Shown piece by piece: positions 1 to 42,767 of a DNA stretch of 42,767 nt. A program made the translations under genes and the position numbers. Location: positions 1-42,767 of IMG/VR virus record IMGVR_UViG_3300025410_000036, one strand, 5' to 3'. The notes under the pieces are model-generated. The model worked only from the letters and a program-made list of their open reading frames with translations, was not told where the DNA came from and made no database searches. How positions within the stretch are numbered: position 1 is the stretch's first letter; each line of letters starts with the position of its first letter. This DNA is from a virus.

Positions 1-1607
1 TTGACCATTGCACCGGAATGGTTATTAGATGAGGCGGTGGATAGGTCCGTATAAGAATTACCAGAGGTACCAATTAGATTAGCATAAGCATTGCCCGAGG
101 CACCAACGGAAACCGCATATGCATTGGCACCGATACCGGTATTATATGCTAAAAGGTTTGCGGCGTTAGCCTTATCAAAAGAGGCATTAGCAGTATCATA
201 AACGGTACTAGTATATGCGGTCGTTTGTACCGTTGCATCAGAAAACTCTAACCCACCACCAGAAAGTCCTAATATACCATTGTTGGTAAATGTCCACTGA
301 TATGAACCACCGCCAGTTCTAAAAGCAAACTGATATGGTGCTGTGATAGACATAGATAGTGGATTATCTTCTGTGATAGATCCACCTGATGGTAAAGTTA
401 TTGAACCATTTGCTAAAGTAGTCTGACCTACAATAACAGCATTGCTTACAATCAAATTACCATTGAAAACTGTTCCTGAGACATTTGCCAGAGCATTATT
501 GGCCTTATCAAAGGAAGCATTGGCAACCGTATATGCTGAATTAGCCTTATTAAATGCTGGTGATAAATCTGGTGTTAATGAAGCAGCATAAGCATTTGCC
601 GCATTGGCCATATATCCGGCATAATTATTGGATGAAATAGATACTGAATTGGTATAAGCATTGGCACCGATACCGGTATTATATGCTAAAGCATTGGCGG
701 AATTAGCCTTATCAAAGGCAGCATTGGCAACTGTGTAAGAAGCAGACTCATAAGTTCCAATTCCATTGGCATAATCAAATGCAGAGTTTGCTATCGTATA
801 GGCAGCATTTGCCTTATTAAAGGCCGGTGAAAGATCAGGTGTAAGTGAAGCGGCATAGGCATTTGCCGCATTGGCCATGTATCCTGCATAGTTATTAGCA
901 GATATTCCTACCGATCCTGCATAAGCATTAGCAGAATTAGCCATGACACCGGCATAATTATTTGCCGCTGTTAGATCAGGTGTTAATGATGCTGCATAAG
1001 AGTTAGCAGCATTTGCCATTAATCCAGCGTAGTTATTGGCGGATTCTACAGAAATATTGGTATAAGAATTGGCACCAATACCTGTGTTATAAGCAAGAAC
1101 ATTAGCAGAGTTGGCCTTATCAAAGGCACTATTTGCTCTATTAAACGCTGGTGAAAAATCTGTTACTGCGTTATTGGCCGCATTAAAGGCAGCATTAGCA
1201 ACAGTATAGGCCGCATTTGCCTCATTATAAACGGCAGTAATATCAATACCACCAGAAAGTGTATTGGCATAATCAAATGCCGCATTGGCAATCTGGAATA
1301 CTGGAGTTAGGTTTGCTGAAATAGAAAAAGAATCGTTAATAATATCAGTAGAAAATATGATATTATCGCCTTGATTGATTGTTAAAATAGAATTTCTAAC
1401 AGCAGCGGTTAATAAAGAACCGGCTACGTTAATTGTAGAGAAACTGTTACTACCTGATGAAATCTGTTGAACGGCACCGGCAGCGTCTTTATAGAAAAGT
1501 CTACCGTCTGCATAGTTAATAGCAAGCTCACCATTCGCTAGATGAATGGGAGCAGGAATATGATTAGGTACATCAGATTTTTTTAATTGAATTACTGTGT
1601 TGGCCAT
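1..1607 (-). CDS. Tail fibre protein with NAAFDKAN-type repeats, 3' end beyond window
   Basis: Open frame running off the left edge, about 535 residues visible. It starts at the ATG at 1607, which overlaps the stop of the upstream gene (TAATG). The N-terminus has the pattern IQLKKSDVP...LANGELAINYADGRLFYKD, which I recognise as the small attachment-type domain common at the start of phage tail fibres (Mtd N-terminal-like). Residues from about 100 are degenerate 7/14-residue repeats (ANAAFDKANSA, NNYAGFMANAANAYAAS) interrupted by a more complex module near residues 360-450 (SGTVFNGNLIVSN, then WTFTNNGILGLSGGGLEF). Likely a trimeric receptor-contacting fibre. A CATAAATA late-promoter-like box lies 65 nt upstream. 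The adhesive C-terminus is outside the window. The fibre class is clear; its exact place on the virion is inferred. Confidence 0.75.
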   Translation of the reverse strand, partial: MANTVIQLKKSDVPNHIPAPIHLANGELAINYADGRLFYKDAAGAVQQISSGSNSFSTINVAGSLLTAAVRNSILTINQGDNIIFSTDIINDSFSISANLTPVFQIANAAFDYANTLSGGIDITAVYNEANAAYTVANAAFNAANNAVTDFSPAFNRANSAFDKANSANVLAYNTGIGANSYTNISVESANNYAGLMANAANSYAASLTPDLTAANNYAGVMANSANAYAGSVGISANNYAGYMANAANAYAASLTPDLSPAFNKANAAYTIANSAFDYANGIGTYESASYTVANAAFDKANSANALAYNTGIGANAYTNSVSISSNNYAGYMANAANAYAASLTPDLSPAFNKANSAYTVANASFDKANNALANVSGTVFNGNLIVSNAVIVGQTTLANGSITLPSGGSITEDNPLSMSITAPYQFAFRTGGGSYQWTFTNNGILGLSGGGLEFSDATVQTTAYTSTVYDTANASFDKANAANLLAYNTGIGANAYAVSVGASGNAYANLIGTSGNSYTDLSTASSNNHSGAMV

Positions 1608-2203
1608 TAAAAGTCGTCAGTTTCTTCTTCAACAGGTTTGTCAGTAGCGTTTGTTTTAACTTTACTTTTAGTATTTATGAGTTTCTTGGGAACAATTTCT
1701 GGTTGAGGTTTGACGACTTTTTCTGTAAGGGATGCTATCTCTTTATTCTTATTTTCTAATTCATTCTTTAAATTTGATAATTCTTCCTCTTTAGAAGTAA
1801 GTTTTTCTTTAACATCTTTCAATTGATTTTGAGCATTTGAAACTTCTTCATTCTTTGAAATAAGTCCTTGCTTCATTTCATTCATTTGATTTACTACAGT
1901 ATCCAAATGTGATACTTTGGATTTCATAACATTATATTGTTCTTCCCAAGACTTTGCATTTTGGATTGCTTTTTCTAATTCATTTGCCTCAGTTTTTACT
2001 TTTTCTGTTTCAGTGTTTAAAGTATCTAAAGCTAGTTGCTTTTCTTTCTCCAAAGCAGAAATGACCTGGTCCTTTTCCTGAACCAGGTCATTGGCAAGAT
2101 GTAATTGTGTTCTTAACTGAATTACCATATTGATGTATTCATGTAACATTCCGACGGTTTTTTCAAGATATAGATTGACATATTTCTGCTGTGTATCACT
2201 CAT
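1607..2203 (-). CDS. Coiled-coil protein of the tail fibre locus
   Basis: 198 residues. From about residue 35 to 165 it is almost continuous heptad-rich coiled coil (many E, K, L, N; for example LEKEKQLALDTLNTETEKVK and LKDVKEKLTSKEEELSNLKN), followed by a basic, Pro-containing tail and an acidic end (EEETDDF). No signal peptide or membrane segment. Its ATG overlaps the TGA of the GIY-YIG gene (ATGA) and its stop overlaps the start of the next fibre gene (TAATG), so all three are translationally coupled. It recalls the shorter coiled-coil gene at 16082-16321, which sits in the same position, immediately 5' of a repeat fibre. Function unknown; a structural spacer or fibre trimerisation/attachment partner is plausible. 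Confidence 0.7.
   Translation of the reverse strand: MSDTQQKYVNLYLEKTVGMLHEYINMVIQLRTQLHLANDLVQEKDQVISALEKEKQLALDTLNTETEKVKTEANELEKAIQNAKSWEEQYNVMKSKVSHLDTVVNQMNEMKQGLISKNEEVSNAQNQLKDVKEKLTSKEEELSNLKNELENKNKEIASLTEKVVKPQPEIVPKKLINTKSKVKTNATDKPVEEETDDF
1672..1679 (-). promoter_or_regulatory. Late promoter-like CATAAATA before the leftmost fibre
   Basis: One mismatch to the late octamer, 65 nt before the ATG at 1607, inside the coiled-coil gene. Weak on its own. Confidence 0.3.
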
Positions 2204-2868
2204 AGTAAAATCTTCGCTTTCTTTTTATATGGTCCTCTTTTTTTGCCAAGGACTGCCGCTCTTAATTTTTCTCTCGTTTCTTCCGAAACTATTTTGCCTT
2301 TTTGTGCTAATCCAATCTTTTCTCTTGTTTCTTCGCTATAATAACGACCTTTTCCCGCTTCTGAAATTTTTTTCTTTGCTTCTTCAGTATGCTTAAAACC
2401 TTTAACCTTTTCAGATAACAATTTACGATGTTCTTCCGTCATAGTTTTAGAAACAGAAATAGATAATTTTTCTCTTGTTTCTTCACTAATAACTCGTCCT
2501 TTGTTTGCTTTAGAAATTCTTTCGTTTCTTAAAGGAGAAGCACTTATTTTTTGACCAATTGTTAATCTTTTATTTTCGTCGGTTGACCAGTGACCCCATT
2601 TATGCTTTCTAAGATTATAATACTTTTTACCAAGTTCTTTATCTTCAATTTTAGATAACCATTTATGTTCTTCATCTAAAAGTATATCTCTTGATATCTT
2701 GCTAGAGATAATTCTCCTTTTAAAGTCTTGCGGCCTTCTTCTATAAGCATCTCTCATTCTATTGGAAGAACAAATATAACCATCATCAATATTTCCCCAA
2801 TGAGAACCTATATAATACATTTTGCGCTTACGGTCATACCAAAGATAAATGAATCCATATTTTTCCAT
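2200..2868 (-). CDS. Free-standing GIY-YIG homing endonuclease with NUMOD3 repeats
   Basis: About 222 residues from the ATG at 2868. That start has AGGGAG 9 nt upstream; a TTG two codons earlier lies too close to the same ribosome binding site. The N-terminal GIY-YIG nuclease core shows GFIYLWYD (GIY element, residues 5-12) and YYIGSH (YIG element, about 18-23), then an Arg-rich helix (NRMRDAYRRR) and a DEEHKW segment that may hold the catalytic Glu. From about residue 100 there are at least four NUMOD3-type DNA-binding motifs (SEETREKLS, TEEAKKKIS, SEETREKIG, SEETREKLR), ending in a basic tail. Family knowledge: such SegA-like enzymes make site-specific double-strand breaks and spread by gene conversion. 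It sits between two related fibre genes, so it is a mobile element inside the adhesin locus. Confidence 0.9.
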   Translation of the reverse strand: MEKYGFIYLWYDRKRKMYYIGSHWGNIDDGYICSSNRMRDAYRRRPQDFKRRIISSKISRDILLDEEHKWLSKIEDKELGKKYYNLRKHKWGHWSTDENKRLTIGQKISASPLRNERISKANKGRVISEETREKLSISVSKTMTEEHRKLLSEKVKGFKHTEEAKKKISEAGKGRYYSEETREKIGLAQKGKIVSEETREKLRAAVLGKKRGPYKKKAKILL

Positions 2869-2923
2869 ATTCAAATACTCCCTTTGAAATTATCTCAGGA
2901 AGTATTTAGTAAAACCGAGTGCG

Positions 2924-4021
2924 CTAAAAACTCCCGCCATCCAACATCCCGAACTGAGGAACACCACTTCCGTTAACCTGAAGAACATTGCCTTCAATAC
3001 CAGAAGCAGTAACTTTTAGATCACCGGAGTTGTTACCGAATAGAATACCATTTTCTGTGAAAGATGTTTTACCTGTACCACCAACTGGAACTTTTACGAT
3101 ACCTGTGCTGATATAAGAACCGTTAGCAGCATTTGTATTAGCGGCAGTTCCTACACCATCAGCATATGTATTGCCAGCAGCACCAACAGACGCCGCATAA
3201 GCATTGGCAGCATTGGCCATGAATCCAGCGTAGTTATTGGCAGAAGAACCAACAACAACTGCATATGCATTGCCTGATGTACCAACTGATTCGGCATATG
3301 TATTACCAGCGGCACCTACTGCCTCAGCATAAGTATTTCCTGCCGCACCTACTGATTCAGCATAGGTATTTCCTGCTGCACCAACTTGAACGGCATAACC
3401 GTTAGCAGATGTTGCTACACTTTCTAGTTCTGTATTACCAACGATATTAACGTATGTTGTACCGTCGTTTGTAAATGTCCACTTATTGGTGCCTTCATTC
3501 CATAATAGTGATACGTTTGCATCAGCACCACGATTGACCTCCATACCTGCATCTTGTGTAGCAGATATACCTGGATCTAAATCGGCATTTAGGACGAAAA
3601 TATTATCACTAACAAGTAATGACTGTGTATTAACGTAAGTGGTAGTACCTGTAACAGTTAAGTTTGCTTGAACTGTCAGGTCACCGGTTAATGTACCACC
3701 AGTGTATGGTAGGTATGTTGCCGCAGCATAAGCATTGGCAGCATTAGCCATGAATCCGGCATAATTATTGGAGGAAACAGATGTGTTTCCTAAATTGTTA
3801 CTTAGTGTATTAGCATAATCATATGCTGAATTGGTAACACCAAATGCAACATTTAACTGGTCGATAAAATACTTACCGCCGATAGCAATTGTACCGTCAC
3901 CAGCAGCATTACCTATAAAGAGTTTGTCGGAAAGATAGGAATACGCCTGTTCACCGGCAGATAGAGTTGTTGGTGCAGTAGTGACGCTACTACGTTTAAT
4001 TTGAATTTTTGTATTAGACAT
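2924..4021 (-). CDS. Tail fibre protein with VGAAGNTYAE repeats
   Basis: 365 residues. The N-terminal attachment-type domain (IQIKRSSVTTAPTTLSAGEQ...DKLFIGNAAGDGT) matches the fibre domain at the start of the gene at 1-1607. The middle has a TYLPYTGGTLTGDLTVQANL module, as in many fibre shafts, then LLWNEGTNKWTFTNDGTT. Residues about 200-290 hold an 11-residue repeat (YAESVGAAGNT) plus NNYAGFMANAANAYAAS, also found in the fibre at 1-1607. The C-terminus ends GMLDGGSF, the same terminal signature (DGGxF) as two small genes nearby. Preceded by a ribosome binding site (CGGAG) at normal spacing. Probably a short accessory fibre of the baseplate. Confidence 0.75.
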   Translation of the reverse strand: MSNTKIQIKRSSVTTAPTTLSAGEQAYSYLSDKLFIGNAAGDGTIAIGGKYFIDQLNVAFGVTNSAYDYANTLSNNLGNTSVSSNNYAGFMANAANAYAAATYLPYTGGTLTGDLTVQANLTVTGTTTYVNTQSLLVSDNIFVLNADLDPGISATQDAGMEVNRGADANVSLLWNEGTNKWTFTNDGTTYVNIVGNTELESVATSANGYAVQVGAAGNTYAESVGAAGNTYAEAVGAAGNTYAESVGTSGNAYAVVVGSSANNYAGFMANAANAYAASVGAAGNTYADGVGTAANTNAANGSYISTGIVKVPVGGTGKTSFTENGILFGNNSGDLKVTASGIEGNVLQVNGSGVPQFGMLDGGSF

Positions 4022-4049
4022 TTTGATGATAACTCCGTTTAATTATTTT

Positions 4050-4298
4050 TTAAAATGTTCCGCCATCTATATCAGGCAATTCTTCTACTACAAATTTGCC
4101 ACTACTTTCTTCATAAACAAGAGTTTCATTCTGATGTATATTGGTGGCGTCTACGTCTCTTAATTCTACAATTGTATCAACAGGATTAAGAGGACCGGCC
4201 GCTCTTCCTGTATTCACTGTTAGTTTTTTTGTTGTACCACTATTTATACTAATTCTATTTTTAGAAGTGGTTCTGAACTTGCCGTATTTGTTGGCAGG
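4050..4298 (-). pseudogene. Remnant of a DGGxF small fibre-locus gene without a start codon
   Basis: The open frame reads KNRISINSGTTKKLTV, then ELRDVDATNIHQNETLVYEE, then SGKFVVEELPDIDGGTF. It aligns end to end with the intact 80-residue protein at 10628-10870 (GRIVVKGGSTQKM, LKDVDSSHVANNETVVYD, SGKFVIETLPILDGGEF). No ATG occurs in this frame between the upstream in-frame stop (4299-4301) and the conserved core. The 5' end overlaps, in the -1 frame, a truncated copy of the gene normally upstream of it. Either a deletion fused and broke the pair, a frameshift is used, or one indel in the assembly splits a single fused gene. It could also start at a non-ATG codon. Confidence 0.6.
4241..4248 (-). 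promoter_or_regulatory. Late promoter-like TATAAATA in the broken cassette
   Basis: Exact octamer on the minus strand at the end of the truncated YVELY copy, 220 nt before the 365-residue fibre ATG. If used, it gives that fibre its own transcript through the remnant region. No other box lies nearer the fibre. Confidence 0.35.
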
Positions 4299-4378
4299 TT
4301 AGTGTTGTCGTCATTAATAATAATGGTGGTACTGAAATCGGTACCTTGGTCGATGTATAGTTCGACGTATTCGGCCAT
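4244..4378 (-). pseudogene. Truncated YVELY-family gene (44 codons)
   Basis: Reads MAEYVELYIDQGTDFSTTI then IINDDNTNLPTN before diverging and stopping after 44 codons. The first 31 residues match the start of the complete 113-residue homologue at 10878-11219 (MSEYVELYMDQGADFSTTI). The remaining three quarters of that protein, including its FDVKVNDTIAGLKSR and EGIMFVTP segments, are missing. The reading frame then runs through sequence that codes, in the -1 frame, for the DGGTF protein. The start is strong and has an AAGGAACC-type ribosome binding site. It may be a decayed gene, or the 5' half of a deletion-made fusion of two cassette genes. Confidence 0.6.
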
Positions 4379-4387
4379 TATGGTTCC

Positions 4388-4852
4388 TTATGGAGTATTG
4401 GCAGTTGGTTGTTCGTTACTTGGTAGTGCTGGCCATACAACATCTTCTGGTAATTCAAACTTAGAAGGAACATCTCTTAGTTCTTGTCTATATGTTTTCC
4501 AAGCATCAAGATTTGGTAAAGAAACATCGGCCAATTGAGTCCAATCACTTTCACTTAGTAATTGATCTCTTTTGTCTCTAATAAGTTTCCAATATGTAGG
4601 ATCTTTTTGCTTTTTAAGTTCAATAATAGCAAGTCTTTCTTCTTCTTTTCTTTGTAATAAAGTAGCATTAAAAGATTCAGGACTTACATTAGTAACTTCC
4701 CAGTAAGATACGTTCCATCTCAAATATTCGTCATTATTAACTTGAGGAGGATCAACACCTATAGCATAATTACTAGGTATCGGATCTGTATCAGGAACTT
4801 CTACCTGCTCTCCAGTATAATATCTGTTGGAATCTATTTGATATAGTTTCAT
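4388..4852 (-). CDS. Tail fibre assembly chaperone-like protein
   Basis: 154 residues. The C-terminal half carries the recognisable phage tail assembly chaperone signature: a charged helix (RKEEERLAIIELKKQKD), then RDKRDQLLSESDWTQLADV, then WKTYRQELRDVP and a terminal WPALP. In many phages this domain lies on proteins that fold or cap the fibre encoded just upstream. The N-terminal half (MKLYQIDSNRYYTGEQVEVPD, RWNVSYWEV) is typical of the fibre-contacting part. It lies 12 nt downstream of the cysteine-rich fibre gene, so that fibre is the likely client. The family is well supported by motif; client specificity is inferred from position. Confidence 0.75.
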   Translation of the reverse strand: MKLYQIDSNRYYTGEQVEVPDTDPIPSNYAIGVDPPQVNNDEYLRWNVSYWEVTNVSPESFNATLLQRKEEERLAIIELKKQKDPTYWKLIRDKRDQLLSESDWTQLADVSLPNLDAWKTYRQELRDVPSKFELPEDVVWPALPSNEQPTANTP

Positions 4853-4864
4853 TAATATTTAATC

Positions 4865-7777
4865 CTACGTTTTAATGTATGTTTTAAATTGTGTGTTTGC
4901 GCCCGAAGAATAACTTACCGAATTGGCAGTATATACTGGTGTTTTAAAAGAAACAGCAGTATTGTAACTATAAACATTTGCTGTAGTCGAATATAAACTA
5001 TAAGCAGCATAATAGTAACTAGTTTCTGTGCAACCCCAACAACATCTTGAAGCCATATGACCCATGTAGTTATAAGGATCAATAAATCCTCCAAGATAAT
5101 AACAACGATTTCTAAAAGATACCTGACCGGAGTTATTCCAAGTTGTTACAGGACCTAACAACGAACCAGCGGAACATCTAAAGTTAACGCCATCGTAAGT
5201 GATACCGCCGCCGTAGCCATAATAGTTTCCGTTGTAACATCTAATTACCGATGCTGCCTGGATATCAAAACCATAAGTATTTAAACCATTCCAGCAGGCA
5301 TATATTGTGCAACTACAAGCAGCACTTAAATTGGTAAGATCCCAAGAACATATAGCTAGATTTGACATGTAGGCACAGCAACTTGCATAACCGAAACAAC
5401 ATTGTCCATACAGGTTATAATCATATGTTAATACTCTACCATTAAACACGTTAAGAATATAAAATCCTGGGAATACAATATTGATAAAGCAACACGTACC
5501 TGGATCAAACGACCACATAGCAGAACTTGGGTTTCCGTCAAAGTAATTATTACCAGCACATGCTATACCACACTGAACGGTAAGGTAACAACAATTATTG
5601 TAGTTACAAGGAATAGCAGTTGCAGAAGGATAAGCACCGCCGCGGCGTCCAGTTTGAATATCGCCACCTGGATGTGGTCTAAAAATGTAATTACAATTTG
5701 AAACCGTATCATAACAATGAGCCCACGGTTCATTTTGACCCATAGCACTCATACACTGATAAGAACGGTTACAACCACAAAGCGGACAGAATATTGCACC
5801 AGAAGGATTAGCCCCCGGTGTATATGTTCCTGAATATTCAGAATGGCCCCAATGATGGAACTCGTAATTGAATCCTTGATACATACAAGTTTGAGCATTG
5901 GCGCTTGAACTTGTGCAATGTAAGAAATTACACAAACTATAAGAGGTACAAACACCGCATGTAGAGGTATTAATGGTTGCTGGAGTCCAAGTGGTTAAGT
6001 CACTAGACTGTATAATTGAACAGAAATACATACTTACAGGAACCGTTGTATAACAAAGTGTATTGCAACCAAATAATTGAAATCTAGGTACGATAAAGAA
6101 ATTATCACATTTTTTATTATAGAAAACCCACGGAGAACCAGGAAACGCACATAACCCAGCTGCACAATATGGATAAGCAGCACCTGCACACACATTGGTG
6201 TTAGCATAACATGAAGCAGACCATGTTGTTGGATTAAACAAATTGCCAGAAGAATCTTTCCATCCGGCGCCACCAACTGAGCAATAATTTCCCCAATATC
6301 CACTACAATCTTTAGGTACACATGCAACAAAATTATTTATATAAAGATATCCTGGATATCCACTATTGCTGCCGGCACAACAAACAAAAAAGGACGATCC
6401 TCCAGCACAAGCCAAACAGAAACATGCTAGAGCAGATGTTCCTATAGTATTGGCAGTATTCCAAGTTGTTCCGGCATCGGTAGTATAAGCATAGTAATAA
6501 TTAGGACAGTTATTATAGGGGTCTCCAAAAAGACAACTTGAGACATTACTACATGTTCTATAGAGTGTTCCTACGGTTAACAATGCTCTACATTTACCAT
6601 CATCTACTAGATGTGGATTAGCCATTCCACATGATAAACCATGAATCCAAGAACACATAACAGATCCATTATATCCATGAAATGAATAAGGCGTTGGCAT
6701 AGTGTAAGTTTTTGTGTAACAACCTACACCGCAATTACAATTTGTTGTAATCGTAAAATAAAAGGCGGCGCAAGCATTTGAGACGCAACACCAACAATTT
6801 GAAACTTTTGATGTTAGTAGAGAGATGTATTTATTACTACAACAGAAATAAGCTGTTGATCCACCAAAAGCACATGGGCCAGCATTTAAATACTGCCATC
6901 CGTTCATCGCATTAATCGTAGTACCAGATCCTAGTCCCAAACCTGGTCCATATCCGCATCCAGCGCCTGAAGTCATAATACTTTGAACGCATGATGGATA
7001 ACAACATGCCCAAACTGCCAGATTACAGTATCCTGAAGCACAAATTTGATTTAATACAGCAGTTAAACATTGATAAGAAGATAGTCCTGATGGTGCAAGA
7101 TCGGGCCATATATAGTAACAACATGAAATATTATCAACATTGGCTCCAGAAGAAGGAGTTACATAAAATTCTGAAACTAGGTTTCCGAAACAAGTATTGC
7201 TACAGGTTGAACTAAAGCAACGACCTAATCCGTCTAATTGAATACCAATACAATTAAACAATGTTGGATAAGAACTCTGTAGATAAACGGTGTCTGTGCA
7301 AACATATCCTGAAGGTGGACATGAACATGCAATAGATACAATTGTTGCAGGTAAAATAGAAGTAATGCCACTTAATGAAGCACCATTACCATAAAATGCT
7401 GTAGCACAAAAATTTCCTGTTGCTGTTAATGTACCGGAAAAAGTACCTGTAGTGTTCTGTAATGCAGTATTAGCAACACCGAAAGCAGCATTTGCTACTG
7501 TATAACCACCGTTAGCAGTCGTGTAACCAGCATTGGCAACCGTATACCCACCGTTAGCAGTTGTATAACCGGCATTTGCTACTGCATAACCACCGTTAGC
7601 GGTACCATATGCAGCATTTGCTACACAAAACCCAGCATTTGCAGTTCCAAAAGCCTGAGGTTGTTCGATAGAAGGCAATATCTTCCACACACTGTATGTG
7701 GAATCATATTGATATGATAACCCACCTGATGTGTAAAGCTGACCATTAGTGGGGCTTGATGGAAAGTCTAGTGCCAT
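4865..7777 (-). CDS. Giant cysteine-rich tail fibre / beta-propeller adhesin
   Basis: 970 residues. Residues 1-40 (LDFPSSPTNGQLYTSGGLSY, then a W) form the same N-terminal anchor as the fibre at 9504-10547. Residues 42-105 are 7/14-residue repeats (ANAGYTTANGGYTV). A short TGTFSGTLTATGNF module follows. From about residue 150 the protein is a large beta-rich domain with Asp-box-like turns (TTDAGTTW, QSSDLTTW, TYDGVNF), suggesting a sialidase/BNR-like propeller. It is extremely rich in cysteine: my hand count is about 82 (8.5%), with at least ten CC pairs (YFCC, CWCCVSNAC, FVCC, SRCCWGC), against two in the related propeller protein at 8384-9496. Two CATAAATA boxes lie 34-50 nt upstream. No signal peptide. 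Likely a receptor-binding protein; the role of the cysteines is unknown. Confidence 0.75.
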   Translation of the reverse strand: MALDFPSSPTNGQLYTSGGLSYQYDSTYSVWKILPSIEQPQAFGTANAGFCVANAAYGTANGGYAVANAGYTTANGGYTVANAGYTTANGGYTVANAAFGVANTALQNTTGTFSGTLTATGNFCATAFYGNGASLSGITSILPATIVSIACSCPPSGYVCTDTVYLQSSYPTLFNCIGIQLDGLGRCFSSTCSNTCFGNLVSEFYVTPSSGANVDNISCCYYIWPDLAPSGLSSYQCLTAVLNQICASGYCNLAVWACCYPSCVQSIMTSGAGCGYGPGLGLGSGTTINAMNGWQYLNAGPCAFGGSTAYFCCSNKYISLLTSKVSNCWCCVSNACAAFYFTITTNCNCGVGCYTKTYTMPTPYSFHGYNGSVMCSWIHGLSCGMANPHLVDDGKCRALLTVGTLYRTCSNVSSCLFGDPYNNCPNYYYAYTTDAGTTWNTANTIGTSALACFCLACAGGSSFFVCCAGSNSGYPGYLYINNFVACVPKDCSGYWGNYCSVGGAGWKDSSGNLFNPTTWSASCYANTNVCAGAAYPYCAAGLCAFPGSPWVFYNKKCDNFFIVPRFQLFGCNTLCYTTVPVSMYFCSIIQSSDLTTWTPATINTSTCGVCTSYSLCNFLHCTSSSANAQTCMYQGFNYEFHHWGHSEYSGTYTPGANPSGAIFCPLCGCNRSYQCMSAMGQNEPWAHCYDTVSNCNYIFRPHPGGDIQTGRRGGAYPSATAIPCNYNNCCYLTVQCGIACAGNNYFDGNPSSAMWSFDPGTCCFINIVFPGFYILNVFNGRVLTYDYNLYGQCCFGYASCCAYMSNLAICSWDLTNLSAACSCTIYACWNGLNTYGFDIQAASVIRCYNGNYYGYGGGITYDGVNFRCSAGSLLGPVTTWNNSGQVSFRNRCYYLGGFIDPYNYMGHMASRCCWGCTETSYYYAAYSLYSTTANVYSYNTAVSFKTPVYTANSVSYSSGANTQFKTYIKT

Positions 7778-7811
7778 TTTTTATTTTTCCTTTGGAATTA
7801 CGTTATAACTT

Positions 7812-7828
7812 TATTTATGATATTTATG
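7812..7828 (-). promoter_or_regulatory. Two late promoter-like CATAAATA boxes before the cysteine-rich fibre
   Basis: On the minus strand CATAAATA occurs at 7812-7819 and again at 7821-7828, 34 and 43 nt upstream of the ATG of the cysteine-rich gene, near the stop of the chaperone-like gene. Tandem copies suggest an individually driven late gene. Confidence 0.45.
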
Positions 7829-8372
7829 CCGTAATTTTTGCGGCATTATCGAATAACTCATCTAATTGTTCATTCGTAAGATTTAATTTTGCAGCTAAAT
7901 TAACGATCATTGATGATAATCTTCTATATTCACTGGCATTGTTCCATGCTAGTTTAACCAATGGATCAGTTGCAGGATCGTTAATGAGTGTCTCAACCTG
8001 TGTTAGTAAACCTGCCTGTAATAGAGCGGCCTTGGCCTGGAACGGTGATACGACCATAACTTGGCGCTTTGCAACAACTTCAGAAGCAATCTCTTCTGGT
8101 GTTTTGTTGATAATAGTCCATCCTACTGTCCACTTACCATTGGAAAAAACAGGATTATTATCCAAATCAATCCTTTGTGTATCAATGTCATATGTTGGAG
8201 CAGGTTCCATTTCAACAGATATCAATTCCTCGCCTCTTAGATTAGATTCAGTTCCTTGAAAATCTTTGACGATATCTCCTGTACCAAATATAGTATACGG
8301 ATTTTCTTCCTGTAAATCCGAATTATTATACGGAAATTTGATTATTTCATTGTTTTTGATTTTAGCTAACAT
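7824..8372 (-). CDS. Tail fibre-associated protein, possible chaperone
   Basis: 182 residues. The N-terminal half is a beta-rich GTGDIVKDFQGTESNLRG / KWTVGWTIINKTPEEIA region. The C-terminal half is helical: VVSPFQAKAALLQAGLLTQV, then DPATDPLVKLAWNNASEYRR. This FQAKAALLQAGL...W..A..(Y/F)RR pattern is a conserved module in small proteins encoded next to phage tail fibres, and I read it as fibre-assembly related. It lies 11 nt after the propeller gene at 8384-9496, mirroring the fibre plus chaperone pair 4865-7777 / 4388-4852. The stop region overlaps a late-promoter-like box for the next gene. The family is recognised by pattern only; function is inferred from position. Confidence 0.55.
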   Translation of the reverse strand: MLAKIKNNEIIKFPYNNSDLQEENPYTIFGTGDIVKDFQGTESNLRGEELISVEMEPAPTYDIDTQRIDLDNNPVFSNGKWTVGWTIINKTPEEIASEVVAKRQVMVVSPFQAKAALLQAGLLTQVETLINDPATDPLVKLAWNNASEYRRLSSMIVNLAAKLNLTNEQLDELFDNAAKITA

Positions 8373-8383
8373 TTATTTTTCCT

Positions 8384-9496
8384 TTAATAACCATAGGAGT
8401 TTGAAGAAAATGAAGCAGAGCTTGGAAAACCGCTAACGGTGACTGATGACCAATTTTGTCCATCACTGGAACTATAAACATTACCGTTAGTCATTCGAGC
8501 ATAAAATGTTCCCTTCCAAGAATAAAGAGTAGGAAAATTGGAAGCTGTTACGGGAAGTCCTGTGCCTGTATACCAATTTGCTCCATTATCAGTTGAATAG
8601 AATATTGTTCCATAATTGGATCCAGAATAATATCCTGACAGAAGAAGTTTTCCGCTAGGAGTTCCTAAAACTTTATATATGCTATTAATAAGTCCAAAAC
8701 CTGTTCCAGTATAATGAAAACTTGCAGTAGTTTTACTCCAAGACGAATAACCAGTAGTCGATCTATATACATTACAAGTAGATGTAGATGAATCGTAATA
8801 AATAACTACATAATTACCATTAATATATCCCGAATATACTATCGAGGTGGTTTCGGCGACCGTTGCTATATTACCTGATGACCAACTTAAACCATCGGCC
8901 GAATAATAATATAATGGATAACCTGTTCCGGAAATAGTATCATAATTGCTTCCTCCTATCATACCGTTAGAACCAACAATGATTGGAGTATTCCCTAGGG
9001 ATTTATTAAAAAGTGAACCGTTTCCTATACTAGTCCAAGATCCTGTAAGATTAGGAAGAGTAGCATAATCACCATAAATATAGTTTGAATATTGTTGCAA
9101 TCCAAAGATTGATCCATTAAAACCAGCCAAGGAATTTGGCATACCATAAATACCACCGTAAGTTCTATTTACATAAGTTGAAAAGTTGCTGGATGACCAG
9201 TTTATAAGATACTTTGAATAAACTATATACAAAGGCCCATTTTGTGGTACACATAATATAATATAATATCCATTATAATATATTATATTATTTGCTCCAA
9301 TTGCTGGATTTGTAGCACCAATATTTACTGTAGTTGGCCCGGTCCAAGTCAAAAAATCTAATGATTTGTAAATATCTATGGATTGTGTATTGGTTCCAGG
9401 TGTTTGTTTTGCTGCAATAGCATAAATCTTTTTACTAAGTCCAAAATTTCCAAATCCTCCAGCACTACCGGCGCCTTTAGTTATAATATTTGGCAT
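8384..9496 (-). CDS. Seven-bladed BNR/Asp-box beta-propeller adhesin
   Basis: 370 residues. A short Gly-rich N-terminus (ITKGAGSAGGFGNFG) precedes seven regularly spaced Asp-box-like turns ending in Trp: SLDFLTW, SKYLINW, LPNLTGSW, SADGLSW, STTGYSSW, STDNGANW, SSSDGQNW. Seven such motifs fit a seven-bladed propeller like sialidases or BNR lectins, but I see no sialidase catalytic Arg-triad signature, so glycan binding is likelier than hydrolysis. Only two Cys. It sits directly downstream of the 347-residue fibre (7-nt gap) and upstream of a chaperone-like gene. The neighbouring cysteine-rich fibre carries an anchor plus propeller in one chain, so this pair may be the split equivalent. Expected at the fibre tip. 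Confidence 0.7.
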   Translation of the reverse strand: MPNIITKGAGSAGGFGNFGLSKKIYAIAAKQTPGTNTQSIDIYKSLDFLTWTGPTTVNIGATNPAIGANNIIYYNGYYIILCVPQNGPLYIVYSKYLINWSSSNFSTYVNRTYGGIYGMPNSLAGFNGSIFGLQQYSNYIYGDYATLPNLTGSWTSIGNGSLFNKSLGNTPIIVGSNGMIGGSNYDTISGTGYPLYYYSADGLSWSSGNIATVAETTSIVYSGYINGNYVVIYYDSSTSTCNVYRSTTGYSSWSKTTASFHYTGTGFGLINSIYKVLGTPSGKLLLSGYYSGSNYGTIFYSTDNGANWYTGTGLPVTASNFPTLYSWKGTFYARMTNGNVYSSSDGQNWSSVTVSGFPSSASFSSNSYGY

Positions 9497-9503
9497 ATTA
9501 TCC

Positions 9504-10547
9504 TCACTTAAACTGCGTCTGAGATGCTAGAACAGTAAATGTAGCACTACCTGTTTTGATAATTGTATATGTGTAAATGTCCGTAGAACTTGCGTTACCT
9601 CCCGACGGAGCAGATCCTCCTTGCCAAATAACAGTTGGTGATCCACTATCAATTGTAACAGAGTTATTATAATAAGCAGTACCTCCTTGGGCCGCCAAAA
9701 ATGCAACTGTTATTGCCTGACCAGTAGTCATTAAAGAATCCATCGAGGTTCCGGATGAACCTCGTAAATTGACGGTCCAGTTTGCACCAGCTGAAGAATT
9801 ATAATAAAGAACTGATTGAGTTAAAACATCAAAGTTAATAGTACCAGTAGCGCCTGTTCCAGTAATCGTTACGGGTTCACCAGCATTTTTCAAAATAGTC
9901 GCTATTGTAGTTGTTGAACCATTAAAAGTTTGTGTTGCTGTATATGTTTGTGTAACAGAATTAGAAACAGCAGCATTAGCTTTAGCAAACGCGGCCGTTG
10001 TATTGGTAGAAACACCATTGGCAAAAGTAAAAGCAGCAGTAGTATTTGTTGAAACTCCATTTGCAAAAGTAAAAGCAGCAGTAGTATTTGTTGAAACTCC
10101 ATTTGCAAAAGTATAACCAGCATTAGCTACACCAAAAGAAGCATTAGCTACACTAAAAGAAGCATTAGCAACGGTATAACCGCCGTTGGCAACCACATAA
10201 GAACCATTTGCTACAGAGTATCCAACGTTAGCAGTATTAAATGCTACGTTTAATAGATTATACTGAGGAAAGGCTGTTGAATATGCAGGTTCAACCCATT
10301 GACTGCTTGTTCCATCATTGAAATAGACAAACATTCTTAGTAGATCGGTATTGAACCAGATATCGCCTGGTTGCGTGTTTGCTAATGTTGGAGGTGTGCT
10401 ACCGACATGTGCAACTGAAGTGATGATTGGATCTTGAACAACTGTTGTTAACCAAGCACCTACTGTAGCATCGTAATAATAAGATACACCATTTAGTGTA
10501 TATTTTTGTCCGCCAACGGGACTAGACGGAAAGTCTAAAGTTGCCAT
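9504..10547 (-). CDS. Tail fibre protein with FANGVSTNTTAAF repeats
   Basis: 347 residues. The N-terminal anchor (LDFPSSPVGGQKYTLNGVSY, then W) matches the cysteine-rich fibre. A GDIWFNTDLLRMFVYFND segment follows. Residues about 105-190 are 7- and 14-residue repeats (ANGGYTVANASFSV, FANGVSTNTTAAFT), with a 42-bp unit tandemly repeated in the DNA near 10030-10113. The C-terminal domain (TINFDVLTQSVLYYNSSAG, MTTGQAITVAFLAAQGGTAY, ending FTVLASQTQFK) is a head domain I recognise from fibres of aquatic T4-like phages. It follows the small YVELY and DGGEF genes, as the 365-residue fibre follows their damaged copies. Likely a trimeric fibre whose partner is the propeller protein encoded next. Confidence 0.75.
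   Translation of the reverse strand: MATLDFPSSPVGGQKYTLNGVSYYYDATVGAWLTTVVQDPIITSVAHVGSTPPTLANTQPGDIWFNTDLLRMFVYFNDGTSSQWVEPAYSTAFPQYNLLNVAFNTANVGYSVANGSYVVANGGYTVANASFSVANASFGVANAGYTFANGVSTNTTAAFTFANGVSTNTTAAFTFANGVSTNTTAAFAKANAAVSNSVTQTYTATQTFNGSTTTIATILKNAGEPVTITGTGATGTINFDVLTQSVLYYNSSAGANWTVNLRGSSGTSMDSLMTTGQAITVAFLAAQGGTAYYNNSVTIDSGSPTVIWQGGSAPSGGNASSTDIYTYTIIKTGSATFTVLASQTQFK
10029..10113. repeat. 42-bp tandem repeats in the 347-residue fibre gene
   Basis: A 42-bp unit encoding FANGVSTNTTAAFT occurs as two identical adjacent copies and a more diverged third (toward 9985). The same 14-residue unit is used many times in the 715-residue fibre, with different codons, so the two genes share repeat protein sequence but not recent DNA. 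Confidence 0.75.
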
Positions 10548-10553
10548 ATCAAG

Positions 10554-10631
10554 TTATTCCTTGTTTTCTAGTTTATTATTTAATTCTTTTATTGCTTCAA
10601 TAAGGAAAGCGATGATGCTGTCATATCTTAA
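10554..10631 (-). pseudogene. Fragment resembling a tail fibre C-terminal chaperone tail
   Basis: The gap between two genes reads, in one frame, YDSIIAFLIEAIKELNNKLE before a stop. That amphipathic LIEAIKELN helix resembles the last helix of the intramolecular chaperone (peptidase S74 type) found at the end of many phage fibres. The frame has no ATG, and a stop precedes it within the upstream gene, so it cannot be a full gene. It may be a leftover of a fibre lost by recombination, or chance. Short, so low confidence. Confidence 0.3.
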
Positions 10632-10870
10632 AATTCTCCTCCGTCTAAGATGGGCAACGTTTCAATTACAAACTTTCCACTTTGCGCATCGTAAACTACA
10701 GTTTCATTATTTGCTACATGACTAGAATCAACATCTTTAAGTTGAACAAGTTCTTGCACTCCGCCGGCACCTACGCCATTAAAGGTATTTAACAAAATCC
10801 GATTTTTAGGTGTAGTGGTAACAATCATTTTTTGTGTTGACCCACCTTTAACTACTATTCTTCCTGGCAT
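10628..10870 (-). CDS. Small conserved fibre-locus protein ending DGGEF
   Basis: 80 residues, beta-rich by appearance: GRIVVKGGSTQKMIVTTTP, LVQLKDVDSSHVANNETVVY, SGKFVIETLPILDGGEF. I recognise the type as a short gene common in tail fibre regions of aquatic T4-like phages, but no function is known to me. Its stop is followed by an unused 80-nt stretch with a fibre-chaperone-like fragment. It lies 7 nt after the YVELY gene. The same pair, truncated and out of frame, recurs at 4050-4378. Ending DGGxF is shared with the 365-residue fibre (DGGSF), hinting at a common terminal motif. Probably a minor fibre or baseplate accessory component. Confidence 0.6.
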   Translation of the reverse strand: MPGRIVVKGGSTQKMIVTTTPKNRILLNTFNGVGAGGVQELVQLKDVDSSHVANNETVVYDAQSGKFVIETLPILDGGEF

Positions 10871-10877
10871 CTTTTAC

Positions 10878-11219
10878 CTATTGTGTTATCTGTGGAGTAA
10901 CAAACATAATACCTTCAATAAGTCTAGATTTTAATCCAGCAATAGTATCATTCACCTTAACATCAAAGAAATATGTTCCGGCCTCTATATTGGATGTATT
11001 AGCTGCATCCAATTCTACATATATTTCACCAGAATTAGCTTGTGGAATGGTACAAACTAAAGTAGCAGTTACATTCTGTGAAAGTATGGACTTCCTCATT
11101 GAACTGGTTACAATATATCCAGTCAAATTTTGCGCCAAGTTATTATCTTCACTATTAATTTGAATTGTGGTACTGAAATCGGCACCTTGGTCCATATAGA
11201 GTTCTACGTATTCGGACAT
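10878..11219 (-). CDS. Small conserved fibre-locus protein (YVELY family, Ig-like)
   Basis: 113 residues. The pattern YVELYMDQGADFSTTI, LTGYIVTSSMRKS, GEIYVELDAANTS, GTYFFDVKV, RLIEGIMFVTPQI suggests a single immunoglobulin-like beta-sandwich, similar in layout to the N-terminal domain of phage baseplate upper proteins (BppU_N-like). Intact, and preceded by a TATAAATA box 27-35 nt upstream of its ATG, so it probably opens a late transcript for the module down to the 347-residue fibre. A damaged paralogue is at 4244-4378. The Ig-like reading is from pattern, not from a search. Confidence 0.6.
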   Translation of the reverse strand: MSEYVELYMDQGADFSTTIQINSEDNNLAQNLTGYIVTSSMRKSILSQNVTATLVCTIPQANSGEIYVELDAANTSNIEAGTYFFDVKVNDTIAGLKSRLIEGIMFVTPQITQ

Positions 11220-11246
11220 CTGATTTACCTTAAAGTATTATATTTC

Positions 11247-11254
11247 TATTTATA
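11247..11254 (-). promoter_or_regulatory. Late promoter-like TATAAATA before YVELY gene
   Basis: Exact T4 late octamer on the minus strand, 27 nt upstream of the ATG at 11219, overlapping the end of the dioxygenase gene. It could start a separate mRNA for the module from the YVELY gene through the 347-residue fibre and propeller. Confidence 0.55.
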
Positions 11255-11879
11255 TAAACTTAGGTCCTTGCACCCATACAACAATAGATTTACGGATACC
11301 ACTTAAAACAGGATTTACACGATGTATCATCCAAGAAGGAAATGCTACTATACGTCCTCTATGAACTTCAATATTTTTTGCTTTTTCCTCAGTTCCCATG
11401 TTTAATTGCAATTGGCCTCCTGTAAAATCCACAACAGGATCGGATAACAAAAGTATAAGTGTTAGTTTTCTAGTATCATCTTCAACCAATTTTTCAGAAT
11501 AATTATCTAGTATGATATCAGTGTGCCAGGTATAGTGACCTTTTTCATTACCATCATATACAGTATATTGGAAACTTCTATAACCGTTTAAATTGAATCC
11601 GTAAAACTGGTTATTTAAAGACTGAGCCACAAAATTCAACTTCTCAAAAATAAAAGAATTTTCTTGATTCCTGTCAAAAAATTTTACTTTAGAGTTTCTA
11701 ACATCTTTTAAACCTTCATCATCACCCACAGTAACGGCATCTGTTAAAGGTTCTTTGTCACATATTTCTTCAATTTGTTTTAGTTGTTCTTCAGTAAAAG
11801 CATCATCCCACCAAACATGTGAATAAGTTATTCTTCTTCTTTCGGATGGATTGTTGAATAGTGTATCATAATTAAGCAT
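11250..11879 (-). CDS. PKHD-type 2-oxoglutarate/Fe(II) dioxygenase (putative prolyl hydroxylase)
   Basis: 209 residues. The double-stranded beta-helix signature is complete: HTD (His119, Asp121) as the first two iron ligands, FTGGQLQLNMG as the connecting strand, FPSWMIHRVNPV with His186 as third ligand, and GIRKSIVVW with Arg196 for 2-oxoglutarate. The layout matches the PKHD-type prolyl/lysyl hydroxylase family, which uses 2-oxoglutarate, O2 and Fe(II) to hydroxylate Pro or Lys side chains. Such enzymes are known in T4-like cyanophages. Here it lies two genes downstream of a collagen-like protein rich in Gly-X-Pro, suggesting that protein, or another fibre, as substrate. Catalytic residues all appear present; the substrate is inferred. 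Confidence 0.85.
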   Translation of the reverse strand: MLNYDTLFNNPSERRRITYSHVWWDDAFTEEQLKQIEEICDKEPLTDAVTVGDDEGLKDVRNSKVKFFDRNQENSFIFEKLNFVAQSLNNQFYGFNLNGYRSFQYTVYDGNEKGHYTWHTDIILDNYSEKLVEDDTRKLTLILLLSDPVVDFTGGQLQLNMGTEEKAKNIEVHRGRIVAFPSWMIHRVNPVLSGIRKSIVVWVQGPKFI

Positions 11880-11896
11880 AATTTAGTTATCCTTCA

Positions 11897-12310
11897 TCAA
11901 GTGTTTGCAGTTGATATAGTAATATTTGAACTATCTAAGTAAACTGGAATATGCACAGTTTTTACAAGTGATCCTGTTGTATTCAATAATGGAATTACAT
12001 TTGTCATACTAGTATCAACATTTGAATCAAGTATTGCTTCTTGCATATAAAGCCATTCTGATGGTGCTGAACTTTTTATCATACCTAATATTGTATTTTG
12101 ATCTGGTGATGGAGTTTCAAAAACATTGATATAATAATCTGTTCGGCAACTAATGGGTGATCCGTCGGAATTTCTTATGACTTTTCCAGAATCATCAATA
12201 GTTGTTGCAAGCATATCTTCTGTTACTTTATCAGTAAAATATCTTACAGTCATTGAATGTTCTTTAGTGTCTATACTTATGACTCTATAATTTATAGAAA
12301 TCTCGGTCAT
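11897..12310 (-). CDS. Conserved hypothetical protein between collagen-like protein and hydroxylase
   Basis: 137 residues. Begins MTEISINYRVISIDTKEHSM, TVRYFTDKVTEDMLATTIDD; the middle has SCRTDYYINVFETPSP and the end VHIPVYLDSSNITIST. Mostly beta-rich by appearance, with one central helix (SEWLYMQEAILDS). No signal peptide, membrane segment or catalytic motif that I recognise. It is spaced 14 nt from the collagen-like gene and 17 nt from the hydroxylase gene, so all three are likely made from one mRNA. A small accessory protein of the collagen-like fibre, or a chaperone, is possible, but nothing in the sequence decides this. Confidence 0.55.
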   Translation of the reverse strand: MTEISINYRVISIDTKEHSMTVRYFTDKVTEDMLATTIDDSGKVIRNSDGSPISCRTDYYINVFETPSPDQNTILGMIKSSAPSEWLYMQEAILDSNVDTSMTNVIPLLNTTGSLVKTVHIPVYLDSSNITISTANT

Positions 12311-12324
12311 TTTATCCTCTTTAA

Positions 12325-13923
12325 TTAATTTTGTGGACCTGAAATAGATCCTGAATTATTAACTTTTATATAGCTTGCACCACATATAGAATATCCTTGT
12401 GGACCTGATGTACCTGGTGATCCTGCTGGTCCTGGTGATCCTGCTGTACCTGCGGGCCCTGTTGGTCCGGTAGGTCCTGTCGGTCCTTGTGGTCCTGGAT
12501 ATGGATAATTAGGTGCTGGTGTACCAGGTGATCCTGAAGGTCCTGTCGGTCCTTGTGGGCCGTAAGCACCTGGTGATCCTGCCGGCCCGCCGCTAGAACC
12601 CCCCTGTGTTCTCCACAAACTACAACCGCTGTATCCAGTGCTACCTGCTGATCCTGCTGATCCTATGACACCGCCGGTACCTCCAGGTGCACCGGCACCT
12701 CCAGCGCCAGTTCCACCGGGACCGTTGAAATTTACACCACCGGGAGATCCTGGACTACCCATTTTAGAATAAGTAACTGATGGTTGAACGGTGTTGGGAA
12801 CTCCATAATATGCTGTACCTGCGGATCCTCCTGGCCCACCAAAATTTCCTCCTCCGCCGCCTCGACCTTGACCGCCGCCGCCGCCACCGCCTGTTGCTGA
12901 GTCCGTCCCATAAGGATTTCCATAAGTAGGACTGGTAGCGGCGCTAGATCCTGCTCCACCTCCACCACCACCACCTGATTTACCAGGACTTCCAGGACCA
13001 CCTGGCCCGCCAGGACCACCTGGTCCACCTGGACCACCTGGGCCTCCTAATCCTCCAGGACCTCCGTTGCCACCTGGCCCACCAGGACCACCTGGGCCGG
13101 CGGGACCACCAGGACCACCTGGGCCGGCCGGGCCTCCGGGTCCGCCAGGACCACCTACAATTGAACCAGTGTTATTAAGATAATATAAAACATTTGAAAC
13201 ATTATCAACTTTTAAAGATGATCCGCCAATAGAACCGGTTCCTCCGGTACCTCCTGGCCCACCTGCTGTTCCTGTACCACCCGGTCCTCCAGTACCACCT
13301 GGGCCACCTGGATATCCTGTAGATCCGAAAGAATAATATCCAGGACCACCTGTGCCGCCTGGACCGCCTGAACCTCCTGGACAACCAGGATCACCTGTTC
13401 CACCAGAAGAACCGGCAGTAGGCGAACTAATATATGTGTCATATTCATTACCGAAAAGAAAATAATATGCGTATCCTGAAGATCCTCCTGCTCCACCTCC
13501 GCCTTGAAGGCGATAATATACAGAGCAAGAAACACCAGGAGAACCAGTAGATCCTGTTGATCCTGTATATCCCGGTGAACCCGGTCCTGCTGTTGGTGGT
13601 GTGCTATATGATGGAGTTCCGGGTGTTCCTGTAGTGCCGGTAGATCCTATAGAACCTGGAGTTCCTGTATTCCCTGTAGGACCGGGACTTCCTGGCCCTC
13701 CACTTATCGTTGCATTATTTTTGATAAAAACTGCGGCTCCGGGTTGCCATCCGGTTCCTGTTCTTAATGCAGGAGTTGAATTTGAAGAACCTATATTACC
13801 ATTGACAAATGCATAAACATATAAAGGATAAGATGGATTACCTGCTTGAGAATATATGTTTATGTTATTTCCAGAACTGACATTTACAACTTTGGATGGT
13901 ATTAAAATAGGTGTTACAAACAT
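12325..13923 (-). CDS. Collagen-like / polyglycine fibre protein
   Basis: 532 residues. A globular N-terminal part (about 1-68, [19 protein letters not shown]) is followed by low-complexity Gly-X-Y. Residues about 74-100 are strict triplets with Pro often in the Y place ([16 protein letters not shown]). Later blocks are [13 protein letters not shown]-like or polyglycine ([15 protein letters not shown]), broken by short Tyr/Ser-rich inserts. The motif N-x-(A/G)-(T/S)-I-x-G recurs three times ([31 protein letters not shown]), once at the very end. This could form a collagen triple helix, or polyglycine-II sheets like the glycine-rich adhesins of T-even phages (gp38 type). It sits between the 715-residue fibre and the hydroxylase operon, suggesting a fibre tip or shaft. 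Confidence 0.75.
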
Positions 13924-13937
13924 TTTTAATTCCTATT

Positions 13938-16085
13938 TTAAGAAAGATTAAACATATATGATCCATACATATTTGTTCCATCACTCACAAAAGAAAATAC
14001 ATCATGTGCGTTTGCACTTGTTGTTAGTGTTGGTGTAAAACCAGAAGGCCATTTAAATACGCTATTCCATGTAAGTGTTCTATTTCCTGTTGCATCTTGA
14101 TAAACATGTAAAATATATGTTCCTATCAACATACTTGTTGGTGCTGCCATTGTAGCATTTCCTGATAATGTAACAGTAGCAATCTGATATTGTGAAATAT
14201 TCCAATTGATGGTTGAACCGTATGTTAATGTTCCTGAAGTAGCACTAGTGGCTGATGCTGCGGTGTTTGCCTTATTAAAGGCCGCAACTGCCAATGTATA
14301 ATCAGCATTTGCTTGATTGTAAGCAGCATTGGCAGTATTAAATGCAGGAGTAACCTGTGGTGCCACATTATTAGCAGCACCAAAGGCGGCATTAGCGACA
14401 CCAAAGGCAGCATTGGCAGTATTAAATGCAGGAGTAACCTGTGGTGCCACATTATTAGCAGCACCAAAGGCGGCATTAGCGACACCAAATACCGAACCTA
14501 CAATAGTATTGGCCCAGTTATTTGCATATACACCTATTGAATTGGCATATAATGTCAAATATGTATTGGTAGAATATGCATAGGTATTAACGGTATTAAA
14601 CAATCCGTTAGCCCATGTATTGGCATACACACCTATATTATTAGCATATAATGTTAGATACGTGTTTGAAGCATAAGCATAAGTGTTTACTGTATTTGCT
14701 AAATTAAACGCAGAGTTTGTTACCGACCAATTGGAGTTTACTGAACTATAAGCGGATGTAACGTTTACTGATACACCATTAGCGAAACCAAATGCTGCGG
14801 TAGTGTTGGTGGAAACACCATTAGCGAAACCAAATGCTGCATTAGCAATTACACCGGCCTGGTTAGCAGCAATCCAACCTGAATTAGCGGTATTAAATGC
14901 AGGAGTAACCTGTGGTGCTACGTTATTGGCCGCAGCAAATGCGGCTGTTGCATTTATTGCTACACCATTAGCAAAACCAAATGCTGAATTGGCAACGGTA
15001 AATGCTGCGGTAGTGTTGGTAGAAACACCATTAGCGAAAGTATAAGCAGAGTTTGTTACACCAAAAGCAGTATTAAGAACAGAAAAAGCACCGTTAGCAG
15101 TACCATATGCTGCATTTGCTACCAACCAAGAAGTATTGACTAATGAAAGATTATTTTGTAGATTAGCAATATTAGAAGAAGCATTACCGGCAAGTATTGA
15201 TATTTGTCCTAAAGCATTATTTGCTGCTAAAAATGCAGCGGTTGTATTAACAGCAACACCATTAGCGAAACCAAATGCTGCGGTAGTGTTGGTAGAAACA
15301 CCATTAGCGAAACCAAATGCTGCGGTAGTGTTGGTGGAAACACCATTAGCGAAAGTATAAGCAGAGTTTGTTACCGACCAATTGGAGTTTACTGAACTAT
15401 AAGCGGATGTAACGTTTACTGATACACCATTAGCAAAACCAAATCCGGCATTAGCGACAGCAAAGGTACTATTTACTACAGCACCAACTGTATTAACTGA
15501 TCCAAATGCCGCATTAACCACAATACCTACAGAATTGGCATATCCGCCTACTGTATTAACGGATCCAAATGCGGCATTAGCGACACCAAAAGCACTATTA
15601 ACTACAACATATGATGAATTAACAGTATTATAAGAAGAATTTGTTATATCAGCCACAGCATAAGCATAAGTATTTACACTATTGGCAAAATTAAAAGATG
15701 CATTAGTAGTTATATAAGCAGCATTAGCAGTTGTAAAAGCAGAGTTTGTATTAGATGCAACACCATATGCAAAAGTGTTTAAAGTATTTGTAAAAAGAGA
15801 ATCACTATTAATATAGCTGGAAAGATTGCTATAAACAAGATTTACCAGGTTTGCGGAAGCAATATTGGTAATTGATACATCAGTTGGATCCATAGACAAA
15901 TTTGTATCAATATAAACTGTTCCATTTTTAACAACGCTTGGAGAAATCAACAAAGATTGTGTATTGGATGTAAAGTATGCTAAATTGTTAGTCTCTAAAT
16001 CATTAACAGCACCTACGGTCTGATTAGTTATAACCATCCATTTAAAAAATGTATCTTGTAGTGAAACGTTTGCTATGACTGTCAT
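13938..16085 (-). CDS. Long tail fibre with FANGVSTNTTAAF/ANAAFGVAN repeats
   Basis: 715 residues. The N-terminal domain (VIANVSLQDTFFKWMVITNQ, then AVNDLETNNLAYF) looks like a fibre anchor; the pattern occurs at the start of long fibres of aquatic T4-like phages. Residues about 110-620 are 7/14-residue repeats (FANGVSTNTTAAFG, ANAAFGAANNVAPQV), including an exact 84-bp period duplication and a 74-bp block repeated 651 bp apart. The C-terminal domain (TINWNISQYQIATVTLSGNA, YILHVYQDATGNRTLTW, FVSDGTNMYGSYMFNLS) is a compact head domain common to such fibres. Its ATG overlaps the stop of the small coiled-coil gene. It is the first fibre after the DUF4815 proteins, so probably the baseplate-proximal long fibre. 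Confidence 0.75.
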   Translation of the reverse strand: MTVIANVSLQDTFFKWMVITNQTVGAVNDLETNNLAYFTSNTQSLLISPSVVKNGTVYIDTNLSMDPTDVSITNIASANLVNLVYSNLSSYINSDSLFTNTLNTFAYGVASNTNSAFTTANAAYITTNASFNFANSVNTYAYAVADITNSSYNTVNSSYVVVNSAFGVANAAFGSVNTVGGYANSVGIVVNAAFGSVNTVGAVVNSTFAVANAGFGFANGVSVNVTSAYSSVNSNWSVTNSAYTFANGVSTNTTAAFGFANGVSTNTTAAFGFANGVAVNTTAAFLAANNALGQISILAGNASSNIANLQNNLSLVNTSWLVANAAYGTANGAFSVLNTAFGVTNSAYTFANGVSTNTTAAFTVANSAFGFANGVAINATAAFAAANNVAPQVTPAFNTANSGWIAANQAGVIANAAFGFANGVSTNTTAAFGFANGVSVNVTSAYSSVNSNWSVTNSAFNLANTVNTYAYASNTYLTLYANNIGVYANTWANGLFNTVNTYAYSTNTYLTLYANSIGVYANNWANTIVGSVFGVANAAFGAANNVAPQVTPAFNTANAAFGVANAAFGAANNVAPQVTPAFNTANAAYNQANADYTLAVAAFNKANTAASATSATSGTLTYGSTINWNISQYQIATVTLSGNATMAAPTSMLIGTYILHVYQDATGNRTLTWNSVFKWPSGFTPTLTTSANAHDVFSFVSDGTNMYGSYMFNLS
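14323..14489. repeat. Two exact 83-bp direct repeats (84-bp period) in a fibre gene
   Basis: The 83 bases at 14323-14405 recur exactly at 14407-14489, encoding a 28-residue unit (AFGVANAAFGAANNVAPQV, then TPAFNTANA). Such identical repeats indicate recent duplication or conversion and allow length variation by slippage. Confidence 0.85.
14710..15434. repeat. 74-bp direct repeat pair within the same fibre gene
   Basis: The block at 14710-14783 is identical to 15361-15434 and encodes SVNVTSAYSSVNSNWSVTNS. The copies are 651 bp (217 codons) apart and in frame, so recombination between them would delete or add about 217 residues of fibre shaft without a frameshift. Confidence 0.85.
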
Positions 16086-16321
16086 TTACTAACCAGTTCC
16101 TTTAACAATGATTTTATTTCTGTCAACTCATTTTTCATATTGTCAAAGTCACTAAGTTTTTCTTTGAGTTCCGAAATATCTTTCTGAGCCTGCTTAGTGT
16201 TATTTATAAGAGCAGACTGGCGTTTATATTCATCATCCTGTTCTTTAACGATGTTAAGAATAGCACCACTTTGCAAATCTTTAACTAAATCAGGTCTTCC
16301 ATCAATCTTAGCATATCTCAT
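16082..16321 (-). CDS. Short coiled-coil protein preceding the long fibre
   Basis: 79 residues: MRYAKIDGRPDLVKDLQSGA, ILNIVKEQDDEYKRQ, then a C-terminal coiled coil (ISELKEKLSDFDNMKNELTE). I recognise the YAKIDG..LVKDL..GAI pattern as a small conserved gene of T4-like phage baseplate/fibre regions; function unknown. The ATG overlaps the stop of the 1065-residue gene (they share base 16321), and its stop overlaps the ATG of the 715-residue fibre, so the three are coupled. A TATAAATA box inside it (16201-16208) may start transcription of the fibre. Confidence 0.7.
   Translation of the reverse strand: MRYAKIDGRPDLVKDLQSGAILNIVKEQDDEYKRQSALINNTKQAQKDISELKEKLSDFDNMKNELTEIKSLLKELVSK
16201..16208 (-). 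promoter_or_regulatory. Late promoter-like TATAAATA before the 715-residue fibre
   Basis: Exact octamer inside the 79-residue coiled-coil gene, 116 nt upstream of the fibre ATG at 16085. Coding-sequence location makes it uncertain. Confidence 0.35.
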
Positions 16322-19300
16322 TATATTGTCCCCGGTAATGCAATGGCACGCATATTATATACAAACGGAATTTTAGTTAATACTGTATCATTTGAGGCTA
16401 AAACAATCTTAATTTTAAATTGACTAAAATCGTTGTATGTTGCGGTGCTTGTTGAATATGTAATAGTGTTTGATGTAAATGAAGGTACATACTGAAGTTC
16501 TATCTGGCTTGATCCAATTGAATAAGCATAAACACCATTTGAACTTGGTACTTCTTGCATCCTTACCCAGTTCTTTTTAGAGATATCATCTGGGTCATAC
16601 TGATTGAGAACTTTATAATAAACTTCAATCCAAGAACCTACAGGTTTAGTAGCAGTTAGATAAACTTGAAGGTCTCCTGCATTGAAACCTGGTGCAAGAG
16701 TAACTGTCTTAGAAATATATCTAACAGGAGCAGGACCGCCTGAAGTACCTGTTTCACCCGGAACTGTTACAACAGCATTTGATACACCAACATCTGTTGA
16801 ACTAATAGTAACTTCAATATCTTCAAAATATCCAAATCCATTACTATCGGTGTATATTCCTTCAACTGTACCGGTATCTCCATTGGCACCCCAAAGTGTA
16901 ACGATACCACCATTGGCACCTTGTCCGACATTTGCAGAAATTGTAACAGATGTATTTTGACTTGTATAATTATTACCTACATTTTCTATTAAGAAGTTTT
17001 GTGGATACAATCCAGCAGAATTAATCATCATATTATATGTGAGAATATTTTGTTTATTCATATACACCATTGGTGAAACGTCTGCTGAAGATGTTGTTAA
17101 TTCCATTTTAACTTGGAACGTAGTAATAGGATACTGCGCGCTAGTATAAATTTTCCTTGTAGGGAACAATGTCATAACTTCCGGTACAAAGTTTGTGAAA
17201 GTGGAATCAATATTGTTGTTCGACCAAGTTGTTGCTCTATAACTATATGATGTTAATGTGCCTGCTGGTTGAACCATATCAGACTGTAAAGAGAACGCAT
17301 CAAACACAGTATTGGCATATTTTGTAGTTAATAATTGTAAATTTTGCCAATTTGGTGCAATCGGATTTTCAAATACCAATGTTCCTTGAGAAACGAAGCA
17401 ACATTTATGTATGGTATACATAAGTTGTTCTGACAAAACGGAATCATATGTTACAGAATTGTCTGATCTAAATAAGTTTCCTGAGAATGATGAAATAGAA
17501 ACTGTGTTATTGGAACCAATGACTGTTTCACCAAGTTCAGCCACCCACACACTATAATCTAGATCATTTGATGAAAGTACCAAAGCATAATCTACACCAG
17601 GTAACAAATAAATTGGTTGATTGAATGTAAATCTTGTATATGTTGTAGGATTATTTGCATCTGGGAATTGAGAAACATTAACTTCACCGGCTTCAACAAC
17701 TGCAACAGCATTTGGTATAATATTAACGGTATCTGGAAATCCATTCGTCAACGGTCTGATTTGTAATTCAACTGGTAGATTACCAATACTCTGGAAGAAT
17801 ATGTCAACATAAGGAACAAATATTCCAGATGGATATTCAACATCAGAAACAAAGAACGATTGTGCTAAAGGACAGCTCACTCTATTTGGTTGTATATTTG
17901 AAGGTGCGGCATTTGCAGTAATAGGACCACCAACTACAACAGGAGGAAGCAAAGCAGGTGCAGGTGTGCAAGTTACACCAGTTGATCCACCTCCAGACAA
18001 TATAGTATTAGCACCAGGTCCATTAATGATAATCTGACCTTCTGAAATAGTAAGTCCATTTGAAACATAGATATATTGAGATGATGTTGTGGAATCAGAA
18101 GTTTGATTATATCTATCATCAGTAATCTGGAATAGCTTATTTCCTGTCATAAACTGATATTGTGATGTGATCTGAGGACCTGGAAGATATATTGTTCCAC
18201 CAAAGAACCCAGAAGTAGTTGTATACCAACCAACATCAGGATTATTAGAAGAACCTACTTCATAAGGTACTCTTTTATCACCTATGGAATAATAAACTGC
18301 TGTTCCAGGACCGACACCACTAAAACTGTATATAGGTGGATATACATTTGCGGTTCTAGATGCACCGTTATATGATATAATATTTGCTGTTTCACCTGGT
18401 ACACTTCCGTTTAAAAACGTAATAGTATTACCAACATAAGATCCATCCACTGTTGAAGCATCTGGTGAAAGTGATATTAGTGTTTTTGCAGCATTATATA
18501 TTTGTGGATTGCTTGTATTTGGTAGTGGAGAAACTCCTATTACACCTTTAGATAAAAACACGCTAGGCATACTACCTGCTGGACCACTAAAATGTTGGTA
18601 AGAAACGATATTAGCAATACTTCCACTTGTCAGGCCAACAATAGTATTACCTGGTGCAATTACCGTAGCAACTGAATAACCACTAAGGGAATTGGTAGTA
18701 TTACTAACATTGAAAATATCGGAAATATAAAGACGAGTTGTTCCACTAGATGTTGTTTCAGTAAAATAGACAAATGCTTGGCCGCCACCAATAGAAATCA
18801 TTTCAGCAGATGTGTCAATTTGACCTTGAATAGATGCAGGCACACTTGCTGCTATTTGACTTAAAATATAGGCGGTATTTGAAGCATTTTCAAGAGAAAG
18901 TTGTAATTGCTGGTTATTAGCTCCAGGAGGAATCAAGTTAGCAGGAACACCTCTTGATATTAAAAGTGCCTCTAAATTACCACTGAACGGTAATGCTGTA
19001 TTTGATGATCCTGATAACAATGATGTAACATTAATTAAAGGATTAACATTATTCAATATAGATAAAGAAGCAGTTGTTCTTGGTAACAAACTAAGAAATG
19101 TTGAGTTGTTATCCACTTCAATGACGTTTGGTCTTTGAATAATCTTTGTAATATCAACACCACTAAAAAATGGATAAATTCTTCTATTTGGTCTAATGTT
19201 ATATGAGAAAAAGTCAATTTCTTGCCTTCTCATATAATTGGAAACTTGGAAGTCCTTAACATAATTTATACTTGCTGACTGTGTACCAACTGTTGATGTC

Positions 19301-19518
19301 TGACTAGGAGTATAATTAACTTCACTAACTGTTCCAGGTTTTATTGTATTATTTAGAGAAGATTGTTCAGCAAGTGGGTGCGAAACAATTGACTGACCAG
19401 GTTGTAAAACTACTCCAGATTGAGTAATATTACCTAAAGAAGTTCCTGTTCCTGTGCCACATACCGGTGAAATTGCCGGTAAAGTGTATGCTATTGGACC
19501 TTCAACTGAACAAGCCAT
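16321..19518 (-). CDS. Large virion structural protein, DUF4815-associated
   Basis: 1065 residues. The N-terminal region has low-complexity SPVCGTGTGTSLGN, then DFFSYNIRPNRRIYPFFSGV. A central part reads VSCPLAQSFFVSDVEYPSGI, FVPYVDIFFQSIGNLPVELQ, IRPLTNGFP, and later TRFTFNQPIYLLPGVDYALV. This LAQSFFV...VDIFFQS...LRP..NG.P block is what I recognise as the later half of the very large DUF4815 structural proteins of T4-like cyanophages, which here appear as two genes. The C-terminus has an ISKTVTLAPGFNAGDLQVYL beta domain. It follows the DUF4815 gene after 70 nt, with a TATAAATA box about 50 nt upstream of its ATG. Likely a baseplate-periphery protein connecting fibres (functional place of T4 gp9/gp10); the role is inferred. 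Confidence 0.65.
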   Translation of the reverse strand: MACSVEGPIAYTLPAISPVCGTGTGTSLGNITQSGVVLQPGQSIVSHPLAEQSSLNNTIKPGTVSEVNYTPSQTSTVGTQSASINYVKDFQVSNYMRRQEIDFFSYNIRPNRRIYPFFSGVDITKIIQRPNVIEVDNNSTFLSLLPRTTASLSILNNVNPLINVTSLLSGSSNTALPFSGNLEALLISRGVPANLIPPGANNQQLQLSLENASNTAYILSQIAASVPASIQGQIDTSAEMISIGGGQAFVYFTETTSSGTTRLYISDIFNVSNTTNSLSGYSVATVIAPGNTIVGLTSGSIANIVSYQHFSGPAGSMPSVFLSKGVIGVSPLPNTSNPQIYNAAKTLISLSPDASTVDGSYVGNTITFLNGSVPGETANIISYNGASRTANVYPPIYSFSGVGPGTAVYYSIGDKRVPYEVGSSNNPDVGWYTTTSGFFGGTIYLPGPQITSQYQFMTGNKLFQITDDRYNQTSDSTTSSQYIYVSNGLTISEGQIIINGPGANTILSGGGSTGVTCTPAPALLPPVVVGGPITANAAPSNIQPNRVSCPLAQSFFVSDVEYPSGIFVPYVDIFFQSIGNLPVELQIRPLTNGFPDTVNIIPNAVAVVEAGEVNVSQFPDANNPTTYTRFTFNQPIYLLPGVDYALVLSSNDLDYSVWVAELGETVIGSNNTVSISSFSGNLFRSDNSVTYDSVLSEQLMYTIHKCCFVSQGTLVFENPIAPNWQNLQLLTTKYANTVFDAFSLQSDMVQPAGTLTSYSYRATTWSNNNIDSTFTNFVPEVMTLFPTRKIYTSAQYPITTFQVKMELTTSSADVSPMVYMNKQNILTYNMMINSAGLYPQNFLIENVGNNYTSQNTSVTISANVGQGANGGIVTLWGANGDTGTVEGIYTDSNGFGYFEDIEVTISSTDVGVSNAVVTVPGETGTSGGPAPVRYISKTVTLAPGFNAGDLQVYLTATKPVGSWIEVYYKVLNQYDPDDISKKNWVRMQEVPSSNGVYAYSIGSSQIELQYVPSFTSNTITYSTSTATYNDFSQFKIKIVLASNDTVLTKIPFVYNMRAIALPGTI

Positions 19519-19567
19519 TTACAATTTCCTTTTTAAATAATCGTTATTTTTCAATATTACTTTACTT

Positions 19568-19575
19568 TATTTATA
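19568..19575 (-). promoter_or_regulatory. Late promoter-like TATAAATA before the 1065-residue virion gene
   Basis: Exact octamer in the 70-bp gap between the two DUF4815-family genes, about 50 nt before the ATG at 19518. One of the clearest candidates because it lies in non-coding sequence. Confidence 0.6.
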
Positions 19576-19588
19576 TCATCTATCCATA

Positions 19589-22500
19589 CTAAGCTATTCC
19601 ACCTGTAGGTGAAGAACCACCGTTAGGCCAAGCAGGATTATCATAAGCACCTGTAGCATTGCATGATGTATTAATTCGTTTATTGGCAATATTCTGTTGA
19701 TTCTCCGGACTTGCAAGAAAGGCATCTTTAATCGAAGCTAGTTCTGCTGTTTTACATGATGCAGAATTTAATTGGTTTTGCCAATAAGCAAGGCCACCTG
19801 GATCAGGAGTTCTGCCTAGAATAGTTCCATAGAAGTCTGTGATAGAACAAGTTGATGTAGTAATAAGACTTGTACCTGGTGTAGCAGTTGTTGTTGTGCT
19901 ACATCTACCCGGAGTTCCTACTACACTATATCCATTAACTCCATTTGTATTAATGTTAGGACCTTGAATTGTTGTAATAGTACCTGGAACAATACTTTGA
20001 AGAACACCATTATTATTCAGAGTATTTGTAGGAACAAGATTAACACCGCCGGCATGTCCTGATACACTTAACTCACCGTCACTCCAAGCAGCACAACCCA
20101 TAGCATTATGTAATTTTACATTACACCAATTATTAATTGTTGCCATCATTGACCAATATTCAATTCCTGCTAAATCTGGTGGACGATTTAGACCATTAAC
20201 ATAAATATTATATACATTACAAATCATTGCAGATGATGCAACACCTTTTGTGCTTGCACATGGATATCCACTGGTCTTAATTCCTTGATTAACAAGATTA
20301 TACAGCTGAGAACAGTTCATACCTGTAGCAGTTGCCTGACCACAAGCATTTTTCTTGACCTGAACTTGACCAGGACTTTGACCCAATATACCGGTCGCTT
20401 TGCATAACCAGTTTTGATTTGCTGAACACCATGTTAGAGTATTTAATCCTTGATTAATTGGTGTGCAATAATTAAGCACAAGTTTATTCACAGTAACCTG
20501 TGGCGGCGGACTCGGATATGGTCCTGGTGATGGATTTGGTGTTGGATAAGGAGTAGGACTTGGTGGCCTTGGTGGTGGCGGTGGATTAGGTATAGTAATA
20601 ATAGTAGGAGCAACAGTAGTGATATCATAGAACTGTTCGCTCTCCGGAACAGTAATAATTTGTCCTGTAAATTCAGCAAACAAATATGGAGCAATTGATA
20701 CTGATTTAGATGCTACGTTTTGTGAAATAGCAGGAACTGTGATATATGCTAGTGTTGCCCAGTTGTCACCAACCGAAACATGTTCTGTTTCCGCACTGTT
20801 AGCAGTAATATTCAAATAATTTTTATTATTAACAGGTAAAAGGGCTCCTCCACCAGGAACAAATGTTCCTGCAATATCTAAAGCACAATTAAAATCTGAT
20901 GATGTTGTGTCGGATAACAGAAAACTGGTAAAATCTTCTGCAAATATTCCGTATTTTGTTCTTTCTAATCCATTGGCATCTTTAATTGAAAGAGAGGTTG
21001 CACTTGCTTGTAATGCATTTAGTGAAACACTATATTCAATATTTTTCAACCTTTGATCAATTTTAGAAACATCTTCCATAGTATATCTTCTATGATCTAT
21101 AGTTTCAACAATGATTGAATTAATATCAGTAGTATAAGGTAATACACGAAGTTTATAAAGAAGCATAGACCTATGTGGCTGATTTGGGAAATTTGGTGTC
21201 TGATTAGGAGTTCCCATAGCCAAGGTAAGAGGATTATTCAATGTCATATAGACAAGATCATATCTTGGTAAATAATAAGAATAACTGGATAAAAAGTTAG
21301 TAACCGCAAGTGGTGTTCTTGCACTTGTAAACGACCAATTACTGTTGTTTGATGCATTTGGTCTGACAGGTCTAAAGTCAATAGTATCTGCAAGTTTTAT
21401 TCCCGAAACCTTAGGTATAATAGTATATCCGGTTCCTATAGAACTTCCTTTTTCATAAACAGTATTAGTTAGGTAAGGATAAGAGTCTATACTAAAATAA
21501 CCAACGTCAGAACCTGAAGAATAATAACGAAGGCAAATAATCAAATAACCAGTAGGATTTGCAAAACCAGGTTTTAATTGTAATGATGCATGATCATAAT
21601 ATTCAAGCTGCTGTCCTCTATCTAAAATGAAATGAGTTGTAATGTTGTTTAAACCACTTAAACTCATGCCAGCCGTAGGTGCAGTAGGTGATTGATATAC
21701 TGCTATAACTTGAGCAACATCAGAAACAAACAAACTTTCAGGTTGTGTTGGTGAAAAGTTTTGAATAACAACCTGAGAATCATTTAAATAAACAAAAGTG
21801 TTAGATCCTGTGGAATTATTAAACGTTGCAGTTGGTGCACTAGAAGAAAATACAGTTGTATTGGCAATATGTAATGTCTTAACACGAGGATGTACCGCAT
21901 CATTAGTTGCATTGACGACAGCATAAACTGTAGCTGTAAAACTTTCTGAATTAGCACCCGTATATAAGGTTACCTGTTCTGGTGTTGAAGTTGTAACAAC
22001 ACTTGTTACAGCAACCTGATCACCTACATTTCTAGAACTTGTTCCAGCATTTGTAACGATAACCATAAAGTTTTCCATTACATTCAAATCATAGGATTCG
22101 GTTGCTGTTGAACCTGCAAAGTTCTCACCATCCGATGCTGTAATAACTACGGATGATCCACCTGTAAAGTTTATGCTGTTATAAACTCTGCGATAAGTAT
22201 ATCCTACAGGTGTAATACCTGGGGCAACGTAAGATTGTGGATATGAGAAAAATGCCTTACGTAAAGAAGGTTCATTAACTATAGTAGTATAATATGCACT
22301 AGAGGTATTTTTATCAATAGGACTTACACTAGCAGAGGCATTATAAGTAGCATTTGCATACTTGGTATTTGAAACAAAAGAATTAACCGCGGACATATTA
22401 AATGATATAGAAAACTGGGTGCTTGTATTAGTATTTTGATATAAATTAGTATCAAGAGAAATAGTCTTATTGGTATAATCAGTAATAGTGGCTTGAGTAC

Positions 22501-24001
22501 CAGTTGATGGACCATTAAGAACTGTAAGTGTGGCACCTTGATATGCTTCTGAAATAGAACTTAGAGATGGACTATTAGCAATAATCTGTAAAGTATTTGT
22601 GCTTAATGCTGTGGCATTAGCAACAACTGTATTAAACTGATTATTAAAGAAATAGAACTCATACATTCTGTTAATTGTATTCGTATCAGGAGTTCCATAA
22701 AAGTTAATATCACGGATTCTTGCTGTACCAATTTTTGTAGAATTATATGTAGTTGTATTGGCATAATTTACTGCGTTTGCTACAACACAGTGTATGTCAA
22801 CAATACCCATACCTGCTGTATCAAAAGCGCCTTTAAGTTGATTTACAATAAGATAGTTACCATAATTAATATTTAAATTGTAGTTAGATATAGGAAAAGT
22901 TGTTCTTGCCGCTGGTATTTCAATTTGTGTTTCTGTTCGGTTACTAACCTTATAACCGTAAAGATATGCTTTACCAGCACTGAAGTTTAAGGTATAATTA
23001 TTGCCAGGATCTACAGTAGAATTGGTAATTGATAGCATGAATGGATTTACAATATAGTTACCGGCCTCATCATATGTTCTTCTTGCCATCTCATCTTCAA
23101 TTTGAGAATAAAGAGGTGTTGTAACTAGGTCTTTAATAACACCTCGTTCCACTCTTGCGATCTGAATAAACTTTTCTTTGTCAAAACTTCCTAGATTTCT
23201 TGTAGTTAGATTAAGGAATACCTGATAACGTGCAGCACCAGGTGCTTGGTAGTTTGAAGCCTCTAATGCAGGATCTAGCAACGATGTATCGGAGGTTTCT
23301 GTTACTACACTGTCTACATATTGTAAACCTACAAGAGCATTTGCTTTAGAATCAAATGATGATAGAACAATAGACTGTGATGGAACTTTAATAAAGAATC
23401 CATCCATAAAGTAAACACTATCATTGATAAACGCAATGGTTCCGTTAGAAGAAACATTTGATGTTGACACCAAATTAGCTCTAACATTACCAGGATAAGT
23501 CATAATGGTAGCACCAGGATCAAACTCTTTACCTGTTAAATACTTAATAGCAATTGCTGCTGGTGTATTGTTTGTTGATGGAATCGTCTGAACTACTCTC
23601 GCCATAACATCAGTGTTACCAGAACTTAGAATAATAGTCTGATTTTTAAATTGAGTTATGTCAACAATACTATTAGCATATGATGGATTGACATTGAGGT
23701 TAATGGTATTGGTAATGCTTAGTTTACCACCAAGTACCGACGAACCATTAACAAATATGTTGCGTCCAAATCTTTCAATTTGATTCTGTAAAATAGTTTG
23801 AATTTGAGTTAATTCTCTTGCCTGAACGGCGTAGCCAGGTCTAAAAAGGATTCTATGGAAATTCTTAGACTCAGTAAAATCATCATAATAAGGAGAAACG
23901 GTCGTTGCTGCTGGTACAACAAGAGTATTTGCTATACTAACATCAGCATTTGATGATGATGAATTTGCATAAGAAGTGTCTATAGGTGAACAAGTTGCCA
24001 T
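19589..24001 (-). CDS. DUF4815 virion protein with Pro-rich hinge and DUF4214-like C-terminus
   Basis: 1470 residues. Residues about 38-80 carry the DUF4815 signature YYDDFTESKNFHRILFRPGY / AVQARELTQIQTILQNQIE / RFGRNIF, known from large structural proteins of T4-like phages near the baseplate genes. The domain continues for several hundred residues (DRGQQLEYYDHASLQLKPG). A proline hinge follows at about 1138-1168 (PNPPPPPRPPSPTPYPTPNP). The last 300 residues are Cys-containing and hold two motifs of the DUF4214 type: VYNIYVNGLNRPPDLAGIEY near 1262 and FYGTILGRTPDPGGLAYW near 1390. DUF4214 occurs in secreted and surface proteins of bacteria. Preceded by a TATAAATA box 76 nt upstream, inside gp8. 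Likely a tail-periphery protein exposing a surface-binding tip. Confidence 0.75.
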   Translation of the reverse strand: MATCSPIDTSYANSSSSNADVSIANTLVVPAATTVSPYYDDFTESKNFHRILFRPGYAVQARELTQIQTILQNQIERFGRNIFVNGSSVLGGKLSITNTINLNVNPSYANSIVDITQFKNQTIILSSGNTDVMARVVQTIPSTNNTPAAIAIKYLTGKEFDPGATIMTYPGNVRANLVSTSNVSSNGTIAFINDSVYFMDGFFIKVPSQSIVLSSFDSKANALVGLQYVDSVVTETSDTSLLDPALEASNYQAPGAARYQVFLNLTTRNLGSFDKEKFIQIARVERGVIKDLVTTPLYSQIEDEMARRTYDEAGNYIVNPFMLSITNSTVDPGNNYTLNFSAGKAYLYGYKVSNRTETQIEIPAARTTFPISNYNLNINYGNYLIVNQLKGAFDTAGMGIVDIHCVVANAVNYANTTTYNSTKIGTARIRDINFYGTPDTNTINRMYEFYFFNNQFNTVVANATALSTNTLQIIANSPSLSSISEAYQGATLTVLNGPSTGTQATITDYTNKTISLDTNLYQNTNTSTQFSISFNMSAVNSFVSNTKYANATYNASASVSPIDKNTSSAYYTTIVNEPSLRKAFFSYPQSYVAPGITPVGYTYRRVYNSINFTGGSSVVITASDGENFAGSTATESYDLNVMENFMVIVTNAGTSSRNVGDQVAVTSVVTTSTPEQVTLYTGANSESFTATVYAVVNATNDAVHPRVKTLHIANTTVFSSSAPTATFNNSTGSNTFVYLNDSQVVIQNFSPTQPESLFVSDVAQVIAVYQSPTAPTAGMSLSGLNNITTHFILDRGQQLEYYDHASLQLKPGFANPTGYLIICLRYYSSGSDVGYFSIDSYPYLTNTVYEKGSSIGTGYTIIPKVSGIKLADTIDFRPVRPNASNNSNWSFTSARTPLAVTNFLSSYSYYLPRYDLVYMTLNNPLTLAMGTPNQTPNFPNQPHRSMLLYKLRVLPYTTDINSIIVETIDHRRYTMEDVSKIDQRLKNIEYSVSLNALQASATSLSIKDANGLERTKYGIFAEDFTSFLLSDTTSSDFNCALDIAGTFVPGGGALLPVNNKNYLNITANSAETEHVSVGDNWATLAYITVPAISQNVASKSVSIAPYLFAEFTGQIITVPESEQFYDITTVAPTIITIPNPPPPPRPPSPTPYPTPNPSPGPYPSPPPQVTVNKLVLNYCTPINQGLNTLTWCSANQNWLCKATGILGQSPGQVQVKKNACGQATATGMNCSQLYNLVNQGIKTSGYPCASTKGVASSAMICNVYNIYVNGLNRPPDLAGIEYWSMMATINNWCNVKLHNAMGCAAWSDGELSVSGHAGGVNLVPTNTLNNNGVLQSIVPGTITTIQGPNINTNGVNGYSVVGTPGRCSTTTTATPGTSLITTSTCSITDFYGTILGRTPDPGGLAYWQNQLNSASCKTAELASIKDAFLASPENQQNIANKRINTSCNATGAYDNPAWPNGGSSPTGGIA

Positions 24002-24011
24002 TTTTTACCCT

Positions 24012-25337
24012 TTAAAAAGTCAAAACTATTTTGAATGATTCAGTTTGATCAATTGATCTTGCTATTGGTGTTATGTTATTTATATATAGTAATTGCCCGG
24101 AATATATCTGCATAGCAGGAGTTTTAATGCTTTGTAAGAACCTTGCTGCGGTACTTTTCTTACCAACTAAAAGGTCGGAACTCGGAGTTCCTTGAACGTT
24201 TGTTAGTTTTATAATATTGTTTGGTGAATCCCATTGTGCTACGATACCATAGAAATTAGCATTAGCCAAAGAAGAACCTTGATATACATACTCATTTTCA
24301 ATGTAGTTTGCGGAAGTTCCGTTTAATGTGATAACTGTTAGCTGAGATACAACTGTATCTGATACAGGAACAGTTGTAGCATAAAGAGTAGGATTACTAA
24401 TTATACCAATCTGTCTGTATTTGTTGGTATCAAGTAAAATACCGGACTCATCAGATTTTAGTTCAAGGTTTAACAGCAAATACGAACCACCTAATTCATT
24501 AAGTGGATCCGAACCATGACCGCCAGGTGGACTTATCATTGCTTTTGCTGTGGCACCCGAACCAACAGAATTTGCCTGATATATATTCACATTGGCATAG
24601 GTATAATTTGTACCTCTATTATCAACAATAATGGAAGTAATCATACCGGTTGTCGTGTTCACCTGAGCAAAAGCATTAGCCTCTGATCCATCTCCTGTTA
24701 TAATAACTGAAACGTCATTAGATGTATATCCACTACCAAAATTAGTTAAGTTTATAATATCTATAGATCCGGCTGTGGCATAATCTTGTACCAACCATTG
24801 TGATGATCCATCATTTAATGTAAGAGTTTTAACAGGAATAAAATCGTTTGTTGTATAATTTAAAGAATCTGCGGTACTAATGGTATACATGTATTTCCAT
24901 ATATAACCGTCTGTTGTTTGGAAATCAGAAATGGTAGCGGTTGATGTAGGCTGTGCCATTGACACAGCACCATAGTTATTGGAAAGACATTTATAAACAT
25001 TCCAATCTGTCGTCACAACATAGAATGGATATTGCATCATATCTAAGGAATCTATGGAACTATCATAAGCATTATAAACAGTATTTGCAGTCCAGTTATA
25101 ACGAGGAATGACATTCTTAACATCGTTACCGGTTATTCTTTTTGCACCAATCATCTTTTTCCACACAGAATAGTAATTCTCATTACTGGTACTTGTATCG
25201 GCAGGAACCTGCTCTATTGGCCAAGGAGTAACTTGACCAAAGGTAAAGTAGACGTTTGCATATGCTGGATTAGATAAAGAATTTCTAAACTGCTGTGCAT
25301 TAAAAATTTGCAGGTCTTTTGTATATTTAGAAGTCAA
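24012..25337 (-). CDS. 8: Baseplate wedge protein gp8
   Basis: 441 residues against 334 in T4. It matches T4 gp8 at both ends. N-terminal: NVYFTFGQVTPWP (T4 IFITFGRSEPW), MIGAKRITGNDVKNVIPRYN (T4 MMGTVKVLPSMLDAVIPRRD), and TTDGYIWKYMYTI. C-terminal: RQIGIISNP and SGQLLYINNITPIARSIDQT ending FKIVLTF. An insertion of about 100 residues around 190-280 (GSGYTSNDVSVIITGDGS) resembles the beta modules in gp6 and gp7 here. gp8 dimerises and joins gp6, gp7, gp10 and gp53 in the wedge. A TATAAATA box overlaps the end of gp7, 27 nt upstream of the ATG. Confidence 0.9.
   Translation of the reverse strand: MTSKYTKDLQIFNAQQFRNSLSNPAYANVYFTFGQVTPWPIEQVPADTSTSNENYYSVWKKMIGAKRITGNDVKNVIPRYNWTANTVYNAYDSSIDSLDMMQYPFYVVTTDWNVYKCLSNNYGAVSMAQPTSTATISDFQTTDGYIWKYMYTISTADSLNYTTNDFIPVKTLTLNDGSSQWLVQDYATAGSIDIINLTNFGSGYTSNDVSVIITGDGSEANAFAQVNTTTGMITSIIVDNRGTNYTYANVNIYQANSVGSGATAKAMISPPGGHGSDPLNELGGSYLLLNLELKSDESGILLDTNKYRQIGIISNPTLYATTVPVSDTVVSQLTVITLNGTSANYIENEYVYQGSSLANANFYGIVAQWDSPNNIIKLTNVQGTPSSDLLVGKKSTAARFLQSIKTPAMQIYSGQLLYINNITPIARSIDQTESFKIVLTF
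24077..24084 (-). promoter_or_regulatory. Late promoter-like TATAAATA within the gp8 3' end
   Basis: Exact octamer 76 nt upstream of the DUF4815 ATG at 24001. Located inside coding sequence (encoding part of LLYINN), so weaker evidence than the intergenic copies. Confidence 0.4.
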
Positions 25338-25363
25338 GTCAATCCTCTTATATTAATTCTACT

Positions 25364-25371
25364 TATTTATA
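25364..25371 (-). promoter_or_regulatory. Late promoter-like TATAAATA before gp8
   Basis: Exact octamer overlapping the gp7 stop (25367), 27 nt before the gp8 ATG. Same spacing as at 11247, supporting a real element. Confidence 0.55.
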
Positions 25372-28300
25372 TAGGTTGTGGCGGAACAATATCCACAGTA
25401 ACATTACCTTTATTTTGTATAGGTGTATAGAATGTGATTATATCCGATTTAGAAATATTTATATTATTCATAAAGATACTATAACGATTTGGATCAATAA
25501 TATCAGAAATGGTATAAATTCCGTTTGAAACAATATTATAGTCACCGCTGGTAAATTCAACATATACATTAGCACCACCTTCATAATAAGTGTGATCTAC
25601 CTGATAGATGTAGAAATAAGTATTGTTTGAAAGTATTACAGCCGATCCATTAGATGTAACATATGTATTACCATTAAGTCTTATGGTAAAGGTGTTTCCA
25701 TCAACAACACTTGCTGTATAAACTCCGTTAGGTGTATTGGCTAAATTACCTGAGGTAAACCAAATCTGAGCGTTTTCGGTATTACCAAGCATATGATTGT
25801 TTGAAGTAAGCAACAAAGACTGTGTATATATTTGTCCTGAAGCATTTGCTGATAATATTGGTGTTTTTCCAAGAATCTCAAATGTATTAGCATCAGGTGT
25901 TGAAAGAACTTGATAATAAGCATTTGTTTGATTGGAAGTTATGTTAGAACTAAAGGTAACATAAACATAATCGTTAGCTGCAAATCCATTTTGGTTAGCA
26001 GAAACGTAGTTGTATCCAGTATGAACTGTTAGATTTCCGGAAGTCTCAATAGCAAATGGTAAGAACTTATCAAGAATAGTGAAATATGTATTTGAAGATG
26101 TTATAATTGAATAGTAACCGTTTGCTTCAAGTAAGTCCGTACCATCAAAGTTGATATAAACATTACTACCGGCAGCAATGCTATAAGTTGCATTTGAATT
26201 TATAGATATCAAAGGATTCCAGATATAGCAAGAACCTACAACTAAGTTTGTTGTGTTTGGATTATTAACACGGAAAGTATTGTTATTAATATAATTTATC
26301 GTATAGATTCCATCCACAATGTTTGATGTAGCATTTGTATAGAAAGATAGGTATACATAGCTATTGTTAGTATATCCATGGTTTGTCAAAGTAATAGTAA
26401 TATTGGAATTATTTGATGAATATGAACCAGAAGATGCTGTAGTATTTGCTTTAAACGGCGTAACAAATGATACAGGAGTAAATTTTACATTAGATGGAGT
26501 GTTTATGTATGAATACCGTGCATTTTTGTAATTAATCTGATATGATTCAATAAAGAATAGTTCTAATTCAGTTTGTGATGCTAATATAGGTTGATTAATA
26601 ATGACATCATTTGTATAGTCATATTCACCCCACATCTTTGTTCCAACAGGGTGAGTCAACTGTAACAATGAGTTTCTATAATCACTGATAGATTCGGAAA
26701 TCTTCACAACGTAAGAATAGTTTTGATAATAGTCTCTATCTTCAATGAATTTGTAAGAACTTAATTTACCATCATCATTTAAATATTTTCCTGGATAGAT
26801 ATAAAGAACTTTAGCAACATCAACATATCCGTTTGCTGTACCATCGCCAATTCCTGTAAAATCTAGAAGTGGTGGTGTCAAATAACCTGTACCACCTGAT
26901 AAGATTATAAGTTCTTGAATTGCACCAATTGATGTGGTTAGACCTTGTAATTTATCACCGCCGGCTAAAAATGATGAAATATATAAATTGGCGCCGGCAC
27001 CTGAGGTGCTAACAACATTTATTATAGGTGGTTTGTTTGGATCGTAACCTTCACCACCTGGCATATGACCAGGCATCTGTCCTATTTTAACACCGGTAAT
27101 AGCACCATTTGATGCTACGTTAGAAACATATGCTATAGCACCAGTACCGTATGTACCCAATGGGTTTTTAAATTCTATGTAATCACCTATACTATAGTTT
27201 AGACCACCATGATTGACCTCAACACGACCAATCATATTAAGAGAACGAATTAAGGTATTACCTTGTGCTGACAATGCAGGTACTAAGTTATAGTCTTGGC
27301 CGCCATCAATAACTACAGCAGAAAGTATAGGACCACAATTACCGTATACCCAATAAGTATAGGAATTTGCCATAACAGTGTTGGCGTTTGCACCATTTAA
27401 TGTAGGATAAATTGATCCTAAAACGGTGTTAGCTTCTAGACCTATTATAGATCCTACAACACTATAAGTATTAGGATGATATGTTTCGCTCGTATCTACT
27501 GTTAGAACTGCTGCGTTTGCTCCAAATCCTCCACCACCATAGACAGTAGTAGCAAGAATAGGATCATCTACCTCAAATCCAGCACCACCATACGTTACAC
27601 CAACCGCACTTAAAGAACCGGTGCTAACTTTATTAATTTTAATTTCAGCATTACGACCTGTATTGGCTACTAGAGGAACTGTAGTTCCTTTTATGTATCT
27701 TGTGCCTGGATTGGTAATATGTGTTTGATATATGATACCTGAATAGATATTTGCTGTTAGATACTTATCAATACCTTGCTCGGTATAATAGGTATAAATT
27801 GATTCGTTACTTTGAAATTGACCTACTATTCCAGATATATGTAATTCAACAACAAAGTCACCTTTATCATAATAAACATCTACAGTTTCAACTGTGGCCG
27901 ATGCATTTGATGATGCACCTATAATTTTATGATTTTGAAAGTTTTGTAATGCTATTGAATTGGCAACATTGTCAACTTGAATGTTGGTAACTTTAAGTGA
28001 CTTATCAATATACCATTTACCATCAGAAACTTTTAAAACATCGTTCTTAGGATAGTAAATACTAATTTCTTTATCATAAAGGATTCTAGCTAAAAACTTT
28101 ACTGCTTTTTCTGTACCTTTAGCGCGATAAAAATCTTTTGCATACTTTAAAACCAGTTTTTCATCGGCAGCAATGTTCTTATTCAGCAGTGCCAAAAAGT
28201 TATTAAAAATCAATCTTTGAAATTTAGGATCAGCCTCATCAATGTTTAAATTATTTAAAAAGTTTTTTGTCGTGTCCGTTAGTTGACCTTCTTGTTCCAT

Positions 28301-28408
28301 AAACTGATAGTATGCTTCAAGGAACTGAATGAACTTTGGATGATCTGATCTAACAAACTGTGGAAGCTGAGATGCAATTAGATATGATGTTTTATTATAA
28401 GTTGTCAT
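25367..28408 (-). CDS. 7: Baseplate wedge protein gp7-like
   Basis: 1013 residues. The first third matches the C-terminal part of T4 gp7: FIQFLEAYYQFMEQEGQL (T4 FEAFCEAYIQYLSDGYG), then AKDFYRAKGTEKAVKFLARI and YDKEISIYY (T4 SYDFYSTKGIEASYKFLF...VLYNEEVEIE). Near residue 560-600, DYYQNYSYVVKISESISDYR and LTHPVGTKMWGEY match T4 gp7 SYYVMKIKS...RFVHPVGFGF. The long N-terminal part of T4 gp7 is absent. Instead, residues about 669-1000 hold five tandem beta modules of the form YVYVTFSSN...GIYTI...NTF. Its ATG overlaps the gp6 stop. gp7 initiates wedge assembly with gp10 and gp53 in T4. Confidence 0.8.
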   Translation of the reverse strand: MTTYNKTSYLIASQLPQFVRSDHPKFIQFLEAYYQFMEQEGQLTDTTKNFLNNLNIDEADPKFQRLIFNNFLALLNKNIAADEKLVLKYAKDFYRAKGTEKAVKFLARILYDKEISIYYPKNDVLKVSDGKWYIDKSLKVTNIQVDNVANSIALQNFQNHKIIGASSNASATVETVDVYYDKGDFVVELHISGIVGQFQSNESIYTYYTEQGIDKYLTANIYSGIIYQTHITNPGTRYIKGTTVPLVANTGRNAEIKINKVSTGSLSAVGVTYGGAGFEVDDPILATTVYGGGGFGANAAVLTVDTSETYHPNTYSVVGSIIGLEANTVLGSIYPTLNGANANTVMANSYTYWVYGNCGPILSAVVIDGGQDYNLVPALSAQGNTLIRSLNMIGRVEVNHGGLNYSIGDYIEFKNPLGTYGTGAIAYVSNVASNGAITGVKIGQMPGHMPGGEGYDPNKPPIINVVSTSGAGANLYISSFLAGGDKLQGLTTSIGAIQELIILSGGTGYLTPPLLDFTGIGDGTANGYVDVAKVLYIYPGKYLNDDGKLSSYKFIEDRDYYQNYSYVVKISESISDYRNSLLQLTHPVGTKMWGEYDYTNDVIINQPILASQTELELFFIESYQINYKNARYSYINTPSNVKFTPVSFVTPFKANTTASSGSYSSNNSNITITLTNHGYTNNSYVYLSFYTNATSNIVDGIYTINYINNNTFRVNNPNTTNLVVGSCYIWNPLISINSNATYSIAAGSNVYINFDGTDLLEANGYYSIITSSNTYFTILDKFLPFAIETSGNLTVHTGYNYVSANQNGFAANDYVYVTFSSNITSNQTNAYYQVLSTPDANTFEILGKTPILSANASGQIYTQSLLLTSNNHMLGNTENAQIWFTSGNLANTPNGVYTASVVDGNTFTIRLNGNTYVTSNGSAVILSNNTYFYIYQVDHTYYEGGANVYVEFTSGDYNIVSNGIYTISDIIDPNRYSIFMNNINISKSDIITFYTPIQNKGNVTVDIVPPQPI

Positions 28409-30483
28409 TATAATCCTTCAGTCAAAGTTAATTGAATACTTTGAGGATTGTTCATGTCAACGGAAAAAATTAAATTTCTTACCGGTGAGATGATTTCATT
28501 TTCCGGTGGAACATTCACAGTCAAGATGTTTTCATTGTATATAGAGTTTGTAACGACTGAACTTACGTTTAGAGATGTCAATGTAACAATACCATTAACG
28601 TAGTCAATTGTTCCTGCTGTAGGATTAACAACAATCTTTTGGCCGTTTGATTGATAATAATAAGACCTAACTGTTCCATAATTACCTTGAACAAGTGCTT
28701 CTGCTGTGGCACCAACACCAACACCATTGATAACCACACTTGCTCTGGTATAGTTATACCCGGCATTTGTTATTGTAATTCCTGTAATTTGTCCGTTAAC
28801 TAAAGACGCGGTGGCTGTTGCACCGGTACCATCACCTTCAATAATAATAGTCGGAGGGCTGGTATAACCTGTTCCTTTGTTCTGAACAACAATTGAACTG
28901 ACACCAGTTGAAGAATTTACTACCTCTTCAAAGAATACATTTTGTGGTGTATTAGTGCTATCTAGAACGGTAACCTGAGGATAAGTAAACATTTTTTCAA
29001 CAAGGTCACCTTTTCTAATAGGTGTGGAATAATTAATAACATAATTTCTGTTGACACCAGGCATCATCGTCACTCGGCTCTGTAGATAAACATATATGTC
29101 ACTACCTGTAATAGATGCGTCAGATGATTCAATATATTGTTGAAGTTTTGATAACTTATATATTGATTGGAATGTATTGAGTTTATCATTTTGATAAGAA
29201 TTGATAGAATTGAAAATAGATTCTTCTATCTGTGTTGATGTATTTGTTGTAAGGTTTGGATTGTAGGTAACTTTACCGTTTATCAATAGAAAGCAATAAT
29301 TTGGATCAACAATTTGTGGTGTTACGGTTAGAACTGATATACCATTTGTTAGATCATTAATAATGTTTTGCTTTTCAAGCTGAGTTAATGCGTAATAACC
29401 TTGTGTTTTCAGTGAAATAAACACTGATCCATAAACCACTGGGTCATTTTGCTCGCCACCCCAAACAGAAACAGCCTGAATATATGGATATTTCTTTAGA
29501 ATCAAACTTTCGTAGTCACTCTGGGTGATGGCACGATTTTGTGTAGTATAAAAGAATGGTGCACGGAATCTTATTGATTCCAAATCTTCTTTATCAGTAC
29601 CACCGTAGGCACCTGTAATTGTTTGTATTTTTACATTGTTTCTATATAAACTTGCAATAGGGTCGGTAAAGGCAAATTTTGTAATGCCATTTGATATTGC
29701 TCCTACGGTATCAAGATAAGTTACAATAACAATGTTACCATTTGCTGGTTTTTTTCCTAAAACATTGTCACCAAAGTAAATGGTATAGTTTAAATCTTGA
29801 TTTTCTTCTATATAATATACTGCGGTGTTGGATTGAACCTGTGTAATATCGTCATATAAAAAATATTGCGTTGTCATAGTATTAGTCGAGGATTCTTGAA
29901 CCGTGACAATCAATGTAGAAGTATCAACATTTGAAGAAGGAATTTGATAACTTACAGTAGAATTATTAGAATTTACCGCAAACTGGTGAGTTATTACCTC
30001 ACCTTGTTTGATATAAACATTAGGAAAGTAAAATGATCCATTTGACTTATAAGCACTGTTGGCATTAATAGTCACAAATGGATAGTTAGTACCATTAATA
30101 TCAGAACCCATAATTCTGGTATATTGATCTAGAATAATGTAGTTGGTGTTTTGATCTTCACCAAAAGAAGGTGTTACCTTTACATTAACTAGAGCCTCTG
30201 GACCTCTTGCACTGGATGGAATATAGTTAATTGTCTTGGCATGAGATAGAATGTTTTTACGGTCTTGAGCTGTATCTAGAAATGCCTCGTTAGCAATCAT
30301 ATTCATATAAAAAGAATTATAATAAGTATTATAAGCTAGAATATCCAATAGAACAGAAAGACCAGAACCTTGGAAATTATAGTCCTGAAAAGTGTCCTGG
30401 TTTTGTAGGAAAGTTACAAGATTGTTCTTAATAGTATTAAAATCTAATTCTGTAACTCTTAATGAATTATTGGACGTTGCCAT
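28408..30483 (-). CDS. 6: Baseplate wedge protein gp6
   Basis: 691 residues against 660 in T4. Starts with LRVTELDFNTIKNNLVTFLQ, FQDYNFQGSGLSVLLDILAY and NTYYNSFYMNMIANEAFLDT, the strongly conserved N-terminus of gp6 (baseplate J family). The middle has GAYGGTDKEDLESIRFRAPF and TQNRAITQSDYESLI, the conserved J-type segment. The C-terminal third contains an added beta module (VVQNKGTGYTSPPTIIIEGD). gp6 forms the iris ring that holds the wedges together and rearranges on sheath contraction. It follows gp25 without a gap and overlaps gp7 by one base. A TATAAATA box lies 144 nt upstream, within gp25. Confidence 0.95.
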   Translation of the reverse strand: MATSNNSLRVTELDFNTIKNNLVTFLQNQDTFQDYNFQGSGLSVLLDILAYNTYYNSFYMNMIANEAFLDTAQDRKNILSHAKTINYIPSSARGPEALVNVKVTPSFGEDQNTNYIILDQYTRIMGSDINGTNYPFVTINANSAYKSNGSFYFPNVYIKQGEVITHQFAVNSNNSTVSYQIPSSNVDTSTLIVTVQESSTNTMTTQYFLYDDITQVQSNTAVYYIEENQDLNYTIYFGDNVLGKKPANGNIVIVTYLDTVGAISNGITKFAFTDPIASLYRNNVKIQTITGAYGGTDKEDLESIRFRAPFFYTTQNRAITQSDYESLILKKYPYIQAVSVWGGEQNDPVVYGSVFISLKTQGYYALTQLEKQNIINDLTNGISVLTVTPQIVDPNYCFLLINGKVTYNPNLTTNTSTQIEESIFNSINSYQNDKLNTFQSIYKLSKLQQYIESSDASITGSDIYVYLQSRVTMMPGVNRNYVINYSTPIRKGDLVEKMFTYPQVTVLDSTNTPQNVFFEEVVNSSTGVSSIVVQNKGTGYTSPPTIIIEGDGTGATATASLVNGQITGITITNAGYNYTRASVVINGVGVGATAEALVQGNYGTVRSYYYQSNGQKIVVNPTAGTIDYVNGIVTLTSLNVSSVVTNSIYNENILTVNVPPENEIISPVRNLIFSVDMNNPQSIQLTLTEGL

Positions 30484-30891
30484 CTATCGTATTCTCTCTA
30501 GAAATAATGTTGATGTTATTGGTAAATCTCTATTTAATATGATATACTGTATTGTAACATTAAAACCATAATTGTCAGGATCACCTACCACATTAACATT
30601 CTGTAAACTAACTCTCGGTTCAAAGTTATTTATAACTGCTATAATGGCATTCTGTAAGTATACCGCAGTTAGTGGTGTAACCAAATCAAACAATAGAGCA
30701 TTGGTATCCGAACCAATATATGAAGCAAATTTTCTCTCATAGAAATTGGTTAGAATAAGGTTTCGGACCGACCTTTTTATATCCTGTGTACCGGTTAATA
30801 TATTAACGTCACCTGTAGATGGATTCATAACAAAATCAAGATCCAAATCGGAATAATCTGGTTCTCTATTTACGAATGGAGTGATGGCCAT
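30484..30891 (-). CDS. 25: Baseplate wedge protein gp25 (lysozyme-like fold family)
   Basis: 135 residues; T4 gp25 is 132. The gp25 pattern is clear: DLDLDFVMNPSTGDVNILTG, DIKRSVRNLILTNFYERKF, VNPSTGD-type beginning, then YLQNAIIAVINNFEPRVSLQ and a C-terminal beta hairpin (NVTIQYIILNRDLPITSTLF). The EPR motif is the conserved gp25 signature shared with type VI secretion TssE. gp25 links sheath, gp6 and gp53 in the inner baseplate. It begins with ATG preceded by AGGA and ends where gp6 begins. Confidence 0.95.
   Translation of the reverse strand: MAITPFVNREPDYSDLDLDFVMNPSTGDVNILTGTQDIKRSVRNLILTNFYERKFASYIGSDTNALLFDLVTPLTAVYLQNAIIAVINNFEPRVSLQNVNVVGDPDNYGFNVTIQYIILNRDLPITSTLFLERIR
30627..30634 (-). 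promoter_or_regulatory. Late promoter-like TATAAATA inside gp25
   Basis: Exact octamer 144 nt upstream of the gp6 ATG. Encodes part of AVINN in gp25, so may be coincidental. Confidence 0.3.
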
Positions 30892-30921
30892 GATAGTCCT
30901 TTAATGCTTTCCTTATTTAGC

Positions 30922-32199
30922 TCACAACCAACTATCAATTTCACCAGATGCATCTTGTTCGGCCTGTGGTTGTTCTGCATTTTTTCCTTGTAACTGAGGA
31001 GGAGATTCCGCTTCATCACCACTAAGTAGATTGAATATTGAACTTAATCCCAATGACTGTGCAATCTGTGCAATTCCACCATTAAGGTTAAGCATAGAAC
31101 CCAGAGAATCCAAACTAACACCGACAGATCCTGCAATACCAAGCATACCACTTAAAGCATTAATGTTTGTAGTTCCTCCAGCAAATGTAGCAGTACCGGA
31201 AGGTGCCCGCAAGTCCATGTTTGATTGCGCGGTTGCTTGGAAACTTTGCTGTGCTGATTGGACAATGTTTTGTCCGGCTGTATGTGAACTGGTTTGGCCT
31301 ACTTTGACACTTTTGTTTTCTGCTATTTGTGTCGTATGATTTCCTTGATAGTCGTTATTAACATCTAATGAGACCTTTTCGTGTTTTTTACCATTAATCT
31401 TTTTACTCACTTTTTGATTTTGCACATTTATAGAATATGTAGTTTGCTGACTGCCTGAAGAACTTGGATCACTAGTATAGAATGTAGCATTATAGTCTTT
31501 TGAACTTGTCTGATACATCTTACCCTTGGATGACATAACAAAATTACTACTTGAACCAAGAGCATGTAATCCAAAGTCCTTAGCGGCCGCCATCTGAACT
31601 TTACCTTTTGTTGAGGCAATGCTAGTATCTGCTGAAGAAGTATAAGTTTGTGAACCTAGTGCGTTGTATGTTATACTACCTTCAACTCTCTTATTAACGG
31701 TTTTAGCTTCTGTATCCATGGTTCCTCTAATAGAACGGTTCATATTCTTTGCTGTAATATTATAGTTACCTAAAACAGTAAGGTTATAATCTTTATGAAC
31801 GGTAACATTGTTATTACCATATACACGCATAGAAGCATCACCTTTGACGGTGATATCTTTGGCACCAGAAATGGTAACTCTTTCTTCACCTAATACCACT
31901 TCATATTTACCGTTATGTGTAGTTAATAAAACACCACCATCTGGTCGCATTTGAATAGCAGAACCTGAACGGTGTTGTAATGTTACAGTTTCATTACCTT
32001 CAGAGTCATCCATAATAAAATTATGGCCTGATCTTGTTTTATGGCTCCAATAGTTTGGATAGGTGCCGCCGTTTTGCATAGCGCGAGCATCTTTATCAAC
32101 ATTAAACTTTCGTGGTGTTGTTTTACCTTCAGAGTTGTCGTTGTATTGATCGCCACCGCCTGAACCACCTGCCGTTGTTACACTTCCTGTAAATGTCAT
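30922..32199 (-). CDS. 5: Baseplate central spike, gp5-type, without lysozyme domain
   Basis: 425 residues. The N-terminal OB-like region is short (KFNVDKDARAMQNGGTYPNY, WSHKTRSGHNFIMDDSEGNE), then EGNETVTLQHRSGSAIQMRP, which is the gp5/VgrG spike entry. From residue about 95 there are short beta repeats (ITVKGDASMRVYGNNNVTVH, KDYNLTVLGNYNITAKNMNR) predicting the intertwined beta-helix needle. T4 gp5 has a lysozyme domain between OB and helix; none is visible here. The C-terminus is helical and acidic. It follows the Gly-rich gene by 12 nt and precedes gp25, the normal gp5 position in related phages. Acts at the tip of the tail tube to puncture the outer membrane. Confidence 0.8.
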   Translation of the reverse strand: MTFTGSVTTAGGSGGGDQYNDNSEGKTTPRKFNVDKDARAMQNGGTYPNYWSHKTRSGHNFIMDDSEGNETVTLQHRSGSAIQMRPDGGVLLTTHNGKYEVVLGEERVTISGAKDITVKGDASMRVYGNNNVTVHKDYNLTVLGNYNITAKNMNRSIRGTMDTEAKTVNKRVEGSITYNALGSQTYTSSADTSIASTKGKVQMAAAKDFGLHALGSSSNFVMSSKGKMYQTSSKDYNATFYTSDPSSSGSQQTTYSINVQNQKVSKKINGKKHEKVSLDVNNDYQGNHTTQIAENKSVKVGQTSSHTAGQNIVQSAQQSFQATAQSNMDLRAPSGTATFAGGTTNINALSGMLGIAGSVGVSLDSLGSMLNLNGGIAQIAQSLGLSSIFNLLSGDEAESPPQLQGKNAEQPQAEQDASGEIDSWL

Positions 32200-32211
32200 T
32201 TATTCATTCCT

Positions 32212-33606
32212 CTATGATGATGCGTCTTGTTGCAAGGATTGTGTTATATCTTGGCCTTGTTGTGTATTCTTATTAACTTGGTTTTGAACTTGGGAATCAC
32301 CTTGTTGAGTAAGTTTTTGATGCATTTGTGTGGCGGTTTGTTCCTGTTGCATTGACAATCTTTTCCACATATCTTGCATGGTTTGCTGTGCGGTACCAAA
32401 TATTTGACCCATCATACCTGATAGAGCGCCAGCACCTCCACCACCTCCGCCTCCGCCACCTCCGCCTCCACCACCTCCACCAGTACCGGCACCGGAAGAT
32501 GAAGAATTGGTTGTGGCACCACCAGCATATGCTGAGTTGGCCCAGGCTTCAGCAAAAGCAATCTGTGCATTGGCGTTAGCATAGGTTACTGTAACAGTAC
32601 CGTTTATATCTACCTCTTGTAATGCAACACCCCAGGCATTTTCAATTTGAATTACAACATTGTCAATCTGATCGTGACCCATTAAGCTTGTATCAAATTG
32701 TAGTTGTTGTAATACATTCATCATATCGTCAATATTGGTTACTTGACTCAATAATTCTGTAGCGTTTTGTAAATAAATTCCTGTATGAACCACACCACCG
32801 GTGACATATCCAACACCATTATCCGTCTGATGTGATTGAATAAGGTTTGATAGATTTGTTAGTGCGGTACTCATATTTGGAGTTAAGTTACTATGAATAT
32901 CTTGCCAATAACTCTGACCGTTTCCTAATCCACCACCATGACTTGCTGTTCCTCCACCGCCACCAGAACCATTAGTCATTAACTGTTGGAGCATACTACC
33001 AATAGACATAATTTGTCCTTGTAGTTGTTCCATCATTTGTTGGCTAACCATCTGGTCGTTTGTCTGTTTAGCAGTTGGAATATTTTTCATTGCCGGCAAT
33101 CTAAAACCGGACATATTGAATAAAGCACCGTGGTTTGGTAAACCCTCTAATAATCCTAGACTATGTTGCTGACCTTTTTCTTCAATAGCACGAACTTTAG
33201 CACCTCTTTCGGTGCTTTCTTGAATATTAGGAGGAATGTTAACCGGAATAGTAGTGTTAATAAGTTCTTGAACTATACCACTCATAAGGTCTTGACCGCC
33301 ACCACCGCCTGATCCGCCGGCGCCACCCCTCATAGAATTAGCAAGGCCAATAATAGTTCCGCCATTCTGACCTAAACCTTTAAGAGCAAAAGCCATGGTA
33401 CCTGGATCCATACCTCCAGGAAATTGAGTTTGGCCTGACTGTGTTGGATTAATTGCTAAGCCGGTATAAGCAAGGTCTTCATTACCAACATCAGGACCCA
33501 TTGTCGTAGGATCTCTAAATGATGTCTGACCGCTATGAGTTGAGTCACTCTTAGAGTCAACAACAATTACCGGTTTTACACTGAAATTATTAAGATTTCC
33601 TGTCAT
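32212..33606 (-). CDS. Gly/Gln-rich putative virion protein between hub and spike genes
   Basis: 464 residues. The N-terminal half contains KPVIVVDSKSDSTHSGQTSF and FALKGLGQNGGTIIGLANSM, then Gly-rich GGAGGSGGGGGQ. The middle has Met/Gln-rich helices (QMMEQLQGQIMSIGSMLQQL). A run of about 16 consecutive Gly follows TNSSSSGAGT near residue 395, and the C-terminus is Gln-rich helix (QQTMQDMWKRLSMQQEQTAT). No known fold recognised. It sits 8 nt after the gp27-like hub gene and 12 nt before the spike gene, and shares their direction, so it may be a hub or baseplate assembly protein. Function unknown. Confidence 0.6.
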   Translation of the reverse strand: MTGNLNNFSVKPVIVVDSKSDSTHSGQTSFRDPTTMGPDVGNEDLAYTGLAINPTQSGQTQFPGGMDPGTMAFALKGLGQNGGTIIGLANSMRGGAGGSGGGGGQDLMSGIVQELINTTIPVNIPPNIQESTERGAKVRAIEEKGQQHSLGLLEGLPNHGALFNMSGFRLPAMKNIPTAKQTNDQMVSQQMMEQLQGQIMSIGSMLQQLMTNGSGGGGGTASHGGGLGNGQSYWQDIHSNLTPNMSTALTNLSNLIQSHQTDNGVGYVTGGVVHTGIYLQNATELLSQVTNIDDMMNVLQQLQFDTSLMGHDQIDNVVIQIENAWGVALQEVDINGTVTVTYANANAQIAFAEAWANSAYAGGATTNSSSSGAGTGGGGGGGGGGGGGGGGAGALSGMMGQIFGTAQQTMQDMWKRLSMQQEQTATQMHQKLTQQGDSQVQNQVNKNTQQGQDITQSLQQDASS

Positions 33607-33614
33607 AGTTTAAT

Positions 33615-34802
33615 TTATCCTATAGTATCAGTAATGCAATCAAGTGTGGTGGTACCAAAACCACCAAGTTGAATGTTATGTTTTAATGCCACAATAATAT
33701 AAGCACCTGAACCGTATATAGGTCGACCATCTTGTCCTGGTTTGTCTAACCAGCTGAAACCTATCATTTGTCCGACATGCAAATCACTATTCCAAGGTAC
33801 GGTAATTCTTAAAGCAACCTTATCTTTTTCTAGTAAACCCATTCTAGCTTGTCTCAACAATAGATATTGCTCGACGCCAACCGGACAACTGTTTTGCTGT
33901 TCTGCCGAACTAGAATTGGTTATGGCAGTCTTATGATTACCCTGACCTATACCACATTCACCTATCATACCACCAAACAAACTACCTGACTGATCAAATG
34001 GATTAATAACACTAAGGCTGTTTCCACCGACAGCACCGTTAAGAACATCAGATAGATAATCAAAGACACAAGGAAAACTAAAAGATATTGCTTTCTTAAA
34101 ATTATAAAGATCACCGTCAGCCTCTGAATTGGAAAATACCCAACCAGGAGACTGAGTAACCATAAATCCTAAAGGCCAAAAGTAATGTGTTGGAATCCAT
34201 CCACCACCAGGATCGGAATATCTCATAAAATGTAGAAACGATGGATCACCACCCCCATATAATGCAGCATTAGCTTGCTGTGAAACCACCTGAAATGGAT
34301 GTATATTCTCGGCAATATAATCTCTACTAGGTCCGGCGTTCATAACAGACATACTACCAGCACCAGCACAACTAAGAGCATAACTAGCAACATCAGAAGG
34401 CATTGCACATTTCCATGATTTTGAAATAAGAGCCATGGCATCTGTTATTAGTGTTTGATCGCAGGCATGAAGTGTCAAACTTTCAGTTTGTCCTACGTTA
34501 ATATCTAAATCTCTTTCATCAATTCTATAAAGAAGTTGATTAATACTCATTTGTCTATTTCGTAAACCAGTACCATCTGACATATTGATACTTAGATTTT
34601 TTGCTTTATAATCACCCCATATTTTTTGTGGATTACTATAAGCCCATGATTGTATTGTTACTGCGGTCTGTAGTCCTGGTGTAAGTAGACTTTCACTTAG
34701 TATAATTTCTTTTAGTGTAACATCATTAAAAGTTTGACCTTGCACGCCAATTTGTGCATCAACTCTTAATATATCATAACTACCACCAGATGCAGTTACC
34801 AT
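33615..34802 (-). CDS. 27: Baseplate hub protein gp27-like
   Basis: 395 residues; T4 gp27 is 391. Beta-rich, with the hub pattern: YDILRVDAQIGVQGQTF, NDVTLKEIILSESLLTPGLQ, LTLHACDQTLITDAMALISK, then IAENIHPFQVVSQQANAALY followed by FLHFMRY. The (N/H)PFQ...FL.F segment is typical of tail hub proteins. The C-terminus has ALRITVPWNSDLHVGQMIGF and GSGAYIIVALKHNIQLGGFG, as in gp27/gpD/VgrG hub domains, where the antigen-like barrel ends. gp27 is a trimer joining spike gp5 to the tail tube. It lies 2 nt from gp53. The assignment rests on fold-like pattern and gene order, not strong identity. Confidence 0.7.
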   Translation of the reverse strand: MVTASGGSYDILRVDAQIGVQGQTFNDVTLKEIILSESLLTPGLQTAVTIQSWAYSNPQKIWGDYKAKNLSINMSDGTGLRNRQMSINQLLYRIDERDLDINVGQTESLTLHACDQTLITDAMALISKSWKCAMPSDVASYALSCAGAGSMSVMNAGPSRDYIAENIHPFQVVSQQANAALYGGGDPSFLHFMRYSDPGGGWIPTHYFWPLGFMVTQSPGWVFSNSEADGDLYNFKKAISFSFPCVFDYLSDVLNGAVGGNSLSVINPFDQSGSLFGGMIGECGIGQGNHKTAITNSSSAEQQNSCPVGVEQYLLLRQARMGLLEKDKVALRITVPWNSDLHVGQMIGFSWLDKPGQDGRPIYGSGAYIIVALKHNIQLGGFGTTTLDCITDTIG

Positions 34803-34804
34803 AA

Positions 34805-35653
34805 CTATGCAAATCCTTTTAGATAATTTGGTTGTGAACGAGTAAATGTTTTAAATTCGTTCATTATTTGTGGATAATATTCTGCTTTAATTACTTTGAT
34901 GAGTTTTTTATCATCATTCAACTTTACTTCATAATCATAATTTGAAATTCGTCCAGCAGAAATTGACTCGGTAATTGTTTTACCATCTACATCATAAACA
35001 TTGTAACTAGAAATAGCCGAAACCGATCCACCTTCTGTAATAACGATAGGAGTGGTATTGCTGGAATCTGCCGTTAAATTAGCACTATCTGCCGTATAAG
35101 CAATACTATCGGCGGTAACATATATGTCATATACACTTGGTCTATAATAGTAATAAGGAACTTTCATCATATTTTGAGTCATCTGTTGTTCGTCAATAAC
35201 AAAACTGGTTGTCTGTGAGGTTCCATAAAATTGATTAGTTCTAGTAATTTGCATTTCATAATGGTGTAATTCTTCTTGAGCATTTGCTACAGAACCATAC
35301 TTATCAATAATGTATTTTTGAAAAGCATCATAGTTTAGAGGCCAATCAAATTGAGGATCAAAAATCTGGTTGGCATATAAGATAATCCATCCGGCACCTA
35401 TATCACCATAAACACTTTCTGCCAATAAATCTGGTGTATCGGATTCATCAATATTATAAACATAGTATGATGATGTATTATTGACAATTTTTCTTAATAA
35501 GTTAAAACGAAAAAAGATATCAGTAACAGTTTCAGTTGAACCTGAAGCCATAGTGGTACTATTGATATCATAGTCTGTTGTTGGAAAAAAACCAAATAAT
35601 GGCGTATTAGTGGATACTCCTGGTATACCAGTTTTAGGATCATTGAATGCCAT
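34805..35653 (-). CDS. 53: Baseplate wedge protein gp53
   Basis: 282 residues against 196 in T4. The conserved gp53 region is unmistakable: SSYYVYNIDESDTPDLLAES, VYGDIGAGWIILYANQIFDP, QFDWPLNYDAFQKYIIDKYG, EELHHYEMQI. This is the LysM-like (D.P..LA...YG....W.IL..N.I.DP...WPL) module used in wedge contact with gp25 and gp6. An additional central segment of about 40 residues (YTADSANLTADSSNTTPIVI) is low complexity. The C-terminus ends KTFTRSQPNYLKGFA. Located between the gp4 region and the hub gene, as in T4 (4-53-5). Confidence 0.9.
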   Translation of the reverse strand: MAFNDPKTGIPGVSTNTPLFGFFPTTDYDINSTTMASGSTETVTDIFFRFNLLRKIVNNTSSYYVYNIDESDTPDLLAESVYGDIGAGWIILYANQIFDPQFDWPLNYDAFQKYIIDKYGSVANAQEELHHYEMQITRTNQFYGTSQTTSFVIDEQQMTQNMMKVPYYYYRPSVYDIYVTADSIAYTADSANLTADSSNTTPIVITEGGSVSAISSYNVYDVDGKTITESISAGRISNYDYEVKLNDDKKLIKVIKAEYYPQIMNEFKTFTRSQPNYLKGFA

Positions 35654-35655
35654 TT

Positions 35656-36165
35656 TTACCTCTTAAATACCCAGTCCTCAACCGGGAGTTGGATTGCTTT
35701 ATCAAACTCATCCACATTTATTTCAATAAACTGTGACCTAACATGATTATAAAGATATCTTTTAATACAAGGTCTGGATAAGGACTCTAATCGTTTACTA
35801 CCTTGTAATAACTGATAACTTAATTTAAGTTTGGTTGTTTCATCAAATAGTTTATTATTTTGAAACTTCATTAACTGACCTAATAGTGTTTCACGTTCCC
35901 TCAGGTTAAGATAATGTAGGTTCAAACCAAGAAAACCATCTCCATACATTTCAATAGGAAATACCATTGGAAACTTATCATACTTTGCTAATGTCAATTT
36001 ACCTTTTGGATCATACTTAAAGAAAAACAATTTACCAATGACTGTATCATCACGACCTCTTTGGTCGGATGCCAATAATAGTTTACGAGCCTTAGGTGAC
36101 GCAGCATCCAAGGCCTTATCAAATAACCACTTTTGTAGGTCTTTAGATGAATATTTTTCTGCCAT
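35656..36165 (-). CDS. Conserved T4-like virion protein, possible DNA end protector (gp2-like)
   Basis: 169 residues. LLASDQRGRDDTVIGKLFFF, KYDPKGKLTLAKYDKFPMVF, PIEMYGDGFLGLNLHYLNLR, LFDETTKLKLSYQLLQ, PCIKRYLYNHVRSQFIEINV. The YDP...L..YD.FP..FPI...DGFLGLNLHYL pattern is a well conserved family in T4-like phages of aquatic bacteria, encoded beside gp4 and gp53. I recall it annotated as the DNA end protector gp2, which caps packaged DNA ends against host RecBCD; I am not certain of that. A TATAAATA octamer begins 6 nt upstream of the ATG. An alternative is a small baseplate accessory protein. Confidence 0.6.
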   Translation of the reverse strand: MAEKYSSKDLQKWLFDKALDAASPKARKLLLASDQRGRDDTVIGKLFFFKYDPKGKLTLAKYDKFPMVFPIEMYGDGFLGLNLHYLNLRERETLLGQLMKFQNNKLFDETTKLKLSYQLLQGSKRLESLSRPCIKRYLYNHVRSQFIEINVDEFDKAIQLPVEDWVFKR

Positions 36166-36170
36166 ATAGG

Positions 36171-36178
36171 TATTTATA
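36171..36178 (-). promoter_or_regulatory. Late promoter-like TATAAATA just before the gp2-like gene
   Basis: Exact octamer in the 13-bp gap after gp4. It ends only 5 nt before the ATG at 36165, so a T4-type start would yield a leaderless or near-leaderless mRNA. It may instead serve gp53 further downstream. Confidence 0.4.
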
Positions 36179-36622
36179 CTACTTTTTAAACAATTCTGCT
36201 TCTGTTAATAATAGAAATTCCCATCCTTTATCCTTACAAAACTCTTCCGCTGCTTTCCATTTAGCTTGATTAACTCCGTAAGTCATAACTTCTGTAATAT
36301 ACCTTTTAGTAGTCCTTTGTGGTCTTTTAGGTTCTTGAGTCTGAGCCTTAGGTTTGACCTCAATAATCATCTTACGAACACCACCGTCTCTCCCACGCGC
36401 CTCCACGTAGAAGTCCGTAAAGTATCGGTGGTACTTATTATCTATAGGTGATAGATAAGGAATGACTATCTCTTCCGAGGCCCAACGGATAACATTAAGG
36501 TTGGTATCACACCAATCCATAACTCGTTTTTCCCATCCTGACCTATATACGATGTTGGTAGGATCTCCAATATATTTCTTGGGATTCTGTGGTTTAAATA
36601 AACCTTGTTTGTAGTGTGCCAT
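36179..36622 (-). CDS. 4: Head completion nuclease gp4
   Basis: 147 residues from the ATG at 36622 (MAHYKQGLFKPQNPKKYIGD). A longer upstream start would overlap the divergent gene and adds no conserved sequence, so I reject it. Family signature: YRSGWEKRVMDWCDTN, IVIPYLSPIDNKYHRYFTDF, YVEARGRDGGVRKMIIEVKP. The Y.TDF...EVKPK arrangement is the PD-(D/E)XK-type nuclease core (Asp in TDF, Glu and Lys in EVK). T4 gp4 is needed for head completion before tail joining. It is the first gene of the minus-strand block, facing the plus-strand block across 30 bp. Confidence 0.9.
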   Translation of the reverse strand: MAHYKQGLFKPQNPKKYIGDPTNIVYRSGWEKRVMDWCDTNLNVIRWASEEIVIPYLSPIDNKYHRYFTDFYVEARGRDGGVRKMIIEVKPKAQTQEPKRPQRTTKRYITEVMTYGVNQAKWKAAEEFCKDKGWEFLLLTEAELFKK

Positions 36623-36627
36623 AAATA
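36620..36627 (+). promoter_or_regulatory. Late promoter-like CATAAATA for plus-strand tail genes
   Basis: CATAAATA at 36620-36627, one mismatch from the T4 late octamer TATAAATA, 26 nt before the ATG of the gp48-like gene and followed by GGAGG. It lies in the 30-bp divergent intergenic gap and overlaps the gp4 start. The only candidate I see for the plus-strand block. Confidence 0.5.
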
Positions 36628-36652
36628 GTATGTAGCATTTCCGGAGGAATAT

Positions 36653-37426
36653 ATGCCAGTTGCCGCATCTAGATATCAATTTCCACAAGACCTAGGCACA
36701 GAAACACAACGTCATTGGATGCTTATCACCGCCAAGGGTTCTGGCAATGCCGCGGATCCAGTTTCGGTTGCTTTACCTATGCCAGGACAATCTAGTGGTA
36801 GTAATCTAGCAATTGGTTCTAGACATGAATATAATGAAATGAAATTGACAAAAGTTGCTGCTGATGCCGCCTCAAGTGTACCTCTTATAGGTGGAATGTT
36901 GGGTGGTGCCATTAATGCGGCCGCAGGTGCAGCACCTATGGTTGGTGGTGCTATTAATCCAAAAGTAGAAGTTTTGTATAGAGATACAGGACTAAGAGAT
37001 TTTCAATTTTCATGGATTCTAGCACCAACCTCAGCAACAGAATCACAATCATTAGCAAGTATTATTAGAGCATTAAGGCAATACTCTTCACCTACGTTGG
37101 TGGCTGGAAATAGTGATCCAAGGTCAAGTTATATTGGTATTGCCGGTCAATCATCATATCTAGGATCAAGCGGAGGTGGTATTTTCAAAACACCTTATGA
37201 GTTTTGGATTCAGTTTTTTTACTTAGATGAAAAAACAGGTCAGCAAGTAGAAAACAGAAATATTCCATTGGTTGGTAGATGTGTATTACAAACGGTTGAA
37301 GCAATGTATAATCCTAATGCTGAATGGAGCACATTTCATGATGCCAGTCCATTATCGGTACAGTTAATATTAGCATTTAAAGAAATGCGTGTTATTGACA
37401 GTAATAACATATACGAAGGTTACTAA
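36653..37426 (+). CDS. 48: Baseplate tail tube cap-like protein (gp48-like)
   Basis: 257 residues. The start reads MPVAASRYQFPQDLGTETQR / HWMLITAK, a pattern (YQFP..LGT...HW..) I recognise from gp48/gp54 proteins of aquatic T4-like phages. Residues 68-100 are Ala/Gly-rich, weakly hydrophobic (SSVPLIGGMLGGAINAAAGA), then NPKVEVLYRDTGLRDFQFSW / ILAPTSATESQSLASIIRAL, the tail-tube-like (NP..E..FR.F.F...F.P....E......I...R) core. Such proteins cap the hub and nucleate the tube. Strong ribosome binding site GGAGG, 5 nt from the ATG, with CATAAATA upstream. gp48 and gp54 cannot be separated with certainty. Confidence 0.65.
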   Translation: MPVAASRYQFPQDLGTETQRHWMLITAKGSGNAADPVSVALPMPGQSSGSNLAIGSRHEYNEMKLTKVAADAASSVPLIGGMLGGAINAAAGAAPMVGGAINPKVEVLYRDTGLRDFQFSWILAPTSATESQSLASIIRALRQYSSPTLVAGNSDPRSSYIGIAGQSSYLGSSGGGIFKTPYEFWIQFFYLDEKTGQQVENRNIPLVGRCVLQTVEAMYNPNAEWSTFHDASPLSVQLILAFKEMRVIDSNNIYEGY

Positions 37427-37428
37427 TT

Positions 37429-38049
37429 ATGGGAACTTATCAACCAACTAATATTCCTATTAACTTAAACCTAAATGATCTTAAAAGTGCCGCAGACAAT
37501 GCAGGTCAGTATGCCAAGAGTTGCCGTTTTGTGGTTAGAATTGGTGCATCATCATTAACCGGTGGTTCTAGTATTCTTAAAATAATGAATACTACAAAAG
37601 ACTTTATCTATATGTGTGAAGCAGTAGAGTTTCCTGGTCGTGGTTTTGATGTTACGCAAATAAGATACAATGGACCTTCACAAGTATTTCCAAACAATAC
37701 AATGTATAACCAAGCTAGTTTATCTTTTATTTGTAGAACATATAGTCCAGAACGTGCGTTCTTTGATGATTGGATGGATATTATTAATCCTACATCCAGT
37801 TGGAACTTTGAATATGCGGATAACTATTATTCAACTATACAAATATACCAATTAGCAGAGTTCGGTCAAGGACTAGGAACTCAACAAAATGCTCAAATAA
37901 CACCAGTAGCAACATACGGTTGGACTTTAAATAAGGCCTGGCCTACATTGGTGAATCCACAACAGGTCACATGGGCGGACCAAGATATATTAAGATTACA
38001 GGTTACATTTGCTTACAAGTATTGGGATAGACCAGATTATAAACAATAA
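37429..38049 (+). CDS. Tail tube-fold protein (gp54/gp19-like)
   Basis: 206 residues. CRFVVRIGASSLTGGSS, FIYMCEAVEFPGRGFDVTQI, RYNGPSQVFPNNTMYNQASL, FICRTYSPERAFFDDWMDII, and C-terminal GWTLNKAWPTLVNPQQVTWA ... LQVTFAYKYWD. The (C-E-A)-x-FPG start, the W...I and the terminal L.VTF.Y.YW are the tube-protein pattern of T4 gp19 and the related initiator gp54. Its place directly after the gp48-like gene (2 nt gap) and before gp26 favours the tube initiator gp54 over the main tube protein. It would form the first ring on the baseplate. Confidence 0.65.
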   Translation: MGTYQPTNIPINLNLNDLKSAADNAGQYAKSCRFVVRIGASSLTGGSSILKIMNTTKDFIYMCEAVEFPGRGFDVTQIRYNGPSQVFPNNTMYNQASLSFICRTYSPERAFFDDWMDIINPTSSWNFEYADNYYSTIQIYQLAEFGQGLGTQQNAQITPVATYGWTLNKAWPTLVNPQQVTWADQDILRLQVTFAYKYWDRPDYKQ

Positions 38050-38063
38050 TGGAGAAATAGATT

Positions 38064-38786
38064 ATGTTACCAATCATTGATATGCCAACTTATGAAATTG
38101 AAATACCCTCTAGTAAGGAAAAAATTACTGTTAGACCGTTTAATGTGAAAGAAGAAAAACTCCTTCTAATGGCTATGGAGTCTAAAGATGTAAATGAAAT
38201 TATTAAAACAGTTAAACAGATTATAAGCAACTGTATCATTAAAGGTACAGTTAATATTGATAAACTACCATTTTTTGATGTTGATTACCTGTTTATCTTT
38301 TTAAGGGCCAAGTCAATAGGTGAAACCATAGAGGTTAATCTAACTTGTAATAATATACTTGAAAGTGGTGATAAATGTGGTAATGTGTTTCCAACATCTA
38401 TGAATATTAGTAATTGTGAAATTGTTTATCCTGATGAAATTAGTAATGATATTAAGTTGAATGAAAAACAAGGTGTAAAGATGAGATATCCATCTTATGC
38501 AGCTATTAAAAGAATAGAGTTTGGTGATGAAATAGATGTTAAGACTAATACTATAGCCGGATCTATAGATCACATTTACGATGCCAAGGGTGTTTATTCA
38601 TATAAGGATTATTCCAAAGAGGAATTAAAAGAGTTTGTGGAAGGTTTGACAGAAGAGAATTATAAAAAGATGATGGGGTTTATTGATAACTTTCCAACAT
38701 TTGTAGTAAAAATGGAAGCAACATGCAATAAATGCGGTTTTCAGCATAAAGTGAGGTATTCAGATTTTTATGATTTTTTTATATAA
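38064..38786 (+). CDS. 26: Baseplate hub assembly protein gp26 (T4_baseplate family)
   Basis: 240 residues; T4 gp26 is 208. LPIIDMPTYEIEIPSSKEKI, TVRPFNVKEEKLLLMAMESK, IVKQIISNCI-type segment and LPFFDVDYLFIFLRAKSIGE are the strongly conserved family core. Four cysteines (C95, C105, C221, C224: LTCNN...DKCG and TCNKCG) suggest a zinc ribbon. The gene ends SDFYDFFI. The two Phe codons before the stop lie in T TTT TTT (38774-38780), a perfect -1 slippery heptamer in phase. A -1 shift there enters the 71-codon frame at 38789, giving a predicted 313-residue fusion (see findings). In T4, gp26 acts in hub assembly as a chaperone-type protein. Followed by the gene for the possible tape-measure or cell-wall enzyme. 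Confidence 0.85.
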   Translation: MLPIIDMPTYEIEIPSSKEKITVRPFNVKEEKLLLMAMESKDVNEIIKTVKQIISNCIIKGTVNIDKLPFFDVDYLFIFLRAKSIGETIEVNLTCNNILESGDKCGNVFPTSMNISNCEIVYPDEISNDIKLNEKQGVKMRYPSYAAIKRIEFGDEIDVKTNTIAGSIDHIYDAKGVYSYKDYSKEELKEFVEGLTEENYKKMMGFIDNFPTFVVKMEATCNKCGFQHKVRYSDFYDFFI

Positions 38787-38818
38787 TAATGGGACACGAT
38801 AATCTCGGAAACCATTAT
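38774..38818 (+). promoter_or_regulatory. Candidate programmed -1 ribosomal frameshift signal
   Basis: T TTT TTT at 38774-38780 lies in phase with gp26 codons (GAT TTT TTT ATA TAA). After 5 nt, ATAATGG at 38786-38792 is complementary over 7 bp to CCATTAT at 38812-38818, which would form a weak stem-loop. The stem contains the ATG (38789-38791) of the next frame, which is in the -1 phase and has no Shine-Dalgarno sequence. All elements are read directly; frameshifting itself is inferred. Confidence 0.6.
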
Positions 38819-39004
38819 AGAACACAGTTTGGTATGATACAGCATCATAAGTGGAGTCTGACAGAACTAGAAGCAATGATGCCATGGGAAAGATATATCT
38901 ATGTTGACCTGTTACAGTTGTTTCTTCAAGAAGAGGAACAGAAGGCCAAAGACCGTGAAAATGAGTTAAGAAATAAAATAAATCACGCTAATCGGAAAAG
39001 ATAA
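38789..39004 (+). CDS. 71-codon protein after gp26, gp51-like, probably also a frameshift extension
   Basis: 71 residues: MGHDNLGNHYRTQFGMIQHH, KWSLTELEAMMPWERYIYVD, LLQLFLQEEEQKAKDRENEL, with a basic end. The W.L.ELE.M.PWER..Y...L...L.EEE pattern is a small conserved protein after gp26 in aquatic T4-like phages; I recall the label gp51 (hub assembly), which I cannot confirm since T4 gp51 is much longer. No ribosome binding site precedes the ATG (the upstream is T/A-rich), so translation is by coupling to the gp26 stop 2 nt upstream or by a -1 frameshift. Its stop overlaps the next ATG (TAATG). The length and charge resemble the T part of lambda gpGT. Confidence 0.6.
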   Translation: MGHDNLGNHYRTQFGMIQHHKWSLTELEAMMPWERYIYVDLLQLFLQEEEQKAKDRENELRNKINHANRKR

Positions 39005-42000
39005 TGGCCAATAAGGTTAATAACGATACATTTAAACGATTAAAGAAATTAACTCCTGCAAGAAGAATACAGATTGCCGATAGTCCTGTCGGTCAGTCTA
39101 TGCTAGGTCTACTTACACCATCACAATTGGCTGATGCATTTCCAAAGTATTGGGAAAAAGCATTACCAGATGTTGGTGGTTTTCAGGCAGCCATATCTAA
39201 AAAATCTCAATCACAACAACAAGGTATTTTGGATTCTATCACCAGTCAGATAAGTGAACTGAAAGAAAGTGTCGGTGAAAAATATCAAAAAGTAAAATCA
39301 ACAATTAAAAGAAAAGGTGCAGAATTAAAAGAAGACGTTTCTGAGATTTTAACCGGTGGATCAAAAGTTCCTGTTCTCAATAAAGATGCTGATGTTGCAT
39401 GGAATGATATACAAAAAGGACCTATTGATGTAAATTCTCCAGGTGGTAAGATATTCTCTCGCCTTTCGGATAAAAAATTATCAGAATTGGGAATTACAAA
39501 AAGCCAAGATAAAGATGGTAAGACCACATATAATTATAATGCTCCTACGGCTGGTAAAGAAGAAATTGAAAGTAGAATTAAGGGAGATTATAAAAAAGGT
39601 ACAGAAGGCCTTGCTGGTAAAAAGGCACTTCAGAAGATGGTTTATGATGGTTATAAAAATGCTGGATTCTCCGATTCACAAGCAAGAGCATTGACTGCTG
39701 AAGTTGGTCGTGAAAACGGCTATAATGCTGCTACTCTTTTTGGAACTCATATTGACCCATACAATAAAGAAGTAAACCTCGGTATGATTAGTATGCAGGG
39801 TAGTAGAGGGAAAGGATTATACAATTATCTTCAGAGTAAAGATTTGATTGATAAAAATGGAAATATGAAGATAAGCCAAGAGACTGTAAATGCTATGGCT
39901 GCATATCAAAGAAAAGAAATGCAGGAAGGCACGCATGGTGGAAGTCCCGAACAAATTAAAAGAGTTAGAGAATTTCTAAACAATCCTAATATTGATAAAG
40001 ATTCAGCAGCAGAAATTCTTGGTAAAGATTATATTAGATGGAGATATAATGATCCTCGATATGCCAGTGGACATAGAAACCGTGATGATGCATACGCTCA
40101 ATTAGATCAAACATTAGGTCAAATGAAACAGTCTGGTGGAGGTGATGTAAACAAACTTTCAAAAGAAGAATATGAATCTCTTTCACAAAAAATAATTTCA
40201 GAAAAGAGCGAACAAAGAAAAGCAGACTATGCTCGAGCTATGTTCCAGTATGAAAAAGATAATGGATTACAACATAGCGAAGAAACAGCAAGTGTAGCAA
40301 CCAAACCTGCTACTGGAGGATACCAGATAGGACCAACCGGACATATTCAGCCTACAGATCCAACATTATATGATTCTAAAAATTCACAACAATGTGCCAC
40401 ATTGAGTAAAGCATTTAATAAAGATATTGGTCGTGCGTCAGGTTGGAAAGTAGAAAGAAACGATGCTGCAATTAAACCTGGAGTTGTGGTTGCAACTTCA
40501 ATGTATAACCAAGGTTCTGGTAAAGAAGGATCGGGTTATCATACTGGTGTAGCATTAACAAAACCGGATAAAGATGGCAATTTTTATATGTTGGATCAGT
40601 TTAATCCAAATGCCAATTCATCAGGAAAGCCTGCTATCAGACAGTATAATATCAATGGTTATAAACAAAACGGAAATTATTTTGGTATTATTAATGGTAG
40701 AACTGAAAGTTCTCTAGACGCATTAAAGTATGTTAAAAGCATTGCAGGTAAAGATCATCCGGCATTGCAACAAATAGACGAACAAATATCGGCATTAGAA
40801 AATGCTAAAAACGGAAGTCAAATTGCCAAGACAGATGCAACAGAGGTCAAAAATGTAACAGGTGACACTCCTATTACACCATCACCAAAGGAGCAAACGG
40901 CTGATGTCAATGGTCCTCGTCCAGCGCAACCTAAAACTGAAGTAAAACCAACGGCAGAGGTTGAAAAGAAATCATTACCGAACAAATATAAGGTTGATAG
41001 AGCTGGATTTATTGATGCCATTAAACAAACACCGGATTTCAAAAATAATCCTTTATCATTTATGGCAAGTGAAGATATGATTATAGATGGATTTAATAAA
41101 GATTCACAGGTTGTTGCTGCTGGTGTTAAATATGATGCAGCTAAAGGTGTAATGACTTTTAAAGATCCTTCTCATCCTGGCGTTCAGCAAGTTATGAAAG
41201 ATTTACACACCGATAAATTTATGACTCCTATACAGGAACCCAAACCAAAACCTCCTGTAGTGACTCCTCCTGCGCCAATCGTCACAGCGGCGCCTACCTC
41301 AACAACACCTACACCTAATGCACCGGCACCTACACCAGAGGCTAAGGCACCAACACCTACACCAACATCCGCAGAACCTCCAACAATCAAAAGATTTGAA
41401 AAAGGTGATGGTTGGGCTTCTGTAAAAGAAGTTCCTAATCCTGCGTATAAACCTCCGGCACCTACACAGGCGACACCAGAACCACCTAAACCAACACCGA
41501 CTCCACCTCCACCTGCACAGGCACCTACAACAACACCGGCGCAAACAAAGACAACTGTGCCTCCTGTACCAGGTGCATCCGACGGCGGTTCATTTGATGT
41601 TAGAAATGCGGGTGATGTTAATTTCTATCCAATGGATAAGAAAGATAATGTGGCAGCCGTTGATACTAAAACACAGAAACCTTTATTCACCGCAAAGAGT
41701 GGTGAAAAGATTGATGTTACACCATCACAAAAGGTTCAAGGTAACAATGTTGGTCCAACAGGAAATAATGTAAAAACGGAATTTGATGCTCTTAGTCAGC
41801 AAATAGGTACCGCATTTAATAGTGCTGGCAAACCTCAACAACCTTCAATGACTATGCAACAACGTCCTTCTGAAAGAGTTGATGATCCAAACTTTGGATA
41901 TAATCTACAGAAACAAAATCTTTCCAAGCCATATCATAATGCTGCCTTTGAACGTGCTATGATGAGAACAAGGTTGCAGGAAACTGGTGATACTTTAAAC

Positions 42001-42033
42001 GGCCACTTCTCTAATGGTAATACAAACTATTAA
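39004..42033 (+). CDS. Tail-associated cell-wall lytic protein (lysozyme-like and Cys/His peptidase modules)
   Basis: 1009 residues. The N-terminal 60 residues (LKKLTPARRIQIADSPVGQS, LTPSQLADAFPKYW) are a family N-terminus I recognise from aquatic T4-like phages. A coiled segment follows (75-118). Residues about 205-375 look like a phage tail lysozyme: DGYKNAGFSDSQARALTAEV, GRENGYN (possible catalytic Glu237), LGMISMQGSRGKG, IRWRYNDPRYASGHRNRDDA. Residues about 460-565 look like a Cys/His peptidase/amidase (NlpC/CHAP-like): SQQCATLSKAFNKDIGRASG with Cys464, GYHTGVALT with His513, FYMLDQFNP. Residues about 730-890 are a Pro/Thr/Ala-rich linker. No signal peptide. Position after gp26 is where a tape measure or hub would lie, so it may be carried within the tail and injected. 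Confidence 0.7.
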   Translation: MANKVNNDTFKRLKKLTPARRIQIADSPVGQSMLGLLTPSQLADAFPKYWEKALPDVGGFQAAISKKSQSQQQGILDSITSQISELKESVGEKYQKVKSTIKRKGAELKEDVSEILTGGSKVPVLNKDADVAWNDIQKGPIDVNSPGGKIFSRLSDKKLSELGITKSQDKDGKTTYNYNAPTAGKEEIESRIKGDYKKGTEGLAGKKALQKMVYDGYKNAGFSDSQARALTAEVGRENGYNAATLFGTHIDPYNKEVNLGMISMQGSRGKGLYNYLQSKDLIDKNGNMKISQETVNAMAAYQRKEMQEGTHGGSPEQIKRVREFLNNPNIDKDSAAEILGKDYIRWRYNDPRYASGHRNRDDAYAQLDQTLGQMKQSGGGDVNKLSKEEYESLSQKIISEKSEQRKADYARAMFQYEKDNGLQHSEETASVATKPATGGYQIGPTGHIQPTDPTLYDSKNSQQCATLSKAFNKDIGRASGWKVERNDAAIKPGVVVATSMYNQGSGKEGSGYHTGVALTKPDKDGNFYMLDQFNPNANSSGKPAIRQYNINGYKQNGNYFGIINGRTESSLDALKYVKSIAGKDHPALQQIDEQISALENAKNGSQIAKTDATEVKNVTGDTPITPSPKEQTADVNGPRPAQPKTEVKPTAEVEKKSLPNKYKVDRAGFIDAIKQTPDFKNNPLSFMASEDMIIDGFNKDSQVVAAGVKYDAAKGVMTFKDPSHPGVQQVMKDLHTDKFMTPIQEPKPKPPVVTPPAPIVTAAPTSTTPTPNAPAPTPEAKAPTPTPTSAEPPTIKRFEKGDGWASVKEVPNPAYKPPAPTQATPEPPKPTPTPPPPAQAPTTTPAQTKTTVPPVPGASDGGSFDVRNAGDVNFYPMDKKDNVAAVDTKTQKPLFTAKSGEKIDVTPSQKVQGNNVGPTGNNVKTEFDALSQQIGTAFNSAGKPQQPSMTMQQRPSERVDDPNFGYNLQKQNLSKPYHNAAFERAMMRTRLQETGDTLNGHFSNGNTNY

Positions 42034-42038
42034 AAAAA

Positions 42039-42056
42039 AGGGGCCCGTAGGCCCCT
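42039..42056. terminator. Strong convergent hairpin terminator
   Basis: AGGGGCC (42039-42045), loop CGTA, GGCCCCT (42050-42056): a 7-bp stem with mostly G-C pairs. Plus-strand A8 at 42032-42039 means the minus strand has a T8 tract directly after the stem, so it is a classic intrinsic terminator for the gp32 gene. It also follows the stop of the 1009-residue plus-strand gene and could stop that transcript less strongly (CTTAAT after the stem). Confidence 0.9.
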
Positions 42057-42079
42057 CTTAATAGTTATCTTGTAAGGTC

Positions 42080-42767
42080 TCAGTCCTCAGCCAACTTGCG
42101 AAACATTGCGAGGTCTTCATCCTCTTCATCTTCCACAACTGGCGCTGGTGCTTTAGCAACAGACTTTGGTGTCTCTACCCAAGGTGCTTCCTCTTCTACA
42201 GGAGCAGGTGCCCGTGATACTGGTGCTGGCACTGGTGATGAACCAAGACCATTAACATCATCAAGGCGTGCCTTGAGTTCTGCATAGGTCTTGAAGTTCT
42301 TACGGTCAACAATCTCCTTTAGGGAATGTTCGCGCTTCCAGATTGCTTCCATCTCATCATCGTCCTTTGATAAAGGACCTGGTGCTAGGAACACGGACTC
42401 ATCATAGTTAGGAAATGATACGTTACGACCACCCATATTCACATTCTGACGGGTTACCTTCAACTTGAAATGGGCGCCTTGCCAAAGATCAAAAGGATTG
42501 ACCTTACCCTCGGACTCAAGGTCTGGGTTCATCATCTTTGTGATCTTATCAAAGATTTTCTTGCCATACTTGAACAGAAAGACCTTACCTTCATTCTCAG
42601 GATTCTTAGGATCACTCACCACATAGATATTAGAAACGTAGTGAAGACGGCGCTTCTGATCACGGGCTTGCTTCCGCTCAGGAGAGTTATCGTCTTGTGT
42701 GGAGTTCCAGAGTTGTGAGTTATACTCTGATACAGGATCCTTCTCATCGAAGGTTGTTAGGGACTTT
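42080..42767 (-). CDS. 32: Single-stranded DNA-binding protein gp32 (5' end beyond window)
   Basis: At least 228 residues, open at the right edge. [37 protein letters not shown] and [28 protein letters not shown] match the T4 gp32 core ([20 protein letters not shown]...GKKIWDKI; FVLKVKQVSGFSNYDESKF). The C-terminal tail is Pro/Ala-rich and ends acidic ([19 protein letters not shown]), as the protein-interaction tail of gp32. The zinc-binding CPVC segment, which in T4 lies about 35 residues before the DP..PENEGKV motif, is not present in the visible sequence; there is no Cys at all. Codons end in C more often than elsewhere here, consistent with high expression. Acts in replication, recombination and repair. 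Confidence 0.92.
   Translation of the reverse strand, partial: [228 protein letters not shown]

Follow-up and report, generated by a model that had tools for sequence, protein, structure and literature searches.

A cysteine-saturated tip on a tail fibre of an uncultivated T4-like phage, and cysteine-rich tips on unrelated phage fibres

The window analysed here, a 42,767-nt stretch of viral DNA (IMG/VR record IMGVR_UViG_3300025410_000036), comes from a T4-like (Kyanoviridae-type) phage whose gp6 is closest to those of Methylophilales phage Melnitz and of Pelagibacter phages. A fibre/chaperone cassette spans about 4.4–10.6 kb of it, and one of its genes encodes a 970-aa protein with 82 cysteines. 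The features of this region, with the parts of the Cys-rich protein, are as follows.

4050..4378, minus strand: decayed copy of a two-gene unit (113-aa and 80-aa genes), a fusion of the 113-aa gene's 5′ end with the 80-aa gene's 3′ end; downstream edge of the cassette
4388..4852, minus strand: tail-fibre assembly chaperone, Phage_tail_APC (Pfam PF16778, E = 4e-18; PHROG tail fibre assembly)
4865..7777, minus strand: gene for the Cys-saturated tail fibre (970 aa, 82 of them Cys)
4868..7357, minus strand: distal tip, 830 aa, with 80 of the 82 Cys, S/T-x-D...W/F motifs and an architecture like that of L490, L506 and L507; ends ...NTQFKTYIKT
7190..7351, minus strand: degenerate phage tail-collar segment, residues 143–196, 7 Cys (phmmer)
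7358..7447, minus strand: hinge GTLTATGNFCATAFYGNGASLSG, residues 111–140, near-identical in a second phage (G001), where a different tip follows
7448..7657, minus strand: stalk of 7-residue AN-repeats beginning GYTTANGGYTVANA, residues 41–110, one Cys
7667..7777, minus strand: N-terminal anchor beginning MALDFPSSPTNGQLYT, residues 1–37, common to many phage fibres
7812..7827, minus strand: two T4-late-promoter-like ATAAATA boxes, 41 and 50 nt upstream of the start codon
7824..8372, minus strand: 182-aa cassette protein with matches to PHROG families that have no assigned function; it resembles a chaperone gene in position only
8384..9496, minus strand: 370-aa propeller-like protein, 2 Cys, weak DUF6242/BNR-like matches
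9504..10547, minus strand: 347-aa anchor and stalk fibre, 0 Cys, a member of the same cassette
10628..11219, minus strand: intact copy of the conserved unit of 113-aa and 80-aa genes; upstream edge of the cassette

Phage structural proteins are synthesised in the reducing cytoplasm and are normally poor in cysteine. The initial annotation had put this protein at about 8.5% Cys in an open frame that uses both Cys codons, and all of this was borne out: the 970 codons run uninterrupted from ATG to TAG behind a Shine-Dalgarno-like AAGGAAA, and Cys accounts for 82 of them (8.5%), at residues 51 and 124 and then from 151 to 916, so that 80 follow the hinge and residues 141–925 hold 80 in 785 (10.2%). 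The ratio of TGT to TGC (66:16, or 0.80) fits the preference for T-ending codons seen in the same gene for Tyr, Asn, Phe and Asp (0.72–0.77), and thus we see no codon anomaly. The remaining 31 tabulated ORFs of the window have 0–2.5% Cys, and the binomial tail for the observed load, with an assumed background rate of 1%, is about 1e-47. Cys richness is a genuine trait of this protein and is restricted to the fibre tip.

Pairs and short runs of Cys, which the initial annotation had singled out, proved to be as frequent as random placement gives, with 10 CC and 6 CxC against 8.1 expected for each by shuffling. CxxC stood at 5 against 8.1, and no Cys spacing was preferred above chance in the same test. 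Since neither CxxC nor CC is in excess, the protein has no classical metal or knottin motif; a zinc-knuckle or Fe-S type is likewise not indicated, with CxxC and CxC not enriched and no known profile matched. The Cys of the tip are more evenly spread than random (dispersion 0.60 vs 0.88), which is what a distributed cross-linking network would allow. The protein also has 10 His.

The anchor and the AN-repeats, the late-promoter-like boxes and the adjoining Phage_tail_APC gene all point to a tail fibre, in agreement with the initial annotation, and we consider the protein a putative receptor-binding fibre of the virion, with the gene at 4388–4852 as its probable dedicated chaperone. The anchor motif DFPSSPTxGQ was found in 54 fibre ORFs and occurs in the sister fibres of the window and of G001 as well, while the 21-nt direct repeats of the stalk are also present in the fibre at 9504–10547, and the stalk matches PHROG tail fibre families at E = 0.005–0.01. 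Beyond the hinge, the collar segment was matched by phmmer to collar proteins such as L078, L491 and L497 (E of about 1e-4 to 1e-3, pairwise over residues 143–190). The window protein itself gave no Pfam match to Collar (PF07484), and the homologous segment of L506 scored just under the cut-off for that family. Aligned by eye, the collar homologues have mostly A or V at C176 and S, A, V or T at C153, as expected from the earlier suggestion that Cys stands here in place of the small or apolar residues of Cys-poor homologues. Residues of the Ser/Ala type, which the annotation had linked to random Cys placement, were therefore found at the few alignable positions, yet they do not make the trait random because Cys-loaded tips recur on different folds, as described below.

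The most similar overall layout is that of L506 (collar plus WD40-like) and L507 (collar-like plus BNR), which share with the window fibre a VYLQSxYPxLFxxIG collar segment, a region resembling a propeller after it and, at the end, a short strand; they differ in having 1–3 Cys in 480–500 aa, as against 80 in the 830 aa of the window tip, where just three S/T-x-D...W/F motifs of propeller type occur and no propeller profile was matched. Given this layout, the collar matches, the three motifs and a C-terminal NTQFKTYIKT that resembles the closing strand of collar proteins, the tip is probably a collar segment with a beta-propeller inserted in or after the collar fold. An AlphaFold model of the full 970-aa fibre from its single sequence had a mean pLDDT of 29, with only the N-terminal anchor reaching 55–80. 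The propeller-like protein at 8384–9496 had been taken for a relative of the tip with two Cys; the two Cys are there, but homology to the tip was not detectable (best BLASTP E = 0.02, with no composition correction). The tip had no homologue by tblastn among 50,697 phage records, with Cys masked as X or not and at E = 10 and 1, nor any match among PDB, Pfam or PHROG profiles. A Pfam match to Ntox37 (E = 0.02, under the cut-off) was dismissed as chance, and a scan of genome contigs for the pattern CAxxFYGNG returned chance matches in bacterial genes only.

We compared the locus with 80 related loci, fetched with the neighbouring 113-aa gene as marker. In the relatives L394–L399, whose marker is 84–90% identical, the homologue of the fibre at 2924–4021 comes after the marker at a distance of no more than about 225 bp, and the segment with the fibre at 9504, the propeller-like gene at 8384, the 182-aa gene at 7824, the Cys-rich fibre at 4865 and the chaperone at 4388 is missing. 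The decayed copy of the two-gene unit retains 31 residues of the 113-aa gene (68% identity) followed by 43 of the 80-aa gene (53%), with the middle gone, and sits in the gap at 4022–4387 as a presumed recombination scar at the cassette edge. The cassette looks acquired, because the closest relatives lack it and a copy of one two-gene unit stands on either side of it, intact at one end and decayed at the other; such flanks would be expected if recombination had inserted the cassette at a unit that was duplicated. Elsewhere in the window, a protein starting MEKYGFIYLWYDRKRKMYYIGSHWG (2200–2874) appears by eye to be GIY-YIG endonuclease-like and lies among fibre genes, and the gene for a 532-aa protein (12325–13923) has 51.6% GC against 36.7% for the window.

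None of the 80 lineage loci showed marked Cys enrichment in a fibre except G001 (IMGVR_UViG_3300032308_000692), and a lineage-wide Cys trait was ruled out on this basis. The anchor, stalk and hinge of G001 are like those of the window fibre, and its tip is also enriched in Cys. Its 370-aa fibre shares the end of the stalk and the hinge (TANGGYTVANAAFGxANxALQNTTGxFxGTLTATGNxCATxFYGxGAxLxG, the hinge being GTLTATGNxCATxFYGxGAxLxG), after which comes a Gly-rich, Cys-bearing domain, and the same phage encodes, in a gene of its own, a further Gly-rich protein of 385 aa that is tip-like and has 17 Cys (4.4%). The tip differs from that of the window in being Gly-rich rather than collar/propeller and in its lower Cys content (2.7–4.4%). 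With two tips of different fold, judged by sequence, both enriched in Cys, common descent of the tip is no explanation.

Unrelated Cys-loaded fibres of a few other environmental phages were found with the hinge pattern GNxCAxxFYG, and since this pattern was itself seeded with a Cys the search gives no frequency. L374 (L476 14696–16429, contig G008) is a 577-aa fibre-like protein with 55 Cys (9.5%), rising to 11.5% after the hinge on a contig of 53% GC; the AlphaFold model of its Cys-rich end had a pLDDT of 34. Contig G010 (L483–L484) has fibres of 546–1,300 aa with 3–5% Cys, and contig G011 encodes a giant fibre of at least 5,141 aa with 302 Cys (L478 4574–19999) and, near it, a 4,340-aa fibre with 133 Cys (L479 4125–17147). 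A 448-aa protein with 22 Cys is also encoded on G011, and on contig G012 several proteins of no assigned role have 3.5–6% Cys (L485 8602–9834 and 17264–18793; L109 7640–8608). Like the window, L374, G010 and G011 combine fibre-like genes of 3–9.5% Cys with genomes in which most other large genes are Cys-poor, but their fibres consist of YadA-head or antifreeze-type beta-roll repeats or have unknown folds, and are not homologous to the window tip.

The 5,141-aa fibre is made of YadA-head repeats (Pfam PF05658, E = 1e-36), with solved relatives that include BpaC 7o23 and 1p9h. Its Cys occupy fixed variable positions of the coil, reaching 33% at one position and 19%, 16% and 14% at others, and make up 0–1% at those nearby S and A positions of the conserved SxAxG core which were left free in the search (+7, +9 and −5). 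Pairs of Cys 14 residues apart number 71, compared with about 18 expected at the overall Cys density (302 squared over 5,141), and with the fixed coil positions this means that columns of Cys can stack along the fibre.

Cys contents of this order are rare. The highest value among the 54 IMG/VR fibres that share the anchor motif was 1.8%, and only one of the 1,122 distinct ORFs of at least 300 aa in all fetched viral loci exceeded 8.5%, the fibre-like L374. Twenty-six of these ORFs reach 3%; as judged by reading the sequences, several of them come from GC-rich contigs and are spurious frames, while the plausible genes are mostly fibre- or tip-like. The cultured marine relatives Melnitz, HTVC008M and Mosig (the last two Pelagibacter phages) resemble the window in their T4-like baseplate genes, with gp6 33–39% identical, but differ in that their large ORFs have at most 1.4% Cys in the 49-kb regions sampled, and no comparable Cys-saturated fibre was found in the sampled regions of these phages or of Roseobacter phage CRP-1. 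Cys-saturated phage fibres were not described in the open-access literature searched, which is weak evidence of novelty given that most subscription journals fall outside it. Tail fibres whose tips can be exchanged are a known kind of protein, and the Cys saturation would be the new element.

The explanation we favour, with reserve, is plausible: an acquired cassette would have brought a receptor-binding fibre with an exchangeable, Cys-loaded tip that is hardened by disulfides after lysis. On an ordinary anchor and stalk, Cys would have been added to the 830-aa tip where alignable relatives have small or apolar residues. The thiols would stay reduced during chaperone-assisted folding and trimerisation of the fibre in the cytoplasm; after lysis, many neighbouring thiols could oxidise to disulfides within and between chains, which may make the exposed tip harder to unfold or to degrade by proteolysis. 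Cys that are paired or stacked in beta-rich trimers and then released to an oxidising medium would thus leave the tip locked. That Cys is confined to tips, occurs on different folds and takes positions outside the core speaks for selection acting on thiols at the virion's exposed end, and the different Cys-rich tip of G001, the unrelated Cys-saturated fibres and the low Cys content of most other genes on the same contigs favour selection over drift. Cys seems to be favoured in some fibre tips, and the trait seems to have evolved repeatedly. Points against this account are that no spacing signature is present, that the searches gave no homologue of the Cys-rich core, and that G001 alone among the 80 lineage loci has marked Cys enrichment in its fibres.

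The chief rival is passive tolerance, in which Cys is a small, weakly apolar substitute for Ser, Thr, Ala or Val in beta-rich tips, perhaps in low-oxygen habitats, and forms no cross-links. We regard it as somewhat unlikely overall, and as plausible if the hosts live without oxygen: the window fibre has no spacing motif, its collar homologues carry A, V, S or T at the alignable Cys positions, and in the YadA-head repeats S and T occur at the same positions as Cys, but neutral drift would not easily raise Cys from below 1% to 10% in fibre tips only, and do so on several folds, and the phage's remaining genes keep normal low Cys rates. The very high thiol density, along with the 10 His, would also suit a tip that binds Zn, Cu, Fe or a similar metal at many sites, to gain stability or to adhere to metal-coated host surfaces; with CxxC below chance (5 vs 8.1) and no recognised metal domain matched, this reading is less likely, and we consider it improbable.

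Free thiols of the tip might instead react with thiols or disulfides of the host surface, for covalent or redox-gated adsorption. The limitation of Cys to the presumed receptor-binding end and its recurrence in tips of different fold agree with such a role, which we nevertheless judge very unlikely, as there is no single reactive motif and 80 Cys far exceed the need of such a switch. Least credible is an artefact of composition through non-standard TGY decoding, mis-assembly or an unexpressed gene. Although the tip has no sequence homologue, the 970-codon frame is open with normal codon preference, the chaperone gene and the late-promoter-like boxes adjoin it, and independent contigs have the same trait; alternative TGY decoding was rejected because TGT and TGC serve as rare normal codons in other genes of the window and the codon preference is normal.

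Extended to uncultivated phages at large, the reading of a tip hardened after lysis leads to a broader proposal that is possible and, to us, doubtful: unrelated receptor-binding tips may have become Cys-saturated independently, to be cross-linked by disulfides or metal only outside the reducing cell, in a widespread and unrecognised class. If distal ends with 4–11% Cys form a real class across several folds and phage groups, they would reflect a shared selective pressure on the virion's exposed end, and Cys content would provide a sequence-level handle for finding such phages. The class would give a testable form to the idea that receptor-binding proteins mature after lysis, and it may supply binding scaffolds that are very stable or react with thiols.

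Follow-up and report, generated by a model that had tools for sequence, protein, structure and literature searches.

A strongly supported programmed −1 frameshift predicted to join gp26 to a gp51-like frame in a virus record from IMG/VR

Programmed −1 frameshifts are commonly, but not obligatorily, accompanied by a Shine-Dalgarno (SD)-like stimulator about 6-14 nt upstream of the slippery heptamer and a stem-loop 5-9 nt downstream of it. The −1 cassette of E. coli dnaX is composed of an SD-like element, an A-rich heptamer and a hairpin, and the heptamer of phage lambda is G GGA AAG. Genes 26 and 51 of T4-like phages have reportedly been identified as tail assembly chaperones by Vladimirov, Gautam & Davidson (Virology 2022, 566:9-15), with the frameshift said to be kept in several T4-like groups and genes 26 and 51 to be separate in T4, an account that agrees with the papers citing it. 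A passage of PMC12846349 credits Vladimirov et al. 2022 with poly-T −1 signals in T4-like TAC-N genes, and a passage of the PRFect paper (PMC10885494) cites the same work for some T4-like phages having a short and a fused long gene. The roles of lambda gpG and gpGT have been described in PMC5009743, where T4 is listed as the exception to the G-T shift. PMC3004832 counts T4 gp51 among the essential proteins whose function is unknown, and cyanophage gp51 looks oddly truncated, its first ~200 residues being absent (PMC3037559).

We analysed a 42.8-kb IMG/VR record of a T4-type virus from an environmental sample (IMGVR_UViG_3300025410_000036, 42,767 nucleotides), the whole of which is referred to here as the window. 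The 3′ end of its gene 26 reads GAT TTT TTT ATA TAA, with the stop codon TAA at 38784, and the X XXY YYZ phase of the T TTT TTT heptamer, which the original prediction had named as the slip site, was confirmed on the sequence (Table 1). As also predicted, a −1 slip at this site encounters no stop codon: reading continues as FF-YII-MGHD and yields a fusion of 313 residues, 237 of them from gp26 and 76 from the −1 frame. In other annotations the second open reading frame, ORF2, is named gp51, 'baseplate hub assembly catalyst' (phrog_634). The sequence preceding its ATG, TATGATTTTTTTATATAATA, contains no SD, just as had been claimed, whereas most other genes of the window do have one according to a simple motif check. 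In-phase heptamers were found 48 times in the window, among 12,814 codons. Only at the one in gp26 did the −1 frame pass the end of the gene, running for 76 codons; for the others it spanned 2–31 codons.

Table 1. Features at and around the gp26/gp51 joint (positions in the window).
Feature	Position	Strand	Basis or remark
Tail tube protein (gp19-like), upstream neighbour	37429..38049	+	phrog_45 tail tube, E 4.7e-26; Pfam Phage_T4_gp19 E 0.0034, below cut-off
Gene 26, zero-frame product, 240 aa; predicted short tail assembly chaperone (TAC-N, gpG-like)	38064..38786	+	PF12322 T4_baseplate, E 6.7e-57; phrog_150
SD-like GTGAGGTAT (GTG AGG TAT)	38751..38759	+	GAGG 17 nt upstream of slip site; role uncertain
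Slippery heptamer T TTT TTT, gp26 phase	38774..38780	+	T TTT TTN kept in 260/263 loci
Predicted post-shift −1 extension (YII + 71-codon gp51 domain, then stop); putative TAC-NC C-terminal domain	38781..39004	+	phrog_634, E 5.1e-24 (38789-39001)
Predicted hairpin, arms 38786-38792 and 38812-38818, 5 nt past heptamer, covering ATG 38789	38786..38818	+	fold z −2.3
ORF2, ATG 38789 to TAA 39004, 71 codons, −1 phase	38789..39004	+	phrog_634 match
1009-aa tail-associated protein, overlapping the gp51 stop as TAATG	39004..42033	+	phrog_6922, E 8e-26; weak Phage_lysozyme2

The original prediction had proposed comparing gp26 loci of relatives for the heptamer, the −1 phase and the ribosome binding site. 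Our comparative set comprised 263 loci with a complete gp26, which formed 145 clusters at 90% identity, and the heptamer was sought within the last 15 codons. The nearest relatives of the window were other IMG/VR contigs with 69–81% identity, and the best isolate matches were cyanophages and Pelagibacter phages (34–37%). GAT TTT TTT and the −1 phase were kept in 13 of 13 close relatives. Slippery heptamer and −1 phase proved near-universal in the whole set: an in-phase T TTT TTN near the end of gp26 was present in 260 of the 263 loci and 142 of the 145 clusters (TTTTTTC in 120, TTTTTTT in 21 and TTTTTTG in one), and every one of the 139 complete clusters had a −1 frame free of stops for 59–77 codons. 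The three clusters without the heptamer belong to two Ackermann-type phages and an Acinetobacter phage with separate genes. T TTT TTN was also found at the joint in phages of Rhizobium, Ochrobactrum, Stenotrophomonas (Menderavirus), Vibrio (Schizotequatrovirus) and Aeromonas (Angelvirus).

Codon usage at the slip site was constrained synonymously. The base ahead of the Phe pair was T in 142 of 142 clusters, the first Phe was encoded by TTT in all 142 (background 0.80) and the second by TTC in 120, against a TTC share of 0.20 among the Phe codons of the gene. In these codon counts related sequences were treated as independent, so that kinship makes the binomial figures overstate the significance and the probabilities are only indicative. 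Within the clade of the window, a freshwater group, the codons for D237, F238 and F239 (GAT TTT TTT) were invariant, whereas those for D234, F235 and Y236 vary silently. A second arrangement of the signal was seen in the Mosig group (15 clusters; locus L018, 3193-3226), where gp26 extends ~8 codons beyond the heptamer and the two frames overlap.

T4 provided a natural control. Its genes 26 and 51 are separate and divergent, and T4 gp51 (249 aa) carries PF12322 at residues 1–201 (E 3.9e-52) in addition to the gp51 domain. The alignment of T4 gp51 with the predicted fusion covers columns 20 to 285 and crosses the joint without a break (hhalign P 97.9, E 4.7e-13); this contiguous protein is homologous to the fusion over nearly its whole length. 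T4 gp26, on the other hand, aligned only with the first part of the fusion, ending at the joint (hhalign P 98.8). T4 thus has two genes for what its relatives would slip to make; gp51 is a gene of its own there and needs no slip, whereas the window represents the frameshift state. ORF2 of the window also aligned with the C-terminus of T4 gp51 (hhalign P 89, E 2e-6). In Acinetobacter phage Kimel, genes 26 and 51 are separate and arranged as in T4.

A heptamer could end an AT-rich gene by chance and cause no recoding, and runs of seven T do occur 10 times in the window (31 were expected). However, the heptamer is conserved in 142 of 145 clusters with synonymous constraint and an open −1 frame, which refutes this reading at the family level and leaves it a negligible probability. 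It was also considered that RNA polymerase might slip on the T run, of which the window has seven consecutive residues; the fusion would then be translated from the slipped transcripts of a mixed mRNA population, without ribosomal frameshifting. We rejected transcriptional slippage as very improbable because 120 of 142 clusters have TTTTTTC, with six T only and against the background codon preference, and because the phase-locked X XXY YYZ, the SD-like element and the hairpin suit slippage of the ribosome. A run of six T is too short for efficient polymerase slippage.

For translational coupling, ribosomes would have to terminate at TAA 38784 and begin anew at ATG 38789, giving a free gp51 of 71 aa. 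The spacing suits this, since the ATG lies 2 nt past the gp26 stop in the window and 2–3 nt past it in the clade, an ATG is present at the joint in 79 of 139 clusters, and public records annotate two separate proteins. Moreover, overlaps of this kind are usually in −1 phase; the phase by itself was therefore excluded as evidence for a shift, as it is shared anyway by coupled genes with a TAATG or ATGA overlap. In contrast, the −1 frame of 59 of the 139 clusters contains no start codon (ATG, GTG or TTG) before the conserved gp51 block, although conservation of the domain extends upstream of any ATG, so that only a shift explains gp51 in these clusters. In the isolates HTVC008M, DSL-LC02 and Mosig, the annotated gp51 start falls inside the conserved block. 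The Met column at the start of the second frame exchanges with Leu and Ile, and an SD precedes the second-frame ATG in 4 of 82 cases, compared to 73 of 140 at gp26 starts. In addition, coupling leaves both the fixed slip codons and the contiguous fusion in T4 unexplained. We consider it improbable; the frameshift and reinitiation routes may coexist.

The near-universal heptamer and phase, the relatives without start codons and the contiguous fusion in T4 bear out the original prediction of a programmed −1 frameshift that fuses gp26 with the gp51-like frame, for which the sequence comparisons give strong support. The heptamer with its phase and the T4 fusion likewise uphold the proposal that T4-type gp26 corresponds to gpG and gp26-gp51 to gpGT. 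Gene 26 is very probably a tail assembly chaperone gene, encoding TAC-N and, by a −1 slip, a minority TAC-NC of 313 aa. Most ribosomes would stop at TAA 38784 and produce the short form of 240 aa, while a minority would slip by −1 at T TTT TTT and produce the long form, with the gp51 domain at its C-terminus. By analogy with lambda gpG, the tape measure protein would be coated by the short form, and recruitment of the tail tube protein would fall to the gp51 domain of the long form, as proposed by analogy with gpGT. We infer that the shift takes place in this virus; its frequency and the role of its products as chaperones are likewise inferred. Lambda gpG/gpGT (and P2 E/E+E′) are analogues as pairs of short and long chaperones, for which no sequence similarity to the window pair would be expected.

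Next to the heptamer, possible stimulators were found on both sides. In the cyanophage and Pelagibacter groups, an SD-like TTG GAG GGN ends 6–8 nt ahead of the heptamer, and pairing with the anti-SD at −4 kcal/mol or lower within 4–19 nt was found in 128 of 142 clusters, compared to 23% of random gp26 windows. The Glu codon of this element was GAG in 81 of 93 cases versus 0.30 (p about 1e-30, the sequences being related), and the Leu codon was TTG in 57 of 117 versus 0.21. Codon choice at the SD-like element shows selection at the RNA level in most relatives. The clade of the window has no SD-like element at ~6-14 nt upstream; its GAGG at 17 nt lies beyond the spacing of the other relatives. 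The GTGAGGTAT codons are invariant in all members of this clade, in which only about a quarter of the conserved codons are invariant.

Downstream, the original prediction had placed a stem at the usual distance from the heptamer. Folding of 70 nt of the window gave −12.3 kcal/mol (z −2.3), with ATAATGG paired to CCATTAT, so the fold of the window itself predicts the stem; covariation support from its own clade was not obtained, as covariation in the stem was not above shuffles among the eight clade sequences. In these eight sequences 87.5% of the cells were paired in the hairpin, whose conservation in the clade is partial, and RNAalifold on the clade favoured a different weak fold. Family-wide, the 40 nt just after the heptamer had a mean of −8.7 kcal/mol, compared to about −3 in most flanking windows, and the fold z averaged −2.3 after the heptamer against about 0 in control regions. 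The register of the hairpin differs between groups. For the P-SSM2-type hairpin, 92% of the cells were paired versus 22–46% when the hairpin was slid, with only one two-sided change and hence thin covariation.

The layout of the cyanophage and Pelagibacter phage relatives resembles the three-part E. coli dnaX cassette. It differs from it in that the dnaX heptamer is A-rich, and the clade of the window moreover has no SD-like element at the usual spacing. We tentatively suggest, as a possibility rather than a favoured reading, that the full cassette of SD-like element, U UUU UUC and hairpin is selected as RNA across cyanophages and Pelagibacter phages, that in the clade of the window the upstream element was relaxed or its spacing changed and U UUU UUU took the place of U UUU UUC, that the same joint carries an N NUU UUC site like that of T7 gene 10 in Ackermannviridae, and that this stimulator anatomy is undescribed. 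The stimulators of the gp26/gp51 shift may be a new observation.

A homologous −1 gp51-like domain (hhalign P 93) is also present behind N NTT TTC in Ackermannviridae and a related Vibrio phage; among the Kuttervirus-type and Serratia members it has no start codon before it. The slip site of the Serratia phage is G GTT TTC, the site of T7 gene 10. The N NTT TTC site may be new for Ackermannviridae. In our loci L022 (3241-3402), L269-L283, L288 and L289, the sequences G ATT TTC, G GTT TTC and A ATT TTC replace T TTT TTN after gp26.

The T4-like chaperones attributed to Vladimirov et al. belong to the same two protein families as the pair in the window. As the 2022 proposal for T4-like phages has already been cited, the frameshift of the window is a well-supported case of an already known type. 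The original prediction, which knew of no described frameshift in the gp26 family, was mistaken here, since according to the papers citing Vladimirov et al. 2022 one had been described. A similar case is the chaperone of Vandenendeviridae and Andersonviridae (PMC12846349), with a conserved poly-T −1 signal, an uninterrupted −1 frame and a misannotated second ORF; its motif is GTTTTT, in contrast to T TTT TTN in the family of the window. The gp51 domain was matched in 616 public phage records. Every frameshift-type record examined for annotation had the chaperone split in two, the second start placed late or the second part omitted, and late or missing gp51 annotations arise because annotators require a start codon. 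Among public records, KC465899.1, OR032571.1, OX359470.1 and MT586120.1 have the gp51 domain starting from a late internal ATG or unannotated. The ~200 residues missing from cyanophage gp51 would be gp26, supplied by the frameshift, which joins up an old puzzle. Because T4 has a fused gene where the others have a shift, these phages form a natural experiment on the importance of the ratio between the short and long forms.

A model of gp26 made with AlphaFold2, with alignment rows from the window and IMG/VR loci only, was confident (pLDDT 88.6). Its PDB matches of top probability were the HK97 tail assembly chaperone gp13 (2OB9, 0.77) and the related YqbN-type 3FGX (0.63), both weak (E 0.84-1.9) and covering only 52-62 aligned columns, so the likeness of the modelled fold to the HK97 chaperone is suggestive only. 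The best matches among predicted viral structures were other gp26-type baseplate hub proteins, and a search of PDB sequences with the gp26 profile found no relative. Residues 175-205 of gp26 (38586-38678) gave a weak match, above cut-off, to Pfam Phage_XkdX (E 4e-05); as XkdX is a small tail-operon protein of Bacillus phages, this may be a shared motif.

In contrast to lambda, no tape measure gene was recognised next to the pair or elsewhere in the window. The 1009-codon tail gene that had been claimed downstream is supported as such by phrog_6922, whereas its identity as a tape measure is not: no convincing homology was found, and blastp against the neighbour genes of relatives gave no clear match. 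A match of this protein to T4 gp29 (E 0.004) was rejected, as it was uncorrected for composition and looks like low complexity. The protein has lysozyme-like and Pro-rich parts and lies at the position expected for a tape measure. On the other side, the tail tube gene is preceded by a tube cap gene. Elsewhere in the window, 19589-24001 on the minus strand encodes a protein of 1470 aa that matches DUF4815 (E 1.8e-62), has a DUF4214 domain at its C-terminus and is probably a large protein of the tail or a fibre.
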